From: Mucilaginibacter arboris | GTDB lineage: Bacteria; Bacteroidota; Bacteroidia; Sphingobacteriales; Sphingobacteriaceae | Direction of reading: 5' to 3' | Assembly: GCF_009754915.1 (NCBI RefSeq) | Contig: NZ_WPIK01000001.1 | Span: 1-64,000 of the forward strand | DNA: 64,000 nt | Part shown: positions 1 through 64,000 of the stretch, piece by piece | Layout of the letters: the number at the start of each line of letters is the position of its first letter | How positions within the stretch are numbered: position 1 is the stretch's first letter | Translations under genes and position numbers: made by a program | Notes under the pieces: model-generated | What the model was told of the DNA's origin: nothing | The model's database searches: none | The model's input: the letters and a program-made list of their open reading frames with translations, nothing else

Positions 1-46
1 TTAAACTAATTTTTAAGACATTTGTCTAATATTCAAACAAAAAATA

Positions 47-784
47 ATGGAAACAAGAAAAACAGATTACGATTATAAAAACATCATTGAGCTTAGCGGA
101 ACACAGGATACCACGCGCAAATTTATGGCAAATGTTTTTATGTGGATGTTTGTAGCGTTGGGCATATCTGCAGCTATGTCTTACATTTTTTCGCACGATC
201 AGAGCTTATTACAATTACTTTTTAACCCGGAAACAAATTCACGTACAATCTTCGGTACGATTGTAATGTTTTCCCCGCTTGGATTTGTCCTTATGTCTTT
301 CGGCATTAATAAATTATCCTATCCTGTATTACTGCTTTTGTTTATTACTTTTGCAGCATTATTTGGTATTAGTTTAAGCTTTATTTTTCTGGTTTATACT
401 TCAGCATTAATCAGTACAGTATTTTTAACTACTTCTTTGGTTTTTGGAGTTATGGCCGTTGCAGGTTATACCACGCATACAGATTTAACAAAATTTGGTT
501 CTATTTTGATAATGGCTTTATTTGGTATTATCATCGCTTCTTTTGTTAATTTTTTCATGAACAGCGAGCAATTAGATTACATAATTAGTTATATTGGCGT
601 AGCTGTGTTTGTAGGATTAACTGCTTATGATGTACAAAAACTGAAAAGAATTGGTGAAGGTATAGAATACGGAAGCGCATCCGCAGGAAAAATGGCCATT
701 ATGGGCGCTTTAACTTTATACCTTGATTTTATCAACCTTTTCCTGATGTTGTTACGTGTGTTTGGCGGCGGCAGAAGAAGGTAA
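47..784 (+). CDS. Bax inhibitor-1/YccA family membrane protein
   Basis: A 245-residue integral membrane protein of the BI-1/YccA (UPF0005) family. About 45 hydrophilic N-terminal residues are followed by seven hydrophobic segments, the family's usual topology. The late segment with TAYDVQKLK and the following DFINLFLMLLRVFG end are typical of bacterial YccA-like members. Family members act as inner-membrane, pH-sensitive calcium-leak channels or regulators of FtsH-type proteolysis; which role applies here cannot be told from sequence. It stands alone, with a strong hairpin terminator directly downstream. Start is the only reasonable ATG, preceded by an A-rich stretch and no Shine-Dalgarno, as usual in Bacteroidota. 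Family assignment is firm, function open. Confidence 0.9.
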   Translation: METRKTDYDYKNIIELSGTQDTTRKFMANVFMWMFVALGISAAMSYIFSHDQSLLQLLFNPETNSRTIFGTIVMFSPLGFVLMSFGINKLSYPVLLLLFITFAALFGISLSFIFLVYTSALISTVFLTTSLVFGVMAVAGYTTHTDLTKFGSILIMALFGIIIASFVNFFMNSEQLDYIISYIGVAVFVGLTAYDVQKLKRIGEGIEYGSASAGKMAIMGALTLYLDFINLFLMLLRVFGGGRRR

Positions 785-800
785 AATACTGTTTTTATCA
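785..800 (+). repeat. Iterated motif copy (GT type)
   Basis: AATACTGTTTTTATCA directly abuts the stop codon of the preceding gene and is followed by an A-run. It is a copy of the window-wide ATRCT(TC/GT)TTTTAYC motif. Confidence 0.7.
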
Positions 801-802
801 TA

Positions 803-839
803 CAAAAAGCTCTGTCGGAAATTTCGGCGGGGCTTTTTT
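803..839 (+). terminator. Rho-independent terminator
   Basis: AAAAAGCTCTGTCGG pairs with TCGGCGGGGCTTTTTT, including several G-U pairs, around an AAATT loop and ends in a T-run. It closes the Bax-inhibitor-like gene and insulates it from the riboswitch downstream. Confidence 0.8.
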
Positions 840-889
840 ATTGCATGTTAATGATTGCATATTAACGCTTATTTATGCAGATTTGCAGT

Positions 890-998
890 GCTTATGGAGA
901 AAGACGGAGGGATTAGACCCAACGATGTCTTAGCAACCTGTGCTTACAAGGTGCTACATTCTACTCTAACCAAACTTTTTAGTTGGAGACAGATAAGC
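890..998 (+). promoter_or_regulatory. SAM-I (S-box) riboswitch upstream of metH
   Basis: The stretch carries the S-box core in order: a P1 strand GCTTAT (890-895), GGAGGGATTAGACCC, TTAGCAACCTG, AAGGTGCTACATTC, and the closing P1 strand ATAAGC (993-998). Known S-box RNAs bind S-adenosylmethionine and turn off methionine genes. Here it precedes metH, with metF further down, so SAM feedback on methionine synthesis is expected. I see no clean intrinsic terminator between it and the metH start; a second ATAAG at 1031-1035 followed by a T-run could be an alternative partner of the P1 5' strand. Confidence 0.88.
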
Positions 999-1056
999 GA
1001 AAGGCAAACCAATCCACCGGACTTTTCGACATAAGATTTTTTTAGTAGCAAGTATT

Positions 1057-1122
1057 AAGTATCAAGACAAAAAGTCGCAGATAGATTTGTACTTGATACC
1101 GGATACTTTCGACTTGATACTT
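1057..1122. repeat. Inverted repeat just before metH
   Basis: AAGTATCAAG (1057-1066) and CTTGATACTT (1113-1122) are perfect inverted copies, with another CTTGATACC between them. It is a loose palindromic spacer element lying between the riboswitch and the metH ATG at 1127, so it could be part of the expression platform or simply an inserted dispersed element. Confidence 0.6.
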
Positions 1123-1126
1123 TACA

Positions 1127-4100
1127 ATGAATATCGAACAAGAATTACAAAAACGCATCCTGATTATTGATGGTGCGATGGGCACCATGATCCAGCGTTA
1201 TCAGCTTTCAGAAGAGGATTTTCGGGGAGAACGTTTCCGCGATCATCCTTCTGATTTAAAAGGCAACAACGATTTGCTGAACATCACCCGTCCGGATATT
1301 ATCAAAGCAATACATGCAGAATATTTAGATGCCGGGGCAGATATTATCGAAACCAACACGTTTAGCACGCAACGCATCTCTTTGGCCGATTATCACCTGG
1401 AAGAATTAGCTTACGAGTTAAGCTTTGAAGGTGCAAAAATAGCACGCGAAGTAGCGGATGAATACAATTTAAAAACACCGGAAAAACCCCGTTTTGTGGC
1501 CGGCGCTGTTGGCCCAACTAACCGTACGGCTTCACTTTCTCCGGATGTAAATGATCCCGGCTATCGTGCCGTAACGTTTGATGACCTGGAAGAAGCTTAC
1601 TACGAGCAGGTACGGGGCTTGGTTGATGGCGGTTCTGATGTGCTTTTGGTAGAAACTATTTTTGATACGCTGAATGCGAAAGCAGCGTTGTTTGCCATTA
1701 ACCGCTATGCTTCTTTTACCGGCAAAAAATTGCCAATCATGATTTCCGGAACCATTACGGATGCTTCCGGCCGTACACTTTCCGGTCAAACGGTAGAAGC
1801 TTTCTGGAATTCCATCCGCCACGCTAACCTGCTTTCTGTTGGTTTAAATTGCGCTTTGGGTGCCAAAGATATGCGTCCGCATTTGGAAGAACTTTCAGAA
1901 AAAGCTGATGTTTACATTTCCGCTTATCCAAATGCGGGCTTACCCAATGAGTTCGGCGCTTATGATGAAGTTCCGCACGAAACAGCACATCTGGTAGAAG
2001 ATTTCCTGCAATCGGGCTTTGTAAATATCGTAGGCGGCTGCTGCGGAACAACACCGGAACATATCAAATGTATCGCAGAAAAAGCAGCAAAATATCCTCC
2101 CAGACAAAAACCCAAAATAGAACCTTTTATGCGTTTAAGCGGACTGGAAGCAGTTACCATTACACCTGAAAGTATTTTTGTAAACATTGGAGAACGAACG
2201 AACATTACCGGATCGCCTAAGTTTTCAAAGTTGATTTTAGCAGAAAATTATGAAGAAGCTTTAACCGTTGCCCGCCAGCAGGTGGAAGGCGGCGCGCAGG
2301 TGATCGATATCAATATGGACGAAGGTATGATTGATTCTGAAGCGGTAATGGTAAAATTCCTGAACCTGGTTGCTTCCGAACCTGATATTGCCAAGCTTCC
2401 CATCATGGTCGATTCTTCTAAATGGATCGTTATTGAAGCCGGATTAAAATGTTTACAAGGAAAAGGCATCGTTAATTCCATCTCCCTGAAAGAAGGCGAA
2501 GAAAAATTTAAAGAATATGCCCGCAAAATTCTGAGTTACGGTGCGGCAGTTGTAGTGATGGCTTTTGATGAGAACGGTCAGGCGGATAATTACGAGCGCC
2601 GCATTGAGATTTGCAAACGCAGCTATGATATATTAGTTAATGAACTTGGCTTTCCTCCGCAGGATATCATCTTCGACCCAAACATTTTAACGGTTGCCAC
2701 CGGTTTGGAGGAGCATAATAATTATGCAGTCGATTTTATAAACGCTACACGCTGGATCAAGCAAAACCTGCCGATGGCAAAAGTAAGCGGCGGCGTAAGT
2801 AATATTTCTTTCTCTTTCAGAGGGAATAATGTAGTGCGCGAAGCGATGCATTCAGCTTTTCTATATCATGCCATTCAGGCCGGAATGGACATGGGCATCG
2901 TAAACGCCGGTATGCTGGAAGTTTACGAGCAAATCCCCAAAGATTTACTGGAACTGGTTGAAGACGTGTTGTTAAACCGCCGCGATGATGCAACTGAACG
3001 ACTGGTCACTTTTGCTGATACCATAAAAAGCAAGGGAAAAGAAGTAGTGCGTGATGAAGAATGGCGCAAAGGGACGGTAGAAGAACGGCTTTCGCACGCA
3101 CTGGTGAAAGGAATTATCGAATATTTGGATAACGATGTGGAAGAAGCACGCCTAAAAGCCGAAAAACCATTAGACGTAATTGAAGGCCCATTGATGGACG
3201 GGATGAACATTGTGGGCGATTTATTTGGTGCCGGGAAAATGTTTCTGCCGCAGGTGGTAAAATCTGCCCGGGTAATGAAAAAAGCGGTGGCTTATCTGCT
3301 ACCATTTATTGAGCTGGAAAAACAGCGGGTTATTGATGCTGGGGAAGATTCGAGCGGAAGCAGAGCCAACGCCGGTAAAATATTAATGGCCACTGTTAAG
3401 GGTGATGTGCATGATATTGGTAAAAATATAGTAGGCGTAGTGTTAGCATGTAATAATTTTGAGATTATTGATCTGGGTGTAATGGTTCCAGCCCAACGCA
3501 TTATTGAAGAGGCCAAAAAGCAGAAAGTTGACATTATCGGTTTGAGCGGATTAATTACGCCTTCGTTGGATGAAATGGTGCACTTTGCCAAGGAAATGGA
3601 GCGTGAGGGCTTTACTATTCCGTTAATTATTGGTGGCGCAACAACATCGCGCATACATGCGGCAGTAAAGATTGACCCCAATTATTCAGGGCCGGTAATA
3701 CACGGAATAGATGCTTCCCGAAGTGTTACGATGTGCAGCAATTTAATGAATAAGGACAACAGGGATACCTATATTTTAGGTATAAAAGAAGAATATGCAA
3801 AAGCACGCGAAGCACATTTAAATAAACGTGTGGACAAGAAATTTATGCCGGTAAAAGAAGCATGTGAGCAGAAGTTTCAATTGAGCTTAGACGGAGCTAT
3901 CACACCAAAACCAAGTTTCCTCGGCACAAAAACAATTAAAGATTTTCCGTTGGAAGATTTGATCCCTTACATCGACTGGACACCGTTCTTCCATACCTGG
4001 GAATTACGCGGAAGTTATCCAAAGATATTTAACGACACATTTGTAGGTGCAGAAGCCAAAAAACTATTTGATGATGCACAGAAATTACTTCAGGAAATTG

Positions 4101-4816
4101 TAGCAAAAAAACTGTTGCAAGCTAATGGAGTAGTTGGTTTCTGGCCGGCAAATGCAGTTGGTGACGATATTGAACTTTATACGGATGAAACCCGAACAAA
4201 AGTTTTAGATACCATCTATACGCTTCGCCAGCAGGCAGAAAAACCAAAAGGCGAACCTTATTATGCACTTGCTGATTTTATCGCACAAAAATCTTCAGGC
4301 GTTCCTGATTACTGGGGAGGATTTGCCGTGACAGCAGGTTTAGGTTGTGATGAACTGGTAGCCAAATTTGAAGCAGACCATGATGATTACAACAGCATTA
4401 TGGCAAAAGCTTTAGCTGATCGTTTGGCCGAAGCTTTTGCAGAAAAAATGCACGAGCTTGTTCGCCGCGAATATTGGGGTTATGCTAAAGACGAACACTT
4501 GAGCAATGAAGAGATGATTAAGGAAAAATACCAAGGCATTCGTCCCGCGCCAGGTTATCCGGCTTGTCCTGACCATACAGAAAAATGGACTTTATTTAAG
4601 CTGCTAAATGCAGAAGAAAATACAGGGATGTATCTAACAGAAAGCTTAGCAATGATGCCAGCTTCTTCTGTCAGCGGTTTTTACTTTGCACATCCTCAAG
4701 CTAAATATTTTGGATTAGGCAAAATCACCAAAGATCAGGTAGAAGATTATGCCCAAAGAAAAAATATGCCGATAGAAGAAGTAGAGCGGTGGCTGAGCCC
4801 GAATCTTTCGTATTGA
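1127..4816 (+). CDS. metH: Cobalamin-dependent methionine synthase
   Basis: Full-length MetH (1229 residues; E. coli 1227). It transfers the methyl group of 5-methyltetrahydrofolate to homocysteine through cobalamin. The homocysteine-binding domain covers about 1-325 with zinc-ligand cysteines in GLNCALGA and [10 protein letters not shown]. The pterin domain (about 345-610) begins [11 protein letters not shown]. The cobalamin module (about 645-890) holds DVHDIG at 760-765, with H762 the cobalt ligand, and GLSGLITPS. The C-terminal SAM-dependent reactivation domain (about 905-1229) contains the [12 protein letters not shown] signature. The gene is under a SAM-I riboswitch, and metF follows two genes downstream, giving a methyl-supply unit. 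No lesions seen. Confidence 0.98.
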
Positions 4817-4878
4817 AAAAGATCGAGGAGTGAAGAATGAAGATATGTATGGTTGCAAATAAATTCGACTATTAAATT

Positions 4879-5241
4879 ATGACTTTTACAGATTTGGATG
4901 CCTGGAAAGAAGCAAGGGCATTAGTTAAAATAGTTTATCTGTGTATTGAACGTTTTCCGAAAGAAGAAGTTTATGGCTTACAATCTCAAATAAAAAGAGC
5001 TGCAATCTCGATTCCTTCCAATATTGCTGAAGGTTGTGGCCGCAATCAGCCGAAAGACATGATGCGTTTTTATTATATCGCCCGAGGCTCTGCTTACGAA
5101 TTAGAAACACAACTTTACCTTTCGCTCGACCTTAATTTTATTGATGAAACTGAACTAAAACTCATGTTAGAAAAACTTAAAAAAATCAGAATTTTGCTGG
5201 CGGGTCTTATCACTTATCAAAATAATCAACTCAACAAATAG
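4879..5241 (+). CDS. Four-helix-bundle protein (23S rRNA intervening-sequence type)
   Basis: A 120-residue helical protein with the family's hallmarks: an N-terminal LDAWKEARALV, a central QIKRAAISIPSNIAEGCGR, and YYIARGSAYELETQL. The family (TIGR02436) was named for ORFs in 23S rRNA intervening sequences, but many copies, like this one, sit alone between metabolic genes. Members form pentameric four-helix bundles; no biochemical role is established. It interrupts the metH-metF pair, with 62 bp before and 84 bp after it. The flanking spacer has a short direct repeat, which hints at insertion but does not prove it. Confidence 0.9.
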   Translation: MTFTDLDAWKEARALVKIVYLCIERFPKEEVYGLQSQIKRAAISIPSNIAEGCGRNQPKDMMRFYYIARGSAYELETQLYLSLDLNFIDETELKLMLEKLKKIRILLAGLITYQNNQLNK

Positions 5242-5242
5242 T

Positions 5243-5303
5243 TATATCCTTTTTCCCACTCTGATAATCATCAATTTTACAAACCATTTATATCCTTTTT
5301 CCC
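5243..5303 (+). repeat. Short direct repeat in the spacer before metF
   Basis: TATATCCTTTTTCCC occurs at 5243-5257 and again at 5289-5303, a perfect 15-base repeat 46 bp apart downstream of the four-helix-bundle gene. It could be a local duplication linked to insertion of that gene. Confidence 0.55.
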
Positions 5304-5325
5304 CGCTCCCCGCTCTTATAACCTC

Positions 5326-6279
5326 ATGAAAATTACCGATCATATTAAAAACGCCAACGGCAAAACACTTTTTTCTTTTGAACTTTTACCGCCGATTAAA
5401 GGACATGGCATCCAGGGAATTTTTGACGCGATTGACCCGCTGATGGAACTCAATCCTCCTTTTATCGATGTTACTTCACTGCGTGAAGATTCTTTTTATA
5501 AAGAACGCGACAATGGATTGTTAGAAAAAGTAACATACCGGAAGCGCCCCGGAACAGTTGCCGTTTGTGCAGCCATCATGAACAGATATAAGGTAGATGC
5601 TGTCCCGCATTTACTTTGTGGCGGCTTTACCAAAGAGGAAACCGAATATGCCTTGATCGACCTGCAATTTCTGGGCATTGACAATGTTTTGGTTTTACGA
5701 GGAGATGCCCGGAAAGGCGATGCTGGTTTTATACCTACTCCCGGCGGACATACTTATGCTACAGAATTGCTGGAACAGGTAGTGAACATGAACAACGGCA
5801 TTTACCTGCACGAAGACCACGAATCTTTTAAAACTGATTTTTGTGTTGGCATTGCGGCTTATCCGGAGAAACATTTTGAAGCGCCCAACTTAAAAACCGA
5901 CTTTCAGTTCCTGAAAAAGAAGGTTGATCTCGGCGCAGATTTTATGGTTACTCAAATGTTTTTTGATAACAATAAATACCGGGAATTTGTAAAATGCTGC
6001 CGAGAAAACGGAATTAATATTCCAATTATTCCCGGACTAAAACCACTTACAACGGCAAAACAGCTCATCAATCTGCCAAAAATATTTCATATCGATATCC
6101 CCGAAGATTTGAGCGATGCGGTACAAGCTTGCAAAAACGATAAGGAAGTAAGAGAAGTTGGTATCGAATGGATGATTAACCAGTGCAAAGAATTAAAGGA
6201 AATAGGCGCACCGGTTTTACATTTTTATACGATGGGAAATGCGGAACCGACTAAAAGAATTGCAAAAGCGGTATTTTAA
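5326..6279 (+). CDS. metF: Methylenetetrahydrofolate reductase (NAD(P)H)
   Basis: 317 residues; E. coli MetF has 296. It reduces 5,10-methylene-THF to 5-methyl-THF, the methyl donor used by the MetH encoded upstream. It is a TIM-barrel flavoprotein: FSFELLPP carries the catalytic glutamate (E19), LVLRGD lies near residue 120 and VTQMFFD near 210, matching family FAD- and folate-binding segments. Close linkage to metH fits shared control, although the four-helix gene lies between. The 3' end runs into a bidirectional hairpin shared with the converging HAD gene. Confidence 0.97.
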   Translation: MKITDHIKNANGKTLFSFELLPPIKGHGIQGIFDAIDPLMELNPPFIDVTSLREDSFYKERDNGLLEKVTYRKRPGTVAVCAAIMNRYKVDAVPHLLCGGFTKEETEYALIDLQFLGIDNVLVLRGDARKGDAGFIPTPGGHTYATELLEQVVNMNNGIYLHEDHESFKTDFCVGIAAYPEKHFEAPNLKTDFQFLKKKVDLGADFMVTQMFFDNNKYREFVKCCRENGINIPIIPGLKPLTTAKQLINLPKIFHIDIPEDLSDAVQACKNDKEVREVGIEWMINQCKELKEIGAPVLHFYTMGNAEPTKRIAKAVF

Positions 6280-6288
6280 TTTTAGGTT

Positions 6289-6302
6289 GATAAAAGAAGC
6301 AT
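6289..6302 (-). repeat. Iterated motif copy (TC type)
   Basis: Minus-strand ATGCTTCTTTTATC followed by AACCTAAAATT, one of the best extended-consensus copies. It lies between the converging metF and HAD genes, and its first bases overlap the stem of the hairpin at 6298-6343. Confidence 0.75.
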
Positions 6303-6343
6303 TACAAGATTAAGGTTACAAAACTTCTAAATCTTGTAATGCT
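6298..6343. terminator. Bidirectional hairpin between metF and HAD gene
   Basis: AGCATTACAAGATT (6298-6311) and AATCTTGTAATGCT (6330-6343) are a perfect 14-bp inverted repeat with T-rich tails on both sides. The right arm includes the last codons of the HAD gene. It probably terminates both converging transcripts. Confidence 0.75.
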
Positions 6344-6921
6344 TTTTCCAATTCTTCTGCCGATGTAAACCGAATAGATTCAATTCCCAATTTCCTTGCG
6401 GCTTCCACATTTCGCAAATTATCATCGATAAAAACAGCATCTTCCGGTTTAACCTGATAACGGTCAAATAAAATCTGGAAGAAAGCGGCTTCGGGTTTGC
6501 GAATGCCTTCATCGCCCGAAACCACAATGCCATCAAACCAGTTTAAAAAATCAAACTCGCGCAAGGCTATCGGGAAAAGTTCTGCCGACCAGTTTGTTAG
6601 CGCATAAAATTTATACTTACCGGTAGCTTTTAGCTTTTTGAAAATATCAACAGTTCCTTCAATGGGCCCGTTTAGCATTTCTTCCCAGCGGTCGTAATAA
6701 GCGCTGATTTCTTCTTTATGATGCGGATATCGTTCAATTAAAGCTTTTGTTCCCGCTTCTAAAGAACGTCCGGCATCCTGTTCTTCGTTCCAGGCCAGCG
6801 TACAAATATTTTCCAGGAAATGATTGGCTTTTTCCTCAGAACCAAAGATCTTGTTGTATAAAATTTTAGGTTCCCAATTGATTAGAACGTTGCCTAAATC
6901 AAAAATAATAGTGTTGATCAT
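6316..6921 (-). CDS. HAD family hydrolase (subfamily IA)
   Basis: 201-residue haloacid-dehalogenase-type phosphatase. Motif I is IFDLGNVL near residue 8, with D9 the expected nucleophile; the usual second Asp is Gly, as in YihX-like members. ALTNWS supplies motif II, a lysine follows in GIRKPEAAFF (motif III), and VFIDDNLRNVEAA is motif IV. The YihX branch dephosphorylates sugar phosphates such as glucose-1-phosphate, so a small phospho-sugar substrate is plausible but not shown. A GT-type motif copy (6427-6440) lies inside motif IV. The gene lies just 8 bp downstream of the vapC remnant on the same strand. Confidence 0.88.
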   Translation of the reverse strand: MINTIIFDLGNVLINWEPKILYNKIFGSEEKANHFLENICTLAWNEEQDAGRSLEAGTKALIERYPHHKEEISAYYDRWEEMLNGPIEGTVDIFKKLKATGKYKFYALTNWSAELFPIALREFDFLNWFDGIVVSGDEGIRKPEAAFFQILFDRYQVKPEDAVFIDDNLRNVEAARKLGIESIRFTSAEELEKALQDLEVL

Positions 6922-6929
6922 CGAAATAA

Positions 6930-7351
6930 TTAATCGATAAAAGTTGTTAAAAATTCTTGCGGAGAATAAATGGGCAGCGAAGGAATGCCCTGCTTTTGAA
7001 ACTGCTTATCAAAGGTAATTACATAATCTAGTTTATGTTGTAGAGCCGTATAATATTGCAAAGCATCCTCTACATCCGGCATTACTGACGCAATAGCCAA
7101 AACAGCCGTTTTATGATTGCAGTCAATCGTTTCTATATCTTCTAAAAGTTCCAATAAAAGAAATTTTGTGGTTTCAATCCCCAAAGATTTTTTTACCTAG
7201 TATGAAGTAATATGAATAATCGCGGGTGTAACAAAAACTTTGTTAGGAAAGTAAAGGGTTTCTTTAAGCAAGCGTTGCGATTCCTCAAACTTATCTCTTT
7301 CCAGCAAAACTCTATCAAAACATTTGCATCTAACAGTATTTTAAAAGCCAT
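6930..7351 (-). pseudogene. Broken PIN-domain (VapC-like) toxin
   Basis: Read from the ATG at 7351 the product begins MAFKILLDANVL, the usual start of a PIN-domain ribonuclease with its first acidic residue. A one-base loss near 7310-7318 then shifts the frame. The following frame reads RVLLERDKFEESQRLL, which is family-like, but meets an in-frame TAG at 7197-7199. Beyond it the frame continues as GIETTKFLLLELLED and DYVITFDKQF to the end, the last acidic PIN segment. Two independent lesions therefore destroy the gene. It overlaps the antitoxin gene by 11 nt. In intact systems the toxin cleaves RNA. Confidence 0.8.
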
Positions 7352-7592
7352 ATTTTGCAGCGTTATCTTCGTAATAAGCTTTTTTAAAATCCTGAATATC
7401 CGTAAACTTTTCTTTAATATCCAGCTGCTTCACCATTTCGAAAATGTTGGATTTTCTTTTTGGCTTGGTAAGCTGTTTAAAATAATCTTCAACCAATTCT
7501 GAAACGCTAACCTGATTTTCAGCAGCGTAGCATTTTGCTTTAGAAAGCAAACTTTCTTCAATAGTAAGGTTTACCCGACTTTTCATAATCAA
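7341..7592 (-). CDS. Antitoxin of a VapBC-like pair (DUF6364-type)
   Basis: 83-residue small protein with an N-terminal ribbon-helix-helix-like segment (SRVNLTIEESLLSKAKCYAAE) suited to operator binding, and a charged C-terminal tail that would wrap the toxin. The layout resembles DUF6364-type antitoxins beside PIN toxins. Its last codons overlap the start of the toxin remnant, the usual coupling. The reading frame is intact although the toxin is broken, so it may persist as a free DNA-binding protein. Start may be M1 or M3 (MIMKSR); the sequence does not decide. Confidence 0.75.
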   Translation of the reverse strand: MIMKSRVNLTIEESLLSKAKCYAAENQVSVSELVEDYFKQLTKPKRKSNIFEMVKQLDIKEKFTDIQDFKKAYYEDNAAKYGF

Positions 7593-7629
7593 ATATACGC
7601 ATAAATAAAATTAGTGTACACTAATACTG

Positions 7630-7643
7630 ATGCTTCTTTTATC
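7630..7643 (+). repeat. Iterated motif copy (TC type)
   Basis: ATGCTTCTTTTATC followed by ACCTAAAAATC in the 63-bp spacer between thrC and the TA remnant. It is one of the clearest extended copies. Confidence 0.75.
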
Positions 7644-7655
7644 ACCTAAAAATCT

Positions 7656-8978
7656 TCAAACTGAAGTTCCTTCCTCTGCCAATAAATATGCCTTAAAAGA
7701 AGCATAATCTGTTCCCAAAGCATCTGCTTGTTTTGGTTTTTCTTCCAGTTCCAGCACTTGTTCTGGTATTTCAATATCGGCAGCAATTTCATCCGAAAAA
7801 ACATCAGGGAATTTACAAGGATGGGCCGTGGCTAAAAAAACGCCAGTATTTTCCTGCTGCGGATGTTGCTTTTGCCAAGCATTAAGCGCCAGATAAGCAA
7901 TTGCGGTATGCGGACAAACTACATAATCATACAAATGGTAAACTTCTGCAATAGCATCTTTTGTTTGCTCATCATTAAAACTGTAACCACTAACTAATTT
8001 GGTTATTGCTGATTGATCTTCCTGAAACAGATCCATAATGCGTGCCCAATTGCTTGGATTGCCTACATCCATTGCATTGGAAATGGTTGCTACGGAAGGT
8101 TTGGGTTGATAAATACCGCCGTTTAAAAAAGTGGGAACGGTATCATTCGCGTTGGTGGCAGCAATAAACTGTTTCACCGGCAAACCCATTTTCCTGGCCA
8201 GCAAACCAGCGCCGATGTTGCCGAAATTTCCGCTGGGAACAGAGAAAACCACATCCTTTTTACCTTCCCGCTGCAATTGCGCAACGGCATTGAAATAGTA
8301 AAAAGTTTGGGGGATTAAACGGGAAATATTGATGGAATTAGCAGAAGTCAGCCGGAATTTTTCATTCAGTTCTGCATCTACAAAAGCTTGTTTTACCAAT
8401 GCCTGGCAATCATCAAAAGTACCGTCAATTTCGATGGCACGAATGTTTTGTCCGTTGGTGGTTAACTGCAATTCCTGTATCGGGCTAACTTTTCCTTTCG
8501 GATATAAAATGGTAACCAAAGTGTTCGGCACGCCTAAAAAACCTAAAGCCACCGCGCCGCCGGTATCGCCGGAAGTGGCTACCAGAACATTCAGTTCTTT
8601 TTCACCTTCACGAAGAAAATAAGCCATTACGCGGCTCATAAAACGGGCGCCAAAATCTTTAAAAGCAAGCGATGGCCCGTGGAAAAGTTCGAGCACATAT
8701 TGATCTTCAGTCAGTTTTACAACCGGCGCCGGGAAGTTGATCGCATCATCAATAATTGCTTTTAAATCTCCGGAAGGAATAATGCCTTGCAGCAAATTAT
8801 CCGCAACGCGAAAAGCAATTTCGGGCAAAGAAAATTGGTGCAGGTTTTCGATGAAATCATCCGGCAAACGAGGTATTTCAACTGGCATATATAAGCCTTT
8901 ATCCTGCGGCAAACTGTTAAAAACAGCTTCCTGAAAAGATACTTCGTAAGTTTTATTATTGGTACTGTAGAGTTTCAT
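7656..8978 (-). CDS. thrC: Threonine synthase
   Basis: 440-residue PLP enzyme converting O-phosphohomoserine to threonine, the last step of the pathway encoded by this operon. The PLP lysine is K107 in GPSLAFKDFGARFM; LVATSGDTGGAVALGF and SVPSGNFGNIGAG bind the phosphates. Length fits the bacterial ThrC class that keeps an N-terminal domain. It is the third gene of thrABC, 84 bp behind thrB; the spacer contains only short purine-rich and ACTTACAACTTACAAC repeats. Expected control is through the attenuator before thrA. Confidence 0.97.
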   Translation of the reverse strand: MKLYSTNNKTYEVSFQEAVFNSLPQDKGLYMPVEIPRLPDDFIENLHQFSLPEIAFRVADNLLQGIIPSGDLKAIIDDAINFPAPVVKLTEDQYVLELFHGPSLAFKDFGARFMSRVMAYFLREGEKELNVLVATSGDTGGAVALGFLGVPNTLVTILYPKGKVSPIQELQLTTNGQNIRAIEIDGTFDDCQALVKQAFVDAELNEKFRLTSANSINISRLIPQTFYYFNAVAQLQREGKKDVVFSVPSGNFGNIGAGLLARKMGLPVKQFIAATNANDTVPTFLNGGIYQPKPSVATISNAMDVGNPSNWARIMDLFQEDQSAITKLVSGYSFNDEQTKDAIAEVYHLYDYVVCPHTAIAYLALNAWQKQHPQQENTGVFLATAHPCKFPDVFSDEIAADIEIPEQVLELEEKPKQADALGTDYASFKAYLLAEEGTSV

Positions 8979-9062
8979 TTTTTATAAGAGGTTAAAGGTG
9001 AAGGGCTGAAAGGTGAAAGGAACTGGCAACTCGCAACTTACAACTTACAACCGGAAACAGAA

Positions 9063-9998
9063 CTAATCTAAAATAACCGGTCCGTTATTGTTAATTGGTG
9101 AAACATAAGTTTTGCTGGAAATTCCCAACGAAGTTAAATGTGATGCAATTTTTTGGGTGATAAAAGAAGCATTGGCTTCGGTTTTGGTGAAAGCAAAAAC
9201 CGAAGGGCCGGAACCGGAAATCCCGAAACTTACGGCACCGCTTTCCATCGCCATTTCGCGCATCTTATAAAAATCAGGAATTAAAATTGAACGAACAGGT
9301 TCTACCAGAATATCTTTCATGCTGCGGCCAATCAGGTCTATATCTTTCAGAAACAAACCGCTTACCAAACCGGCAATATTTCCCCATTGCGTTACGGCAT
9401 CTTTTAAAAATACTTTTTGTCGGATCATTTGCCTTGCATCTCGCGTTGGTACATCAACTTCCGGAAAAACGATGGCGCAATACAAACCTTCCGGATGCGG
9501 CAAGCGGATAATATCGAGCGGTTCATAACTTCTGATCAGCACAAAACCGCCTAATAAAGCTGGTGCAACATTATCTGCATGGCCGTATCCGCAAGCGAGT
9601 TCTTCGCCTTTCATGGCAAACGGAACGAGTTCCATTGGAGTTAGCGGATTATCAAGCAGATTATTTATCGCAAACAAACCCGCAACTGTACTCGCCGAAC
9701 TGGAACCCAAACCGCTGCCAATCGGCATTTTTTTGTGGAGTTCGATTTCGATACCTAAATCCGGCTGACCGATGTGGTTCAGATAATGTTTAACACTGGC
9801 GCTAACCGTATTCTTTGCAGCATCTAAAGGCAACCGGCCGTCATCTCCGGTAATTTTTTTTATGGTGATGCCTGATTTTTCCACTCTATGCATCACCACT
9901 TCATCTCCCGGCGCATTTACGGCAAAACCCAGTACATCATAACCGCAAACCACATTGGCAACAGTAGCCGGGGCAAATACTTTTATAGAATCTTTCAT
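9063..9998 (-). CDS. thrB: Homoserine kinase
   Basis: 311-residue GHMP-family kinase that phosphorylates homoserine. The ATP loop PIGSGLGSSSAST lies at 92-104, and the C-terminal GISGSGPSVFAF is the third GHMP motif. It lies between thrA and thrC with 58 and 84 bp gaps. A TC-type iterated motif copy (9159-9172) is embedded in codons for NASFIT near residue 277, showing how the DNA motif is accommodated in a coding frame. Confidence 0.97.
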   Translation of the reverse strand: MKDSIKVFAPATVANVVCGYDVLGFAVNAPGDEVVMHRVEKSGITIKKITGDDGRLPLDAAKNTVSASVKHYLNHIGQPDLGIEIELHKKMPIGSGLGSSSASTVAGLFAINNLLDNPLTPMELVPFAMKGEELACGYGHADNVAPALLGGFVLIRSYEPLDIIRLPHPEGLYCAIVFPEVDVPTRDARQMIRQKVFLKDAVTQWGNIAGLVSGLFLKDIDLIGRSMKDILVEPVRSILIPDFYKMREMAMESGAVSFGISGSGPSVFAFTKTEANASFITQKIASHLTSLGISSKTYVSPINNNGPVILD

Positions 9999-10056
9999 TG
10001 TTTTTAAAAAGAGCGGAGTTCAAAGACTAAAGACCGGCCTTTATAATTTAATTAAT

Positions 10057-12507
10057 TTAATGTGCACCAACATTTACCAAATCAGCAAAAACACCGGCAG
10101 CAGTAACTTCGGCGCCAGCGCCTGGCCCTTTTACAACTAACGGACGTTCTTTATAACGTTCTGTGGTAAACGATATCACGTTATCACTGCCCGAAAGCGA
10201 GTAAAAAGCATGTCCGGCATCAACTTGCTGTAAAGAAATAGAAACTTCTCCGTTTTCTAATTTTCCAATGTAACGAAGCACTTTTCCGTTGCTTTCTGCT
10301 GCTGTTTTTATGCCGTTAAAATAAGCATCTTCCGCTTGTAAGGCTTCGTAAAATTCGGCTACTGTACCTGCTTCGATTGCTGTTTTTGGCAGCATATTTT
10401 CCAGCTTTACATCAGCTGCTTCTAACGGATAACCTGCATCACGTGCTAAAATCAGCATTTTTCGCATAAAATCCATTCCGCTTAAATCGTCGCGCGGATC
10501 AGGTTCTGTGTAACCTTTTTCCTGCGCTGTTTTCACCACATCATGGAAGTTTGCATCTCCTTTAAAATTGTTAAAAATAAAGGAAATCGTTCCAGATAAA
10601 ATAGCTTCAATTTTGATAATCCGGTCACCGGAAAGCATCAAATTTTTCAACGTCTGGATAATAGGCAAACCTGCGCCAACATTGGTTTCGTAGTAAAAGT
10701 CAACCCCATGGTTCCGGGCCGCATCTTTAAACTTTTGATATTGTTCGTAGCTGCCAGAATTACCGATCTTATTGCAGGTTACAATAGAAATATTCGAATT
10801 AAAAATCTTTTCATAAAAAGCAACCGGTTTCGGGCTGGCCGTATTATCAATAAAAACAGCATTTGGCAAGTTCATTTCCTTCATCCTTGCAACAAACAGT
10901 TCCAGTTCTGCTGTTTCTGCAGAAGCTTCTAACATTTCCTGCCAGTTATCCAGCGATAAACCATTATCATCAAAAAACATTTTACGCGTATTGCTGATGC
11001 CGGCAATTTTCACCTGGATACCATTGTTTTCCTGCAAAAAGTTACGGTGCGATTGGAGTTGCCTAAATAGGGTTTTGCCAATATTTCCGGTTCCCAAACA
11101 AAAAGCATGAAGCGTTTTATTTAGTTCGATAAAAAAAGCATCATGAACGGCGTTTAAAGCTTTGCCCAGATCAGGACGGGAAATAACGACAGAAATATTG
11201 TATTCTGATGAACCTTGCGCAATTGCCCGAACGTTTACGCCGTTTCTGCCCAAGGCATGGAACAACTTGCCCGACATACCCGGCGTTTGCTTCATATTCT
11301 CGCCTACAATAGCTAAAATGGAAAGATTTTGCTCAAAAACCGGTGCTTCCAGCTTTTTGGCAATCAGCTCCAGCTCAAATTCCTGCTCAATTAATTGTTG
11401 TGCTTTTAAAGCATTGGTTGGATGAATGGCAAACGTAATGCTGTGCTCAGAAGAAGATTGTGTGATTAAAATTACGTTGATCTGCTCGCGTGCCAACAAA
11501 CTGAACAACCTGCCGCTAAAACCAGCTTTGCCAACCATTCCGCTGCCTTCGAGGTTAATGATGCTGATCTCGTTAATAGAAGAAATCCCTTTAATGATTA
11601 AGTTTGAAGTGCCGCAATCATGTCTGATTACCGTTCCCGGAAAATCAGGTTGAAAAGTATTTTTGATAGCGATAGGGATGCGTTTTAAAAACGCCGGGAT
11701 CATGGTTGGCGGATAAATCACTTTGGCACCAAAGTAAGAAAGCTCCATTGCTTCTGTATAAGAAAGTTCCGGCAGCGGAAATGCTTTTTTTACCATCCTC
11801 GGGTCTGCCGTCATCATTCCGTTTACATCCGTCCAGATCTGGATTTCTTCCGCATTTAAAGCAGAACCGAAAATTGCTGCTGTGTAATCGCTCCCGCCAC
11901 GGCCCAAAGTTGTCATCCGGCCTTTTTCATTACTGGCAATAAATCCGGTCACAAAAAGTATTTTCCCTTTATTTTCGCTATAAAAGCTTTGAATTAAAAT
12001 TTCTGTTAATTCGGTTTGTACCCGCGCCTGGCCGAAATTGCTATCGGTTTTAATCAGTTCAGAAGCATCAACAAAACAAATTTCCTGCAAATATTGCTCA
12101 GCAATTTTACTGATCATAAAAGTAGAACAGCGTTCGCCATAACTTAATACCAAGTCTCGGGTTTGGGCAGTAAGTTCCTTTAAGCTGAAAATTCCTTGCA
12201 GCAAATCTTCCAGTTCATTAAAAAAAATCTTCAGTTTTGTAAAAACCGGATTTTGCCGCTGTACATCTAATAGTGTTTTTATCACTAAAAAATGGCGGTC
12301 TTCCAATTCTTTAAGGTAAGAAGAAAAATCTTCGCCTAAAGAAGCTTTATCCGCCATTTTAGACAGCAGGTTTGTAACACCGCTCATGGCAGAAAGTACA
12401 ACTATCGGATTACCAGAAACAGCAGCTTCTTTTTTAACAATTTCCAGTAGTGCCTGGATACTTTCGGGAGAACCTACGGATGTGCCTCCGAATTTTAATA
12501 CTTTCAT
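10057..12507 (-). CDS. thrA: Bifunctional aspartokinase / homoserine dehydrogenase
   Basis: 816 residues (E. coli ThrA 820). The aspartokinase domain (about 1-290) starts MKVLKFGGTSV and includes TTLGRGGSDYTAA. Two ACT-type regulatory units follow (about 315-455), for example EGSGMVGKAGFSGRLF and VGENMKQTPGMSGKLFHAL. The homoserine dehydrogenase domain (about 463-816) opens with the Rossmann motif LGTGNIGKTL and contains KIEAILSGTISFIFN and DPRDDLSGMD. It catalyses the first and third steps toward threonine and methionine. ACT domains imply allosteric feedback by threonine, and an attenuator upstream adds transcriptional control. The start ATG is 14 nt past the attenuator hairpin. Confidence 0.97.
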   Translation of the reverse strand: MKVLKFGGTSVGSPESIQALLEIVKKEAAVSGNPIVVLSAMSGVTNLLSKMADKASLGEDFSSYLKELEDRHFLVIKTLLDVQRQNPVFTKLKIFFNELEDLLQGIFSLKELTAQTRDLVLSYGERCSTFMISKIAEQYLQEICFVDASELIKTDSNFGQARVQTELTEILIQSFYSENKGKILFVTGFIASNEKGRMTTLGRGGSDYTAAIFGSALNAEEIQIWTDVNGMMTADPRMVKKAFPLPELSYTEAMELSYFGAKVIYPPTMIPAFLKRIPIAIKNTFQPDFPGTVIRHDCGTSNLIIKGISSINEISIINLEGSGMVGKAGFSGRLFSLLAREQINVILITQSSSEHSITFAIHPTNALKAQQLIEQEFELELIAKKLEAPVFEQNLSILAIVGENMKQTPGMSGKLFHALGRNGVNVRAIAQGSSEYNISVVISRPDLGKALNAVHDAFFIELNKTLHAFCLGTGNIGKTLFRQLQSHRNFLQENNGIQVKIAGISNTRKMFFDDNGLSLDNWQEMLEASAETAELELFVARMKEMNLPNAVFIDNTASPKPVAFYEKIFNSNISIVTCNKIGNSGSYEQYQKFKDAARNHGVDFYYETNVGAGLPIIQTLKNLMLSGDRIIKIEAILSGTISFIFNNFKGDANFHDVVKTAQEKGYTEPDPRDDLSGMDFMRKMLILARDAGYPLEAADVKLENMLPKTAIEAGTVAEFYEALQAEDAYFNGIKTAAESNGKVLRYIGKLENGEVSISLQQVDAGHAFYSLSGSDNVISFTTERYKERPLVVKGPGAGAEVTAAGVFADLVNVGAH

Positions 12508-12521
12508 AATAAGGGTTTAAC

Positions 12522-12557
12522 AAAAAAGCCTTCCTCTTTGCGGAGGAAGGCTTTTTA
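12522..12557 (-). terminator. Attenuator terminator of the thr operon
   Basis: On the minus strand AAAAAGCCTTCCTCCG, loop, GAGGAAGGCTTTTTT gives a strong hairpin with a terminal T-run, placed between the leader peptide and the thrA start. The 5' arm CCTTCCTCC is also exactly complementary to GGAGGAAGG at the end of the leader reading frame (12591-12599), so an alternative antiterminator can form. This is the classic arrangement for ribosome-mediated attenuation. Confidence 0.88.
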
Positions 12558-12587
12558 TGGTTTTTATCTTTATTTTTTTACCAAAAT

Positions 12588-12656
12588 CTATCCTTCCTCC
12601 GAAATATTGCCGGTGGTAGTAATAATGGTAATGATAATGGATTGATTGCTCAGCAT
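12588..12656 (-). CDS. thrL: thr operon leader peptide
   Basis: A 22-codon reading frame, ATG at 12656 and TAG at 12588-12590, encodes MLSNQSIIITIITTTGN followed by ISEEG. It contains five Ile codons and five Thr codons in a run of ten residues or so, very like the E. coli ThrL pattern ending TTTGN. Its last sense codons contain GGAGGAAGG, which can pair with the 5' arm of the terminator downstream. A ribosome stalled at Thr/Ile codons would leave this segment free to form the antiterminator; a ribosome reaching the stop would cover it and let the terminator fold. No Shine-Dalgarno is visible. Similarity to ThrL is by reading, not alignment. Confidence 0.85.
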   Translation of the reverse strand: MLSNQSIIITIITTTGNISEEG

Positions 12657-12733
12657 AAATTTGTCCTGGTTGAGGGCGGCGTAAAGTAAATACTTTGTTC
12701 TCAATTTTGCAACAGACAAATAATTTTTTTGTT

Positions 12734-12788
12734 GATAAAAGAAGTATATACAAGAAGTATATCTATTTTTGATAGATAAAAACAGTAT
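12734..12788 (-). repeat. Two iterated motif copies upstream of mazE
   Basis: Minus-strand ATACTTCTTTTATC (12734-12747, TC type) and ATACTGTTTTTATC (12775-12788, GT type) lie 27 bp apart in the divergent region between the thr leader and the mazE-like gene. The two subtypes occur side by side here. Confidence 0.7.
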
Positions 12789-12792
12789 CAAC

Positions 12793-13056
12793 ATGAAAAG
12801 TATATTGCTAAAAATTGATGATAAGCTTTTTGAGGAAACAGAGAAGCATGTTAAAAAATTGAAAATAAGCAGAAATAGTTTTATAAAAGAAGCTATTGCC
12901 ACTTATGCTAAAACTTTGTCTCGCAAGGAATGGGAAGAGCAGGTTCGACGTGAAGTTGAAATATTAAAAGCACATGATCCTGATAAAGAATTAAAACAAA
13001 TATTTCAAACTGCTTCCTTAATTGATATGCAAAAATATTTAGATGATGAATATTAA
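12793..13056 (+). CDS. MazE-like ribbon-helix-helix antitoxin
   Basis: 87 residues from the ATG at 12793. An upstream start eight codons earlier would place translation inside a motif repeat and is less likely. The N-terminal half (KSILLKIDDKLFEETEKH, then KISRNSFIKEAIATYA) looks like a ribbon-helix-helix DNA-binding fold; the C-terminal half is charged and helical as in toxin-neutralising tails. It overlaps the PemK/MazF toxin gene by 14 nt, typical of a TA operon. It probably autoregulates the operon by binding near its own start. Confidence 0.85.
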   Translation: MKSILLKIDDKLFEETEKHVKKLKISRNSFIKEAIATYAKTLSRKEWEEQVRREVEILKAHDPDKELKQIFQTASLIDMQKYLDDEY

Positions 13057-13408
13057 CCCGATACCGCTTCAATACGAAATATGGATTGCAGATCTAGACC
13101 CTGCAAGCGGAACTGAACCTGGAAAAATCCGTCCGGTTATCATTCTGCAAGCGGATGTTTTGCATTACGCTGGCCACACCTCTACTATTGCCTGCGCCGT
13201 TTCTTCTCAACCAAAAGAAGGCGTTTCCTTGATCCGGCAAAGAATTCAGCCTTCTGTAGAAAACGGACTACGAAAAGAATCTTATATTTTAATTGATCAA
13301 ATTCGCGCTTTGGATTTAATAAGATTACATCAAAAAATCGGAGAACTTGAAGAAGAAGCGATCAATACTTTGCGTCAAAACATTAAATCAATTTTATCTT
13401 TAGATTAA
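13043..13408 (+). CDS. PemK/MazF-type toxin (mRNA interferase)
   Basis: 121-residue PemK/MazF family protein. YEIWIADLDPASGTEPGKIRP is the family's N-terminal signature, with the R of IRP the catalytic arginine, and TIACAVSS follows in the core barrel. Members cleave mRNA at short sequence motifs. The start is within the last codons of the antitoxin (ATGATGAATATT; either ATG possible). Its stop codon TAA shares one base with the ATG of rsgA (TAATG at 13406-13410), so toxin and a ribosome-assembly GTPase appear translationally coupled, an odd union. All family residues look intact. Confidence 0.9.
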   Translation: MMNINPIPLQYEIWIADLDPASGTEPGKIRPVIILQADVLHYAGHTSTIACAVSSQPKEGVSLIRQRIQPSVENGLRKESYILIDQIRALDLIRLHQKIGELEEEAINTLRQNIKSILSLD

Positions 13409-14328
13409 TGCAGGGCCTCGTAACAAAATCTACCGGAAGCTGGTACCAGGTGCAGGATGCGGAAGGAAAGCGCTTTGATTGCCGGATAAAAGGCAAGTTC
13501 CGGATGAAAGGTTTAACCACCACCAACCCAATTGCTGTTGGAGACCGTGTTGATTTTGAGATCGAGCCGGAACAGCAAACGGGCGTGATCCACAAGCTGC
13601 ACGACCGGAAAAATTACATCATCCGTAAATCCATCAACCTAAGCAAACAGGCGCAAATTATTGCTGCAAACCTTGATCTGGCTTTGCTGGTGGTTACCTT
13701 AGCCTCTCCCCGCACTTCCCTCGGTTTTATCGACCGTTTTTTGGTTACTGCCGAAGCTTATGGCATTCCGGCCGGAATTGTTTTTAACAAGCTGGATCTA
13801 TTCAGCGAAGAAGGTTTGGAAATCCTGGCTGAGTACCGTGCTATTTATGAAAATATCGGTTATCAGTGTTATGAAACTTCTGCTATAAAAAAAACAGGCA
13901 TAAAAGAAGTATCGGAAGTTTTAAAAGACAAAACCACACTTTTCTCCGGCCATTCCGGCGTAGGAAAATCTACTTTACTCAATTCAATTTTTCCGGGAAT
14001 GGAAACCCGCACAGGCGAAATTTCGGATTGGAGCGATAAAGGCAAACACACTACCACTTTTGCCGAAATGTTTGAGCTGCCTTTTGGCGGTTTTTTGATT
14101 GATACGCCCGGCATCCGTGAATTAGGCGTGATCGATATTGAAAAACAGGAGCTGAGCCACTTTTTCCCGGAAATGCGCGAGCTGTTAAACCAATGCCGTT
14201 TCTATAATTGCCGCCATATTAACGAACCAGGCTGCGCGGTTTTAGCTGCGCTGCAAGAAGGCGTAATTGAACAATCTCGTTATGAAAGCTATTTGAGTAT
14301 TTATCATGGGAATGATACGAGGGCGTAA
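13408..14328 (+). CDS. rsgA: Ribosome small-subunit-dependent GTPase A
   Basis: 306-residue circularly permuted GTPase that checks late 30S assembly. An N-terminal OB-fold (about 1-70) is followed by the permuted G domain: NKLDL (G4) near 130, GHSGVGKSTLLN (G1) near 185, DTPGIRELG (G3) near 230. The C-terminal zinc site is formed by C-x5-C-x-H-x6-C in NQCRFYNCRHINEPGC. The ATG overlaps the last base of the toxin gene's stop, and no separate promoter is visible, so it may be cotranscribed with the TA pair. A motif copy (13899-13912) is inside the gene. Confidence 0.96.
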   Translation: MQGLVTKSTGSWYQVQDAEGKRFDCRIKGKFRMKGLTTTNPIAVGDRVDFEIEPEQQTGVIHKLHDRKNYIIRKSINLSKQAQIIAANLDLALLVVTLASPRTSLGFIDRFLVTAEAYGIPAGIVFNKLDLFSEEGLEILAEYRAIYENIGYQCYETSAIKKTGIKEVSEVLKDKTTLFSGHSGVGKSTLLNSIFPGMETRTGEISDWSDKGKHTTTFAEMFELPFGGFLIDTPGIRELGVIDIEKQELSHFFPEMRELLNQCRFYNCRHINEPGCAVLAALQEGVIEQSRYESYLSIYHGNDTRA

Positions 14329-14421
14329 AGAAAGTTATAAGTTATACGTATCCAAACACTTCACTAATTTTATCGCAGGCCTTAAAAACTTAAAACATAT
14401 CACTCAAAACTTACAACTCAA

Positions 14422-14880
14422 ATGAGGGCAGTTATCCAACGCGTAAGCCAAGCATCTGTAAAAGTAAACGGCATAGCAACCGGCGAAATCGAAACTGGTT
14501 TTTTGGTTCTGCTTGGGATTGAAGAGGCAGATACCGAAGAAGATGTAAGCTGGTTAACACAAAAAATAATCGGAATTCGGGTTTTTCGTGATGAAAATGG
14601 TTTAATGAACAAAGCTTTAGCTGATGTTAACGGTGATATTTTGCTGATTTCGCAATTCACACTTTTTGCGCAAACTAAAAAAGGGAACCGACCATCTTTT
14701 ATCCGCGCAGCGAAACCTGAAAAAGCAATTCCATTATATGAAATGATGATTAAAATCCTGGAAAACCTATTAGGCAAAAGTATTTCGACCGGCATTTTTG
14801 GTGCAGATATGAAAGTAAGTTTAGTAAATGATGGGCCGGTAACCGTCATCATGGATACAAAAGATAAAGACAACCACTGA
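14422..14880 (+). CDS. dtd: D-aminoacyl-tRNA deacylase
   Basis: 152 residues, the usual DTD length. It hydrolyses D-aminoacyl-tRNAs and mischarged glycyl-tRNA. It begins MRAVIQRVSQASV, contains the invariant SQFTLFAQ near residue 78 and NDGPVTV near 135, which form the active site across the dimer. It is 4 bp upstream of the MazG-like gene, so the two probably share a transcript with rsgA. Confidence 0.97.
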   Translation: MRAVIQRVSQASVKVNGIATGEIETGFLVLLGIEEADTEEDVSWLTQKIIGIRVFRDENGLMNKALADVNGDILLISQFTLFAQTKKGNRPSFIRAAKPEKAIPLYEMMIKILENLLGKSISTGIFGADMKVSLVNDGPVTVIMDTKDKDNH

Positions 14881-14884
14881 TTTT

Positions 14885-15211
14885 ATGACGATAAAAGAAG
14901 CACAGCAAGCAGTCGACGAATGGATCCAAACAACAGGAATCCGTTATTTTAACGAGCTAACCAACACTGCAATTTTAATGGAAGAAGTTGGCGAAGTTGC
15001 CCGAATTATGGCTCGAAAGTATGGCGAACAATCTTTCAAAAAATCTGACGAAGAAGTGAATTTATCTGATGAAATGGCTGACGTTTTATTTGTGCTGATC
15101 TGTCTGGCTAATCAAACCGGAATTGATTTAACCGAAGCGCTGGAAAAAAACATGGCTAAAAAAAGCATCCGGGATACGGATCGGCATAGGGATAATGAGA
15201 AGTTGAAGTAG
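14885..15211 (+). CDS. MazG-like nucleotide pyrophosphohydrolase
   Basis: 108-residue all-alpha NTP pyrophosphatase of the MazG/dCTPase superfamily. The metal-binding pattern is EEVGEVARIM (E-x3-E-like) followed by LSDEMADVLFVLICLA (E-x2-D), and a conserved KKSIRDTDRHRDN tail. Such enzymes hydrolyse (d)NTPs to monophosphates, often house-cleaning of damaged nucleotides. It starts 4 bp after dtd; its first codons MTIKEAQQ fall in a TC-type motif copy (14890-14903). Confidence 0.87.
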   Translation: MTIKEAQQAVDEWIQTTGIRYFNELTNTAILMEEVGEVARIMARKYGEQSFKKSDEEVNLSDEMADVLFVLICLANQTGIDLTEALEKNMAKKSIRDTDRHRDNEKLK

Positions 15212-15213
15212 AT

Positions 15214-15509
15214 TTACTGTTTAGAATATTTCTTGTATTCTTCTAAAGCCTCTAACAAACGTTTCGCATTTGCAGGGCTTTTTAACAAGTAAGCAGTTTC
15301 TTTACTTGGTTTTTCAGGTTTCTTATTTAGAGCCAAACAAGTAGCCAGATAGTCATTAACCGCTTTATGAAAAGATTTTTTACTTCTTTAAAAGATCTTC
15401 CTTCAAAAGTTACTAAGTCGTTAATTCCCAAAATATTTCCGTATAATGCTTCTTTCCCGCTAAAATTAATCTTAGCCAGATAGTCTTTGTATTTTAAAAA
15501 ATTAGTCAT
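15214..15509 (-). pseudogene. Frameshifted HicB-like antitoxin with YefM-like tail
   Basis: From 15509 the frame reads MTNFLKYKDYLAKINFSGKE and INDLVTFEGRSFKEVK, matching the N-terminal part of HicB-type antitoxins. At a run of six A's on the coding strand (15376-15381 on plus) one base is missing and the zero frame stops soon after. The next frame restores SFHKAVNDYLATCLALNK, the expected HicB continuation, then ends with ETAYLLKSPANAKRLLEAL, which looks like the C-terminal tail of YefM/Phd antitoxins instead of the HicB DNA-binding domain. It ends at TAA 15214. No partner toxin is adjacent. Frameshift is clear; the hybrid reading is from memory of the families. Confidence 0.72.
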
Positions 15510-15554
15510 TTTTAACTTATCCTTTTTCTTTAAAAGCTAAATTTAAAATAGCAC

Positions 15555-16280
15555 TTATCCTTCCAACTTCACCAGCTTCTCCCCTCTCAAAACCGGAATA
15601 GCCGTTGTTAAATCAACCTGCAAACAAAACCTAATATCTTCTTCAATACCTAACTTTTTTAAACGTTCGCTGTGCGCTGTTTTTTGCAGGTAAGCATTCA
15701 AGTCGTTTTTTCCAAGCTGAAAAAGATCATTTGCGGCAATGCCGGGATCGTCTAATTGATAATCGCTTGTTTTAAGCTGATCAATCACGGCGCCGGCAAA
15801 TAAAGTATCTTCTAAATTAAAATTGTTTTTCCATCCGGCACAAACTAGTAAAATATTTTCCTGCTGATCTTGCAGCCAGTTACACAAAGCCGAAAGGTTT
15901 AAAAACGAACCGATCACAACTTTTTTGGCTCCGCGCGATAAATGCAAAGCGTGTGTGCCATTAGTTGTAGTGAGCACAATGGTTTTTCCGGCAACTTTTT
16001 CTGAAGTGTACGAGAACGGCGAGTTTCCAAAATCAAAACCTGCTACCACTTCTCCGTTACGCTCGGCAGCGAGCAGATAATCAAACCCTTTTTGCCGGTA
16101 AGCAGCGCATTCTTCTACCTGCGCAACCGGAATAATGGCTTCTGCGCCATTTTCAATGCCGTAACAAATCGATGAGGTTGCCCGGAAAATATCAATAATA
16201 ACAGCAATACTATTTTCAATATGGTAAAGCGGCAGCAGTGCCGGTGTTAAGCAGGTTTCAATCGTTAGTTTTTCATTCAT
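15555..16280 (-). CDS. comB: ComB-like 2-phosphosulfolactate phosphatase
   Basis: 241 residues with the ComB family pattern: VIIDIFRATSSI near residue 28, AAERNGEVVAGFDFGNSP near 93, KTIVLTTTNGTHAL near 125, and LVCAGWKNNFNLEDTLFAGA near 165. ComB dephosphorylates 2-phosphosulfolactate to sulfolactate in methanogen coenzyme M synthesis; many bacteria without coenzyme M carry it, with sulfolactate or another phospho-acid as the supposed product. No comA or comC partner is in this window. It is separated from gcvT by a 78-bp spacer carrying a motif copy. The family is firm; the substrate is not. Confidence 0.88.
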   Translation of the reverse strand: MNEKLTIETCLTPALLPLYHIENSIAVIIDIFRATSSICYGIENGAEAIIPVAQVEECAAYRQKGFDYLLAAERNGEVVAGFDFGNSPFSYTSEKVAGKTIVLTTTNGTHALHLSRGAKKVVIGSFLNLSALCNWLQDQQENILLVCAGWKNNFNLEDTLFAGAVIDQLKTSDYQLDDPGIAANDLFQLGKNDLNAYLQKTAHSERLKKLGIEEDIRFCLQVDLTTAIPVLRGEKLVKLEG

Positions 16281-16319
16281 TACAAAAAGCAGTTAGAGGT
16301 TAGTCACCAATTTTTAGGT

Positions 16320-16333
16320 GATAAAAGAAGCAT
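16320..16333 (-). repeat. Iterated motif copy (TC type)
   Basis: Minus-strand ATGCTTCTTTTATC followed by ACCTAAAAATTGG between gcvT and comB. It is a full extended-consensus copy. Confidence 0.75.
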
Positions 16334-16358
16334 GCGGCTTTAATTAAGTTAACTGTTT

Positions 16359-17441
16359 TTATTTGTAAAAAGGCGGCTTAACTACTTTTGCTTTAATTTT
16401 TTGGTCGCGTATTTTGATGTAGATTTCGGTTCCTTCTTTGGCAAAAGCATTTTCAACATAACCCAAACCAACTGCTTTTTGCAAAGATGGCGATTGCGTA
16501 CCCGACGTTACTTTGCCAATCGAATTTCCTTCTGCATCTGTAATTTCATAATCATGGCGGGGAATGCCGCGTTCAATCATTTCAAAACCAATTAATTTTT
16601 TGCTGATACCGTTTTCTTTTTGCTGTTTTAATGCTGCTGCGTTTACAAAATCTTTATTGAACTTGGTTACCCAGCCTAAACCTGCTTCCAGCGGAGAAGT
16701 GGTATCATCAATATCATTGCCGTACAAACAAAAACCCATTTCCAAGCGTAAAGTATCGCGTGCGGCCAAACCAATTGGTTTAATACCAAAAGGTTCTCCG
16801 GCTTTTAAAATAGCTTCCCAAATATGAGGTGCGTGCCGGTTATCAAAATAAATTTCAAAACCGCCGGCACCAGTATAACCTGTTGCAGAAATGATTACGT
16901 TTTCTACATTGGCAAACGTGCTTCTTTTAAAGGTATAATATTCCATCGAACCTAAGTCGACCTCTGTTAAGCTTTGCAATGCTTCTGCTGCTTTCGGCCC
17001 CTGCACGGCAAGCAATGAAGTTCGGTCAGAAATATCAGTTATTTTCACTTCGCCGTTCTCATTATATTTTGAAATCCAGTTCCAATCTTTTTCAATATTA
17101 GAAGCATTTACCACCAGCATGTACGTTTTTTCATCCATCCGGTAAACCAGTAGATCATCTACAATGCCGCCAGTTTCGTTTGGTAAGCAAGAGTATTGCA
17201 CTTTGCCATCGTACAATTTTGAAGCATCGTTGCTGGTTACTTTTTGGATCAGCTCAAGTGCTTTATCTCCTTTTAAAATAAACTCGCCCATGTGGCTCAC
17301 ATCAAAAACCCCTACCGCTTTACGTACGGTTTCGTGTTCCTGAATGATGCCTGCGTATTGTACAGGCATATTGTAACCTGCAAAAGGGACCATTTTAGCG
17401 CCGGTTTTAATGTGAACGTCTGTAAGGGCAGTTTTTTTCAT
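16359..17441 (-). CDS. gcvT: Glycine cleavage system T protein (aminomethyltransferase)
   Basis: 360 residues. It transfers the methylene group from aminomethyl-lipoyl H protein to tetrahydrofolate. Family segments visible are [26 protein letters not shown] with the catalytic Asp region, [31 protein letters not shown] and [12 protein letters not shown]. The H protein gene gcvH is 25 kb away (42421) and gcvP is not in the window, so the system is scattered, as is common in Bacteroidota. A 135-bp spacer lies upstream; no convincing promoter box was found in it. Confidence 0.97.
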
Positions 17442-17576
17442 CTAAGTAAATTGTTTTTTAATAGTGATGAAGTTATCAGAAGCTATTATGATTTTAATTG
17501 TAGCTTATGATGGTTTCATTTTGGAGAAGAAATTTATGCGGTAAAAGTAGTAAATTATGCAAAAGGACAAGTCAGG

Positions 17577-18209
17577 TCAGCTTATTGTTGCAGAACTATC
17601 AGCCAAAGCATCTAAAAGCGGATCGCTCACACGAAAAGTAAGGCGATGATAAGGTGTAAAACCTTTTTCAAGAATAACAGAACGGTGTTTTTTGGTAGGA
17701 TAACCTTTATTTTGATGCCAGTGATATTCGGGATATTCTTCCGCAAGCTGCTTCATATAATCATCGCGGTATGTTTTTGCCAGAACAGAAGCGGCAGCAA
17801 TGCTGAAATATTTACTATCACCTTTAACAATGCAAGCATGATCTATTGAAGGATATTTTTTAAACCTGTTTCCATCAATAATCAAAAATCCGGGCGGTAA
17901 AAGAAGCTTTTCAACAGCACGGTGCATAGCCAGAATAGATGCATTTAAAATATTTATTTCATCTATTTCTACGTTATCAACACAAGCCACCGCAAAAGCT
18001 AAAGCTGTTTTTTCTATTTCGGGCCTTAATTGGTTACGGGTATCTTCATCAAGCTGCTTCGAATCATTAAGTGCCGGATGATGAAAATCCGGAGGCAAAA
18101 TTACGGCAGCAGCAAACACAGGGCCAGCCAGGCAGCCACGTCCGGCTTCATCACAACCGGCTTCCAGTAAATGGTGTTGGTAACGTGCTAAAAGTGTTTG
18201 CCCTTTCAT
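17577..18209 (-). CDS. rnhB: Ribonuclease HII
   Basis: 210 residues. It removes ribonucleotides and RNA from RNA-DNA hybrids. The active site starts with D20-E21 in [15 protein letters not shown], continues with the Asp in IIDGNRF, and the later [22 protein letters not shown] segment typical of type 2 RNase H. It stands in a minus-strand series with gcvT downstream. A partial motif match (17896-17909) lies within. Confidence 0.96.
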
Positions 18210-18266
18210 TTATTAACCTAAGTTTCCTGCTTTAAAAACCCAGGACGGGCAAATTTAAAAATTGCA

Positions 18267-18280
18267 ATGCTGTTTTTATC
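18267..18280 (+). repeat. Iterated motif copy (GT type)
   Basis: ATGCTGTTTTTATC followed by AACAAAAAACC in the spacer between rnhB and the phosphatase gene. Confidence 0.72.
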
Positions 18281-18303
18281 AACAAAAAACCTCGACAGAA
18301 ATT

Positions 18304-19539
18304 TTATTTACAACTGATGGTAAGCAAAGTAACATCGTCAATTGGTTTGCCTTGTACCCAGCGGTTAACATGATCGAGCACTTTGGTATTAAACTGGTCG
18401 GGTTTTAGTTTACCGTACGTTTTTACATATTGGCCCAGCTTGTTTTCGTTCCAATCCGGATTTTCCTGGTCGTACTCAATCAAGCCGTCTGTATAATTAA
18501 AAATCATAAATTCCTCTTCCAGCAACATTTCACCGGTATTTACAAAAGGCAATTCATCCAGTACGCCAATAAGGGTTGTGCCTTGTTTCAGTTCGGTTAC
18601 GCATCCTTTGTAATAAAGCACAGACGGATTATGGCCGGCATTAATGTAACTCAATACTCTTGTTTGCTGGTTAAACTTTCCTAAAAACATGGTGATAAAT
18701 TTTTCGCCTTTAGTCGTCTTGATGATTATATCATTCAGCTTTTTAATAATGGTTGTTAAATCTTCCTCTACAGATGCCCAGGCACGTAAACTGGCTTGTA
18801 AATTGGCCATTAGCAAAGCTGCCGAAACACCCTTGCCCGAAACATCTGCAATGCACCATAAAAATTCGTTCTGGTTTAACCGGATAAAATCATAATAATC
18901 GCCGCCAATGTTTTGGTGCGGAAGATAACGGGCGGCAACATCAATACCCGGCTCGCTATAAATGGTAAGCGGGATCAGCATTTGCTGCACATCCCCGGCC
19001 AGTTCCATTTCCCGCTGAAAACGCTCTGCCTCTATCCGCTTTTTAAACAACTTCTTGTTCTCCAGGGCAACCATAATAACGTTGGTAAGCGTTTGGATAA
19101 AATTGAGATCATTTCCCATCATTTGCGGAGTGGTTTTAAAATCACCAATCAGCGCAAAAGCCAGCATTTTATTTTTCTGAAAAACCGGGATAAAGTAATC
19201 GTAATTTTTCAGGACCTCATTTTCGTTTGAACTAAGGGATACCGGGCCTCTAAATTTCCCTAATCCTTTACAGCATTTAAGAAGCACTCTATGTTGCTCA
19301 AACTCGCCGCCGTAGTATGAGATACATTTAAACTGGCCTTCCGTTTCCGTTATAAAACGAAATTTACCTACTTGCAGGTAATCTTTCATAATTACCTCCA
19401 GCATATCTATCAAAATTAATGTAGATGCGCTTTTATTGATTGCCTGTGTTATTTCCAGCAAAGCATTTAACTCTGCCTGCCTTTTTAAAAGCAGGCGGAC
19501 CAATTCATCTTCTTCGGAATGATCGTTATAGTTCTGCAT
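18304..19539 (-). CDS. GAF-like + SpoIIE/RsbU-type PP2C phosphatase
   Basis: 411-residue serine/threonine phosphatase. Residues about 15-170 look like a GAF-type sensory domain, followed by a helical linker (about 170-195, KKRIEAERFQREMELA). The C-terminal PP2C-like SpoIIE domain (about 200-411) shows IGGDYYDFI, IADVSGKGVSAALLMA, INAGHNPSVLYY and FNYTDGLIE, which hold the metal-binding aspartates. Such proteins dephosphorylate anti-anti-sigma factors (STAS proteins) in partner-switching control of stress responses. No anti-sigma or STAS gene is adjacent, so the pathway is unknown. All catalytic acids look present, so it is probably active. Confidence 0.9.
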   Translation of the reverse strand: MQNYNDHSEEDELVRLLLKRQAELNALLEITQAINKSASTLILIDMLEVIMKDYLQVGKFRFITETEGQFKCISYYGGEFEQHRVLLKCCKGLGKFRGPVSLSSNENEVLKNYDYFIPVFQKNKMLAFALIGDFKTTPQMMGNDLNFIQTLTNVIMVALENKKLFKKRIEAERFQREMELAGDVQQMLIPLTIYSEPGIDVAARYLPHQNIGGDYYDFIRLNQNEFLWCIADVSGKGVSAALLMANLQASLRAWASVEEDLTTIIKKLNDIIIKTTKGEKFITMFLGKFNQQTRVLSYINAGHNPSVLYYKGCVTELKQGTTLIGVLDELPFVNTGEMLLEEEFMIFNYTDGLIEYDQENPDWNENKLGQYVKTYGKLKPDQFNTKVLDHVNRWVQGKPIDDVTLLTISCK

Positions 19540-19576
19540 TGTGAATTATAATTCTTCTCCTATCATTTTTACCAGC

Positions 19577-20758
19577 TTAAATACGTGTGGTTTGCGACCT
19601 CACATCAAACGCATCCCGCAACCCGATAGTTACCACATTAAAGGCATAAACCATCAGCATAATAGCTAACCCGGGCAAAATAGCAAGATAAGCCGAATCT
19701 ATAACAATATAACCGTAGTGTTCTTTAATCATGCCCCCCCAGGTTGGTGCCGGCGGTTGCGCACCATAACCCAAAAAACTTAAACCGGCCTCCAGTAAAA
19801 TAGCTGATGCAAAATTAGAAGCAGCCAATACCATAATTGGTCCGCTGATGTTTGGCAGGATGTGGTGCCGGATAATCCGATAATTTCCAAACCCTAATGA
19901 TCGGGCTGCTTCTATAAATTCTACCTGTTTCATTGCAATTACCTGCCCGCGTACCAAACGGCCAACTTCAACCCACATGGAAAGCCCAACGGCAATAAAT
20001 ATTTGCCACAAACCTTTTCCTAAAGCAAAAGAAATGGCTATTACCAGCAGCAAGGCAGGCAATGCCCATAAAACATTCATCAGCCAGCTTAAAATTTCGT
20101 CGGTTTTTCCGCCAAAATAACCTGCAGCAGAACCTATTGCAACGCCTACAACCAAACTGATTATGACCGATACAAAACCAACTGCCAATGAAATACGGGC
20201 ACCAATAATTAGCCGGCTCAGCATGTCCCGGCCATAAATATCTGTACCAAGCCAGTACGTTTTTTTAATGATCTGATGCTCGGTAATCCCTTTTCTTACA
20301 GCTTGCACTGATGCTTCTTTTATCGCCTCTTTTTTTGGGTTGATAGCTGTTGAAATGCTTCTTTTAGCACTAATTTTATAGATATTGTAACCCATTTCTG
20401 TTGCCACATCTTCATCACCAATATATTCACGAACATAAAGAGAATCCTGTTTGAAACGAAAAGAAGTAAACGGGATATTACGCCAGGGCGAAGGCTGGCC
20501 GAAAAACATTTTTTGAAGGAAATTCCCTTGGTTGGTACGCTCTTGTTTCAGAATGCGGAGCATGGTAAAAGAGGTTCCCGGTTTTTTCAAACTTAACTGT
20601 ATCAGCATATCATTTGCCTGCGGAGTAGCGTCGGGCGTAATTAGATAGCCAAGAATGGCAACAAGCGAGGTAGCAATAATTAGGAACATACCTGCTACAG
20701 CCAGCTTATTTTGGCAGAAAATTTTCCATTTAGTACCGGTAAGATCAGATGTAGTCAA
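19577..20758 (-). CDS. OppC/DppC-type ABC transporter permease
   Basis: 393-residue inner-membrane permease of the peptide/nickel importer class. One N-terminal membrane helix (about 20-40) is followed by a periplasmic stretch of about 130 residues, then about five helices. The cytoplasmic EAA loop EAARSLGFGNYRIIRHHILPN (split here for length: EAARSLGF then ILPN) would contact the ATPase. WLGTDIYGRDMLSRLIIGAR is the OppC entrance signature. No OppB, ATPase or binding-protein gene is adjacent, so partners must be elsewhere. The long first periplasmic region is larger than in E. coli OppC but is common in Bacteroidota. Two motif copies lie inside (20311 full, 20355 partial). Confidence 0.9.
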   Translation of the reverse strand: MTTSDLTGTKWKIFCQNKLAVAGMFLIIATSLVAILGYLITPDATPQANDMLIQLSLKKPGTSFTMLRILKQERTNQGNFLQKMFFGQPSPWRNIPFTSFRFKQDSLYVREYIGDEDVATEMGYNIYKISAKRSISTAINPKKEAIKEASVQAVRKGITEHQIIKKTYWLGTDIYGRDMLSRLIIGARISLAVGFVSVIISLVVGVAIGSAAGYFGGKTDEILSWLMNVLWALPALLLVIAISFALGKGLWQIFIAVGLSMWVEVGRLVRGQVIAMKQVEFIEAARSLGFGNYRIIRHHILPNISGPIMVLAASNFASAILLEAGLSFLGYGAQPPAPTWGGMIKEHYGYIVIDSAYLAILPGLAIMLMVYAFNVVTIGLRDAFDVRSQTTRI

Positions 20759-20838
20759 GGTTTAATCAAATGAAGAACATTTCTGGTTTAAATATAGTAC
20801 GTATGTTTTAAACAACAGAATTATTTTGAAAAACCCTG

Positions 20839-21972
20839 TTAGTGCACTTTTCTGCCTTTCCACTCATAAACACCTTTGTTCCCAATGATACCGATATAAA
20901 CAACATAAAAAACATGCAGTAAAGAGCCTAAGGGCAAAAGCAGCAATAGTTTACGGCGTTTAAAAAAAGTTGTTACAAAAAATAAAAATATGCCTTCAGA
21001 AATTATTTTCAGCAGTAATTGAACAGCAGCAACCTTTAGATAAAATACATTAAAAATTCCGGCTGCAAGGTTAGCCAGGATCAAGGCATTAAAAAACCAG
21101 AAACCAACCGCCAGGGCAACAATAGCTTTATCTTTATATTTTACCGATTTAGATGCCCAGCGGCGGCGTTGCTGCTTAAATTCTTCCCAGGTGGATTTGG
21201 CATAAGTATAAACAATAGCTTCTTTTTGCTTTAAAAAACTAATCCCGTCCGGATATTTTGCTGCAATTTTTTGAAGCAGCAGTTCATCATCTCCCGAAGC
21301 CAGGTCATCAATTCCTTTAAAACCGCCCACTTCGTTAAAAATGCTTTTTTTATAAGCTAAATTTGCGCCGTTACAAGTTGACGCTTTTTTGTTGCCGATA
21401 GTTGATGCGCCCAAACCAATAAAAGCAGAAAACTCCAGCGCCTGCAAGCGTTCAAACAGGTTTTTATCTTCAAAAAAAGCAACCGGTGAGGATAACATCA
21501 ACACATTGCTTTTTTCAAACTTACTAACAATGGCTTCCAGCCAATGCGGCCCCATCCGGCAATCGGCATCGGTTGCTACCATCAAATCGCCTTTTGATAG
21601 CTTGATTGCTTCGCTGATGGCTTTCTTTTTGTAGGAATTAAGAGGCTGGTCTTCTTTCAACTGAAGCAGTTTTACGCCACGGCCTGCATAACTTAAAATA
21701 ATTTCGGCAGTGCGGTCGGTCGAGTGGTCATCTGCAATAATCACTTCCAGTAATTCTTTCGGATATTGCTGCGCCAAAATATCTTCGATGGTTTGGTGGA
21801 TACCTGCTTCTTCGTTACGCGCAGCAATTAACACAGTTACTTTGGTTTGGAATGCTTCTTTTACCGGCAAAAAACTTTGTTTTACACGCAGCCATCCTGC
21901 AATCAGGAAAACAAATAAGATCACATAAAAAGCGGTGAACAGCATTGCTGCCGCACTAAGTATTGTTGCCAA
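20839..21972 (-). CDS. Family 2 glycosyltransferase, membrane-anchored
   Basis: 377 residues. One N-terminal helix is followed by a GT-A domain with VLIAARNEEAGI, ADDHSTDRTAEII (nucleotide-binding Asp), VATDADCRMGP (DxD-like metal site) and a FKQQRRRWASK motif, the Q/RxxRW signature of processive GT2 enzymes. Three to four C-terminal helices follow (about 275-365). Its 3'-5' context overlaps the next gene by 17 nt, so it is probably cotranscribed with the flippase-like gene upstream. The donor and acceptor are unknown; a cell-envelope glycan or glycolipid role is likely. Confidence 0.9.
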   Translation of the reverse strand: MATILSAAAMLFTAFYVILFVFLIAGWLRVKQSFLPVKEAFQTKVTVLIAARNEEAGIHQTIEDILAQQYPKELLEVIIADDHSTDRTAEIILSYAGRGVKLLQLKEDQPLNSYKKKAISEAIKLSKGDLMVATDADCRMGPHWLEAIVSKFEKSNVLMLSSPVAFFEDKNLFERLQALEFSAFIGLGASTIGNKKASTCNGANLAYKKSIFNEVGGFKGIDDLASGDDELLLQKIAAKYPDGISFLKQKEAIVYTYAKSTWEEFKQQRRRWASKSVKYKDKAIVALAVGFWFFNALILANLAAGIFNVFYLKVAAVQLLLKIISEGIFLFFVTTFFKRRKLLLLLPLGSLLHVFYVVYIGIIGNKGVYEWKGRKVH

Positions 21973-22927
21973 AGAAGTTTAGTTTGAGTACAAAAACAGA
22001 CCCTAAAAGAGCCGGAATAATTAAATTGATTAACCAAATACAAGAAACACATGCCATAATTGCAACAGATTGTGTGGTGATGAAACCAAACAGATAATTA
22101 GCGATAAAATTACGTACGCCAATATCCAGCAAATCTAACGATGGTATGGCCGACTGGATAAAAAACAGGTTAAAAACCATCAGCATTACCGGAATAAAAT
22201 GCAGATCGGGCAATAAAATATGGATCAGGATATAATATTGAGAAGAAAAAACGGCAAACCGCGCCAGGCTAAACAGCATAATAACAACAAGTTGCGGAAA
22301 GCTGTATTTGGCCATAATGCTGAAAAAACGATGGTATTTTTTTAAAAACTTTATTTTATCCAGCAAAAAAACCAGCCAGCGGATGCGGAAGTAGAACAAC
22401 AGCATCAGGAATATAAAAACCATGGCCAAGAATGTCAGGCTTAGCGAAAGCCAGGAATTTAAGTTTAAATACTTGTATATAAAACAAACCAGCGAAAGCG
22501 TACCAATTACATTGGTAACAGTATTCTGACCGAAAGAACCTACTGCCATGGCAAAAATACCATGTACACGTTTTCTAACCGGAAGATATAAAATCCTCCC
22601 TCCATATTCTCCAATACGGTTTGGGGTGATAATGGCCATTGTTAATCCGCAGAAAACTGCTTCTATCGCTTTCCACAAACTCATTTTTTCGAGCAGCTTT
22701 GTTAAATACTGCCATTTTGCTGCTTCCAGTATCCAGTTAACAAACATTAAAATGGTAACCGCAATAATAACTGTGTAAAATTGTGTTTGGCCAATTTGAT
22801 GAATACGGTTTACAAATTCAAATAAGTTCTGGTTATGGTTGAGATGCCGGTAAACAAACCAAATGGTAAGCAGTACAATACCAATTTTTAAAAGGTAACT
22901 AATGGTTTTACGGGCAATACGGGCCAA
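21956..22927 (-). CDS. Lysylphosphatidylglycerol synthase-like/AglD-type membrane protein
   Basis: About 323 residues from a TTG at 22927. A longer frame exists up to 23107 but that extension runs antisense through ruvC and reads as low-complexity His-rich sequence, so it is rejected. Seven or more membrane helices occupy most of the protein; NWILEAAKWQYLTKLL, GLTMAIITPNRIGEYGGR and AVGSFGQNTVT fit the LPG-synthase transmembrane region family (DUF2156-less, UPF0104-type). Such proteins accompany glycosyltransferases in lipid-linked sugar handling, consistent with the overlapping GT2 gene. The TTG start is inferred from the lack of a better codon before the first helix. Confidence 0.75.
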   Translation of the reverse strand: MARIARKTISYLLKIGIVLLTIWFVYRHLNHNQNLFEFVNRIHQIGQTQFYTVIIAVTILMFVNWILEAAKWQYLTKLLEKMSLWKAIEAVFCGLTMAIITPNRIGEYGGRILYLPVRKRVHGIFAMAVGSFGQNTVTNVIGTLSLVCFIYKYLNLNSWLSLSLTFLAMVFIFLMLLFYFRIRWLVFLLDKIKFLKKYHRFFSIMAKYSFPQLVVIMLFSLARFAVFSSQYYILIHILLPDLHFIPVMLMVFNLFFIQSAIPSLDLLDIGVRNFIANYLFGFITTQSVAIMACVSCIWLINLIIPALLGSVFVLKLNFFGNNT

Positions 22928-22972
22928 GACGAAATTTTTTGCAATGTTACGGATTTGACTTATACTTGTTCT

Positions 22973-23569
22973 ATGCAGGTGGAAAAATCGAAGGAAAGGG
23001 TGATTTTGGGGATTGATCCGGGAACGAAAGTAATGGGTTACGGCTTGGTGAAAGAGAACGGACAAAAGCTGGAACTGCTGAGTTTGGGCGTAGTGAAGAT
23101 GGACCATTTAGACGACCACATGCTGAAACTGCAACGCATTTTTGAAAAAACAGTAAACCTGATTGATCATTACCACCCCGATTGTTTAGCTATTGAAGCA
23201 CCTTTTTATGGTAAAAACATTCAGGTAATGCTGAAATTGGGCAGGGCGCAAGGCGTTGCAATGGCGGCAGCACTTTCTAGAAATGTGGAAATTACAGAAT
23301 ATTCTCCGCGAAAAATCAAGCAATCTATCACTGGGAACGGAAATGCCAGCAAAGAGCAGGTTGCGGCAATGCTGCAAAACTTATTAAAATTTAAAGAAAC
23401 GCCAGATTTTTTGGATGCAACGGATGGATTGGCAGTTGCAGTTTGTCATTCTTTCCAGAAAATCGGCACAAAAAGTAGTGATAAAAAGAGCTACAGCGGC
23501 TGGGAATCTTTTGTGAAAGATAATGTGAAACGTGTTGCATCAGCATCAATAGCAAAAAAAGTAGTGTAA
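22973..23569 (+). CDS. ruvC: Holliday junction resolvase RuvC
   Basis: 198 residues from the ATG at 22973; a TTG six codons earlier is less likely. It cuts Holliday junctions with RuvAB. Catalytic acids are visible in ILGIDPGTKVMGYG, LAIEAPFYGKN and FLDATDGLAVAVCH. The C-terminal tail is about 30 residues longer than E. coli RuvC and lysine-rich. ruvA is far away at 50827, so the ruv genes are dispersed. Divergent from the flippase-like gene, convergent with the HIT gene. Confidence 0.96.
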   Translation: MQVEKSKERVILGIDPGTKVMGYGLVKENGQKLELLSLGVVKMDHLDDHMLKLQRIFEKTVNLIDHYHPDCLAIEAPFYGKNIQVMLKLGRAQGVAMAAALSRNVEITEYSPRKIKQSITGNGNASKEQVAAMLQNLLKFKETPDFLDATDGLAVAVCHSFQKIGTKSSDKKSYSGWESFVKDNVKRVASASIAKKVV

Positions 23570-23607
23570 AAGAAGCACCGAAAATAATTTATGATGCTTC
23601 TTTTATC
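23565..23607. terminator. Inverted motif pair forming a terminator
   Basis: TAAAAGAAGCA (23567-23577) and TGCTTCTTTTA (23595-23605) are perfect inverted copies of the iterated motif around a 17-nt loop, between converging ruvC and the HIT gene. The stem's own T-runs give each strand a T-rich exit. The left copy includes the ruvC stop codon. An inverted pair of one dispersed motif acting as a terminator is the arrangement known for DNA uptake sequences in Neisseria. Confidence 0.75.
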
Positions 23608-23618
23608 GGCATAAAATC

Positions 23619-24020
23619 TTAATCTTCCCGTAAAGCTTCTTTAATTTTTTCGGCAGTTGCTTCCATTTCTGCTGCGCTGAAACTTAGTTTTGGTTTGGAG
23701 AAATTCATATCGCTAACTTCATTCATCGGGATTAAATGAATGTGCACATGCGGAACTTCCAGTCCAATTACCGCAACGCCAACTTTTTTACACGGAACTA
23801 CTTTTTTTAGGCCTTCGGCCACAATTTTAGTGAAGATCATTAAGCCATTATACGTTTCGTCGTCCAGATCAAAAATATAATCTACTTCTTTTTTTGGAAT
23901 TACTAAGGTGTGCCCGGTTGCAAGCGGACTTACATCCAAAAAAGCCAGAAAATCGATGCTTTCTGCAACTTTATACGCTTCTATTTCGCCGGAAACGATT
24001 TTTGAAAATATGGTTGACAT
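23619..24020 (-). CDS. HIT family nucleotide-binding hydrolase
   Basis: 133 residues. It has the histidine-triad motif VPHVHIHLIP near residue 95 and the N-terminal IFSKIVSGEIEAYKVAE typical of the HINT/PKCI branch, plus TLVIPKKEVDYIFDLDD. HINT-type proteins hydrolyse purine nucleoside phosphoramidates such as aminoacyl-AMP. It follows greA on the minus strand with a 53-bp gap, a common neighbour pair in Bacteroidota. Confidence 0.93.
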   Translation of the reverse strand: MSTIFSKIVSGEIEAYKVAESIDFLAFLDVSPLATGHTLVIPKKEVDYIFDLDDETYNGLMIFTKIVAEGLKKVVPCKKVGVAVIGLEVPHVHIHLIPMNEVSDMNFSKPKLSFSAAEMEATAEKIKEALRED

Positions 24021-24073
24021 AATTATATTAAGATTGAGTTTAGGAACAATGAACGATTATCTATAAACTAAAA

Positions 24074-24547
24074 TCACCTGCTAATCTCCATTATTTCAAA
24101 TTCGATTTTTCCTGCCGGAACGGTAATTTCTGTTTTATCGCCAACTTTTTTGCCTAACAAACCTTTGGCAATTGGCGAGGAAACCGATATTTTTCCGGCT
24201 TTAAAATCAGCTTCTGTTTCTGAAACCAATTGATATTGCATTACTGCACCATTTTTCAGGTTTTTTATTTTGACGATAGATAAAGCAAGCACCTTGGAAA
24301 TATCCATTTTCGATTCGTCCAGCAAACGCGCACTGGCCAGAACTTCGCCTAACTTAGCAATTTTCGCTTCGTGCAAACCTTGTGCTTCTTTTGCCGCATC
24401 ATATTCTGCATTTTCAGATAAATCACCTTTATCGCGCGCCTCAGCAATTGCTTTCGCAATGGATGCCCGGCCTTCTGTTTTTAGAAATTGCAGTTCTTCC
24501 TTCAATTTCTCTAAACCCTCTTTCGTATAGTAAGCAACTTCTGCCAT
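24074..24547 (-). CDS. greA: Transcription elongation factor GreA
   Basis: 157 residues, the normal GreA length. It enters the RNA polymerase secondary channel and stimulates cleavage of backtracked RNA. The coiled-coil N-terminus (about 1-75) includes YYTKEGLEKLKEELQFL and GDLSENAEYDAAKE with the acidic tip residues D and E; the C-terminal FKBP-like domain includes SPIAKGLLGKKVGDKTEI. It lies upstream of the HIT gene. Confidence 0.96.
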   Translation of the reverse strand: MAEVAYYTKEGLEKLKEELQFLKTEGRASIAKAIAEARDKGDLSENAEYDAAKEAQGLHEAKIAKLGEVLASARLLDESKMDISKVLALSIVKIKNLKNGAVMQYQLVSETEADFKAGKISVSSPIAKGLLGKKVGDKTEITVPAGKIEFEIMEISR

Positions 24548-24617
24548 AACATTTTTTATTTTTAATGATGATTATAAACCAAAACATCCCTCAAAAAAGA
24601 AGGATGCAACGTTACTA

Positions 24618-24665
24618 AAAAACAAACAAGACTACACCGGACACACCTGCATAGTCTTGCTTTTA
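24618..24665 (-). terminator. Terminator downstream of serA
   Basis: CAAGACTA and TAGTCTTG form an 8-bp stem around a GC-rich loop; on the minus strand it is followed by TTTGTTTGTTTTTTAG. It would end serA transcription before greA. Confidence 0.65.
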
Positions 24666-24685
24666 TTAAAACGAAGATAAAAATT

Positions 24686-25633
24686 TTAAATTTTAAATTC
24701 CAAATTTTTCAGTTTTTCGGCCAATACTTCGCTTATTTTCCTGTAAGAATCAAAAGTCCAACCAGCAACATGCGGTGTAAGCAACACGCGGCCGCTATTT
24801 TTCAGTTCATTAAACCAGCTTTGTTCTGCTAATGCCGGAAACTTTTCTGTTTCCAGCACATCTAAACCTGCGCCTAAAATTTTGCCGCTTTTTAGTCCGT
24901 TTAAAATAGCTTGTACTTTTGCAATTTCTCCGCGGGCCGTATTCAGCAGAAATATCGGTTTGCGGAAATGGAACAAATATTCATCGTCCACCATTCCTTT
25001 GGTTTCGGCTGTTAACGGAATATGAAAGCTCAGCACATCACTTAGTTTTACAATTTCTTCCATGCTTACTTCGCGTGCAAAACGATCAGAAAAACCAGTT
25101 TTATATTTATCATAAGCAATTACTTCTACCCCAAAACCGCTAAGTTTCTGGGCGAAACTTTGTCCCATGTGCCCATAACCGATAATACCAACCGTTTTGC
25201 CTTTTAATTCGTAGCCGCGGTTACCTTCGCGGTCCCATTTGCCATTGCGGATTTCCATGTCTGCTCTCCTGAAATTATTCATCAGCGAAAGCAGCAAACC
25301 AATTGCATGTTCGCCAACGGCATCGCTGTTTCCTTCTGGCGCATTAATGCAGATGATGCTTCTTTTATCGGCATATTCTTCGTCAATATTGTCCATTCCG
25401 GCTCCGGCGCGGGCAATAAAACGCAGTTTTGGTGCAGCATCGATAATTTCTTTGTCAACCTGAAATTTGGTTCTGATGGCCAAACCTTCGTAATCTGTAA
25501 TGATGCTTAACGTTTTTTCCCTGGTAAAAGAAGCATCGATGGTGCAGGTATAACCTAATTTTTCTGCAGCTTGGGCAAAAGCTGGGTGGAGATCATCAAC
25601 GATTAGGATTTTTTTTTGAATTAGATTGGACAC
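24686..25633 (-). CDS. serA: D-3-phosphoglycerate dehydrogenase-like 2-hydroxyacid dehydrogenase
   Basis: 315 residues from the GTG at 25633. An earlier TTG at 25654 lies inside the apparent -7 promoter box TATCTTTG (25652-25659), so it cannot be translated from that promoter. The fold is the short SerA type without an ACT domain. The Rossmann motif is VGIIGYGHMGQSFA near 145, with LNTARGEIAK, the Arg in ARAGAGMDNID, and a C-terminal LTPHVAGWTFDS holding the catalytic His. It would oxidise 3-phosphoglycerate for serine synthesis, though related 2-hydroxyacid substrates are possible. Its first about 40 codons and promoter are duplicated 720 bp upstream around a TA pair. Two motif copies (25356, 25523) lie inside. 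Confidence 0.88.
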   Translation of the reverse strand: MSNLIQKKILIVDDLHPAFAQAAEKLGYTCTIDASFTREKTLSIITDYEGLAIRTKFQVDKEIIDAAPKLRFIARAGAGMDNIDEEYADKRSIICINAPEGNSDAVGEHAIGLLLSLMNNFRRADMEIRNGKWDREGNRGYELKGKTVGIIGYGHMGQSFAQKLSGFGVEVIAYDKYKTGFSDRFAREVSMEEIVKLSDVLSFHIPLTAETKGMVDDEYLFHFRKPIFLLNTARGEIAKVQAILNGLKSGKILGAGLDVLETEKFPALAEQSWFNELKNSGRVLLTPHVAGWTFDSYRKISEVLAEKLKNLEFKI

Positions 25634-25677
25634 AGTATTTTGATTTTGGAACAAAGATACTGGATAATTTAAAATGG
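25506..25677 (-). repeat. Direct repeat copy 1: serA 5' end and promoter
   Basis: About 172 bp, nearly identical (roughly 95% by eye) to 26226-26397, exactly 720 bp away. This copy contains the functional serA start region and promoter. Its outer end also supplies the last two codons and stop of the ParE/RelE-type toxin, so the toxin gene is fused into the repeat. Confidence 0.92.
25652..25659 (-). promoter_or_regulatory. serA promoter -7 box
   Basis: TATCTTTG on the minus strand matches the Bacteroidota -7 consensus TAnnTTTG. No clear -33 TTG is seen at the usual distance. Placement fixes the serA start downstream at GTG 25633. Confidence 0.6.
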
Positions 25678-25962
25678 GTTTTGCTCAGGATTCTGCCTGT
25701 TGTCCCAAAAAGTAATCAAATATATTTCCTTGTTACGCATTAAGTAAAAAACAGAAGTTTGTTTTGTAATAACTGCTTTTCTAATTTGGTTATGATTAGA
25801 AGCCGGATAAAGATAGGGCTGATTAAGAATTACGTTTATAACAGCTTCAGTTTTTAAAATGAAGTCCTTTGCTTCTTTTTCTGTCCAACGATAATATAAA
25901 AAATCAATAATTAGCTCAAATTGAACTCTTGCTTCTTCAGACCAGTTAACTATTAAAGCCAT
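25669..25962 (-). CDS. ParE/RelE-type toxin
   Basis: 97-residue toxin of the RelE/ParE superfamily: IVNWSEEARVQFELIIDFLYY (family helix pair, here split), TEAVINVILNQPYLYPAS, and a C-terminal VFYLMRNKEIYLITFWDNRQNP with the typical Y-x-I and W-D-x-R-x-P pattern. RelE members cut ribosome-bound mRNA and ParE members poison gyrase; the pattern is closer to the ParE-like group but not decisive. It overlaps its antitoxin by 17 nt. The last codons (Pro-Phe-stop) fall in the serA repeat, so its C-terminus was formed by the junction. Confidence 0.85.
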   Translation of the reverse strand: MALIVNWSEEARVQFELIIDFLYYRWTEKEAKDFILKTEAVINVILNQPYLYPASNHNQIRKAVITKQTSVFYLMRNKEIYLITFWDNRQNPEQNPF

Positions 25963-26185
25963 AGCGATCTTTCAATTCCTGCATTACCTGATCATGTTTT
26001 TGCGTCCGACCTGCTTCAACATCTTCTATGCCTCGGTTAATGCTTACTTTCACTGAATCAGGAAGCTGGTTCCAAAAATCAAGTTCTTGTTTTTTGAAAA
26101 CGCTTTTGATTTCCTGAATTACAGCCTCATCTTCTGTTTCCAGAATTAATTTAAGCAATTCGATTTTTTCGGCTTCAATATTCAT
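25946..26185 (-). CDS. Antitoxin partner of the ParE/RelE-type toxin
   Basis: 79 residues from the ATG at 26185. A start six codons earlier (26203) is rejected because it overlaps the candidate -7 box TACATTTG (26201-26208). The protein is helical and acidic-basic, with EDEAVIQEIKSVF, FWNQLPDSVKVSINRGIEDVEAGRTQKHDQVM near the end, a pattern shared by small Bacteroidota antitoxins next to RelE/ParE toxins. It overlaps the toxin start, typical of a TA operon. Confidence 0.78.
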   Translation of the reverse strand: MNIEAEKIELLKLILETEDEAVIQEIKSVFKKQELDFWNQLPDSVKVSINRGIEDVEAGRTQKHDQVMQELKDRYGFNS

Positions 26186-26200
26186 TTTAAAACATTTAAC

Positions 26201-26208
26201 CAAATGTA
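26201..26208 (-). promoter_or_regulatory. Candidate TA operon promoter -7 box
   Basis: TACATTTG on the minus strand fits TAnnTTTG and lies about 16 nt before the antitoxin ATG, suggesting the TA pair brought its own promoter. Confidence 0.5.
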
Positions 26209-26225
26209 CGGAATGTTCGTTAACT

Positions 26226-26397
26226 CTTTAACGTTTTTTCCCGGTAAAAGAAGCACCGATGGTGCAGGTATAACCTAATTTTTTGGCAGCTTGAGCAAAA
26301 GCTGGGTGGAGATCATCAACGATTAGGATTTTTTTTTGAATTAGATTGGACACAGTATTTTGATTTTGAAGCAAAGATACTGGATAATTTAAAATGG
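26226..26397 (-). repeat. Direct repeat copy 2: truncated serA 5' end with promoter
   Basis: Second copy of the serA 5' region. It keeps a -7 box TATCTTTG equivalent at 26372-26379 and an open frame of 41 codons (GTG 26353 to TAA 26228) starting MSNLIQKKILIVDDLHPAF and ending TIGASFTGKKR. A few mismatches and two compensating one-base indels separate it from copy 1, so the duplication is not brand new. Sequence to the right of it (from 26398) is probably the original serA upstream DNA. Confidence 0.9.
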
Positions 26398-26459
26398 TTT
26401 TAAGTTTGGATTTATGATGAGATAATTGGATAGTGTATCTTTAACTCAAATTCCAAAAA

Positions 26460-26828
26460 ATGAATATTAATCTTTTGAATAAATATGATATTAAATTCAT
26501 CAATACAATTTTCTTAAATGAAAATGTAAAGCGAATAGATTCTCCAAACAAATATCTAAATCAGTTTATTACAGATAGTCGAACTGTAGAAGAAGCTAAT
26601 GATTTACTTAATGCAATTAACAAAGTTTGTAAAGGTAATACTAAAAAATTAATAGGAATTTCTCTTACATTACTTGCAATAGAAATTACTCAGCATGATG
26701 TTAAGTTATATGATGAACCAGATTTTAATTCGTCTGATGATCCTATTTTCACAATGCCAACAAATGATTTTAAAACTATTGTTGAAGATTGGATTGAGTT
26801 TTTATCATCAACTCCTTTAAGCATATAG
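26460..26828 (+). CDS. Hypothetical protein, AT-rich
   Basis: 122 residues from an ATG with A-rich leader. I do not recognise a family. It is acidic, predicted mostly helical, with no signal peptide or membrane segment; segments include NKYLNQFITDSRTVEEANDLL and FKTIVEDWIEFLSS. Base composition is much more AT-rich than its neighbours and it sits immediately beside the serA duplication/TA insertion, which suggests acquired DNA. Possible roles such as a small immunity-type protein are guesswork. Confidence 0.65.
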   Translation: MNINLLNKYDIKFINTIFLNENVKRIDSPNKYLNQFITDSRTVEEANDLLNAINKVCKGNTKKLIGISLTLLAIEITQHDVKLYDEPDFNSSDDPIFTMPTNDFKTIVEDWIEFLSSTPLSI

Positions 26829-26875
26829 AATCAAGTTTAACAAATCAAGTCTTATTTTAATTAAGCAGAATTTGT

Positions 26876-27646
26876 CTATTTATTCTCCGCAACCACATTC
26901 GTCAGCCTAACAAAATCCGCAACACTTAGCCTTTCCGCGCGTAAATCCAGCATAGGTTCTTCCGTCATTTTTTCTTTGTTGATGAGTGAAGAAAGCGCAT
27001 TTCGCAAAGTTTTTCGCCGCTGGTTAAATCCCGCTTTTACAACTTGCCAAAACAGTTTTTCATCACAATCCAACTCTTTAATTTCATTTCTGCTGAGCCG
27101 AATAACTGCTGAAAGCACTTTTGGCGGCGGGTTAAAAACGCCTGCTTTTACCGTAAACAGATATTCTACTTTGTAATAAGCCTGCAAAAAAACGCTTACG
27201 ATGCCGTATTCTTTGCTTCCGGGTTTTGCAGCGCAACGCTCGGCAACTTCTTTCTGGAACATGCCAACCACTTCCGGCACTTTATTCCGGTTATCCAGCA
27301 CTTTAAATAAAATCTGCGAGGAAATATTGTACGGAAAATTTCCGATGATCGAAAAAGTACCGGTAAAAACAGCATCAAAATCCATCTCCAGAAAATCTGC
27401 ATTGATCAATTTTTCTCCCAATTGCGGATACTTTTTTTGGAGGAACTGGTATGATTCTTCGTCAATATCTACCAAAAAAACTTCCAGTTCGGGTTTCTGC
27501 AACAAAAAATCGGATAAAATACCCATTCCCGGACCAACTTCCAGCACTTTTCCTTCCGTTTTTAAACTGTTTACAATTTTGGCGGCAATATTTTTATCGG
27601 TTAAAAAATGTTGCCCTAAATATTTTTTGGCTTTTACTAATTGCAT
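26876..27646 (-). CDS. rsmA: 16S rRNA (A1518/A1519) dimethyltransferase
   Basis: 256 residues (KsgA/RsmA). It dimethylates two adenines in the 3' helix of 16S rRNA. KKYLGQHFLTDKNIAAKI is the N-terminal signature, VLEVGPGMGILSDFLL the SAM motif near 36, and NFPYNISSQILF the catalytic motif IV near 100. The C-terminal small domain includes FNQRRKTLRNALSSL. A GT-type motif copy (27362-27375) lies in codons for DAVFTG. Divergent from pdxA. Confidence 0.97.
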   Translation of the reverse strand: MQLVKAKKYLGQHFLTDKNIAAKIVNSLKTEGKVLEVGPGMGILSDFLLQKPELEVFLVDIDEESYQFLQKKYPQLGEKLINADFLEMDFDAVFTGTFSIIGNFPYNISSQILFKVLDNRNKVPEVVGMFQKEVAERCAAKPGSKEYGIVSVFLQAYYKVEYLFTVKAGVFNPPPKVLSAVIRLSRNEIKELDCDEKLFWQVVKAGFNQRRKTLRNALSSLINKEKMTEEPMLDLRAERLSVADFVRLTNVVAENK

Positions 27647-27742
27647 TTGCTCCTTAAATTGTTACAAAATACGTCATATTTGTGCTTTATATGGCAGCTT
27701 TAACGCTGGTATGTTTTATTTGTATTGATTAAACAAACTCAA

Positions 27743-28798
27743 ATGAGTGAAAAAATAAAAGTTGGGATCAGCATTGGCGATGTAAATGGCATTGGCATGG
27801 AAGTGATTATTAAAACACTTGCAGATCCAATCATAATGAATTATTGCACGCCAATTGTTTACGGAAACACTAAAATTGCTTCTTATAACCGTAAAAACCT
27901 CGGCCTGAATGATTTTAGTTTTAATGTGATTGCCGGGCCAGAAATGGCCAGTCCGAAAAAACCAAACTTAATTAACTGTTGGGAAGAAGATGTAAAAATC
28001 AACTTTGGCGAAGCCAATGAAACTGGCGGCAAATATGCTTTTATCTCTTTGGAAAAAGCAACCAACGATTTAACTGAAGGTAAAATTGATGCTTTGGTAA
28101 CCGCGCCAATTAATAAACACAACATACAAAGCGAAAACTTTAATTTTCCCGGCCATACAGAATATTTGCAGGAACGCTGTGGTGCAACAGATTCGCTGAT
28201 GTTTTTAGTGAGTGACGAACTGCGTGTTGGTGTAGTAACCGGGCATATTCCGGTGGCACAAATTAGCGAACGGATTACGATAGAAAGCATCTTGTCTAAG
28301 CTTCGTTTAATGAACCAAAGTTTGAAACAGGATTTTTGGATCCGTAAACCGCGTATTGCTGTTTTAGGTTTAAACCCGCATGCCGGCGATAACGGTTTGA
28401 TTGGGATTGAAGAGCAGCTTACCATTATACCGGCAGTTGAACATGTAGGCACCGAAGGCATTCTGGCTGCCGGGCCTTTCCCTGCCGATGGTTTTTTTGG
28501 TAATGGGACTTTTAAAAATTTTGATGCCGTTTTGGCTATGTACCACGATCAGGGCCTGATCCCTTTTAAAAATACCGTTTTTGATCTGGGTGTGAATTTT
28601 ACGGCTGGTTTAAATAAAGTCCGCACTTCTCCCGATCATGGAACTGGTTATGCCATAGCCGGTAAAAATCAAGCTTCTGCAACTTCATTTCGCGAAGCGA
28701 TATTTACGGCAATTCATGTAGTTAAAAACCGGGCAGAATTGGCAGAACTTTCAAAAAACCCACTTAAATTTAGCAAACTTAGTCGCGACCGGGATTAA
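27743..28798 (+). CDS. pdxA: 4-hydroxythreonine-4-phosphate dehydrogenase
   Basis: 351 residues from the ATG at 27743; a TTG six codons upstream is less likely. It is the PdxA of the DXP-dependent pyridoxal phosphate route. The start VGISIGDVNGIGMEVII, TAPINKHNI, FPGHTEYLQ (metal-binding His), LNPHAGDNGLIG and MYHDQGLIPFK (second metal His/Asp) match the family. DHGTGYAIAGK near 300 completes the metal site. Downstream lies a motif-rich spacer before the lipid gene cluster. Confidence 0.96.
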   Translation: MSEKIKVGISIGDVNGIGMEVIIKTLADPIIMNYCTPIVYGNTKIASYNRKNLGLNDFSFNVIAGPEMASPKKPNLINCWEEDVKINFGEANETGGKYAFISLEKATNDLTEGKIDALVTAPINKHNIQSENFNFPGHTEYLQERCGATDSLMFLVSDELRVGVVTGHIPVAQISERITIESILSKLRLMNQSLKQDFWIRKPRIAVLGLNPHAGDNGLIGIEEQLTIIPAVEHVGTEGILAAGPFPADGFFGNGTFKNFDAVLAMYHDQGLIPFKNTVFDLGVNFTAGLNKVRTSPDHGTGYAIAGKNQASATSFREAIFTAIHVVKNRAELAELSKNPLKFSKLSRDRD

Positions 28799-28825
28799 CA
28801 TATCAATTGTAATACACATATTACG

Positions 28826-28916
28826 ATGCTGTTTTTATCGGCATAAAAGAAGCATTGGCTGTTAAAACAGGGTTTATTTACAGCATAAAAGGGTTAAAAC
28901 CAATACTTCTTTTACC
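28826..28916. repeat. Cluster of three iterated motif copies
   Basis: ATGCTGTTTTTATC (28826-28839, plus), the minus-strand ATGCTTCTTTTATG (28842-28855) and ATACTTCTTTTACC (28903-28916, plus). The second and third are inverted: TAAAAGAAGCATTGG pairs with CCAATACTTCTTTTA with one mismatch, giving a long stem after pdxA that may terminate it. The loop contains further short repeats of GTTAAAACAG/GGTTAAAACC. Confidence 0.75.
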
Positions 28917-28964
28917 ACCTAAATTTCATTTTGAAAAAACTATTTTTGATTGTGTAATTTTTCC

Positions 28965-28972
28965 TAAATTTG
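28965..28972 (+). promoter_or_regulatory. Promoter -7 box of the DUF177-rpmF-plsX-fabH cluster
   Basis: TAAATTTG matches TAnnTTTG, with a TTTG at 28945-28948 upstream by 16 nt as a -33 element. It decides the start of the following gene, which must lie downstream. Confidence 0.6.
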
Positions 28973-28990
28973 CAGGCTAATTATCGCTCA

Positions 28991-29521
28991 TTGAAAACGC
29001 TGAAAACATATTCGATTCCTTTTAAGGGACTGAAACTTGGAAAGCACCAGTTTGATTACGAGATCACAGATTCTTTTTTTAATGAATTTGAATATTCATT
29101 GGTTAAAAAAGGAAAGCTGGATTGCCAGGTTGAACTGGAAAAACAGGAAACCATGCTGATCTTAGATTTTAAAATCAATGGTGTGGTAGATCGTTCGTGC
29201 GACCGTTGCCTGTCTGAGTTTCCGGAAACAGTTAATGTGCAGGAAAGGCAGATTGTGAAGTTTGGCGAAGCAGGCCAGGAAGAAACGGATGATGAAATCA
29301 TGTTTTTAAAACCGCATGATTACGAACTGGACTTATCTGGTTTAATTTATGAATATATTAACCTGGCCATGCCTTTAATCAGTGTTTGTAATGACGAAGG
29401 CAATACTCCGTTTTGCGACCAGGAAATGTTGGACAAGTTAAATAAGCTTTCGGGAACCGAAGAAGAGGAAGAGAATACTGAACCGGACCCACGTTGGGCC
29501 GTGTTAAAGAACATAAAATAA
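28991..29521 (+). CDS. DUF177/YceD family protein
   Basis: About 176 residues from the TTG at 28991; an upstream TTG at 28970 falls in the -7 box and is excluded. The family (YceD, large rRNA subunit accumulation protein) regularly precedes rpmF. The CDRCLSEFPETV segment is the family's paired-cysteine motif and the acidic C-terminus includes DPRWAVLKNIK, the usual end. In E. coli and plants YceD homologues are linked to 23S rRNA processing or accumulation. It is 20 bp upstream of rpmF. Confidence 0.88.
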   Translation: MKTLKTYSIPFKGLKLGKHQFDYEITDSFFNEFEYSLVKKGKLDCQVELEKQETMLILDFKINGVVDRSCDRCLSEFPETVNVQERQIVKFGEAGQEETDDEIMFLKPHDYELDLSGLIYEYINLAMPLISVCNDEGNTPFCDQEMLDKLNKLSGTEEEEENTEPDPRWAVLKNIK

Positions 29522-29541
29522 TTTAAATACAAAAGGAAGTC

Positions 29542-29733
29542 ATGCCACATCCAAAACGAAAAATATCCAAATCCAGAAGAGATAAACGCCGTACCCATTA
29601 CAAAGCTGAAGCTCCAACTTTAACTACTTGTAAAACTACCGGTGCTGTACATTTACCACACAGGGCCTATACGGTAGATGGCAATATTTACTTTAACGGT
29701 AAATTATTAATTGAACGCACCGCGGCAGTTTAA
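29542..29733 (+). CDS. rpmF: 50S ribosomal protein L32
   Basis: 63 residues, standard L32: MPHPKRKISKSRRDKRRTHY followed by LTTCKTTGAVHLPHRA. The zinc-type CxxC pairs are absent (a single Cys remains), as in the zinc-free form of L32. It sits between the DUF177 gene and plsX, the widely conserved order that couples ribosome and lipid gene expression. Confidence 0.97.
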   Translation: MPHPKRKISKSRRDKRRTHYKAEAPTLTTCKTTGAVHLPHRAYTVDGNIYFNGKLLIERTAAV

Positions 29734-29747
29734 GTTAATTTTCTGAA

Positions 29748-30686
29748 ATGAAGATTGGCTTGGACATTATGGGCGGCGATTTCGCTCCTGAAGCAGTAGT
29801 TTTAGGGGCTATCGAAAGCTATCAATTTTTATCGCCCGATCAAAAATTAGTTTTGATTGGTAACCAGGAGATAGCCCGGAAAATTATCCGCGACAATCAT
29901 TTTGATGAAAATTGCTTTGAATACGTTCATACAACGGAAGTGATCGGCATGGCCGAGCACCCTACAAAAGCGATCGCCCAAAAGCCAAGTTCAAGTATCG
30001 GTATTGGTTTTCAATTGCTTAAAGAAGGCAAAATAGATTCGTTTGCCTCCGCAGGTAACACTGGCGCAATGCTGGTAGGTGCCATGTTTAGCGTTAAAGC
30101 TATTCCCAGTGTTATCCGCCCTGCAATTGCCGGTATAGTCCCGAAACTAAAAGGCGGCTGCGGAATTATATTAGACGTAGGCGCCAATGCGGATTGCAAA
30201 CCGGATGTATTGGTACAATTTGGAATTTTGGGAAGCCTGATGGCCGAATCACTTTACGATATCGATCAGCCAAAAGTTGGTTTAATTAATATTGGCGAAG
30301 AAAAAGAGAAGGGCAACCTGCTATGCCAGGCAACTTTTCCTTTAATGGCAGAAAATAAGCAATTCAATTTTGTAGGCAATATAGAAGGCCGTGATTTGTT
30401 TACAGATCAGGCCGATGTTTTTGTTTGCGATGGTTTTACCGGAAATGTTGTTTTAAAACTGGCAGAAAACTTTTATGATATTACCTTGAAAAAAGGGATG
30501 CGCGATGAGTTTTTTGACCGCTTTAACTACGAGCAATACGGCGGAAGCCCGATATTAGGCGTTAACGCACCTGTGATTATAGGCCATGGCATTTCTAATC
30601 CGGAGGCGATAAAAAGTATGGTCCTACTTTCTAAAAATACGGTCGAATCCGGCCTGATTGAAAAAATCAAAAAAGCTTTCCTTTAA
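29748..30686 (+). CDS. plsX: Phosphate acyltransferase PlsX
   Basis: 312 residues. It converts acyl-ACP to acyl-phosphate for phospholipid synthesis. The start [17 protein letters not shown] is the family signature; [22 protein letters not shown] and [15 protein letters not shown] complete it. It is 14 bp after rpmF and 7 bp before the fabH start, so an operon is clear. Confidence 0.97.
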
Positions 30687-30693
30687 TACTGAT

Positions 30694-31683
30694 ATGGATA
30701 AAATTTATGCCGCAATTACTGCTGTAAACGGTTACGTTCCTGATTATGTGTTAACCAATCAGGAACTGGAAACCCTGGTTGATACCAATAACGAGTGGAT
30801 ATTAAGCAGAACAGGTATCAGTGAACGCAGGATTTTAAAAGGCGAAGGTTTAGGTGTGTCTGATCTTGCCATACCAGCTGTTAAAGGTTTGCTCGAAAAG
30901 CGTGGAATCGGTGCAGAAGAAATAGATTTACTTATTTTTTGTACCACAACTTCTGATATGCCCTTTCCGGCTACTGCCAATATCATTAGTGCTAAAATTG
31001 GCGCTACCAAAGCCTGGGGGTTTGATTTGCAAGCCGCCTGTTCTGGTTTTTTATATGGCTTAACCGTAGGTGCACAATTTATAGAAACCGGTATGCACAA
31101 AAAAGTTTTGGTGGTAGCAGGCGATAAAATGTCGTCTATTATTGATTACCAGGACCGCGCTACCTGTATCATCTTTGGTGATGGCTGCGGTGCAGTACTG
31201 TTAGAACCTAACCTGGAAGGATACGGGTTAATTGATGCTAACTTACACAGCGATGGAAGCGGAATAAGCCACTTACATCAAAAAGCGGGCGGTTCTGTAA
31301 AACCAACCAGCCACGAAACAGTTGATGCCCGTGAGCATTATGTTTACCAGGAAGGAAAAGCCGTATTTAAATTTGCCGTAACTAATATGGCAGAAGCTGC
31401 TGCCGAAATTATGGAACGTAATAACCTGACAGCAGATAATGTAGATTGGTTAGTTCCGCATCAGGCTAATAAACGTATTATTGATGCTACAGCTGCCCGC
31501 ATGGGCGTTGGCCCCGAAAAAGTAATGGTTAATATTGAACGTTATGGCAACACAACTAACGGCACTATTCCTTTATGTTTATGGGAATGGGAAAGTAAAC
31601 TAAAAAAGGGCGACAACTTGGTTTTAGCTGCTTTTGGCGGAGGTTTTACCTGGGGTTCTGCCTATATTAAATGGGCATACTGA
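30694..31683 (+). CDS. fabH: 3-oxoacyl-ACP synthase III
   Basis: 329 residues from the ATG at 30694; the frame is open 12 codons further upstream but that part overlaps plsX and lacks similarity. It condenses acetyl-CoA with malonyl-ACP to start fatty acid synthesis. The catalytic triad is visible: C116 in [13 protein letters not shown], His in [10 protein letters not shown] and Asn in [12 protein letters not shown]. Members in Bacteroidota often prefer branched starters; this cannot be told here. Confidence 0.97.
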
Positions 31684-31764
31684 TTTTATTCCTGCTTTTT
31701 TGTTATTTAATGATAAATTAGCCTGCCAAACAATTATCAAACTTAAATTAAACGAACAACCAGT

Positions 31765-32244
31765 ATGGATATTAAACAGATTCAGGATTTAATCCGATTC
31801 GTTGCTAAATCAGGCGTAAATGAAGTTTCTATCGAACAGCAAGACTTCAAAATAACCATTAAAACAAACCAGCCACAAACTGCTGTTGTTACCCTTACGC
31901 CGCCTGCCCCTACTGTAGAAACACCTACAACCTCTGCTACTGTTCCATCTATAACTGTAACTACACCGGTAGTTAACGCGCCGGCAGCAGAAGATACTTC
32001 AAAATACATCACCATAAAATCGCCCATGATCGGTACTTTTTACCGCTCATCTGCGCCTGATAAACCACTTTTTGTAAACGTTGGCGATGAAATTAAAGCA
32101 GGCAAAGTGCTTTGCATTATTGAAGCGATGAAGCTGTTTAACGAAATCGAATCAGAAGTATCGGGCCGTATTGTTAAAATATTAGTGGATAATGCTTCAC
32201 CTGTTGAATATGACCAGCCTTTATTTTTAGTAGATCCGGCCTAA
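31765..32244 (+). CDS. accB: Biotin carboxyl carrier protein of acetyl-CoA carboxylase
   Basis: 159 residues. An N-terminal segment (about 1-35) is followed by a Pro/Thr/Val-rich linker (about 36-75) and a biotinyl domain (about 80-159). The biotin-accepting lysine is K123 in [26 protein letters not shown] is the biotinyl 'thumb' region typical of AccB. It pairs with accC 72 bp downstream; the carboxyltransferase genes accAD are not in the window. Confidence 0.97.
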
Positions 32245-32257
32245 TGCTTCTTTTACC
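32244..32257 (+). repeat. Iterated motif copy (TC type)
   Basis: ATGCTTCTTTTACC followed by GGCCTAAAATTTATA. It begins on the last base of the accB stop codon and has the full extended consensus. Confidence 0.75.
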
Positions 32258-32316
32258 GGCCTAAAATTTATATTGGTAATTTCTGTTGCAATTATTTTCT
32301 AAAGCTAATTTAAGTA

Positions 32317-33660
32317 ATGTTTAAAAAGATATTGATTGCCAACCGTGGCGAAATTGCTCTGCGCATTATCCGTACCTGCAAAGAAATGGGTATAAAAACA
32401 GTAGCGGTTTACTCTACTGCAGACCGCGATAGCTTGCATGTCCGTTTTGCGGATGAAGCAGTTTGCATCGGTCCACCGGCCAGTAAAGATTCTTACCTCA
32501 ATATTCCAAATATCATTTCAGCAGCCGAACTAACCAATGCGGATGCTATTCATCCCGGTTATGGTTTTTTATCTGAAAATGCCAAGTTTTCTGCTATTTG
32601 TGCAGAATATGGTATTAAGTTTATCGGTGCAACTGCAGATCAGATTAATGCCATGGGCGATAAGGCCTCCGCAAAAGATACGATGAAAAAAGCCGGCGTG
32701 CCCACTATTCCGGGTTCCGAAGGCTTGCTAACAGATGTAAAACAAGGCATACAAGTAGCCAATAAAATTGGTTACCCTATTATTTTAAAGGCAACTGCCG
32801 GTGGTGGTGGCCGCGGGATGCGCATTGTTTGGAAAGATGAAGCGTTTGAAGCCGCCTGGGATTCTGCCAGGGCAGAAGCCGGGGCAGCATTTGGTAACGA
32901 TGGCATTTATCTGGAAAAATATGTTGAAGACCCACGCCATATTGAAATACAGGTAATCGGAGATCAGTTTGGCAAAGTTTGCCATTTATCAGAACGCGAT
33001 TGTTCTATCCAACGCCGCCATCAGAAATTAGTTGAAGAATCGCCTTCTCCCTTCATGACAGAAAAACTGCGCCGTAAAATGGGCGAAGCTGCCATAAAAG
33101 GTGCAAAAGCTGTAAAATACGAAGGTGCCGGAACAGTAGAATTTTTGGTAGATAAAAACCGCGATTTCTATTTTATGGAGATGAACACCCGCATCCAGGT
33201 AGAACATCCGGTTACAGAGGAAGTAATTAACTTCGACCTGATAAAAGAACAGATAAAGGTAGCAGCAGGCGTACCGATTTCCGGAAAAAACTACGAACCA
33301 ACCATGCATGCTATCGAATGCCGGATCAATGCAGAAGACCCGCTAAATAACTTTCGTCCTTCACCCGGCAGAATTACGAATTTTCACTCGCCTGGCGGAC
33401 ATGGTGTCCGGGTCGATACACATGTTTATTCGGGTTATGTTATCCCTCCAAATTATGATTCCATGATTGCCAAGCTGATTTGCGTGGCGCAAACCCGCGA
33501 AGAAGCATTAAATACCATGCAGCGTGCACTAAGCGAATTTGTAATTGAAGGCGTTAAAACAACTATACCTTTTCATCTTAAACTTTTACAAGACCCGAAC
33601 TTCAGGGCTGGTAATTTTACCACAAAGTTTATGGAAACTTTTGAATATACCGAAGACTAA
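32317..33660 (+). CDS. accC: Biotin carboxylase subunit of acetyl-CoA carboxylase
   Basis: 447 residues (E. coli 449). It carboxylates biotin on AccB with ATP and bicarbonate. [18 protein letters not shown], the ATP-grasp glycine loop [44 protein letters not shown] (catalytic Glu/Arg) and [11 protein letters not shown] are all present. Start is a clear ATG. It closes the lipid cluster that starts at DUF177. Confidence 0.98.
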
Positions 33661-33735
33661 AAAAACTGATTATAAATTTAAACGTAAGTACCATTCTAAA
33701 TCTAACCGGAATGGTATTTTTGTTTCTACTGTAAC

Positions 33736-34611
33736 ATGAGCGATCTTAAAGATAATAAACTGTTTAAAGCAATAAAAGAAAAAGGCTCTAACCTGGAGGC
33801 AGAAATGTCTTTTTTTGATCACCTTGATGTGCTCAGGAAACATTTGATCCGCTCTGCTATAGCCATTGTAATTTTCACAAGTCTGGCTTTTTACTACTTT
33901 GATTTCTTTTATAACACCGTTATCATGGGGCCAAGCAAGACCTCATTTTGGACGTACCGAATGCTTTGTGAATTAGGCGCTTACCTGCACCGCCCGGGGT
34001 TTTGTATTGATAAAATCAATATCCATTTAATTAATACGGAAATGGCCGGGCAGTTTACTTTGCAGATCAATTCATCCTTTATGATTGGCCTTGCATTAGG
34101 CTTCCCCTATTTATTGTATGAAGTTTGGCTTTTTATTAAACCAGCGTTACATGATAAAGAGCGCAAGGCAGCCAGTGGTTTTGTATTTTACGCTTCGATG
34201 CTGTTTTTACTGGGTATTTTATTTGGCTATTTTGTAATCACGGCCATGTCGCTCAGCTTCTTAGCGGGTTATAATGTGAGTGATTCCATCCAAAATTTGT
34301 TTAGTATCGATTCTTATATCTCCTCGGTGGCCACGCTAACCCTTGCAACAGGCGCCGTTTTCGAGCTGCCTATATTAATCTACATTTTGGCTAACCTGGG
34401 TATTTTAACCGCTAAATTTATGCGGGAGACCCGTCGTTATGCCATTATCATTATTTTAATTATTGCTGCCGTAGTTACGCCAACGCCCGATATGCTCACG
34501 ATGACGGTGGTAAGTATCCCTTTATTTTTACTCTATGAAGCGAGTATATTTGTTGCCTCAGCAGTAGATAAACGCCGTAAGGCAAAGCACGACGAGTTGA
34601 TGTCTTCTTAA
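33736..34611 (+). CDS. tatC: Twin-arginine translocase subunit TatC
   Basis: 291 residues with six membrane helices; it binds twin-arginine signal peptides in the inner membrane. The first cytoplasmic signature is MSFFDHLDVLRKHLIRS; E. coli has HLIELR here, so the conserved Glu is Val with an Asp one place earlier. GFPYLLYEVWLFIKPALHDKERK is the second signature. The first periplasmic loop (about 55-110) is longer than in E. coli and has two cysteines. Two tatA-like genes lie 23 kb away. A GT-type motif copy lies within (34198). Confidence 0.95.
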   Translation: MSDLKDNKLFKAIKEKGSNLEAEMSFFDHLDVLRKHLIRSAIAIVIFTSLAFYYFDFFYNTVIMGPSKTSFWTYRMLCELGAYLHRPGFCIDKINIHLINTEMAGQFTLQINSSFMIGLALGFPYLLYEVWLFIKPALHDKERKAASGFVFYASMLFLLGILFGYFVITAMSLSFLAGYNVSDSIQNLFSIDSYISSVATLTLATGAVFELPILIYILANLGILTAKFMRETRRYAIIIILIIAAVVTPTPDMLTMTVVSIPLFLLYEASIFVASAVDKRRKAKHDELMSS

Positions 34612-34623
34612 AAGTTGATGCTG

Positions 34624-34637
34624 ATACTGTTTTTATG
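34624..34637 (+). repeat. Iterated motif copy (GT type)
   Basis: ATACTGTTTTTATG followed by TGATAAAAATC in the 44-bp spacer between tatC and rpiB. Confidence 0.65.
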
Positions 34638-34655
34638 TGATAAAAATCTTTAAAA

Positions 34656-35081
34656 ATGAAAATAGCCCTTGGAGCAGACCACGCCGGATTTGAATACAAA
34701 GAAGCGTTACGGCCTTTTTTAAATGATGAGGCAGAAATAAAAGACTTTGGTACTTATTCTGCCGGTTCTGTAGATTATCCTGATTTTGCCCATCCTGTTG
34801 CTTCAGCAGTAGAAAGCGGCACATTTAATTTAGGAATATTGATTTGCGGTAGCGGAAATGGCATTGCCATCACTGCAAATAAACACCAAGGCATTCGTGC
34901 TGCCATCTGCTGGAATACAGAACTGGCAAGCCTGGCGCGGAAACATAATAACGCCAATATACTTTGTTTACCTGCAAGATTTATATCGATAAAAGAAGCA
35001 CAGGAAATTACCGAAACTTTTTTAAACACCGAATTTGAAGGCGGCCGCCATGCAAACCGCGTTAACAAAATCTCCTGTTAA
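34656..35081 (+). CDS. rpiB: Ribose-5-phosphate isomerase B
   Basis: 141 residues of the RpiB/LacAB family. It interconverts ribose-5- and ribulose-5-phosphate. IALGADHAGFEYKEAL is the N-terminal signature with Asp-His, LICGSGNGIAITANK near 65 holds the active-site Cys, and RAAICWNTELASLARKHNNANIL completes the site. A TC-type motif copy (34988-35001) encodes IKEAQE within it. Confidence 0.95.
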   Translation: MKIALGADHAGFEYKEALRPFLNDEAEIKDFGTYSAGSVDYPDFAHPVASAVESGTFNLGILICGSGNGIAITANKHQGIRAAICWNTELASLARKHNNANILCLPARFISIKEAQEITETFLNTEFEGGRHANRVNKISC

Positions 35082-35100
35082 GATTAAAGAGAATTTAGAC

Positions 35101-36675
35101 ATGAAAAAAATATTGTTATGCCTGTTTCCGGCAGCTTTGGTAAGTTGTGCACAGGCACAAAAAACAAGCCCAGTTGAACAAAAATACGCTACGTATATTA
35201 CTGTTGATGATGCCAGAAAACACCTCAGCATTATCGCTTCAGATGCTTTTGAAGGGCGCGAAACCGGAAAACCAGGCGCAGAAAAAGCAGCAAACTATAT
35301 TGCAGGCGAGTTTAAAAAGCTGGGCTTGCAGGCCCCCAATAATGGTTCTTATTTTTTAGACGTTCCGTTAGAAGAAAATACACTAAAAGTAACTGCCTTC
35401 ACAGTAAATAATCAACCTTTTGAAAATGGTAAAGATTTTTTAATGCGTGGCATGTTTGGCAACACAGCTTTACATGTTACTGATGTCGTTTTTATTGGTT
35501 ACGGAACCCCGGAAGAATTGGGGACTACAGACATAACCGGTAAAGTTTTAGTTTGGATCAACGAAGATAAACCTGTAGCCGGTACAAATGCCAACACCAG
35601 TTACCGGATGAGTGCAACCAGAACGAAAATTGTAAGAGAATTGCAGAGCAAGCATCCTGCTGCTATTATAGCCGTAAATGCAGGCATTGCAGATGTACTT
35701 AAACGTTTTGGTTCAAGTTATACCGGCAGCACTTTAGCACTAAAAAAAGAAAATGCAGTACGGGCCCAACAGCAAGCTCCGGTTATCAATGTAACTACAG
35801 CTATTGCAGATCAATTGGTAAAAGCATCCGGACAAATTTTTGACCAGCTAAAAAAAGCATCGGCAGAAGGAAATGTTCCGGTCAAAGCATTAAAAGCAGA
35901 TTTTGCAATCAGTTATCACACAGAAACAAAACCTGCAAAGGCAGTTGATGTGGTAGGATTTTTACCAGGTGCAGATCCGAAACTGAAAGACGAAATCCTG
36001 GTATTTTCAGCCCATTATGATCATATTGGTTTAACAAAAAGCGGAACGGATAAAGTAAACAATGGTGCAGATGATGATGGTTCCGGCACTACCGGGATCC
36101 TTGAAATTGCACGCGCTTTTAGTCAGGCTAAAAAAGAAGGGCATGGCCCGCGCAGAAGTATTTTATTTTTAGGAAATGTGGGCGAAGAAAAAGGTTTGTT
36201 AGGTTCAGAATATTATACCGATCATCCGGTTTTTCCTTTAGGCCGTACTATTACCGATCTAAATATTGATATGATTGGCCGTACAGGTTACGAATATCAG
36301 GGAAAAGCTGATTCATCAAATTATGTTTATGTAATTGGTTCTGCTATGCTAAGTACTACTTTGCGTAAAGTTACCGAGGAAGTGAACAACAAGTACACCA
36401 AGCTGGATTTGGATTATAAATACGACGATCCGAACGACCCAAACCGTTTTTACTATCGTTCTGATCATTATAATTTTGCTAAACATGGCGTTCCAATTAT
36501 TTTTTATTTTGATGGCGAACACCAGGATTACCACCAGCCAAGCGACGAAGTAAGCAAGATCAACTTCCCAATGTTGGTAAAACGCGCGCAACTGGTTTTT
36601 TACACCGGCTGGAATTTAGCCAACCGGGATGAACGGCCTGCGGTAGATGTTAAAACCGAACAAGTACAACAATAA
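35101..36675 (+). CDS. M28 family zinc aminopeptidase, lipoprotein
   Basis: 524 residues from the ATG at 35101; the frame is open for 22 more codons upstream but these overlap rpiB. The N-terminus MKKILLCLFPAALVSCAQAQ is a signal peptide with LVSC, a possible lipobox, so the protein is probably anchored outside the cytoplasm. A PA-like insert (about 100-260) precedes the M28 peptidase domain (about 290-500). Zinc ligands and catalytic acids are visible in SAHYDHIG, NNGADDDGSGTTGI, NVGEEKGLLGSEYY, NIDMIGRT and HQDYHQPSDE. It would trim peptides in the periplasm. Confidence 0.93.
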   Translation: MKKILLCLFPAALVSCAQAQKTSPVEQKYATYITVDDARKHLSIIASDAFEGRETGKPGAEKAANYIAGEFKKLGLQAPNNGSYFLDVPLEENTLKVTAFTVNNQPFENGKDFLMRGMFGNTALHVTDVVFIGYGTPEELGTTDITGKVLVWINEDKPVAGTNANTSYRMSATRTKIVRELQSKHPAAIIAVNAGIADVLKRFGSSYTGSTLALKKENAVRAQQQAPVINVTTAIADQLVKASGQIFDQLKKASAEGNVPVKALKADFAISYHTETKPAKAVDVVGFLPGADPKLKDEILVFSAHYDHIGLTKSGTDKVNNGADDDGSGTTGILEIARAFSQAKKEGHGPRRSILFLGNVGEEKGLLGSEYYTDHPVFPLGRTITDLNIDMIGRTGYEYQGKADSSNYVYVIGSAMLSTTLRKVTEEVNNKYTKLDLDYKYDDPNDPNRFYYRSDHYNFAKHGVPIIFYFDGEHQDYHQPSDEVSKINFPMLVKRAQLVFYTGWNLANRDERPAVDVKTEQVQQ

Positions 36676-36684
36676 GTAAAAGCG

Positions 36685-36698
36685 ATACTGTTTTTACC
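36685..36698 (+). repeat. Iterated motif copy (GT type)
   Basis: ATACTGTTTTTACC followed by ACATAAAAATTAGC, between the M28 peptidase gene and the LutB-like gene. Confidence 0.72.
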
Positions 36699-36769
36699 AC
36701 ATAAAAATTAGCAAGCAGCAATTAAGCAACCTGATGGTGCGTTAAAAGCTAAATCCTTAATTTTACAGC

Positions 36770-38152
36770 ATGACCAAAACCGCTGAAGATTTTATTGCGA
36801 ATGCTGAAGTTAAAGCTTTTGATTTAAGGCACCGCAGTATTATCAATTATAATATTGGTAAATATGATGCAGCCGTTGCGAGAGGGATTACCCAACTGGC
36901 AAACCTGGAAAATGCCAAGCGCAAAGCACATGTAATCAAATGGAAAGTAATGGAAAACTTAGACAAATTATTGCCTGAGTTTGAAGCTAACTTCCAGCGC
37001 CGCGGTGGTAAAGTAATCTGGGCAAATGATGCAGAAGAAGCGACTAAAGAAATCCTGAATATTATCCAAAAATCAGGTGCAAAAACAGTAGTCAAATCTA
37101 AATCGATGGTTACGGAAGAAATTCACTTAAATGAATTTCTCGCAGAAAACAATATAGAAAGTTTAGAAACCGATCTGGGCGAATATATTGTACAATTGCT
37201 TGGTCAAAAACCATATCATATTGTTACACCGGCAATGCATCTATCCAAAGAAGATATTGCCAAACTTTTTAATGAACGTTTTGGTACGCCTATAGATGCT
37301 ACACCAGAACAATTAACGCTTAAAGCACGGGAATTGCTCCGTGCAAAATATGTTCATGCCGATATTGGTATTACGGGCGCTAACTTTTTAATTGCCGATT
37401 CCGGAAGCATCGCCATTACCGAAAATGAAGGCAATGCACGTTTGTGTACTACTTTCCCAAAAATCCATATTGCCATTGTTGGGATCGAAAAAATGATTCC
37501 TTCTCTAACTGATCTGGATTTGTTCTGGCCTTTGCTTTCCACACACGGAACCGGTCAAAATCTAACCGTTTATAATTCTATTTTAAGCGGCCCTCGACAA
37601 TCCAATGAAACCGACGGACCAGAAGAAATGTATGTAATTTTACTGGATAACGGCAGAACAAATTTATTAGCACAAAAAGACCAGCGGCAGGCTTTATACT
37701 GCATTCGTTGCGGGGCTTGTTTAAATGCTTGCCCGGTTTATAAAAACATTGGCGGCCATACTTACGAAACCACTTACAGCGGCCCTATCGGTTCTATCAT
37801 TACGCCTCACATGAAGGGAATGGAAGAGTTTAAGCATTTAAGTTATGCTTCCAGTTTGTGTGGTAAATGTTCCGAAGTTTGTCCCGTAAAAATTGATCTG
37901 CATAAAATGCTACTGCTAAACCGGAGGGATGCTGTTAAAAGTGACCTTAGTCCGATCAAAGAAAAATGGGGTTGGGCAATTTGGAAAAGAGGAATGTTAA
38001 GTAGGAAATTAACCGATTACTTCAATGGCAAAACCAAAAATTTCTTTTTAAAATTTCTTTTTAAAAACACTTGGGGACATTTACGGGAAATGCCCGAAGT
38101 AGCACAAAAATCTTTCAGTCAGCAATGGCAGGAAAAAAACGAGGAAGAATAG
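36770..38152 (+). CDS. LutB/LldF-type iron-sulfur protein
   Basis: 460 residues. The N-terminal LUD domain (about 60-285) includes KTVVKSKSMVTEEIHLNEFL; the C-terminal ferredoxin-like part has two clusters: C311-x2-C314-x2-C317-x3-C321 and C364-x2-C367-x3-C371. LutB works with LutA and LutC in lactate oxidation. Neither lutA nor lutC is adjacent here, so either they are elsewhere or the protein serves another electron-transfer task. Both cluster sites look complete. Confidence 0.9.
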   Translation: MTKTAEDFIANAEVKAFDLRHRSIINYNIGKYDAAVARGITQLANLENAKRKAHVIKWKVMENLDKLLPEFEANFQRRGGKVIWANDAEEATKEILNIIQKSGAKTVVKSKSMVTEEIHLNEFLAENNIESLETDLGEYIVQLLGQKPYHIVTPAMHLSKEDIAKLFNERFGTPIDATPEQLTLKARELLRAKYVHADIGITGANFLIADSGSIAITENEGNARLCTTFPKIHIAIVGIEKMIPSLTDLDLFWPLLSTHGTGQNLTVYNSILSGPRQSNETDGPEEMYVILLDNGRTNLLAQKDQRQALYCIRCGACLNACPVYKNIGGHTYETTYSGPIGSIITPHMKGMEEFKHLSYASSLCGKCSEVCPVKIDLHKMLLLNRRDAVKSDLSPIKEKWGWAIWKRGMLSRKLTDYFNGKTKNFFLKFLFKNTWGHLREMPEVAQKSFSQQWQEKNEEE

Positions 38153-38156
38153 ATTA

Positions 38157-38221
38157 GTTGATAGTTCATGGTTCATTGCCCGCTACTATTAACCATAAAC
38201 TATCAGCTATGAACTATCAAC
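38157..38221. repeat. Imperfectly nested inverted repeat
   Basis: GTTGATAGTTCAT (38157-38169) and ATGAACTATCAAC (38209-38221) are a perfect 13-bp inverted pair; ATGGTT and AACCAT nest inside, and ACTATCAGCTATGAACTATCAACC repeats the theme. It directly follows the LutB-like stop and might terminate it, but there is no T-run, so it looks more like a dispersed palindromic spacer element. Confidence 0.65.
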
Positions 38222-38256
38222 CATAACCATTCATCTTCCTCAAAAACAAAAACTAT

Positions 38257-38802
38257 ATGCGCAAAATTACACTCAATATTGCTACCAGTTTAGATGGTTT
38301 CATTGAAGGGCCGCACGGTGAAATTGATTGGTGTTTAAACGACCAGGATTACGGCTTAACAGAGTTTTCTGAAGATACCGATGCTTTGTTTATGGGCAGA
38401 AAAAGTTACGAGCTGATCCTACAGGTTGGTTTAGGTTTTTTTGAAGATAAAACCCTTTATGTTTTTTCGGATACGCTTGTTCCGGATGAACACTTTGGTA
38501 TCAAAATTATCCGCCGTGCTAATTTTGTGTCTTTTGTGCAGGACTTCCGCGAGCAGGAAGGCAAGAATATCTGGCTGTTTGGAGGCGCCGGTTTGGTTGC
38601 TTCTTTTATGGCAGAAAACTTAGTGGATGAATTTTTAATTTCTGTACATCCGTTAATTTTAGGCGGCGGAAAACTATTATTTCAAAATGTAAAAGATAAA
38701 GTTGATTTAATGTTGATCGACAGTCATGTATATTCCAGTGGTTTAATTCAATTAAAATATATTATTCCGCCAAAGTTCGATTTAAGTATGTTAGATATGT
38801 GA
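38257..38802 (+). CDS. Dihydrofolate reductase-like (RibD_C) family protein
   Basis: 181 residues. RKITLNIATSLDGFIEGPHGEIDW is the family's entrance, LFMGRKSYELIL near 45 and IWLFGGAGLVASFM near 108 form the NADPH site, and LVDEFLISVHPLILGGGKLLF is the typical C-terminal strand. Members of this RibD C-terminal domain family resemble dihydrofolate and riboflavin-pathway reductases, but stand-alone copies like this have no known substrate. Confidence 0.88.
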   Translation: MRKITLNIATSLDGFIEGPHGEIDWCLNDQDYGLTEFSEDTDALFMGRKSYELILQVGLGFFEDKTLYVFSDTLVPDEHFGIKIIRRANFVSFVQDFREQEGKNIWLFGGAGLVASFMAENLVDEFLISVHPLILGGGKLLFQNVKDKVDLMLIDSHVYSSGLIQLKYIIPPKFDLSMLDM

Positions 38803-38817
38803 GAAGATTTCTAAATT

Positions 38818-39432
38818 CTAACTTGCTTTCACCAGTTCCACTTCTGCAACCGGGTTAAACAAGTAAACTCTGTTGGTACTTACTTCCACACAGCGATAAC
38901 GTTTCCGCAAAAGTTCTTCCCTGCGGAAAACCCTTCCGTCTTTCCATTTAAATAAACCGTTAGCCGGAATTTTTTCTACGGAAATTACCAATGCTTCTTT
39001 TACATCATAATTTTTAAGAGCGCGAAATAACGTCAGATCAGAACAACTTGAAGCAGCCGGATTATCTAAATAATTGCTGATAGCGCGTTTAATATCCGGA
39101 GGAAAAATCTCCAGATCAAAAAACGGTTTCATCATTCTTTTAAAGTTGCTTTTCCATTCAGTTCCATGTGGTTTTGCTTTATGCTGATGCTGGTCCCAGG
39201 TGTATAAATGTGCAAATTCATGTACGGTTGTAACTAAAAAAGCGTAAGCATTCAGGTTATAATTAACCGAAATACGATGTCCTTTTCCATCAAAAGGCGA
39301 ACGGTAATCGCCAAATTTAGTTCCACGGTTGCGGGAAACTTTAAACTCGCACTGAAAATAATCAATCCATTTTGCAATTACCGGTGCAGCAGCATCGGGA
39401 AGGTATTGCTTTAAAATCTCGGTTTTATCCAC
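38818..39432 (-). CDS. SprT-like zinc metalloprotease domain protein
   Basis: 204 residues. The HEFAHLYTW stretch gives the HExxH zinc motif near residue 90, followed by a downstream histidine in KAKPHGTEWKSNF, the SprT pattern. A C-terminal stretch (about 130-204) is basic and would be the nucleic-acid-binding tail. SprT-like proteins are related to the DNA-protein crosslink protease SPRTN, but bacterial roles are unproven. It is 16 bp downstream of feoB on the same strand. Confidence 0.85.
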   Translation of the reverse strand: MDKTEILKQYLPDAAAPVIAKWIDYFQCEFKVSRNRGTKFGDYRSPFDGKGHRISVNYNLNAYAFLVTTVHEFAHLYTWDQHQHKAKPHGTEWKSNFKRMMKPFFDLEIFPPDIKRAISNYLDNPAASSCSDLTLFRALKNYDVKEALVISVEKIPANGLFKWKDGRVFRREELLRKRYRCVEVSTNRVYLFNPVAEVELVKAS

Positions 39433-39448
39433 GCTGTAAAATCGTGAA

Positions 39449-41566
39449 TTATTTTAACAAATGGAAAGTAATAAAACTGGCTGCATAAGCCAGAACAGTC
39501 ATGTAAGTAAACTGAATTACCGGCCATTTCCATTCTTTAGTTTCCCGATAAACAACCGCAACGGTGCTGGCGCATTGCATGGCAAAAGCGTAAAACATCA
39601 TGAGCGACATGGCAACTGCAAAAGTAAATACGGGCAAACCGGTTTCAGGATTTCGGGCATGTTTCATTTTATCCAACACAGAATCCAATTTATCAGCATT
39701 GCCATCAACACTATAAATGGTTGCCATCGTTCCTACAAAAACTTCGCGTGCAGCAACAGAAGTTATTAAAGCGATACCGATTTTCCAATCAAAACCTAAA
39801 GGACGAATTGCAGGTTCTATAGCATGGCCCAAAATACCGGCATAAGAATTTTCCAGCTTATCGGTTGCTTTCAAATGTTCTAATTCTACTGCTGATTTTT
39901 TGCCGGTAAAAGAAGCATTGCTATATTTCTGGTCAATCTGCTCCATCCGTTTTCCCGGCCCGTACGAAGCCATCACCCATAAAATAATAGAAACGGCAAT
40001 AATTACTTTTCCAGCCTGGATTACAAACGTTTTTGATCTTTCGTACATCGTTAGCCCAACATTTTTCCAACGTGGCATACGGTAAACGGGTAATTCCATA
40101 ATAAAGTAACCGCGTTCCCGGCTTTTCAAGATCAGTTTAAAAACCCAGGCAACTATAACTGCCGAAACAACACTAAACAAGTACATGGCCATCATGGCAA
40201 TTCCCTGCAAATTAAAAACCCACCAGATATTACGGTTGGGTACAACCAGCGAAATAAGCAAAGTATAAACCGGCAAACGTGCAGAACAGGTAATTAAAGG
40301 CGTAACCATAATGGTAATCATGCGGTCTTTCCAGTTTTCGATGGTACGCGTGCTCATAATGGAAGGAACGGCACAGGCAAAACCACCAATCAGCGGTACA
40401 ACAGATTTTCCGTTTAAACCTACTTTACGCATGATGCGATCCATCATGAACGTAACTCGCGACATATAACCGGTATCTTCCAGAATCGAAATAAAAGCGA
40501 AAAGAATAGCGATTTGCGGGATGAAAACCAGTACGCCACTTAAACCGGCAATTACACCATCAAGCAATAAACTGGTTAGCGGACCAGCAGGAAGTGTTTT
40601 GTGAAGGATGGAAGTTAGCCAGGTAAATAAATTTTCGATCAGTGCCATTGGATAAGCTGACCAGGAAAAGATGGCCTGGAAAATGAACATCAGGATGGCA
40701 AAGAAAATAACGAAACCGAAAATTCTATGGGTAAGGACTTTGTCTATTTTGTTGCTGTAACTTTCTTCTTCAGCAAAATGATCTTTTCGGGTTACAACAT
40801 CAAACAGCACATCGTTAATAAAATTATAACGGGCAATGGTTTCTGTAGCCTGCGATTTTTGAGAGTGAAAAGAGAATTCTTGCTCTAAATTTTCAATTCG
40901 GTCGCTTTGCTGTGGCGATAAAAACGGAAGATGTTCATGCTGATGAGCTAATTGTAACGCGAAATAATTGTTATCAACCTTGATTTCTTCACGGATACTA
41001 CTGATTAATTCCGGAGCTAACTGCTCTACATCAATTGTATCTTCCTGCAAAGCAAAACGATTTGCAAAACTGATTGCTTCTTTTAGCTTGTCAATTCCTT
41101 CGGCTTTACGGGCAGAAATGGGAACAACCGGAACGCCTAATTTTTTTGAAAGCAGGTTGAGGTTAATTTCCAGTCCTGATTTTTTGGCCATGTCCATCAT
41201 GTTCAAGGCCACAATAACCGGAACTTTTAAATCTGCAACCTGTGTATAAAGCAGCAGGTTTCGTTTTAAATTAGATGCATCTAAAACAACAATTACGAGA
41301 TCAGGATGGTGAGGATTGGAATGATCGGCCAGAACAGAAAAAACGATAGATTCGTCTTTGCTTTTTGGGTACAAACTGTACGTGCCCGGAAGGTCTATAA
41401 TTTCGCCACGGCGGCCATCGCTTAAATTACAGAAGCCGGTTTTTTTATCAACCGTAACACCAGGGAAATTGCCAACTTTTTGATTGAGGCCGGTCAGAAC
41501 ATTAAAAAGCGTGGATTTACCAGTGTTAGGGTTTCCTACTAATGCAACTTTTAAATCAGCCTTCAA
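39449..41566 (-). CDS. feoB: Ferrous iron transporter FeoB
   Basis: 705 residues. The N-terminal GTPase domain shows GNPNTGKSTLFN (G1), DLPGTYSL (G3) and NMMDMAKK (G4); a helical spacer follows (about 170-285), then about ten membrane helices with two Gate motifs including LIGGFACAVPSIMSTRTI and ITCSARLPVYTLLIS, where the cysteines lie. It imports Fe2+. feoA starts 6 bp upstream, so feoAB is an operon. Motif copies lie at 39905 (in codons NASFTG) and, weaker, 41073. Confidence 0.97.
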   Translation of the reverse strand: MKADLKVALVGNPNTGKSTLFNVLTGLNQKVGNFPGVTVDKKTGFCNLSDGRRGEIIDLPGTYSLYPKSKDESIVFSVLADHSNPHHPDLVIVVLDASNLKRNLLLYTQVADLKVPVIVALNMMDMAKKSGLEINLNLLSKKLGVPVVPISARKAEGIDKLKEAISFANRFALQEDTIDVEQLAPELISSIREEIKVDNNYFALQLAHQHEHLPFLSPQQSDRIENLEQEFSFHSQKSQATETIARYNFINDVLFDVVTRKDHFAEEESYSNKIDKVLTHRIFGFVIFFAILMFIFQAIFSWSAYPMALIENLFTWLTSILHKTLPAGPLTSLLLDGVIAGLSGVLVFIPQIAILFAFISILEDTGYMSRVTFMMDRIMRKVGLNGKSVVPLIGGFACAVPSIMSTRTIENWKDRMITIMVTPLITCSARLPVYTLLISLVVPNRNIWWVFNLQGIAMMAMYLFSVVSAVIVAWVFKLILKSRERGYFIMELPVYRMPRWKNVGLTMYERSKTFVIQAGKVIIAVSIILWVMASYGPGKRMEQIDQKYSNASFTGKKSAVELEHLKATDKLENSYAGILGHAIEPAIRPLGFDWKIGIALITSVAAREVFVGTMATIYSVDGNADKLDSVLDKMKHARNPETGLPVFTFAVAMSLMMFYAFAMQCASTVAVVYRETKEWKWPVIQFTYMTVLAYAASFITFHLLK

Positions 41567-41572
41567 CTCAAA

Positions 41573-41788
41573 TTATTGTAATATTATGGTAGATGCTTCG
41601 CGTTTGCGCAAACTTAACTGGTAACCGGAAACGTTGACCGCAATTGGGTCTCCCAACGGTGCAACCCTTTGTATGCTGATTTCTTCGCCTGGCAAACAAC
41701 CCATTTCCATTAATTTAACAGACATTTCCAGATCAGTAAATTCTTTGATAATACCTTTTTTGCCTATTGTTAATTGCGAAAGCTTCAT
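41573..41788 (-). CDS. feoA: Ferrous iron transport protein A
   Basis: 71-residue SH3-like protein that helps FeoB. KLSQLTIGKKGIIKEF, MGCLPGEEISIQRVAPLGDP and YQLSLRKREASTIIL fit the FeoA family and length. It precedes feoB with a 6-bp gap. Confidence 0.95.
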   Translation of the reverse strand: MKLSQLTIGKKGIIKEFTDLEMSVKLMEMGCLPGEEISIQRVAPLGDPIAVNVSGYQLSLRKREASTIILQ

Positions 41789-41867
41789 GAATACAAATTA
41801 TAGTGTAAAGCTATACCTTATTTAAATTAAATCCAAATAAGATTTAATAATCTTTGTGTAAATATAC

Positions 41868-41881
41868 ATGCTTCTTTTACA
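41868..41881 (+). repeat. Iterated motif copy (TC type)
   Basis: ATGCTTCTTTTACA followed by GGTAAAAAATTGAGG in the spacer upstream of feoA. Confidence 0.68.
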
Positions 41882-41916
41882 GGTAAAAAATTGAGGAACA
41901 GCAAATAAAAGCAGTG

Positions 41917-42051
41917 CTATTTTTGCTGAAAGGAATCGTACCGGAAATGCGGGCAGTTGCATTTCTTTTTAAATAAACCGCAGGAAGAGAAGGACAGCGA
42001 AGCACAAAAAAACAGTGCTAAAAGAAGCTTATTTACTTTTTGATACCGCAT
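41917..42051 (-). CDS. Small lipoprotein, 44 residues
   Basis: Reading from ATG 42051, which lies inside the last codons of the vanZ-like gene, to TAG 41917-41919 gives a 44-residue frame starting MRYQKVNKLLLALFFCASLS. It is a good lipoprotein signal peptide with FSSC as the lipobox at Cys24, followed by a short GLFKKKCNCPHF tail with a Cys-x-Cys-Pro pattern. The 23-nt overlap with the upstream gene and the signal peptide argue that it is real. I do not recognise a family; a membrane-tethered short peptide with a C-x-C could bind metal, but that is inference. Confidence 0.72.
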   Translation of the reverse strand: MRYQKVNKLLLALFFCASLSFSSCGLFKKKCNCPHFRYDSFQQK

Positions 42052-42421
42052 AAGTAGTAACTAAAACACTAAAAATTGCCATTAACGAACCCAAAAGATC
42101 ACAAAAAAGATCGGCCCATTCTGCGCTTCGGTAAGTAAACACTTTGAGTTGCAAAACTTCTATCAATCCTCCAAACAAAAACATGATCAAAATTATGCTG
42201 ATAAAAACAGCAGCAGAAAATTTGAAATGTCCTTGTTTACGTATCAGCCCGTAAAAAGTAAGTACCGTAAGCACAAAAAACAAACCCGTATGGGTAAGCT
42301 TATCAAAGCCTTTAAAAAACAAGTGCGATTCGCCTGCTTTGCCTAAAGAAACACAGCAAATTATTAGAATAAATAAGGCCCACAATAAAGTAAGCCATTG
42401 ATATTTTAATAGTTTTTGCAT
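42029..42421 (-). CDS. VanZ-like family membrane protein
   Basis: 130 residues with four membrane helices. FKGFDKLTHTGLFFVLTVLTFYG and FLFGGLIEVLQLKVFTYRSAEWADLFCDLLGS (shortened in thought: GLIEVLQ and ADLFCDLLGS) are the VanZ-like signature. VanZ gives teicoplanin resistance in enterococci, but this broad family has no defined role in Bacteroidota. It begins on the last base of the gcvH stop codon (TAATG), so translation is coupled. Confidence 0.85.
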   Translation of the reverse strand: MQKLLKYQWLTLLWALFILIICCVSLGKAGESHLFFKGFDKLTHTGLFFVLTVLTFYGLIRKQGHFKFSAAVFISIILIMFLFGGLIEVLQLKVFTYRSAEWADLFCDLLGSLMAIFSVLVTTYAVSKSK

Positions 42422-42801
42422 TAAGCGCCTACCAATGCTTTGTATTGTTCGGCAGATAAAAGCTCATTGAGTTCTGCTGTATCTGTTATCGTAATTTTAA
42501 CCATCCAGCCTTTGCCAAAAGGATCAGAATTAACCAGTTCGGGGTTTGCATCCAAATCAGTATTTACTTCTAAAACTTCTCCGCTAACGGGCATAAATAA
42601 ATCAGAAACTGTTTTTACCGCTTCAACGGTACCAAATATACCTTCTTTGGCAACCTGCTCGCCAACGGTGTTGATATCAACATAAACAATATCGCCCAGT
42701 TCGTGCTGTGCAAAATCTGTAATGCCAATATAGGCAGTATTGCCCTCAACCCTAACCCACTCATGATCTTTGGTGTATTTTAACTCTAAAGGAAAATTCA
42801 T
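42421..42801 (-). CDS. gcvH: Glycine cleavage system H protein
   Basis: 126-residue lipoyl carrier. [32 protein letters not shown] is the family entrance, and the lipoylated lysine is K63 in [13 protein letters not shown]. It shuttles the aminomethyl group from GcvP to GcvT (gcvT is at 16359). It leads a small operon gcvH-vanZ-lipoprotein. Confidence 0.97.
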
Positions 42802-42814
42802 GTTGTTTTTTTCT

Positions 42815-42822
42815 CAAAAATA
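42815..42822 (-). promoter_or_regulatory. Candidate gcvH promoter -7 box
   Basis: Minus-strand TATTTTTG fits TAnnTTTG 14 nt upstream of the gcvH ATG. The -33 element is not clear, so this is tentative. Confidence 0.4.
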
Positions 42823-42906
42823 ACAAAAAACAGCATTAGAAACTGAACACTTAAATTTAAAAGAATGAATATTGTCTAAATAATAAGACATTTTAAAATT
42901 TAGGGC

Positions 42907-42920
42907 GATAAAAACAGTAT
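42907..42920 (-). repeat. Iterated motif copy (GT type)
   Basis: Minus-strand ATACTGTTTTTATC followed by GCCCTAAATTTTAAA in the 297-bp divergent spacer between gcvH and the barrel gene. Nothing else recognisable was found in this spacer apart from AT-rich stretches that should contain both promoters. Confidence 0.72.
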
Positions 42921-43098
42921 TAGATTTATCGTCATTCTATTTCCTATAAATCAATTCGCTATGCAATAGAAGCATTTATTTTTCCCTTACAGAAAGTCAT
43001 CTAAATATTATTTTCGATTAACAAATTAATAAAAATAAAAACTTTTGAATTTTAGTATAGTTATTGTATACAGTACTAAAAAATAAAAAACTACTACT

Positions 43099-43674
43099 AT
43101 GAAAAAGATTACATTAGCAGCATTAGCATTGTTTGGGTTGATATTTTCTGCAAAAGCACAAATTCAAAAAGGCAATGTTTTAATTGGCGGAGATCTGGCA
43201 AACTTACAGTTAGGCTTGGATAATCCCACCAGTTTTACCGGTACTCTATCTCCAAGAGCAGCTTGGTTTATTAAAGATAATGTTGCATTAGGTGGTTATG
43301 CAAGTTTTGGAGTTGGAACCACAAAAGGAAAGGGTACAGACGTTAACTATGGTATTGGTGCTTTAGGCAGGATTTACTCTGGAGCGGGAACAGAAATAGT
43401 TAAACATGGCCGCTTTTTCGGAGAAGCTAATGTTGGTTTTGAGGGCGATAACCCAATTGCAGGTGGATCAACCAATGGATTAGGTTTTGGAGTAGGTCCA
43501 GGATTCGCTTATTTTGTTACACCAAGCATCGGTTTAGAGACTTTACTTAAATACAATGGTATCGTAGGTTTTGGTGGCAATACTTATACTAACAATTTAA
43601 GCTTAAACTTCGGTTTCCAGGTTTATTTGCCAGGAAAAGCTACAGCAAGAAAAGTTAGAAATGATGTAAAATAG
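43099..43674 (+). CDS. Outer-membrane beta-barrel protein
   Basis: 191 residues with a cleavable signal peptide (MKKITLAALALFGLIFSAKA, cut before QIQKG). The rest alternates short beta strands rich in Gly, Phe and Asn (for example GFGVGPGFAYFVTPSIGLETLL), ending in NLSLNFGFQVYLPG, typical of small OmpA/OprF-like eight-strand barrels. The final 12 residues are charged. No specific ligand can be inferred. It stands alone with its own long upstream spacer and a terminator downstream. Confidence 0.85.
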   Translation: MKKITLAALALFGLIFSAKAQIQKGNVLIGGDLANLQLGLDNPTSFTGTLSPRAAWFIKDNVALGGYASFGVGTTKGKGTDVNYGIGALGRIYSGAGTEIVKHGRFFGEANVGFEGDNPIAGGSTNGLGFGVGPGFAYFVTPSIGLETLLKYNGIVGFGGNTYTNNLSLNFGFQVYLPGKATARKVRNDVK

Positions 43675-43697
43675 TTCTAACAATTTTATTTAATACG

Positions 43698-43730
43698 AAA
43701 AGCATGCTCTTAAACAGGCATGCTTTTTTT
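43698..43730. terminator. Bidirectional terminator
   Basis: AAAAGCATGC (43698-43707) and GCATGCTTTTTTT (43718-43730) form a perfect stem with a T-run, between the barrel gene and the converging sprA. Confidence 0.85.
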
Positions 43731-43749
43731 ATGCACCTAAAATCAGCAA

Positions 43750-46700
43750 TTACTGGAACAACAATTTTAAGTTAACCCCAAAATTTGTGAAAGCAGTGTT
43801 GAAAGATTGGGATGTGTAAGGCTTGGTAATATTAGAATCATAAAACAACTGTAGGTTAAAGCGCTGGTTAATTACATAATTTACAGAAGGCCGAACGGTA
43901 ATGTTTTTGGCACCTGATGAAATATCGGCTTCCTGTACATCTGGCCTGTAAATCACTGTTTTATTATCTGTTAAAGCAAAATCCATTTTAAAAGTCATCT
44001 CATTTTTAAGTTGCAAATTGCTGAACAAGCCAAAAGGAAAACGAAAATTAGTGGTATGATAACCAAAACCAAACACCAGGTTGCTTTCGTTCTGCTGGGT
44101 TAACTGACTGTTTGATAAACTTAGACTAAGTGCCCTGCTTTTACGATACTCAAAGTTGGTTGTCATGCTGTTTTTAAAACGGACATTGAAACCAAGCAAA
44201 GGCACAAATTGCTCAAAAATTGTAATTTGTGCATACTGATATAAAGGTAAAAAATCATTGTTTGCATCGCGAACATTTACTGCCCCGTTTGCCTCAGAGT
44301 AGCGTAGCAAAGTGTTAAACCCGTTAACACTGTACGAAGAACGATAACCATGACTAATATCAAAAGAATCAAAAAAATCGGCTAAAAAAGGTACTTTACT
44401 TAATCCGTTGTATTTAATGTCCCAGTTTGGGATCGGGATTTTCGGAAAACCGCCTACACTTATACTATTTACATCTTTTCCCGAATAAGCTGCCAAAAAA
44501 GCCGGTACTAATACATCCTGATCGTTAGCACTGTAGCCATCAGCAAATCCATTAGTTACAGTATGGGTTGAATTTGGGTTTTGCCTTCCTAACCTTTGTG
44601 AAATTACGGCACGGTTATCTAAAAACTTTTGAAAAACAGCCGAGGTGTTATTGATGCCTGAAGTTTTAGAAAAAGCGGTAGGCAGGGTAAAATAAGAAAT
44701 ACTATAATCACCGGAAGTTATCGGGCTAAGGTTTTCTATTTCATTAGTTACAGGTGAGAATTTAAAGTTAGTTTGATAATTCAGGTTACGTGTACGAAAA
44801 GCAATCAGTTCTATCCTAAGGTCCGGAAAAGGTTCTAATACGCCCCGCAAGTGCATATCCTCATTTAGCGTTTTTGTAAAGAGCTGATTTTGCAACGTAT
44901 CCGTAGTAATCCAACCATTTGAAATGGCACGGCTCCGAATATCAGCCTGGCTGCCTAATAAAAACCCAATGCCTGGTGCATTATAATTCAGGTCTTCTCC
45001 CAAAAATTTGGTCTTTGGTAAATAACCCGGTAAAAATGTTCCTTCTGTGCGCGTGTAAGTCCCGCTTATGTTTTTTACACCGGTTAAAATCTGTAATAAT
45101 AAATTACCCAATCCGCCTTTGCCTGCTACGTTGGCTTTGCGTAAAACCGGAAATTTATTATACAAACCTGTAAAATTAAGCACCGGATTAAGTTGTATAG
45201 TACGTGAGTTTTGGATGGTGTTTCCAACATTTAAAGTTGGGTCCTGCAGCGAAAATAACGCCTGCGAATTCCAGTTAAACTGCGTACTGTAACGCATAAC
45301 CATACTGATCCAGTCTAAGCCGGGAATTTTATTAATTGGCGTAGTATAGTTAAAGTTGATGGTATGCGTGTAATTAGTAGTCCGGCCTAATTTTTTCAGG
45401 TTGTTCCACAGCGTATCAGCTTTTAAACCGTTTATCCTTCCTGCAGGTTCATCAACCACGCCTAAATTTGTAGCATCAAAGTCCATTTGCAGGGATTTAG
45501 TAAGGTTCCATCCAATACCATAAACCCGATTGATCAAAAAGCTTTTATTATAAGTAGTTGTTATCGGGATATAATTTTCAGGATCATTATTGCGTAAAGT
45601 ATTTTCAGAATAAAAACGGTTTAAGTTGATGCTGAAATTTAACCTTGATGGCAACAGGCTGAAGTTTATATCCTGAAACAGCTTTAGCATATTGTTCTTG
45701 ATTATTTTTTGAAACGGACTGTAAAATTTAGGCTGATTGTTATAAATGTAATTTAAGCCAACCACATAAGTTTTTTGAAAAGCATTTTCTGTAATAAAAT
45801 CATGGTGATCGTATTGCGTATAAACGTAAGTAGCGCTCAGGTTCTCTATGTCCCAAATGTGGCTTTTAGCATTTGGGGTTGTTTTTACTTTACGGATGTT
45901 GGTTAAGTTGATGCTTTTTCTAACGGTATAATCCTCTGCTGCATTCAGGATAGAATCTTTTTTAGTTTTTGATACCTGTGCCAGTTCTGATTTTAAGTCG
46001 ATATCCGGAGAGGCAGGGTCGTATTCCGGTATAATTTTCTGATTAGAATAATTAACGTAAACTGGTATTTTAACTCCTGATTTTGTTGGAAAAAACTTGC
46101 CGAGTTCTACATTGGCCGAAACATCTACCGATTGATTATCACTCAGGCTCCGGTCGCTAATCCTCGAATCTAAAGTACCAAAACCAATAGTACTTTTACT
46201 GCCCGAAATACTTACGTCGGCCAGATCTGCCAGCTTAGCATTAAACCTGCCGGTTGCAGCCCAACCCCCTTGTTCTTTAAACCCGGTAAGCCTTAATTCA
46301 TTAAACCAAACAATAGCTGATTTATCCAAACCATCGTCTTTTCCCGGAGGGGAATTACCTTTGTAAGGGTTACGCACACCAAGCATAATTGTTCTTACCC
46401 TGCTTAAATCCGGCTGTCCTTTTATCGTTATCCGGTTAACACCATCGGTATAAGTAAAAGGAACATTTAAAGGCCAGGGTGTACCGTTTAACCTCGCATT
46501 GTTACGTGCTGTTTTGGCACTGGTAAGTAAAGAGAGTTGCAAAGCAAGTCGGTTAGATACAGGCCAAATGGCGTCAGGGTCCCGCGTGCCTGTTGGTGTT
46601 ATCTGTAAAGGGATTTCATACTCGTAGTAATTGTCTATATAATCGATACCTAAACGTATAAACGCGCTTACGTCTCCGTTTTGTAATTGTACTCCTTCTG

Positions 46701-49700
46701 CATGGACAAACATTTCCAGCTCTTTGTACTGGCGCAAATCATTAGAAAAAGTTTTAAAAGTAGCTTTAGAATACCCATCACGCAGGTTTTTAACGGTTGT
46801 TTGCAGCGCCTGCTCGTTTAATTGGGTATTGGTATTATAATTATTAAAATCGCGCTGGCGGGTAATTCCGGGCGGTACTACATAAGGAATTGGCGTACGG
46901 TTCCCGTTTTCTTCAATGTTTACGGTAGATACATCAATAGTAGAATTATCTAAAGAAGGGTTTACAATTGCCGGATCTGCAATGATATTGGCTGTACTGT
47001 TTTCAGTATTAAAAGCACGCCATTCGCCGCGTATCAGTTGCAGCCTTGCAAAACGCAAAATGGAAGTATCTGCAAAATTAGTCATGAACATCCGTATAAA
47101 ACGAATTGCTTTAAAATCCTCAATATTGCCAACTTTAGACTGGTAACTTGTTATAGGCACACGAAACTGGTACCAGGTAACAGCTTGTGTATTTCCGTTA
47201 GCTAATTTAACCTGGGAAGTTACTTTATCAGCAATAAAATTTTGTCCTACAATCATATCCTGTGGCCTGATAGAAACTTTGTACTGAAAGTATTCATCTG
47301 CCTGGCTCATGTTATTGTCGCGGTTTACATCTTCCCCATCAGGCAATGAAGTAGAAGCTGAATTATCCAGCCCAAGTTGTGCTTTGGATTGTTCCGTTGT
47401 TTTTGAGTTGCCTTCTGTTCCGTTATATTGGCTGTACCGACGCAAAATTCCGGCATTAGATTCATCGTATTGTGCCCCTCGGAAATACAGATAATCATCA
47501 GAAGAAGGGTCGTTATTAATTTGCGAAAATGCTGTAGGGCTTAAAGTTGTACGAATTTGCTGGATAAAAGGAGCATACTTTTGCCGTTCGTCTGCATCTG
47601 CCATCCCGTCTAAACCTACATCCTGCAATGTTCTTGCTGCCGGGTCGTTATCAAAAGATTGTACTACAGGCTGTAGTTTTGGTATCCTTCCCCAAACCGT
47701 TTCATCTACTTTTGATATATCACCATCGGCAGGCAAACCATTCTCCAGGCTTTTCCGGCCGTCTTTTAAAATATCTTCCGAGATACTGCCCAGGTTAAAA
47801 TACAGATCGCCACCGGTAGAAGCAGTTTTATTAATAAAGGGGTCTAAAAGCCAGAATTCAATGTACTGCACATTTAAAGATTCAAAATCGTTACTGTCCA
47901 TCCTGCGGAAAATACCGCCCCACCTGCTTTGCGGGTTTTGTAACGAACCATCATTATTAACACCAGTTGTAGTAAAATTATACGGGCCGCGAACTTTGGG
48001 ATAAAAAGCCAGGTCTAATGTTGGCAAACTTAAAGGCTGGCCGGTAATGCTTTGTTTATAGGGGAAAACTTCTTGTTCTAAAACCTCGCGAACATAATTG
48101 TTTGATAGTTCATTTCTTGAATCTGGCAAAGGGGGCGCCAGGGAATTGCTGCGGTTATAAAAAATCGGGTCAATATTGTAAAAAGCCAAACGCGCACGGT
48201 TGTAGCCATAAGACAAATCATTATCCAACTGTGATTCCGGAAATAACTGCGGCGTACCCGAAAGCTGCCAGTTTACTGCGCTTTTTATATCAATTAAAGA
48301 ACTGCTGTTTTCAAAATCGTCCAGATAAGCTGTTCCATTAGAACCGGCAAAATTTAATGCAGCCGGATGGCCAGGCAGCAATTGTGCAAACTCGCCACTA
48401 AAATTAACAGATGAAGGCGCTTTGGTTGAAATGAAAGGCAATTTATCAACCAAACGGGTCAATAACCTGGAGGATGAACTATAAGTTCCGTCAAACCCAT
48501 AAATTGTGTTAGAAATAGACTCATCGCCAACACTTACTTTTTGGGTGATCGGTTGTTCTGTTAAATGCATTACGGTTGCACCTAAGTTGAGCTTATTGTT
48601 CATTTTATAATCAAACCTGGAACCGTACAACGATTTTTGCTGGATGCCATACAATTCGTTGCTTTCTAATTTGATATTAATTGGCTGGCCAGAGGTTAAC
48701 AAAGCCTGGTTAATAATCCTAATCCGGCCGATATTGTAATCAACTGTATAATCAGACCCTTCTGTTAACCGTAAAGTACCGGCCGTAACCACAACAGAAC
48801 CTTGCGGAATATTAATAGCATTTAATTGAAACTCGGAACCAGCCTGAGAAGAATAAGTACCGCGGATAACATAACGGTTTAATTGCGGAAAAAACTGCTG
48901 TGCAATTGTTTTAGTAGAATCATAAAGCTGCTGATAAACATAGCGGCTTATCAAATCCTGCTCAGTTACAGGGTTAAATTGTTTGGCTAAATCAGCACCA
49001 AAAGGTTCAACAACCGGAAAAGTAATACGTCCGTTCTGCGAATCAATCGTTATCCCTTCCAAAAAATCAAAATAACCATCCGGCTGTTTGGCATTTTGCT
49101 GGTTTAAATTATCCAAACCGGTTAATTGTATCCAAAGTTTTCCGGTTGTTTTCTGCCCTTCGCCCATTACCGGTTTCTCGATACTTGATTTATCATCTAA
49201 CCGGGCAATAGTTAATTTAAAGTCATTCGGACTGATTTGATAAGCACCTAAAGTATAGATGTTTTTCATCATCAAATCCCAGGTTGGTAAACTGGTTTTT
49301 AACAATTCGTTCTTCAACAATTTAGTATATAGAACTTTAGGCGTTGCTGCATCAACCGGAATATCGGTAGAAAACTCTCCCACCTGATATTCGGTTCCAT
49401 TATAAGTATAACGATACGCCACGGCTAATACTTCATCATTATTTAAAGGATAATTTAAAGAAATGTAGCCTAACTGCGGATGCAGAACAAACTCGGTTGC
49501 CGTTAGCTTTCTGGCATAAGTTAGTTTGCCGTAATTATCTGTTCGTCCGGTGGACTGGAAATAATTAGCAACATCATTTGAATTGGTTAAACGGGCACCG
49601 GCAGGCAGGTTTTGTAATAAATTGTTTGACTGTTGCGTAAAGCCTGGGCCTTGAAAACCAGCAGGCAAAGCAGAAAAACCCGGGCCGCCGCGAACTAAAG

Positions 49701-50805
49701 ACGTATTATAAGGAGTATATTCCCCTAAATCCAGAAAAGCAAGTATATCCCTCGAATCTTTCGTGGTATTGCTTCTGTTGGTTACCCAAACTTCTATTTT
49801 GGTAATGTTAATGTTTGAACTGATGATAGGAATATTAGCCAGTGCCTTATTGTAGTTATTGCGAAAATACTGCGATAAAAAGTAATGTCGGTTTGCTTCA
49901 TAATCAGAAGGGGAAAGGTTAAAGTTGCCTTGCTGAGAACCATTAGAAATAGTAATCTGGCGGCTTTGGGAACGTTGCTGAGAAAAAATACTTGTTACAT
50001 TTAGCTTTCCAAACTGCATTTTTGTTTTTACACCAAATAAAGCCTGGCTACCGCTGATAAGCGAAGTTGGCAAAGACATGCTTACTGTTCCGGCCTCTAT
50101 TTTCTGGATAATCTCGTCCGGCTTTCCGGTATAATCCAATTTTAATTGGTTTTCAAACTGAAACTGGGCTTCGGTATTATAATTAGTCGAGATTTTTAAT
50201 TTATCACCGATAGAACCGGTAACATTCATCTGGATCCGCTGGTCGAAATTAAAACTGCCCTGGTTGCGTTGCCTGGTATTAAAAAGCGGGTTTTCGTTTT
50301 TGTTGATCTGCCCGGCAAAAATTACTTCTGCCGATCCCTGCGGGCGGATGTCGATCACATCACTTCCAAAAATCTTTTCAAAAGTCTGGCTTCTCACTTT
50401 AATTTGCGGGATAAAACCTGGCTGCTGAGAATCTTTGGCATATTTATCTGATAGCTGTTTCCAGTTCTCTTTAATTTCGCCGCTTTGTTTTAATTTCAGA
50501 TACTCCAGGTAAGTAAGGTAGCGTTGTGGGCGATAAAGAAAATTACCTACCTTTTCTGTTAAAATATAGCGGTTGGTAGCTGCATCATATTCTACTGTTT
50601 TAACCAGGTTGGGAGGATCAGGAAGAAAATAACCCTGCCTTAACTGGCTGCTCCTGCTTTCTTTGGCAATATCAGGTGTTTGTACTTTTACAGTATCACT
50701 TTTAGTTGAGCTTGTTGATGCTTGCTGGGCAAAAACTTTTATATTACAGCCTAACGCTATAACATAACACACTCCGCACATCATCGTTCTGGTAAATAAT
50801 TTCAC
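43750..50805 (-). CDS. sprA: Cell-surface translocon protein SprA (type IX secretion)
   Basis: 2351 residues, comparable with Flavobacterium SprA (about 2400). SprA forms the giant outer-membrane barrel through which type IX cargo leaves the cell. A signal peptide (about 1-27, ending FAQ) is followed by a conserved region with QGYFLPDPPNLVKTVEYDAATNRY and DVIDIRPQGSAEVIFAGQINKNENPLFN (quoted in part), then many Tyr/Asn-rich strands to the end, with the last residues FGVNLKLLFQ typical of an outer-membrane barrel closing strand. It lies 21 bp behind ruvA in the same direction; maeB-ruvA-sprA is, as I recall, a conserved order in Bacteroidota. Other T9SS genes are not in the window. Confidence 0.93.
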   Translation of the reverse strand: MKLFTRTMMCGVCYVIALGCNIKVFAQQASTSSTKSDTVKVQTPDIAKESRSSQLRQGYFLPDPPNLVKTVEYDAATNRYILTEKVGNFLYRPQRYLTYLEYLKLKQSGEIKENWKQLSDKYAKDSQQPGFIPQIKVRSQTFEKIFGSDVIDIRPQGSAEVIFAGQINKNENPLFNTRQRNQGSFNFDQRIQMNVTGSIGDKLKISTNYNTEAQFQFENQLKLDYTGKPDEIIQKIEAGTVSMSLPTSLISGSQALFGVKTKMQFGKLNVTSIFSQQRSQSRQITISNGSQQGNFNLSPSDYEANRHYFLSQYFRNNYNKALANIPIISSNINITKIEVWVTNRSNTTKDSRDILAFLDLGEYTPYNTSLVRGGPGFSALPAGFQGPGFTQQSNNLLQNLPAGARLTNSNDVANYFQSTGRTDNYGKLTYARKLTATEFVLHPQLGYISLNYPLNNDEVLAVAYRYTYNGTEYQVGEFSTDIPVDAATPKVLYTKLLKNELLKTSLPTWDLMMKNIYTLGAYQISPNDFKLTIARLDDKSSIEKPVMGEGQKTTGKLWIQLTGLDNLNQQNAKQPDGYFDFLEGITIDSQNGRITFPVVEPFGADLAKQFNPVTEQDLISRYVYQQLYDSTKTIAQQFFPQLNRYVIRGTYSSQAGSEFQLNAINIPQGSVVVTAGTLRLTEGSDYTVDYNIGRIRIINQALLTSGQPINIKLESNELYGIQQKSLYGSRFDYKMNNKLNLGATVMHLTEQPITQKVSVGDESISNTIYGFDGTYSSSSRLLTRLVDKLPFISTKAPSSVNFSGEFAQLLPGHPAALNFAGSNGTAYLDDFENSSSLIDIKSAVNWQLSGTPQLFPESQLDNDLSYGYNRARLAFYNIDPIFYNRSNSLAPPLPDSRNELSNNYVREVLEQEVFPYKQSITGQPLSLPTLDLAFYPKVRGPYNFTTTGVNNDGSLQNPQSRWGGIFRRMDSNDFESLNVQYIEFWLLDPFINKTASTGGDLYFNLGSISEDILKDGRKSLENGLPADGDISKVDETVWGRIPKLQPVVQSFDNDPAARTLQDVGLDGMADADERQKYAPFIQQIRTTLSPTAFSQINNDPSSDDYLYFRGAQYDESNAGILRRYSQYNGTEGNSKTTEQSKAQLGLDNSASTSLPDGEDVNRDNNMSQADEYFQYKVSIRPQDMIVGQNFIADKVTSQVKLANGNTQAVTWYQFRVPITSYQSKVGNIEDFKAIRFIRMFMTNFADTSILRFARLQLIRGEWRAFNTENSTANIIADPAIVNPSLDNSTIDVSTVNIEENGNRTPIPYVVPPGITRQRDFNNYNTNTQLNEQALQTTVKNLRDGYSKATFKTFSNDLRQYKELEMFVHAEGVQLQNGDVSAFIRLGIDYIDNYYEYEIPLQITPTGTRDPDAIWPVSNRLALQLSLLTSAKTARNNARLNGTPWPLNVPFTYTDGVNRITIKGQPDLSRVRTIMLGVRNPYKGNSPPGKDDGLDKSAIVWFNELRLTGFKEQGGWAATGRFNAKLADLADVSISGSKSTIGFGTLDSRISDRSLSDNQSVDVSANVELGKFFPTKSGVKIPVYVNYSNQKIIPEYDPASPDIDLKSELAQVSKTKKDSILNAAEDYTVRKSINLTNIRKVKTTPNAKSHIWDIENLSATYVYTQYDHHDFITENAFQKTYVVGLNYIYNNQPKFYSPFQKIIKNNMLKLFQDINFSLLPSRLNFSINLNRFYSENTLRNNDPENYIPITTTYNKSFLINRVYGIGWNLTKSLQMDFDATNLGVVDEPAGRINGLKADTLWNNLKKLGRTTNYTHTINFNYTTPINKIPGLDWISMVMRYSTQFNWNSQALFSLQDPTLNVGNTIQNSRTIQLNPVLNFTGLYNKFPVLRKANVAGKGGLGNLLLQILTGVKNISGTYTRTEGTFLPGYLPKTKFLGEDLNYNAPGIGFLLGSQADIRSRAISNGWITTDTLQNQLFTKTLNEDMHLRGVLEPFPDLRIELIAFRTRNLNYQTNFKFSPVTNEIENLSPITSGDYSISYFTLPTAFSKTSGINNTSAVFQKFLDNRAVISQRLGRQNPNSTHTVTNGFADGYSANDQDVLVPAFLAAYSGKDVNSISVGGFPKIPIPNWDIKYNGLSKVPFLADFFDSFDISHGYRSSYSVNGFNTLLRYSEANGAVNVRDANNDFLPLYQYAQITIFEQFVPLLGFNVRFKNSMTTNFEYRKSRALSLSLSNSQLTQQNESNLVFGFGYHTTNFRFPFGLFSNLQLKNEMTFKMDFALTDNKTVIYRPDVQEADISSGAKNITVRPSVNYVINQRFNLQLFYDSNITKPYTSQSFNTAFTNFGVNLKLLFQ

Positions 50806-50826
50806 CTGTTAAGCAAAAAATAGTAA

Positions 50827-51414
50827 TTATAAATTCTTCAAAGCAATTTTTATTAGTTTTTCTACTGTTAAATTTTCATCATCCTTTTTTACGATCTGAC
50901 CGATCACTTTTTCTGCCGCATTTTTTGCAAAACCAAGCATCACCAGTGCAGATAAAGCCTCCTCTTTAACAGTATGGTTTACAGGAACTGAAATTAAAGA
51001 ATCTGGCCCTTCTTTTTTTAACTTATCCTGCAATTCCAAAACTATTCTTTGAGCCGATTTCGGACCTATTCCCTTAATCCGCTGTATCAAAGGCACATCG
51101 CCTTTTATAATGGCTTGCTGTATTTCTGCAGGTGTGATGGAGGAAAGCATCATCCGGCCAGTGTTTGGCCCGATCCCCGATACGGATATCAGGTGTAAAA
51201 ACAACCTTCTTTCACCTTCATCTGCAAATCCATACAGCGTATGTGCGTCTTCTTTTACGTAGAGCCAGGTAAAGAGTTTACAATTATTTTCGTTTGCCGA
51301 AAGTGCAGAATAAGTATGAAGAGAAATATTGATGTGATAGCCAATACCGCCAGCATCAATTACAACGTAGGCAGGGCACTTAAACGCCAATTTACCATTT
51401 ATATAATCGTACAT
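50827..51414 (-). CDS. ruvA: Holliday junction DNA helicase subunit RuvA
   Basis: 195 residues. It binds Holliday junctions and loads RuvB. Domain I (1-65) starts MYDYINGKLAFKCPAYVVID; domain II has two helix-hairpin-helix motifs, LISVSGIGPNTGRMML and IKGIGPKSAQRIVLEL; domain III (about 145-195) holds EEALSALVMLGFAKNAAEKVI. It is between maeB and sprA. Confidence 0.97.
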   Translation of the reverse strand: MYDYINGKLAFKCPAYVVIDAGGIGYHINISLHTYSALSANENNCKLFTWLYVKEDAHTLYGFADEGERRLFLHLISVSGIGPNTGRMMLSSITPAEIQQAIIKGDVPLIQRIKGIGPKSAQRIVLELQDKLKKEGPDSLISVPVNHTVKEEALSALVMLGFAKNAAEKVIGQIVKKDDENLTVEKLIKIALKNL

Positions 51415-51453
51415 CCTTTACAGAATTTTGTTGTATGGCTATCGAATATGCTG

Positions 51454-51467
51454 ATGCTGTTTTTACC
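51454..51467 (+). repeat. Iterated motif copy (GT type)
   Basis: ATGCTGTTTTTACC at the junction of the maeB 3' end and the ruvA upstream spacer; its last bases overlap the maeB stop codon. Confidence 0.65.
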
Positions 51468-53760
51468 AGTCTTTTCTTAGTGCGCCTTTTGTTTGTGCAT
51501 CTACCACCGCAATGGTAACTACGTTCACAATTTCTCTGACCGAGCTACCTAATTGCAATACGTGAACAGGCTTGTTCATCCCCAGCAAAATTGGGCCTAC
51601 AGCTTCGGCACCGCCTATTTCCTGCAATAATTTATAAGCAATATTCCCCGATTCGAGATTAGGGAAGATGAGCGTATTGGCAGGTGCCCCGTTTAAGGAT
51701 GAAAAAGCATAATTATCTTTAAGCAGCGTTGGGTTCATGGCAAAATTGGCCTGCATATCGCCGTCAACTACCATTTCCGGGTATTGCTCGTGGAGTAATT
51801 TTACTGCCTCACGTGTTTTTTCTGGCACAGCACCTTCGTTAGAACCAAAATTGGAGTAAGAAAGAACTGCAACACGTGGCTTGATATTAAACTGTTTAAC
51901 AGAACGCTCGATCAGTACTGTAATATCTACCAGTTCCTGTGCATCAGGATTAACGTTTACAGTTGTATCACCAAAAAAAACAGGCCCGTTTTTAGTGATC
52001 ATCATATACATTCCGGCAACCAATTTTACACCAGGTTCTGTACCAATTACCTGCAAAGCCGGTTTTACGGTTGCAGCATAATTTCGGGTTAAGCCAGAAA
52101 TTAAAGCATCAGCATCACCAAACTGCACCATAGCTGCTCCGTAATAGTTACGGTTCCGCATCAACTTTTTGGCATCAAACAAAGTAATGCCCCTTCGCTG
52201 GCGTTTTTTAAACAAGAACTCGGCATATTTTGCAGAATTATCTGTTCCGTTAAGCGGATCAATAATTTCTACGCCGTCCAGTTCCAGGTCATTGGCCAGC
52301 ATTAGTTCTTTGATTTTTTCTTTATTGCCTAATAGAATTGGCGTTGCAATACCTTCGTCCCGTACAATCTGTGCCGATTTCAGGATTTTATAATTATCAG
52401 CTTCTGCAAATACCACACGTTTTGGCTCTGATTTAGCTTTGCCGGAGATGCTCCGCATCAGTTTGTCTTCTTTACCCAAACGGCGGATCAGTTCTTCCCG
52501 GTAAGCATCCCAGTCTGTAATGTGCTTACGGGCAATACCAGAATCCATTGCAGCTTTAGCCACAGCAGAAGATACAGTTGTAATTAGCCTGGAATCAACC
52601 GGTTTTGGAATGATGTAATCTTTGCCAAACTTAAAATTGCGGGCATTATAAGCTAAGTTAACTTCTTCAGGAACAGGCATTTTGGCTAATTCTGCAATTG
52701 CTTTTACGGCAGCCAGTTTCATTTCTTCGTTGATGCTGGTTGCCCTAACGTCCAACGCGCCACGGAAAATATAAGGAAAACCCAATACGTTATTTACCTG
52801 GTTTGGATAATCAGAACGGCCGGTAGCCATAATTAAGTCCGGACGTGTTGCTGTTGCCAGTTCGTAAGATATTTCCGGTTCGGGATTAGCCATGGCAAAA
52901 ACAATAGGGTTTTTGGCCATTGTTAACAGCATTTCCGGTGTAACTACATTTCCTGCCGACAGACCGATAAAAACATCAGCATTGTTCATGGCATCAGCAA
53001 GTGTTTTTACATCTGTCCGGTCGGTAAAAAATTGCCTGCGGATATCATCCAGATCAGTGCGGCCATGGTGCAGCAAGCCGTCTTTATCAAACATGATCAG
53101 GTTTTCTTTTTTTACACCGATAGCCAGGTAAAGCTTGGAGCAGGAAATAGCTGCTGCACCTGCCCCGTTTACCACTATTTTTATTTCATCAAGTTTTTTG
53201 TTCTGTATTTCAACGGCATTCATTAAAGCAGCACCAGAAATGATTGCTGTGCCATGCTGATCATCGTGCATTACCGGAATTTTCATTTCTTCTTTTAACC
53301 GCCGTTCAATTTCAAAACACAGCGGGGCAGCAATATCTTCGAGGTTGATGCCGCCAAAAGTAGGTTCCAGGGCTTTTACAATTTGTACAAATTCATCTAC
53401 ATTTTTAGTATCCAGTTCTAAATCAAAAACATCTATATCAGCAAAAATTTTAAAGAGCAGGCCTTTACCTTCCATCACCGGTTTTCCGGCTGCCGGCCCA
53501 ATATCGCCTAACCCTAAAACTGCTGTACCGTTACTAATAACAGCTACCAGGTTGCCTTTTGCTGTATATTTATAAACGTCTTCCGGGTTTTCTGCAATAC
53601 GTAAACATGGCTCGGCAACACCGGGCGAGTAAGCTAAAGAAAGGTCGCGCTGCGATTGTGTTGGTTTAGTTGGCAAAACCTGGATTTTTCCCGGGCGGCC
53701 GGAAGAGTGGTAATCAAGCGCATCCTGCTTGCGGTTATTGGCCTTGCTTCTTTTACTCAT
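51463..53760 (-). CDS. maeB: NADP-dependent malic enzyme with phosphotransacetylase-like domain
   Basis: 765 residues, the MaeB two-domain form. The malic enzyme domain (about 1-430) includes [27 protein letters not shown]-like residues ([20 protein letters not shown]), [16 protein letters not shown] and [12 protein letters not shown] for the nucleotide. The C-terminal domain (about 435-765) resembles phosphate acetyltransferase ([39 protein letters not shown]) and in E. coli regulates the enzyme through acetyl-CoA. It decarboxylates malate to pyruvate, giving NADPH. It starts the maeB-ruvA-sprA run. Confidence 0.96.
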
Positions 53761-53787
53761 AGATTTTTTATTTAAATTTTAGAGGTA

Positions 53788-53822
53788 AAAAAAGTCCCGG
53801 TAAAAGAAGTACGGGGACTTTT
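53788..53822 (-). terminator. Terminator with a motif copy as its loop
   Basis: AAAAGTCCC and GGGACTTTT form the stem; the loop is a TC-type iterated motif copy (53799-53812). On the minus strand the stem is followed by a T-run, so it ends the transglycosylase transcript upstream of maeB. Confidence 0.78.
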
Positions 53823-53842
53823 ATGCATAGTATACTAAAATA

Positions 53843-55306
53843 TTAACTACGGTTAATTTTAAGTGTCATGCCGGGACGAAGCTGATTACCTTTTAAAGTA
53901 TTTAAAGCTTTGATACTTTGCACCGTAGCGCCTTCATACTTCTCAGCAATTACATTCAAAGTATCCCCTTTTCTAACCCTGTAAGTATAATAACTTTTTA
54001 TTGATTTTTTTTCGGGAGAAGCAACTTCTGCCGATACTGTTTTTATCAGCAATTTCTGGCCGGGCACTACCGCAACTGTATGCAGATGGTTCCAAACTTT
54101 TAAATCCTGCACTTCAACTCCGTACCGGTCTGCTATTTCAGACAATCTTTCACCCTTTTTAATCCGATGATACTTTATATATTCTGCCTGATGGGGGTGG
54201 CCATCCTGAGCAGAAGTTAATAGCATCCGCGGGGCTGCTTCTGTATCAGAGTCATTTAGCGCGGCATAAACATTAGCAAAGTCAGCATAAACTGTTTTAG
54301 GAATAATGATGCGTTTAGGCTTATCAGCAGTACCATTAACAATGCGCTTTTTGTAAGATGGGTTGAGGATGGCCATCTCCGAAGGGTCTATTTCTAAAGC
54401 GTTAGACAGGTTATTAAGCGAAACAAGCTTGTTAACCAACACAGTATCGTTTTTTGTAGAAAAATTGCACTCTTGCGGTATAATCTGGTGCTTTTTATAA
54501 AAATTCATCACATAAGTTATGGCAATATATGCCGGCACATAACCACGTGTTTCTGCCGGTAAGTAGTTCCGTATCGACCAAAAATCATTTCCTCCCGATC
54601 TTTGCATTGCCTTGATTACATTGCCTTTTCCGCAATTATAAGAGGCAATAGCCAGTAACCAGTCGCCAAAATCATTATAAGCATCTTTTAAATACCGGGC
54701 AGTAGCATGGCTTGCCTGCACCGGATCTTTACGTTCATCAACATAATTATCCATTTTCAAACCGTAAAGCCTTGCTGTAGCAAACATAAACTGCCACAGA
54801 CCGGTTGCACCAACCCGGGAAACGGCATTGGGGTCTAAAGCAGATTCTACTACCGATAAGTATTTAATTTCATCCGGAATACCTGCTTCCTGAAAAGCTT
54901 TCTCGTAAATTGGGAAGTAATATTTAGCCAGGCCAATGATTTTTGACATTGCATCCTTTCTTTTTGGTGCTGTATAAATGTCAATGTAACTCTGTACGTA
55001 CTCATTATAGTTCAATGGGATTTTTTTCTGTATAGAATCCAGTCTGGATTTGTACACCATGTTCTGATAAGAGGTCAGTAAAAGTTCGTCAACTATCGGT
55101 ACAGGAACTAAAGTATCAGTTCTTAATATAGATGGAACGGTTTTTGTTGGTTTAGCAGAAGAAGACAAATTAACAATTTGCTTTGCTTTTAAATTGATAG
55201 CAACAACAGGTGTATCTGCCTGTATCGGTTTATTATTTCTATTATGCTGTGCATTTGCAAAACTTGTAAACAATAAACAGCCAGCAATAATTAAATATTT
55301 TTTCAT
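53843..55306 (-). CDS. Lytic transglycosylase with LysM repeats (MltD-like)
   Basis: 487 residues. A signal peptide (MKKYLIIAGCLLFTSFANA) is followed by an SLT lytic transglycosylase domain (about 110-270) with the catalytic Glu in LSVVESALDPNAVSRVGATG, then WQFMFATARLYGL and IASYNCGKGNV. Two LysM domains bind peptidoglycan near 377-422 (YHRIKKGERLSEIADRYGV) and 441-484 (YTYRVRKGDTLNVIAEKYE). It would cleave glycan strands in the periplasm. A motif copy (54034-54047) lies in the linker codons IKTVSAE. Confidence 0.94.
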   Translation of the reverse strand: MKKYLIIAGCLLFTSFANAQHNRNNKPIQADTPVVAINLKAKQIVNLSSSAKPTKTVPSILRTDTLVPVPIVDELLLTSYQNMVYKSRLDSIQKKIPLNYNEYVQSYIDIYTAPKRKDAMSKIIGLAKYYFPIYEKAFQEAGIPDEIKYLSVVESALDPNAVSRVGATGLWQFMFATARLYGLKMDNYVDERKDPVQASHATARYLKDAYNDFGDWLLAIASYNCGKGNVIKAMQRSGGNDFWSIRNYLPAETRGYVPAYIAITYVMNFYKKHQIIPQECNFSTKNDTVLVNKLVSLNNLSNALEIDPSEMAILNPSYKKRIVNGTADKPKRIIIPKTVYADFANVYAALNDSDTEAAPRMLLTSAQDGHPHQAEYIKYHRIKKGERLSEIADRYGVEVQDLKVWNHLHTVAVVPGQKLLIKTVSAEVASPEKKSIKSYYTYRVRKGDTLNVIAEKYEGATVQSIKALNTLKGNQLRPGMTLKINRS

Positions 55307-55342
55307 TTTTTAGAAAAAAGGTTTACCTGCAAAAGCGTTAAC

Positions 55343-56767
55343 TTAAGCAAGTTTTAAAAAATAAGCTGAAAAATTTAACAGATCACCTTCAGCAAATGCC
55401 GGGGCAAGCAGTTGCAACCCTAACGGCAAACCTTGTGCATTGTTGCCTGCAGGTAAAGAAATTGCCGGAATACCTGCCAACGAAGCCTGGACTGTAAAAA
55501 TATCTTCCAAATACATTACGATTGGGTCTTTTACAATTTCGCCGATATTAAAAGCTGCTGTTGGTGTGGTAGGCGTCAGGATAAAATCATACTTCCTTAA
55601 AATTTCATCAGTTTTATTTTTGATCAGCCTTCTTACTTTTTGCGCTTTGGCATAATAAGCATCGTAATAACCGGAACTCAATACAAACGTTCCAAGCATA
55701 ATGCGCCTTTTTACTTCTTCACCAAAACCCTCTGTCCGCGTTTTTGTATAAATCGTTTCTGTATCGGTTGCATTAGGGCTTCTGTAACCATAGTGTACGC
55801 CATCAAAACGGGAAAGGTTAGAGGAAGCTTCTGCAGTAGTTAACACATAATAAGTTGGCACTACATAATCTAAGTAAGCAAACGATACCGGTTCTACCAC
55901 ATGTCCGTCTGCCTGCAACTGTTCTATTTTTTTGCGCATCAGGTCTTTTATTTCCTGATCAACACCCTCACTTTCTAAAATTTCCTGGATATAGGCAATG
56001 CTTTTTTTACCGGTAGTTTTTAAGGAAGCCGAATAGGAAGGAACCGGGTTTAATGCCGCAGTACTGTCGTAATCATCACTGCCCGCTAACACTTCCAAAA
56101 GTAAAGCGCTGTCTTCTACAGAACGGGTAATAGGGCCAACCTGATCAAACGAAGAAGCATAAGCAATAATGCCATGGCGGGAGATGCGGCCATAAGTTGG
56201 TTTTAAACCAATAACGCCACAAAAGGAACAAGGTTGACGTACAGAACCACCTGTATCTGTTCCTAAAGCGGCCAAACATAAGTCTGCCTGAACAGCAACT
56301 GCAGAACCGCCGGAAGAGCCGCCGGATACTCTTTTTATATCCTTAAAATTTTTAACCGGGCCGTAATAAGAAGTTTCGTTAGAACCGCCCATTGCAAACT
56401 CATCACAATTGCAGCGGCCAATGATAATTACATCTTCGGCAAGCAAACGTTCTATTACCGTAGCCGAGTAAACAGAAGTAAAGCCTTCCAGTATCCGCGA
56501 TGATGCACTTACCTGATGTCCTTTATAACAAATATTATCTTTTATCCCAATGATCATACCGGCCAGGCGGCCAGCTTTTCCTTCTTTTAATTTTTGGTCG
56601 ATAAAAGAAGCATTGCGCAAAGCTTCTTCATCAAAAACCTCGTTAAAGGCATTTAAGTTTTTGTGCTGATTTATTCTGTCCAGGTAATATTGAACCAAAG
56701 AAACAACAGTAATTTTATCATTTCTTAAATCGTCCTGAACTTCTTTGAGAGAAGAATAAAATTTCAT
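55343..56767 (-). CDS. gatA: Glutamyl-tRNA(Gln) amidotransferase subunit A
   Basis: 474 residues of the amidase-signature family. GatCAB turns Glu-tRNA(Gln) into Gln-tRNA(Gln). The Ser-cisSer-Lys triad is K76 (IGIKDNICYKG), S151 (VSGGSSGGSAVAV) and S175 (GTDTGGSVRQPCSFCG). Length and order match GatA and not a generic amidase. gatB and gatC are not in the window. A TC-type motif copy (56600-56613) encodes NASFID near residue 52. Confidence 0.95.
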   Translation of the reverse strand: MKFYSSLKEVQDDLRNDKITVVSLVQYYLDRINQHKNLNAFNEVFDEEALRNASFIDQKLKEGKAGRLAGMIIGIKDNICYKGHQVSASSRILEGFTSVYSATVIERLLAEDVIIIGRCNCDEFAMGGSNETSYYGPVKNFKDIKRVSGGSSGGSAVAVQADLCLAALGTDTGGSVRQPCSFCGVIGLKPTYGRISRHGIIAYASSFDQVGPITRSVEDSALLLEVLAGSDDYDSTAALNPVPSYSASLKTTGKKSIAYIQEILESEGVDQEIKDLMRKKIEQLQADGHVVEPVSFAYLDYVVPTYYVLTTAEASSNLSRFDGVHYGYRSPNATDTETIYTKTRTEGFGEEVKRRIMLGTFVLSSGYYDAYYAKAQKVRRLIKNKTDEILRKYDFILTPTTPTAAFNIGEIVKDPIVMYLEDIFTVQASLAGIPAISLPAGNNAQGLPLGLQLLAPAFAEGDLLNFSAYFLKLA

Positions 56768-56780
56768 AAGGGCGCCAATA

Positions 56781-56825
56781 TAAAAAAACTTACTGTAATA
56801 GATTCAAACATCTTAACAGTAAGTT
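56781..56825 (-). terminator. Terminator downstream of the tatA pair
   Basis: AACTTACTGT (56787-56796) and ACAGTAAGTT (56816-56825) form a perfect 10-bp stem; the minus-strand exit is TTTTTTTA. It separates the tatA genes from gatA. Confidence 0.78.
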
Positions 56826-56881
56826 AATTTATAGCTATTGCTTTAGCAGGCAATACGTTCCAAAAGTAATTAAACAAGAAC

Positions 56882-57103
56882 TTATAAAGTTGTTGTTTCG
56901 TCCCTGCGCTCGGTAGTTGTAGAAGCAGGATTGGTTGTAGTAGTATGATTGGTTGTAGTGGAAGTTGGCTCGTTTGAAGCATCTTTAAACTCCTTTACGC
57001 CTTTTCCTAAACCTTTCATTAATTCAGGGATTTTTTTTCCTCCAAACAACAATAAAACTACTGCTAATATTAAAATGATTTCTGGTGCACCTAATCCACC
57101 CAT
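56882..57103 (-). CDS. tatA: Sec-independent translocase subunit TatA/E (copy 1)
   Basis: 73 residues. One membrane helix (about 5-23, [19 protein letters not shown]) with the [21 protein letters not shown] amphipathic helix characteristic of TatA, then a Thr-rich tail. TatA polymerises with TatC to form the twin-arginine pore. It is 26 bp downstream of a second, longer tatA-like gene. tatC is 23 kb away. Confidence 0.93.
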
Positions 57104-57129
57104 GATATTTATGATTTAATGGTTAATAT

Positions 57130-57486
57130 TTAATTAATTTCGGTAGAATTTGAATGCGGATGATTTTCTGAAGGATAAACAGTTGGGCGTGGCGTAATTT
57201 CAGGCTGATCAAGCGGACTAACATCAGGAACCGCAGCCGTAGTTGTGGTTGTAGCAGCGTTAGTAGTTGGCTCCTGATTAATTTTAACTTCATCAAAACT
57301 GTTGATCTGGTTATGAATTTCCCTTTTTACACCTTCCGAAGCATCTTTAAACTCACGGATGCCTTTTCCTAAGCCGCGTGCAAGTTCCGGCAATTTATTG
57401 CCTCCAAAAAGAAGCAGCGCTACACCAAGGATCAGGATTAGTTCCGGTGTGCCTATATTTAAAAACAAATAAACTGGATGTAACAT
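57130..57486 (-). CDS. tatA: Sec-independent translocase subunit TatA/B (copy 2)
   Basis: 118 residues with the same layout as its neighbour: a membrane helix (GTPELILILGVALLLFGGNK), then KLPELARGLGKGIREFKDA, and a longer C-terminal tail rich in Thr, Ala and Pro. No TatB-specific Glu before the hinge is obvious, so it is better called a second TatA. The two genes share a promoter upstream of this one. Confidence 0.9.
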   Translation of the reverse strand: MLHPVYLFLNIGTPELILILGVALLLFGGNKLPELARGLGKGIREFKDASEGVKREIHNQINSFDEVKINQEPTTNAATTTTTAAVPDVSPLDQPEITPRPTVYPSENHPHSNSTEIN

Positions 57487-57505
57487 AACTTTTATTTTTA
57501 ATGAA

Positions 57506-57513
57506 CAAATATA
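57506..57513 (-). promoter_or_regulatory. Promoter of the tatA pair
   Basis: Minus-strand TATATTTG (-7, TAnnTTTG) with TTG at 57531-57533 (17-nt gap) as the -33 element, 20 nt before the ATG of the longer tatA. One of the better Bacteroidota promoter matches in the window. Confidence 0.62.
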
Positions 57514-57541
57514 AACAATAATTAATATAACAATTCAAAGC

Positions 57542-58810
57542 TTAATTCTCTGCAATCCAGCTTTGCGGGTTCTGTGGTGTAAAGCCTTTCCATAATTCAA
57601 AATGGACTTGTGTATCTCCGCTTTCAGGATCAACACCAGCCACACCAATTGTTTGCTTCAGGCTTACTTTCTGGCCTTTTGTAACACTTGCAGACCTTAA
57701 ATTAATATAGGCAGTAAAATATTCGCCATGACGGATCACAACTAAATAAGAACCATCCACATTTTCCACCTTGCTTACCTCTCCGGAAAATACCGACCTT
57801 ACTGCTGCGCCTGCATTTGTTTTAATATCAACGCCAGGGTTCTCTGTTTTAATACCTTGTATATACGTCATTCCAAACCGTCCAACAATCACACCATTTG
57901 CAACCGGCCATGGCAACCTTCCCCGGTTCCCTAAAAAATCATTCGACAGCTTTGCAGCTTCTGGTGTGGCAGACAATACATCTGTACCTTTTGAAGCTGG
58001 CTTTGCAACTGCTGCCGGTTTATTTTCTGCCTTTGCTTTTGCCGCTGCTATCCTTGCTTCTTCTGCCGCTTTTCTTCTTTCCTCTTCAATTTCCCTGCGG
58101 ATAGCGTTTGAAATTGCCCGGTTAAGCTGGTCCCTGGCCTTTTTCTGTTTAGCAATCTGGTTTTTGGTCAGCTTTTCCTGTTTACTCAGCGTATTTACAA
58201 CCTCAGCCTGATTGTCTTTTTCCTTGCCTAACTTTTCTTTCTCTTTTTCCTGGTCTATTAAAATATTATTTTTTTCCTTCTTATTATGATCGAGTTCTAT
58301 AATTTTAATATGCAGGTCTTTCTGTGTCCCTTCAATATAGCCTGCCTGCCGCCGCCTATAATCGCCAAACTGCTGCATATATTTTAACCGCTTATAAGCC
58401 TGGTTAAAATCACTCGCTGCAAAAACAAACATGAGTTTATTATAGGCACTCTGGTTACGAAAAGCAAAAAGCACCATAGCTGCATATTCTTTTTTAAGCT
58501 GATCTAACTGCGATTGTAAACTACGTACGTTGTTACTGTTGTCAGAGATTTGATGGTCCAGCAATCTGATTTCAGAATTGGCAGTTTTGATCTTTTCTTC
58601 CCGCAAATCAATCTGTGCCTTTAACAGGCTTAATTGCTTTAACGATGTTTTTTTATCACTGGAAATCCTGGTATATTCATCATTCAGCTTCTCCAGCTCA
58701 CTGGTAATTTTATCTCTGCGCCGTTTTAATTCTGCACTGCTTTGCGCAAATCCATGTATCGTAAACATTACAAAAAACAAGAGCAGTAAAGTTTTTTTCA
58801 ACTTCATCAT
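57542..58810 (-). CDS. EnvC-like murein hydrolase activator with degenerate LytM domain
   Basis: 422 residues. A signal peptide (about 1-22, ending FAQ) is followed by a long coiled coil (about 23-245) and a LytM/M23-like domain (about 295-422). The zinc-site residues of active M23 peptidases are missing: the usual H-x3-D is NPGVDI, the Y-x-H is YINL, and the HxH is QVHFEL. This matches EnvC of E. coli, which activates amidases instead of cutting murein. It follows the DUF4292 gene by 17 bp. No catalytic role is expected. Confidence 0.88.
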   Translation of the reverse strand: MMKLKKTLLLLFFVMFTIHGFAQSSAELKRRRDKITSELEKLNDEYTRISSDKKTSLKQLSLLKAQIDLREEKIKTANSEIRLLDHQISDNSNNVRSLQSQLDQLKKEYAAMVLFAFRNQSAYNKLMFVFAASDFNQAYKRLKYMQQFGDYRRRQAGYIEGTQKDLHIKIIELDHNKKEKNNILIDQEKEKEKLGKEKDNQAEVVNTLSKQEKLTKNQIAKQKKARDQLNRAISNAIRREIEEERRKAAEEARIAAAKAKAENKPAAVAKPASKGTDVLSATPEAAKLSNDFLGNRGRLPWPVANGVIVGRFGMTYIQGIKTENPGVDIKTNAGAAVRSVFSGEVSKVENVDGSYLVVIRHGEYFTAYINLRSASVTKGQKVSLKQTIGVAGVDPESGDTQVHFELWKGFTPQNPQSWIAEN

Positions 58811-58827
58811 TAGCTTTTAAGCTGATT

Positions 58828-59646
58828 TTAATTTATAAGTGTATAACCTTTTGGTTCGTTAAAAGGAGCATCCAGTGCCTGATCAAACGCTGTTTTAATA
58901 TAATGCAGATCAGCTTTAATGCTGTTTTCGCCGGATACAGAATTTATACCGATAACAGTGGGCAAAATACGGTCATCAGCCCGAATAAAACTACTGTTAT
59001 TTACATCTAAATTTTGTGCGGCCTGCTGGTTGGTTAATTTTAAGTTACTTACTTTTAAATCTGTATCAAATGTTGTTTGATAAGCAAGGCCATTCAGAAT
59101 CCCGGAAAAAACAGTATTATTCCCGCTTGTTGCCATCGTAGCATCAGGTGTAATAAATTCAGAAATGGCATTACCAATTACAATAGCTTCGACCATTTTA
59201 TAATTCATCTGCCTGCCTGTATATTGGTAAACGTAACTAAAAGGTTTTTTCAGATAAATGCTTTGCAGTTTGTTAATAATCTTAATGCTGTCGGGCGTAA
59301 TAACAGCCCTCGCTACTTCAATACCTGCAATTGCTGTAATCGAAACCCAAATCTGTTTGTTTTTTTGTATCCTGATGTTCATGGTCACATCATAACCTTT
59401 TCCATCTATTTCTAAATGAGTCCGCGCTTTGCCGGAAAAGGTATTAAAGTTGATTTGCTGGTTTTGTATAGCTGTAATTTTTTCGGTTTTGCTATTATCA
59501 GTTTTAGGGTTATCGTTTGTTTTTACAGCAGAATCTGCAACTGCTTGGCGATTAACTTGTACCAATTGTTTTTTTGCTTTACAGCTAATAAACAGCGAAA
59601 ACACTATTACTGCTGCAAGCGCTTTATTCAATATATTTTTTTTCAT
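58828..59646 (-). CDS. DUF4292 family lipoprotein
   Basis: 272 residues. The N-terminus KALAAVIVFSLFISC is a lipoprotein signal with Cys at about 22. The rest (about 60-270) is beta-rich with FNTFSGKARTHLEIDGKGYDV and SIKIINKLQSIYLKKPFSYVYQYTG, resembling the LolA/LolB-like fold that the DUF4292 family is thought to adopt. It overlaps the upstream TPR gene by 23 nt. Its place between TPR and EnvC-like genes in many Bacteroidota suggests an outer-membrane assembly task, which is inferred, not known. Confidence 0.85.
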   Translation of the reverse strand: MKKNILNKALAAVIVFSLFISCKAKKQLVQVNRQAVADSAVKTNDNPKTDNSKTEKITAIQNQQINFNTFSGKARTHLEIDGKGYDVTMNIRIQKNKQIWVSITAIAGIEVARAVITPDSIKIINKLQSIYLKKPFSYVYQYTGRQMNYKMVEAIVIGNAISEFITPDATMATSGNNTVFSGILNGLAYQTTFDTDLKVSNLKLTNQQAAQNLDVNNSSFIRADDRILPTVIGINSVSGENSIKADLHYIKTAFDQALDAPFNEPKGYTLIN

Positions 59647-61369
59647 TAATTTTCCGTTCTAAAACAGCCGAACTGCTTCCCAATTGTTTTGCTGTTTTCC
59701 AATATTTAACTGCGTTTTCTGTATCGTTTAAAAAATACAGAACATCACCATAATGCTCTGCCAGTCCTGCACTTTTTTGATTATGCCTGATGGCTTTCTC
59801 CATCCAGGTTTTTGCTTCCGGATATTTTTTTTGTTTGAAAAGGACCCAGGCAAAAGTATCCTCAAAAGAAGCATTGTCTGGCTGCAGTTCATTACTTCTG
59901 CGCGACATTTGCGCTGCTTTGTCTAACTTTTCTCCTCTTAACGATAAATAATAAGCATAATTATTTAAGGTGTAAGCATTATCCGGATTGTTGGTTAAAG
60001 ATTGATCGTAGGACGCATCCGATTGTGCATCATCTTTTTGCTGATGATAATTATCGCCCATGGCTGCGTAAACCTGGCTCAGCAACTCTTTATTGGTCGG
60101 ATTTAAGGAAATGGCATTTTTAAAATAACTTAATGCTTCTTTTACCCTGCCTTTTTGTGCATAAGCCACACCAAGTAAATAGTTGGCAACCGCCTGGTTG
60201 GGGAAAAGCGAAAGCGCTTCTTCCCCATCTTTTATTGCCTGGTCAAACTGGTTTTCGCCTAATTCCAACCGGATGATTTGCTCCCAAACAGCATAAGTCT
60301 GATCATTTAAAGTGAGGGATTTACGATAAACCGGAATAGCTTGCTGATAAGAAGCGTTTTGTACGAGCATATCGCCATACAAAGTAAAAGCACGGGCATC
60401 ATCCGGATGGGCAACCGAAATAATCCGGCTCAGTTCTAAAGCGCTCGATTTAGCTTCCGGATCCGGGAACCTGGGAAAATAGCCCGAAATGATGCGAAGT
60501 TTTTCTTCAATTTTTAATGATGGAAAGGCAAATGCGGTTTTTAGCTGGTTAAAACAAGCAGCGTAATCTTTTTTATCACGGTAAACATCTGCCAAAGCCA
60601 AATGGACCAAAGCATTATCTGAATCGATTTTCCCTGCGCTTTCTAAAACTTTTAAAGCTTTATCATTCTGATTATTGGAATTATACAACTCACTTAATTG
60701 CAGGTAAGGACGGATTTCCTGCGGATTTTCCCGGATCAACTCTTCCAGATCTTTTGTTGCCAGGTCCAGCTTTCCTTGTTTCAGGTAGATTTTTTGTTTG
60801 CCAAAAATACTTTCCTCATTTTTTCCAAACAGCTTTTCCTGCTGGTTATAAACGGCTAAAGCTTCATCATATTTTTTATCAAGCACAAATGCACGTGCCT
60901 GATTGGTATAATAATCAGGTTTATCAGGATTAAGCCTCACCAGTTCCTTAAATACATTTTCCAGTTTGGGTATATCGTTAATCTTTTCATAGTTACCGGC
61001 AAGTGCCAGCCAATACCATTCATTGTCCGGGTTTACGGTTACCGCTTTTTCTAAAAGCTGCCTTGCCTCAGCATCCTTATTTTGGTTGGTGCGGATGCGT
61101 GAAAGTTCATACATGCCGGCATCATTTGCAGGATCTATTTCTAAAACCTGTGAAAAAAGTGTTGCCGCCGCCGAAGCGTTTTCCATTGTTTTTTCGCGCA
61201 GTGCCTGGTAAAAAAGCTCATCAACCAACACACTGTCCCTTCTGGTTAGCGGCTTGCCCACTACCATCACCATGCTGTTTTTATCGGTGTTTTTTTTGTG
61301 TTGTGCAAAAGTAAACCCTGGAAACAACAGCCACGCTAAACCAAAAACCAGTTTCCCAACTTTTATCAT
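59624..61369 (-). CDS. Tetratricopeptide repeat protein, exported
   Basis: 581 residues. A signal peptide (about 1-22, ending FAQ) precedes about 14 TPR-like helical pairs spread from 45 to 570, with repeated patterns such as YELSRIRTNQNKDAEARQLLEKAV and YLLGVAYAQKGRVKEALSYFKNAI. TPRs mediate protein-protein contacts. It lies 2 bp behind dut and overlaps the DUF4292 gene, so it belongs to one transcription unit. Motif copies (60133 and 61272) lie inside. The partner is unknown. Confidence 0.88.
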   Translation of the reverse strand: MIKVGKLVFGLAWLLFPGFTFAQHKKNTDKNSMVMVVGKPLTRRDSVLVDELFYQALREKTMENASAAATLFSQVLEIDPANDAGMYELSRIRTNQNKDAEARQLLEKAVTVNPDNEWYWLALAGNYEKINDIPKLENVFKELVRLNPDKPDYYTNQARAFVLDKKYDEALAVYNQQEKLFGKNEESIFGKQKIYLKQGKLDLATKDLEELIRENPQEIRPYLQLSELYNSNNQNDKALKVLESAGKIDSDNALVHLALADVYRDKKDYAACFNQLKTAFAFPSLKIEEKLRIISGYFPRFPDPEAKSSALELSRIISVAHPDDARAFTLYGDMLVQNASYQQAIPVYRKSLTLNDQTYAVWEQIIRLELGENQFDQAIKDGEEALSLFPNQAVANYLLGVAYAQKGRVKEALSYFKNAISLNPTNKELLSQVYAAMGDNYHQQKDDAQSDASYDQSLTNNPDNAYTLNNYAYYLSLRGEKLDKAAQMSRRSNELQPDNASFEDTFAWVLFKQKKYPEAKTWMEKAIRHNQKSAGLAEHYGDVLYFLNDTENAVKYWKTAKQLGSSSAVLERKINEKKYIE

Positions 61370-61371
61370 TT

Positions 61372-61806
61372 TTACTGTACGCCTGTATGGCCGTACCCTC
61401 CTGCGCCCCTTAATGTTTCACTTAATATTTCAACTTCGTTCCAATCAATTTTTTCATGTTTTGCAATGACTATTTGTGCAATCCTGTCGCCATTGTTTAT
61501 AGCAAAATCAACATCCGAAAAATTGATCAGCAATACTTTAATCTCTCCGCGATAATCAGCATCAACCGTTCCCGGAGAATTAACAATACCAATGCCATGC
61601 TTAAACGCTAAACCGCTTCTCGGCCTGATCTGCGCTTCAAACCCAACCGGTAATTCAATAAAAATCCCTGTCGGAATTAACTGCCGCTGCATGGGTTTTA
61701 AAACAACTGCTTCTTCCAGGCTGGCTTTTAAATCCATGCCTGCTGCATGTGCTGTTTCGTAAGCAGGAAGGCTATTGTTTGATTTGTTGATGATCTGAAT
61801 GTTCAT
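61372..61806 (-). CDS. dut: Deoxyuridine 5'-triphosphate nucleotidohydrolase
   Basis: 144-residue trimeric dUTPase with all five motifs: [42 protein letters not shown] and the C-terminal [10 protein letters not shown]. It cleaves dUTP to dUMP and keeps uracil out of DNA. Its start overlaps the last 35 nt of the flippase gene, and the TPR gene follows 2 bp later. Confidence 0.97.
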
Positions 61807-63307
61807 TTTTTTTAACTAATAAAAGAAGCTCTTTGCGCTCGGCAAATAGTGCTGCTGCTGCAAATAAAATTAAAAACAGGTTGCCAATAATCAAATTTCG
61901 ATGAAAAACAGTAAACGATAAATATACAATTACTACCGATGCCAGCAGATAGGCAACATTTTTTTTAAGATGATAAGGAATTGGATAATTTTTTTGGCCG
62001 AGGATGTAGGATAAAACCATCATGGTTGCATAAGCAATGAGCGAAATCCAGGCGGAAGCGATGTAACTATATTTTGGGATAAAGATGATATTTAAAATGA
62101 TGGTTAAAATAGCGCCAATGCCGGAAATATATAAACCGTATTTAGTTTGATCAGAAAGCTTATACCAAACAGATAGGTTCATGTAAATACCTAAACTCAC
62201 ATAACCGAACAATAAGATAGGGACCACTTTTAAGCCAGACCAATATTGATTTTGAAGTGCAACGCTTCCCCCCCTGACGAAATATTTCAGTAACTCGATA
62301 TTAGCTGTTAATGCAACTGCAATTAGCGCTACTACAATTACAAAATAATCCATGATACGGGAATAAGTTTGTCCGGAATTTTTATTTTTAGCATGACTAA
62401 AAAAGAAAGGCTCTGCACCTAATCTAAAAGCTTGAACAAAAAGGCTTAAAAATAGTGCGATTTTAGCACAAGCACCATAAATGCCTACTTCCTGATCACT
62501 AATTCTTGCTGGCAATAATTTATCCAACATAATCTTATCCAAATTCTCATTAATGATAAATGAAATATTGGCGACTAAAATAGGCCAGCTATACAAAACC
62601 ATTTCGCCAAACATTTTAACATCAAACCGTAGCTTTAATTTAAGTATTTCTGGTAATAATAAAATTAAAGTTAGCAAGCTTGCCAACAGGTTTGCCAGAA
62701 AAACATAGCCAACCCAAAGTGGCCTGTACCATTGCTCTATTAATCCCGCACCGGACAAATGATGTTTAATGATAAACGGAGCACCGTATAGGAAAAATAG
62801 GTTTAGGCCGAATACACAAATGATATTTAGAAATTTAATAATTGAATAACGAAACGGCCTTCCGTCTGCCCGTACTTTAGCAAAAGGGATAACACATAAA
62901 GCATCAACAACTAAAATATAAATAAAGCATTTTACGTAAAAAACATAGTCGGCCGCTTTTTTATCAGTTCCGCCATTTAGCCATAACGCGATGCTATCAG
63001 CATAAAAAAAAGTAAATAAAAAGAATAGTATTGCAGCAGTTGCTACGGTAATAAAAGAATTGTTGTATACTTTGTCTTTCCTATCTTCCCGCTTATTTAA
63101 ATAGCGAAAAAAAGTAGTTTCCATTCCAAAAGACAGCACGGCATTAAGCATGGATGCCCAACTATACATTTTAGTAAATACACCATAAATTTTAGGCGAT
63201 AAAGCATGAACCAAAATGGGTGTAAGTATAAAGTACAGCGACCTTGATATAATGGTGCTTACACCATAAACAGCCGTTTGGCCGGCAAATTTTTTTATTG
63301 TTGACAA
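61772..63307 (-). CDS. Polysaccharide flippase (Wzx/MOP family)
   Basis: 511 residues with about 14 membrane helices, the MOP-exporter pattern. [23 protein letters not shown] is the N-terminal signature of Wzx-like proteins; [22 protein letters not shown] is a typical middle helix pair. It would flip lipid-linked sugars across the inner membrane. It overlaps dut by 35 nt. No other polysaccharide genes are adjacent, so the substrate is unknown. Confidence 0.92.
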
Positions 63308-63346
63308 ATTTTGAAGTTGGTTAAAGCTGCACGAACATTTAACAGA

Positions 63347-63637
63347 TCAAGGCAGCGGGTTCTTTTTTACAACTTCAAAATTACGATAGTTTTTCATTTC
63401 GCCTTCCTTGCTTTCTACCTGTTCTACGCGTGCCGTGTCCGGCCCTTCGTGGCACCACTCTAAAAAAGATACAATCATGGGCGCATCTCCTTCAGCTTCT
63501 ACGTAAACAGAACCATCTTCTTCGTTCTTTACAAAACCTTTTATCCCTAACTGATCGGCAACGGCCTTTGTTGTTGCCCGGTAAGATACGCCCTGCACCT
63601 TGCCGCTAACTTTTATATCGAGATGTTTTTTAACCAT
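63347..63637 (-). CDS. acyP: Acylphosphatase
   Basis: 96 residues from the ATG at 63637; a TTG six codons upstream lies in an iterated motif copy and is less likely. The family's catalytic Arg is in GKVQGVSYRATTKA and the Asn in GFVKNEEDGSVYVEAEG. It hydrolyses acyl phosphates such as acetyl phosphate. It is 39 bp upstream of the flippase gene on the same strand. Confidence 0.93.
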   Translation of the reverse strand: MVKKHLDIKVSGKVQGVSYRATTKAVADQLGIKGFVKNEEDGSVYVEAEGDAPMIVSFLEWCHEGPDTARVEQVESKEGEMKNYRNFEVVKKNPLP

Positions 63638-63649
63638 GCTTCTTTTATC
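63636..63649 (+). repeat. Iterated motif copy (TC type)
   Basis: ATGCTTCTTTTATC followed by GCCCAAAAAACAGC, overlapping the acylphosphatase start codon by two bases. Confidence 0.7.
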
Positions 63650-63692
63650 GCCCAAAAAACAGCGTTGGCAAAGTTAAAAAAAGCAACTTTTA

Positions 63693-64000
63693 TTAAGCCA
63701 GTTTGCGCACTTTAGTTTCGGGCGTTATTTTCATCCGGTCTAAACCCGAAATCAAATTTAAGCCTGGCGTTTTCCCGGCTTCAATGGTCCCTTTTTCATG
63801 ATCGATGCCTAAAAATTTTGCGCCGTTAATGGTTGCCCATTCAACCATGTTTTCTAATTCTAAATACGGAAAATTTTCTTGCAGAAGCCTCATTTCTTTG
63901 AGGATACATAAAACATGGTTAGAGGCCAAACTATCAGTCCCTAAAGTAATATTAAAACCATGATGGGTAAAAATATTAAGCTTTGGCAATGTTTTTTCGA
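63693..64000 (-). CDS. Amidohydrolase family protein (C-terminal part)
   Basis: The window ends inside this gene; at least 102 C-terminal residues are visible. ITLGTDSLASNH holds the metal-binding Asp common to the cytosine deaminase/TRZ-ATZ-type amidohydrolases, followed by MVEWATINGAKFLGIDHEKGTIEAGKTPGLNL (quoted as ATINGAKFLG and GTIEAGKTPG), the usual closing segment. Possible substrates include adenosine- or aminodeoxyfutalosine-like compounds, but none can be chosen without the N-terminal part. Confidence 0.82.
   Translation of the reverse strand, partial: EKTLPKLNIFTHHGFNITLGTDSLASNHVLCILKEMRLLQENFPYLELENMVEWATINGAKFLGIDHEKGTIEAGKTPGLNLISGLDRMKITPETKVRKLA

Follow-up and report, generated by a model that had tools for sequence, protein, structure and literature searches.

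A predicted three-state, ribosome-mediated attenuator of the threonine operon in Mucilaginibacter arboris and its family

Does the gap upstream of the threonine operon of Mucilaginibacter arboris hold an attenuator worked by a ribosome on a leader peptide, and if so, between which RNA states would it choose? We refer to the whole stretch of DNA analysed here, 64,000 nt in length, as the window. The gap is bounded by thrA on one side and by a divergent ribbon-helix-helix/PemK-MazF-like pair on the other, and contains a leader reading frame on the minus strand (ATG CTG AGC AAT CAA TCC ATT ATC ATT ACC ATT ATT ACT ACC ACC GGC AAT ATT TCG GAG GAA GGA TAG). A sequence-only reading of this DNA had placed the attenuator at the correct coordinates, which belong to the minus strand, but had counted five Thr and five Ile codons, where a direct count gives 4 Thr and 6 Ile among the 22. 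Judged from the sequence, we consider it very probable (roughly 0.93) that the locus is a ribosome-mediated transcription attenuator of thrABC with three alternative RNA states. The reading frame, the pairing arms, their conservation, the covariation of segments 2 and 3, the geometry and the operon itself all find support in the sequence, and the features are collected in Table 1. No confident promoter can be assigned to the leader by a search for the Bacteroidota -7 motif TAnnTTTG, which is just twofold above shuffles upstream of the leaders and is not evident in the window. The divergent neighbours (12793-13408, plus strand), a ribbon-helix-helix gene that overlaps the PemK/MazF-like toxin gene after it, form a type II toxin-antitoxin pair.

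Table 1. Features of the thr operon and its leader region in the window.
Feature	Positions	Strand	Basis or remark
thrC, threonine synthase	7656..8978	-	NCBIfam TIGR00260, above cut-off
thrB, homoserine kinase	9063..9998	-	NCBIfam, above cut-off
thrA, bifunctional aspartate kinase/homoserine dehydrogenase I, first gene of the operon	10057..12507	-	NCBIfam PRK09436.1, 1035 bits (cut-off 726)
Segment 4, terminator 3' arm GAGGAAGGCTTTTT and T run	12523..12536	-	Intrinsic terminator stem
Segment 3, terminator 5' arm AAAAAGCCTTCCTC	12543..12556	-	Complement of segment 2 runs on into the loop to 12541
Outer 3' arm of 1:2 helix, TGGTAA, just past the stop codon	12578..12583	-	Fold, comparative
Leader reading frame, 22 codons, MLSNQSIIITIITTTGNISEEG	12588..12656	-	Read directly; ATG...TAG
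Segment 2, antiterminator strand CGGAGGAAGG, last codons of the leader	12592..12601	-	Complementary to segment 3
Inner 5' arm of 1:2 helix, CCACCGG (last Thr codons and Gly)	12610..12616	-	Fold
Outer 5' arm of 1:2 helix, TTACCA, within the Ile/Thr codons	12626..12631	-	Fold; arms match within genera

The core of the predicted switch is a choice of partners for the 5' arm of an intrinsic terminator. This terminator (AAAAAGCCTTCCTC-CGCAAA-GAGGAAGGCTTTTT, 12523-12556) stands 15 nt from the ATG of thrA, and the region around it (12500-12680) folds with a z value of -2.45. At the end of the leader, the 9-mer GGAGGAAGG (12592-12600, minus strand) has a perfect complement within the terminator 5' arm, CCTTCCTCC. 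The only other match to this 9-mer in the 64 kb is that same arm (12542-12550, opposite strand), against a chance expectation of 0.16 matches. In the window, the 2:3 pairing available before segment 4 emerges has a calculated energy of -20.8 kcal/mol, and the 3:4 pairing of the terminator has -21.2 kcal/mol; since the two are nearly equal, timing would decide between them, as attenuation requires.

The arrangement is conserved across the family. ThrA homologues are present in 150 of the 151 same-family genomes searched, most of them encoding a full-length bifunctional ThrA; the upstream DNA was read for about 100 genomes, which gave 106 usable regions. In 98 of these 106, a Thr/Ile leader reading frame (at least 6 Thr plus Ile in 12 residues) has an intrinsic terminator downstream of it, which bears out the comparison with other Sphingobacteriaceae that the sequence-only reading had proposed as a check. 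With the threshold raised to at least 8 Thr plus Ile in 12 residues, the reading frame is found in 96 of 106 regions, compared with 1 of 2,117 dinucleotide shuffles. The remaining eight loci include two with a Thr-rich leader but no scored terminator (L021, L026), three with leaders of another design (L107-L109) and three in which no leader was seen (L105, L106, L110). Among named relatives, the one closest to the window is an uncultured Mucilaginibacter MAG, with 86% ThrA identity. Thr codons are a constant feature of the family leaders (mean 6.3 per leader, range 2-12) whereas Ile codons vary (mean 3.9, range 0-8), so that Thr is the expected signal and Ile an optional one.

The two strands that pair in the antiterminator change together. 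Most family leaders have GGAGGAAGG-like end codons opposite CCTTCCTC terminator arms, but there are two divergent classes of arm, YCCCGA (10 loci) and CTTCTCTC (4 loci), in which the leader end shows the corresponding alteration (GCGGGAC with GTCCCG, for instance, and CGAGGGAAG with CTTCTCTC). In 14 of the 14 loci of these two classes, which are not all independent because several are close relatives, pairing with the own partner is better than pairing of either half with canonical partners. For a further class with CCTTCCG arms, a preference for the own partner is seen in 2 of 8 loci; here the strand usually lies just past the stop codon, where the comparison is uninformative. The complementarity between leader end and terminator arm noted earlier from the window alone is thus confirmed, and extends to covarying arms across the family. 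Counted from the stop codon, the antiterminator strand occupies about -10 to -1, and the median distance to it from the last Thr codon is 11 nt, so that a ribosome stalled in the Thr codons should expose it and a ribosome at the stop codon should cover it. This spacing of stalled and finished ribosomes fits the earlier proposal that stalling frees the segment and completion covers it. By its complementarity, covariation and position, the strand is placed as the antiterminator of an attenuator would be.

What happens when no ribosome is on the leader depends on whether a further helix protects segment 2. The Thr/Ile codons of the window leader, like those of its relatives, are able to pair with a segment beyond the stop codon and so enclose the antiterminator strand; in the window, the inner arm CCACCGG also pairs, apart from one mismatch, with TCGGAGG (12596-12602). 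We consider it probable that the Thr/Ile codons and the post-stop segment form a protector helix, which completes a 1:2 / 2:3 / 3:4 logic. The switch could instead have two states and no functional protector helix: segments 2, 3 and 4 suffice by themselves for a choice between on and off, an untranslated leader would then antiterminate and leave expression on, and termination would come only from a ribosome at the stop codon, as the sequence-only reading had it. We think this unlikely. The minimum free energy fold of the window contains the protector helix together with the terminator, and the protector arms vary between genera in a concerted manner and match within them (GATTACC/GGTAATC, AACACCATAA/GTATGGTGTA and ATTACAACATC/TATGTTGTAAT). 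Redrawing the leader with synonymous codons weakens the protector pairing in most genera (genus-level t = -4.8, p = 2e-4, 17 genera), although the support from arm swaps is moderate, in that arms exchanged between genera pair only moderately worse and a third of them pair equally well. The leader, the pairing and the operon described earlier therefore stand, but the set of elements, which had been called complete, lacked this probable 1:2 helix.

Three other explanations of the locus are each very improbable. The hairpin might simply terminate a neighbouring transcript in the ordinary way, with the Thr-rich reading frame incidental, and there are indeed T runs on both strands of the hairpin; yet the upstream neighbour of the leader is divergent, which leaves no gene there in need of a minus-strand terminator, and the leader and its complementary arm recur in the great majority of family loci and covary. 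A terminator/antiterminator pair, taken by itself, would fit equally well with a riboswitch-like leader that senses a metabolite or protein and leaves the short reading frame untranslated, but the conserved parts are the Thr coding content and the arms rather than an aptamer-like core, and no Rfam riboswitch matches this region, where the Rfam hits stay below threshold. The single riboswitch of the window is an unrelated SAM riboswitch (RF00162, 889-999, plus strand; 64.7 bits, gathering score 44.4). Finally, GGAGGAAGG resembles a Shine-Dalgarno sequence, and its role might be to bind ribosomes and not to antiterminate. We rejected this reading of its GGAGG because the window has no start codon at a suitable distance from it, and because the divergent classes have non-Shine-Dalgarno sequences there that have changed together with the terminator arm.

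The three-state attenuator would operate as follows; translation of the leader, stalling of the ribosome, the kinetics, the efficiency of termination and the response to starvation are proposed features of the switch. With no ribosome on the leader (state 1), the 1:2 pairing would form, between the Thr/Ile codons and the post-stop segment and between the last Thr codons and segment 2, which would leave segment 3 available for the terminator, and transcription would stop. When Thr is scarce, and in this genome perhaps also Ile (state 2), a ribosome would stall in the Thr/Ile codons and disrupt 1:2; segment 2, about 11 nt past the last Thr codon, would be exposed and would capture segment 3 before segment 4 emerges (2:3), so that RNA polymerase would continue into thrA. 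With ample Thr (state 3), the ribosome would reach the stop codon and cover segment 2, allowing 3:4 to form and transcription to end.

The closest known counterpart is the thr attenuator of E. coli (thrL, RF00506), and the two have in common a short Thr/Ile leader reading frame before thrA-thrB-thrC, the last codons of which (GGTGCGGGC in E. coli, GGAGGAAGG in the window) are complementary to the terminator 5' arm. In E. coli K-12, which served as a control, the leader ends in GGTGCGGGC-TGA, where GGTGCGGGC complements the terminator arm GCCCGCACC. The arm sequences differ between the two systems, and thrL is unlike the leaders of the window family in length and Ile content. The Rfam Thr_leader model scores 37.7 bits in the window, where its gathering threshold is 55, and is above the cut-off in none of the 61 same-family genomes searched. 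A census based on this model was dropped: its sub-threshold matches are mostly not upstream of thrA, and they resemble generic terminators. By its predicted pairings, the window switch would work like the E. coli attenuator, yet it lies outside RF00506 as curated. The earlier suggestion that the peptide resembles ThrL, including a TTTGN sequence, holds in part. TTTGN is present in the window leader, but the likeness lies in the architecture; the match between the peptides is probably convergent, because among relatives only the TTG part recurs, and because ACCACCGG can serve the inner helix at the nucleotide level.

Regulatory codons that control transcription through a ribosome have been described outside Proteobacteria, as trp, his and ilv leader-peptide attenuators in Actinobacteria (PMC1262725) and as a His leader in Firmicutes (PMC2965389); these resemble the window system in mechanism, but belong to other operons and phyla and include no Bacteroidota thr operon. 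According to a 2010 survey, the only such systems on record at that time, apart from the Firmicutes case it presented, came from Proteobacteria and Actinobacteria (PMC2965389). Within Bacteroidota, a 2021 transcriptome of Flavobacterium psychrophilum gave clues of leader-peptide attenuation before amino-acid operons, drawn from the transcriptome and from structured 5' regions (PMC9723704). That species shares its phylum and the general mechanism with the window, but the main text of the study names no thr operon, and the thr leaders observed here outside the window family are without an intrinsic terminator, so that the design differs. Our literature search found no thr attenuator in Bacteroidota, although the phylum may be treated by Lopatovskaya et al. 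2010 (cited in PMC4833913). The description of such logic as uncommon outside Proteobacteria thus needs qualification, in that it is near-universal in this family and had already been suggested for another Bacteroidota species. The arrangement observed is real; the principle itself is not new.

Leaders are also found upstream of other amino-acid operons in the same family. The trpE gene of the window genome (L301) is preceded by the leader MNQNHNNNWQSLPKRKAGWCF and a terminator that is complementary to part of it. Reading frames with 2-3 Trp within 8 residues, many of them with Trp-Trp-Trp, are present in 21 of 25 family trpE upstream regions (L301-L325), compared with about 10% in shuffles, and in most cases an intrinsic terminator comes next, with a 5' arm that resembles, by eye, the complement of GCCGGG in the leader. 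From these sequences, the family trpE leaders look like a trp attenuator of the same design as the thr one. Upstream of hisG, the window genome (L326) has the leader MKKYFIYLHHHHHSTQV, and 4-6 His within 8 residues occur in 22 of 25 family regions (L326, L327, L329-L344, L346, L347, L349, L350), compared with 5 of 1,000 shuffles. Most of these have a hairpin at the stop codon (ATCGCC...GGCGAT) and another beyond it (GTTTC-TACGT-GAAAC), with matching changes in the arms; no intrinsic terminator was seen after the his leaders, and their hairpins have no Rfam match.

A design without an intrinsic terminator is also found upstream of thrA, in many genes of the same class in a phylum-wide sample and in one genus inside the window family (L107-L109, L129, L130, L134, L135, L137, L138, L140, L142, L143; L145-L151, L153, L155-L159, L170, L172, L175). 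The window attenuator is not of this kind. These Thr/Ile leaders, which have no Rfam family match, carry at their end a hairpin whose loop holds the stop codon (ACCCC-TTA-GGGGT, or with flipped arms in one family, f8, ACGGGG-TGA-CCCGT), usually followed by CATATMAT(CC). A strict pattern for the hairpin matches in just 8 of 149 genomes because the element varies, and the consensus fold of the class-B (terminator-less) thr alignment is too weak because the flipped-arm family misaligns. It is conceivable, at somewhat short of even odds, that leader-peptide control in Bacteroidota also takes a second form that lacks a terminator, comprising the class-B thr and the his leaders, for which one would expect a mechanism of the Rho type or one acting on translation. 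Such stop-codon hairpins without a terminator, in thr leaders elsewhere in the phylum and in his leaders here, may be new.

Translation in Bacteroidota starts largely without Shine-Dalgarno sites. Attenuation of the kind described here requires the leading ribosome to be close behind RNA polymerase, and a family-wide thr attenuator, together with the similar trp leaders, is comparative evidence for the coupling of transcription and translation in Bacteroidota. The thr attenuator offers a sequence-defined system, found in non-pathogenic bacteria, for testing such coupling, and the family loci provide covariation data on an RNA family not yet in Rfam.

What the first reader, a model, noticed from the sequence alone, without database searches (positions are those of the whole stretch)
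25506..26397. TA module flanked by a 172-bp duplication of the serA 5' end
The ParE/RelE-type toxin and antitoxin lie exactly between two copies of the serA promoter and first codons (offset 720 bp, about 95% identical). The inner copy keeps serA intact and supplies the toxin's last codons and stop; the outer copy is a truncated serA with its promoter. The module seems to have entered at serA while carrying or creating a replacement 5' end, like elements that restore their target gene, though no integrase is present.
Basis: partly seen in the sequence, partly recalled or inferred. Interest (0 to 1): 0.75.

Follow-up and report, generated by a model that had tools for sequence, protein, structure and literature searches.

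The report
Stacked toxin-antitoxin alleles at gene ends
A bacterium carries a toxin-antitoxin pair wedged between two copies of the start of a housekeeping gene, and comparison with its relatives suggests that the extra copy is a scar left when two alternative versions of the site were joined end to end, something that recurs with other toxin-antitoxin pairs in the same genome.

Summary
The repeat is real: 25507-25681 and 26228-26401, 95.4% identical over 175 bp, with a ParE-type toxin and its antitoxin exactly between. The same pair sits at the same serA junction without any duplication in sister species G002. The copies are far more alike than the species are. The repeat also runs into codons native to the toxin, so the duplication came after the pair was resident. 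The phenomenon is nevertheless general. A survey of 2.24 Mb of this genome found four more toxin-antitoxin modules between 100-230 bp copies of a gene end (purN, an ispB-like gene, a deacetylase gene, one gene on C34). At ispB, G001 holds module B alone and G002 module A alone, while G000 holds A, gene end, B, gene end, gene. At purN, G001 holds one module and G000 two. Best explanation: alternative alleles of a variable gene-end site were stacked by additive recombination, leaving a truncated gene end as a scar. Addiction, which penalises loss of the resident pair, is inferred as the selective reason. Nearest known pattern: 'insertion with long target duplication' of restriction-modification systems. 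In passing: a genus-specific, uptake-signal-like 12-mer.

The parts
24686..25654 (-). serA (phosphoglycerate dehydrogenase), intact; GTG start at 25633 is likely from comparison with G001
   Evidence: TIGR01327 E=1.3e-74, below that model's full-length cut-off; 2-Hacid_dh/2-Hacid_dh_C
25507..25681 (-). inner copy of the repeat: last toxin codons, promoter-like TAnnTTTG (25652-25659) and first ~50 codons of serA
25669..25962 (-). ParE/RelE-type toxin, 97 aa
   Evidence: no direct Pfam hit to a toxin family; orthologue in G002 hits ParE_toxin PF05016 E=3.9e-4 and relative in G191 E=4.5e-8; 182 of 400 family genomes encode relatives
25946..26185 (-). antitoxin, 79 aa, overlapping the toxin start; promoter-like TAnnTTTG at 26201-26208
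   Evidence: conserved next to the toxin in G001, G002, G173/L104, G182, G191; weak RelB_ParD resemblance E=0.047
26228..26401 (-). outer copy (scar): promoter and 48 codons of serA, frameshifted and decaying; abuts the 5' edge of the antitoxin unit about 45 bp upstream of its ATG
26389..26412 (-). probable toxin-tail remnant NPNLKPF* at the outer edge of the scar, in register with toxin tails of three species
   Evidence: in-register match, shuffle p=0.004
26460..26828 (+). ORF122, small immunity-like orphan gene, low G+C, absent from G001 and G002
26876..27646 (-). rsmA; in many relatives it directly abuts or overlaps serA

Best explanation
The outer serA fragment is a recombination scar made after the toxin-antitoxin pair was already resident. 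Two alternative alleles of a variable gene-end site, [antitoxin-toxin | serA] and another of the type [ORF122, toxin-tail remnant | serA], were joined in tandem: one exchange was homologous in a flanking gene, the other an illegitimate join just upstream of the resident antitoxin. The result is allele A, truncated gene end, allele B, intact gene. Shown: the repeat, its lateness, the pair at the unduplicated junction in sisters, and at ispB both single alleles in sisters with the stack here. Inferred: DNA import (for example by natural transformation) as the route, one-sided homologous recombination, and addiction as the reason why the resident pair is added to and not replaced. Predicted but not seen: an rsmA-ORF122-serA allele without the pair.
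For: (1) Pair at the same toxin-serA junction, no serA duplication, in G002 and G001. (2) Copies 95% identical versus roughly 80-83% between species; both carry private changes. (3) Repeat extends into native toxin codons; toxin-tail-like remnant beside the outer copy. (4) ispB-like locus: G001 = UPF0175 antitoxin + PIN-like toxin next to ispB, one gene end; G002 = DUF433 + DUF5615 next to ispB, one gene end; G000 = DUF433-DUF5615, gene-end copy, UPF0175-toxin, gene end, ispB. (5) purN: by match coordinates G001 = purN + HigBA only; G000 = purN, RelE pair, purN-end copy, HigBA. (6) Deacetylase locus: no pair and one gene end in G002, antitoxin without repeat in G001, pair between repeats in G000. 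(7) G001 itself: rsmA, DUF433-DUF5615, rsmA-end copy, resident ParE pair, serA. (8) M. straminoryzae: a 35-bp serA-start copy flanks a relative pair at the same site.
Against: The predicted allele rsmA-ORF122-serA was not found; only three genomes of the genus are held. An ancestral stack with differential loss, plus gene conversion keeping the copies alike, would look similar. The left edge of the added unit lies about 45-50 bp upstream of the antitoxin start at three sites (serA, L104, C34), more exact than random end joining would predict. In G001 the two rsmA ends group weakly with each other (5 informative sites to 1), which also fits a local duplication. Natural competence and addiction by these pairs are not shown.
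Confidence: 0.58

Rival explanations
1. Insertion with long target duplication: the toxin-antitoxin pair inserted into the 5' part of serA as a discrete unit and duplicated about 175 bp of target, so that serA stayed intact, as proposed for restriction-modification systems.
For: Target-X-target anatomy at serA, purN, ispB, the deacetylase gene, C34 and M. straminoryzae; near-constant left edge of the unit; the precedent is described in PMC3874152.
Against: The pair-serA junction is shared by three species while the duplication is recent and only in G000; at ispB the module B-gene junction is shared with G001, which has no first copy; outer copies often abut another pair or a toxin-tail remnant, not plain host DNA.
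Confidence: 0.2
2. Local tandem duplication of [pair + serA start] followed by deletion of the outer pair down to its last codons, with ORF122 arriving separately.
For: Toxin-tail remnant beside the outer copy at serA and similarly at C34; a RES-toxin 3' remnant beside a duplicated gene at C12:107664-107788.
Against: Cannot explain ispB and purN, where two different modules are separated by the repeat; the toxin tail differs more (6 of 10 variable bases) than the 95% identical repeat; needs two further events at serA.
Confidence: 0.17
3. Assembly artefact joining two strain variants.
For: Draft assembly of 83 contigs; no reads available here.
Against: The outer copy shows pseudogene-type changes at conserved residues and a frameshift; no long shared word at the novel join; similar structures occur at several loci and in other assemblies (G001, M. 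straminoryzae).
Confidence: 0.05

Closest known systems
Insertion with long target duplication of restriction-modification systems (Helicobacter pylori; Nobusato et al. 2000 and Furuta et al. 2010, as cited in PMC3874152 and PMC3031569)
   Same: An addiction-type module between direct copies of about 100 bp of neighbouring sequence, no transposase, neighbouring gene kept intact
   Different: Here the modules are toxin-antitoxin pairs in Bacteroidota; sister species show the single alleles, so stacking of alleles fits better than insertion of the module
Homology-facilitated illegitimate recombination (PMC3240628)
   Same: One homologous and one illegitimate end would give exactly this additive structure
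   Different: Only inferred here; no transformation experiment, and competence of this bacterium is unknown
Type II ParE/RelE toxin-antitoxin modules
   Same: Toxin family, gene order, overlapping genes, own promoter-like box
   Different: Antitoxin not assignable to a named family; activity untested
Elements that restore their target gene on integration (integrase-based islands)
   Same: Target gene remains intact beside a truncated copy
   Different: No integrase, variable repeat lengths (35-224 bp), different genes at each site

Membership tests
Type II toxin-antitoxin (ParE/RelE) | Toxin of ParE/RelE family | tested here: met
   Window toxin itself has no Pfam toxin hit; its orthologue in G002 matches PF05016 (E=3.9e-4, 21.4 bits, just below the 23-bit cut-off) and its relative in G191 passes the cut-off (E=4.5e-8)
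Type II toxin-antitoxin (ParE/RelE) | Small antitoxin gene upstream and overlapping | tested here: met
Type II toxin-antitoxin (ParE/RelE) | Toxicity neutralised by antitoxin | not testable with these tools
   needs expression assays
Insertion with long target duplication | Direct copies of about 100 bp of target flank the module | tested here: met
Insertion with long target duplication | Empty site with a single target copy in relatives | tested here: inconclusive
   Empty site seen at the deacetylase locus in G002; at serA and ispB the sisters hold a module at an unduplicated site
Insertion with long target duplication | Duplication arises together with module insertion | tested here: not met
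   At serA the module junction is older than the duplication, unless gene conversion intervened
Integrase-type genomic island | Integrase gene in the unit | tested here: not met
   The 546-bp interval holds only antitoxin and toxin

The most novel reading that the evidence does not exclude
Toxin-antitoxin addiction turns ordinary allelic replacement at gene-end sites into additive recombination, so that modules pile up in tandem separated by truncated gene ends; the 'long target duplications' described for restriction-modification systems could be the same scars.
Probability: 0.4. Interest if true: 0.75.

Novelty: new variant of a known kind. Interest (0 to 1): 0.6.

Why it matters
How toxin-antitoxin modules without transposases spread and accumulate is an open question. 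These loci give sequence fossils of the step itself, with both parental alleles still present in sister species at one site (ispB). They make a testable claim: loss of a resident module is selected against, so an incoming allele is added and not exchanged. The same logic offers another reading of the long target duplications reported for restriction-modification systems.

Tried and rejected
ORF122 as the mobile unit: some homologues have short direct repeats around them (68 bp in G218, 59 bp in G353) but several lie in immunity-gene clusters with paralogous arrays, and none was seen next to serA. Toxin loci at large: of 30 relatives of this toxin only G000 and M. straminoryzae (L052, same locus as L104) have a flanking copy, so duplication is not a property of this toxin family. 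The first version of that test used unoriented loci and was discarded. The uptake-like motif at the repeat's edge as cause: its density makes one nearby copy unremarkable. Foreign origin of the G001 rsmA end: informative sites do not support it. The RES-Xre case at C12:108044-109837 was set aside as a duplicated unit with paralogous genes. The cited Furuta 2010 paper is not held. No solved-structure relative was found for the toxin by sequence.

Full report
WHAT IS THERE. The repeat lies at 25507-25681 and 26228-26401, 95.4% identical over 175 columns with a single 1-nt gap. On the minus strand the order is rsmA, [ORF122 on the other strand], outer serA start, antitoxin, toxin, inner serA start, serA. 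In the whole 396,822-bp contig it is the only two-copy direct repeat of at least 45 bp and 80% identity with a gap of 200-5000 bp, so it is not background. The toxin has no direct Pfam toxin hit, but its G002 orthologue and a G191 relative match ParE_toxin. The genome (G000, 4.16 Mb, 83 contigs) belongs to a genus of Sphingobacteriaceae for which two sisters are held: G002 (MAG SRR12240180_bin.4, labelled Mucilaginibacter, L092) and G001 (lichen MAG lobaria3, L093).

THE PAIR IS OLDER THAN THE DUPLICATION. In many relatives rsmA directly abuts or overlaps serA (e.g. L138, L146, L160). In G002 the same pair sits between rsmA and serA with no copy of serA. In G001 it sits at the same junction, again with no copy of serA. 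The toxin-serA junction aligns through in all three. More distant relatives of the pair are at the serA start in G182, G191 and M. straminoryzae (G173/L104). The two serA starts of G000 are 95% identical, whereas the same stretch is roughly 80-83% identical between species. Both copies carry private changes, and the outer one shows a frameshift and changes at conserved residues, so the outer copy is a younger, decaying fragment. Toxins at unrelated loci end at about the same length (WDNRQxPxxxxF/Y*), so the toxin's NPF* end is its own, and the repeat therefore reaches into the toxin. Just beyond the outer copy lies AATCCAAACTTAAAACCATTTTAA (NPNLKPF*), in register with toxin tails of all three species (best 10 of the first 15 bases, shuffle p=0.004). 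That is suggestive, not proof.

IT IS NOT ALONE. At the rsmA-serA site, G001 has rsmA, then a DUF433/DUF5615 pair, then a 165-bp 82% copy of the rsmA end, then the resident ParE pair. M. straminoryzae has a 35-bp copy of its serA start before its pair, whose toxin has a stop near codon 7. Counting genomes with a toxin-antitoxin pair at this site, 3 of 6 show a gene-end copy, against 0 of 17 with other DNA in the gap; this is a small sample. A survey of 2.24 Mb of G000 gave 25 repeat pairs with at most three full copies. Many of the others are paralogous genes or internal repeats. Five loci have toxin-antitoxin pairs between gene-end copies: serA; purN (224 bp, 86%; antitoxin + RelE PF06296, with HigBA beyond); an ispB-like gene (202 bp, 90%; UPF0175 + PIN-like toxin, with DUF433/DUF5615 beyond); a deacetylase gene (about 206 bp across the C12/C14 contig ends; ParE + PF09720 antitoxin); and a locus on C34 (107 bp, 82%; ParE). 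Only one of 16 PF05016 toxins in the genome is flanked in this way by a short repeat, so most pairs have no scar.

WHAT MADE IT. The ispB-like locus is the clearest. G001 has UPF0175 + toxin directly against ispB, with one gene end. G002 has DUF433 + DUF5615 directly against ispB, with one gene end. G000 has DUF433 + DUF5615, a copy of the ispB end, UPF0175 + toxin, then intact ispB. Both module-gene junctions of G000 align continuously with those of the sisters. G000 is therefore two single alleles end to end, and the extra gene end is what remained of the first allele. G002 has a further trace, a short gene-end and module-B remnant outside module A, so such events seem to recur. At purN, match coordinates say that G001 has purN + HigBA with one gene end while G000 has a RelE pair, a purN-end copy, and HigBA (the loci could not be cut out). 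At the deacetylase gene G002 has one gene end and no pair. The serA structure fits the same scheme: allele B (pair + serA) is seen in G002; allele A (ORF122 + toxin tail + serA) is predicted and not seen.

HOW IT MAY WORK. One homologous exchange and one illegitimate join, known as homology-facilitated illegitimate recombination (PMC3240628), would give an added allele and a truncated gene end. Because loss of a resident toxin-antitoxin pair is expected to harm the cell, recombinants that keep it would survive; that is inference from how such pairs work, not shown here. The repeats can also recombine with each other and delete the inner pair, restoring a single-allele state.

COMPARISON. The anatomy is that of 'insertion with long target duplication', described for restriction-modification systems (PMC3874152, PMC3031569). 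The defining claim there, duplication at the moment of insertion, is not met at serA. I found no paper in the held library on this pattern for toxin-antitoxin pairs, which is weak evidence of novelty.

LIMITS. Three genomes of the genus, one per species; no reads; about half of the genome surveyed; enrichment for toxin-antitoxin content not calibrated against a full census of such pairs; gene conversion between the copies not excluded.

Noticed in passing
window 25523-25537, 26243-26257 and 30 other places; whole contig C1: TAAAAGAAGCA is the most over-represented 11-mer (207 in 397 kb; the 12-mer TAAAAGAAGCAT 78/90 in the two orientations), 44% inside long ORFs, with an A/T tract 7-12 bases upstream and inverted pairs, resembling the anatomy of Haemophilus uptake signal sequences. 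Same density in G001 and G002, about 2 copies in 0.68 Mb of other Sphingobacteriaceae. No uptake sequence in Bacteroidota was found in the held papers.
   Followed up: partly
L074:4024-4527 (G218) and L090:3950-5790 (G353): ORF122-like immunity genes between short direct repeats (68 bp, copy of a methylmalonyl-CoA epimerase-like gene end, and 59 bp).
   Followed up: partly
C12:107000-110000 of G000 (L197): RES-Xre-like toxin-antitoxin pair between two paralogous 145-aa genes with 88% identical starts; a RES-toxin 3' remnant lies beside the outer one.
   Followed up: partly
C12:311235-314758 of G000 (L207): Two further gene-end repeats (105 and 192 bp) around a reductase-like and a redoxin-like gene, with a broken ParE toxin (312849-313040) abutting one of them.
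   Followed up: no
L104:3705-3995 (M. straminoryzae): The toxin at serA has a stop near codon 7 while the antitoxin is intact; decayed remnants of the pair lie at the same site in L128, L133 and L136.
   Followed up: partly
C12:109833-110139 and C56:151523-151600 of G000: Dispersed repeat families with dozens of copies in G000 and G002, MITE-like.
   Followed up: no
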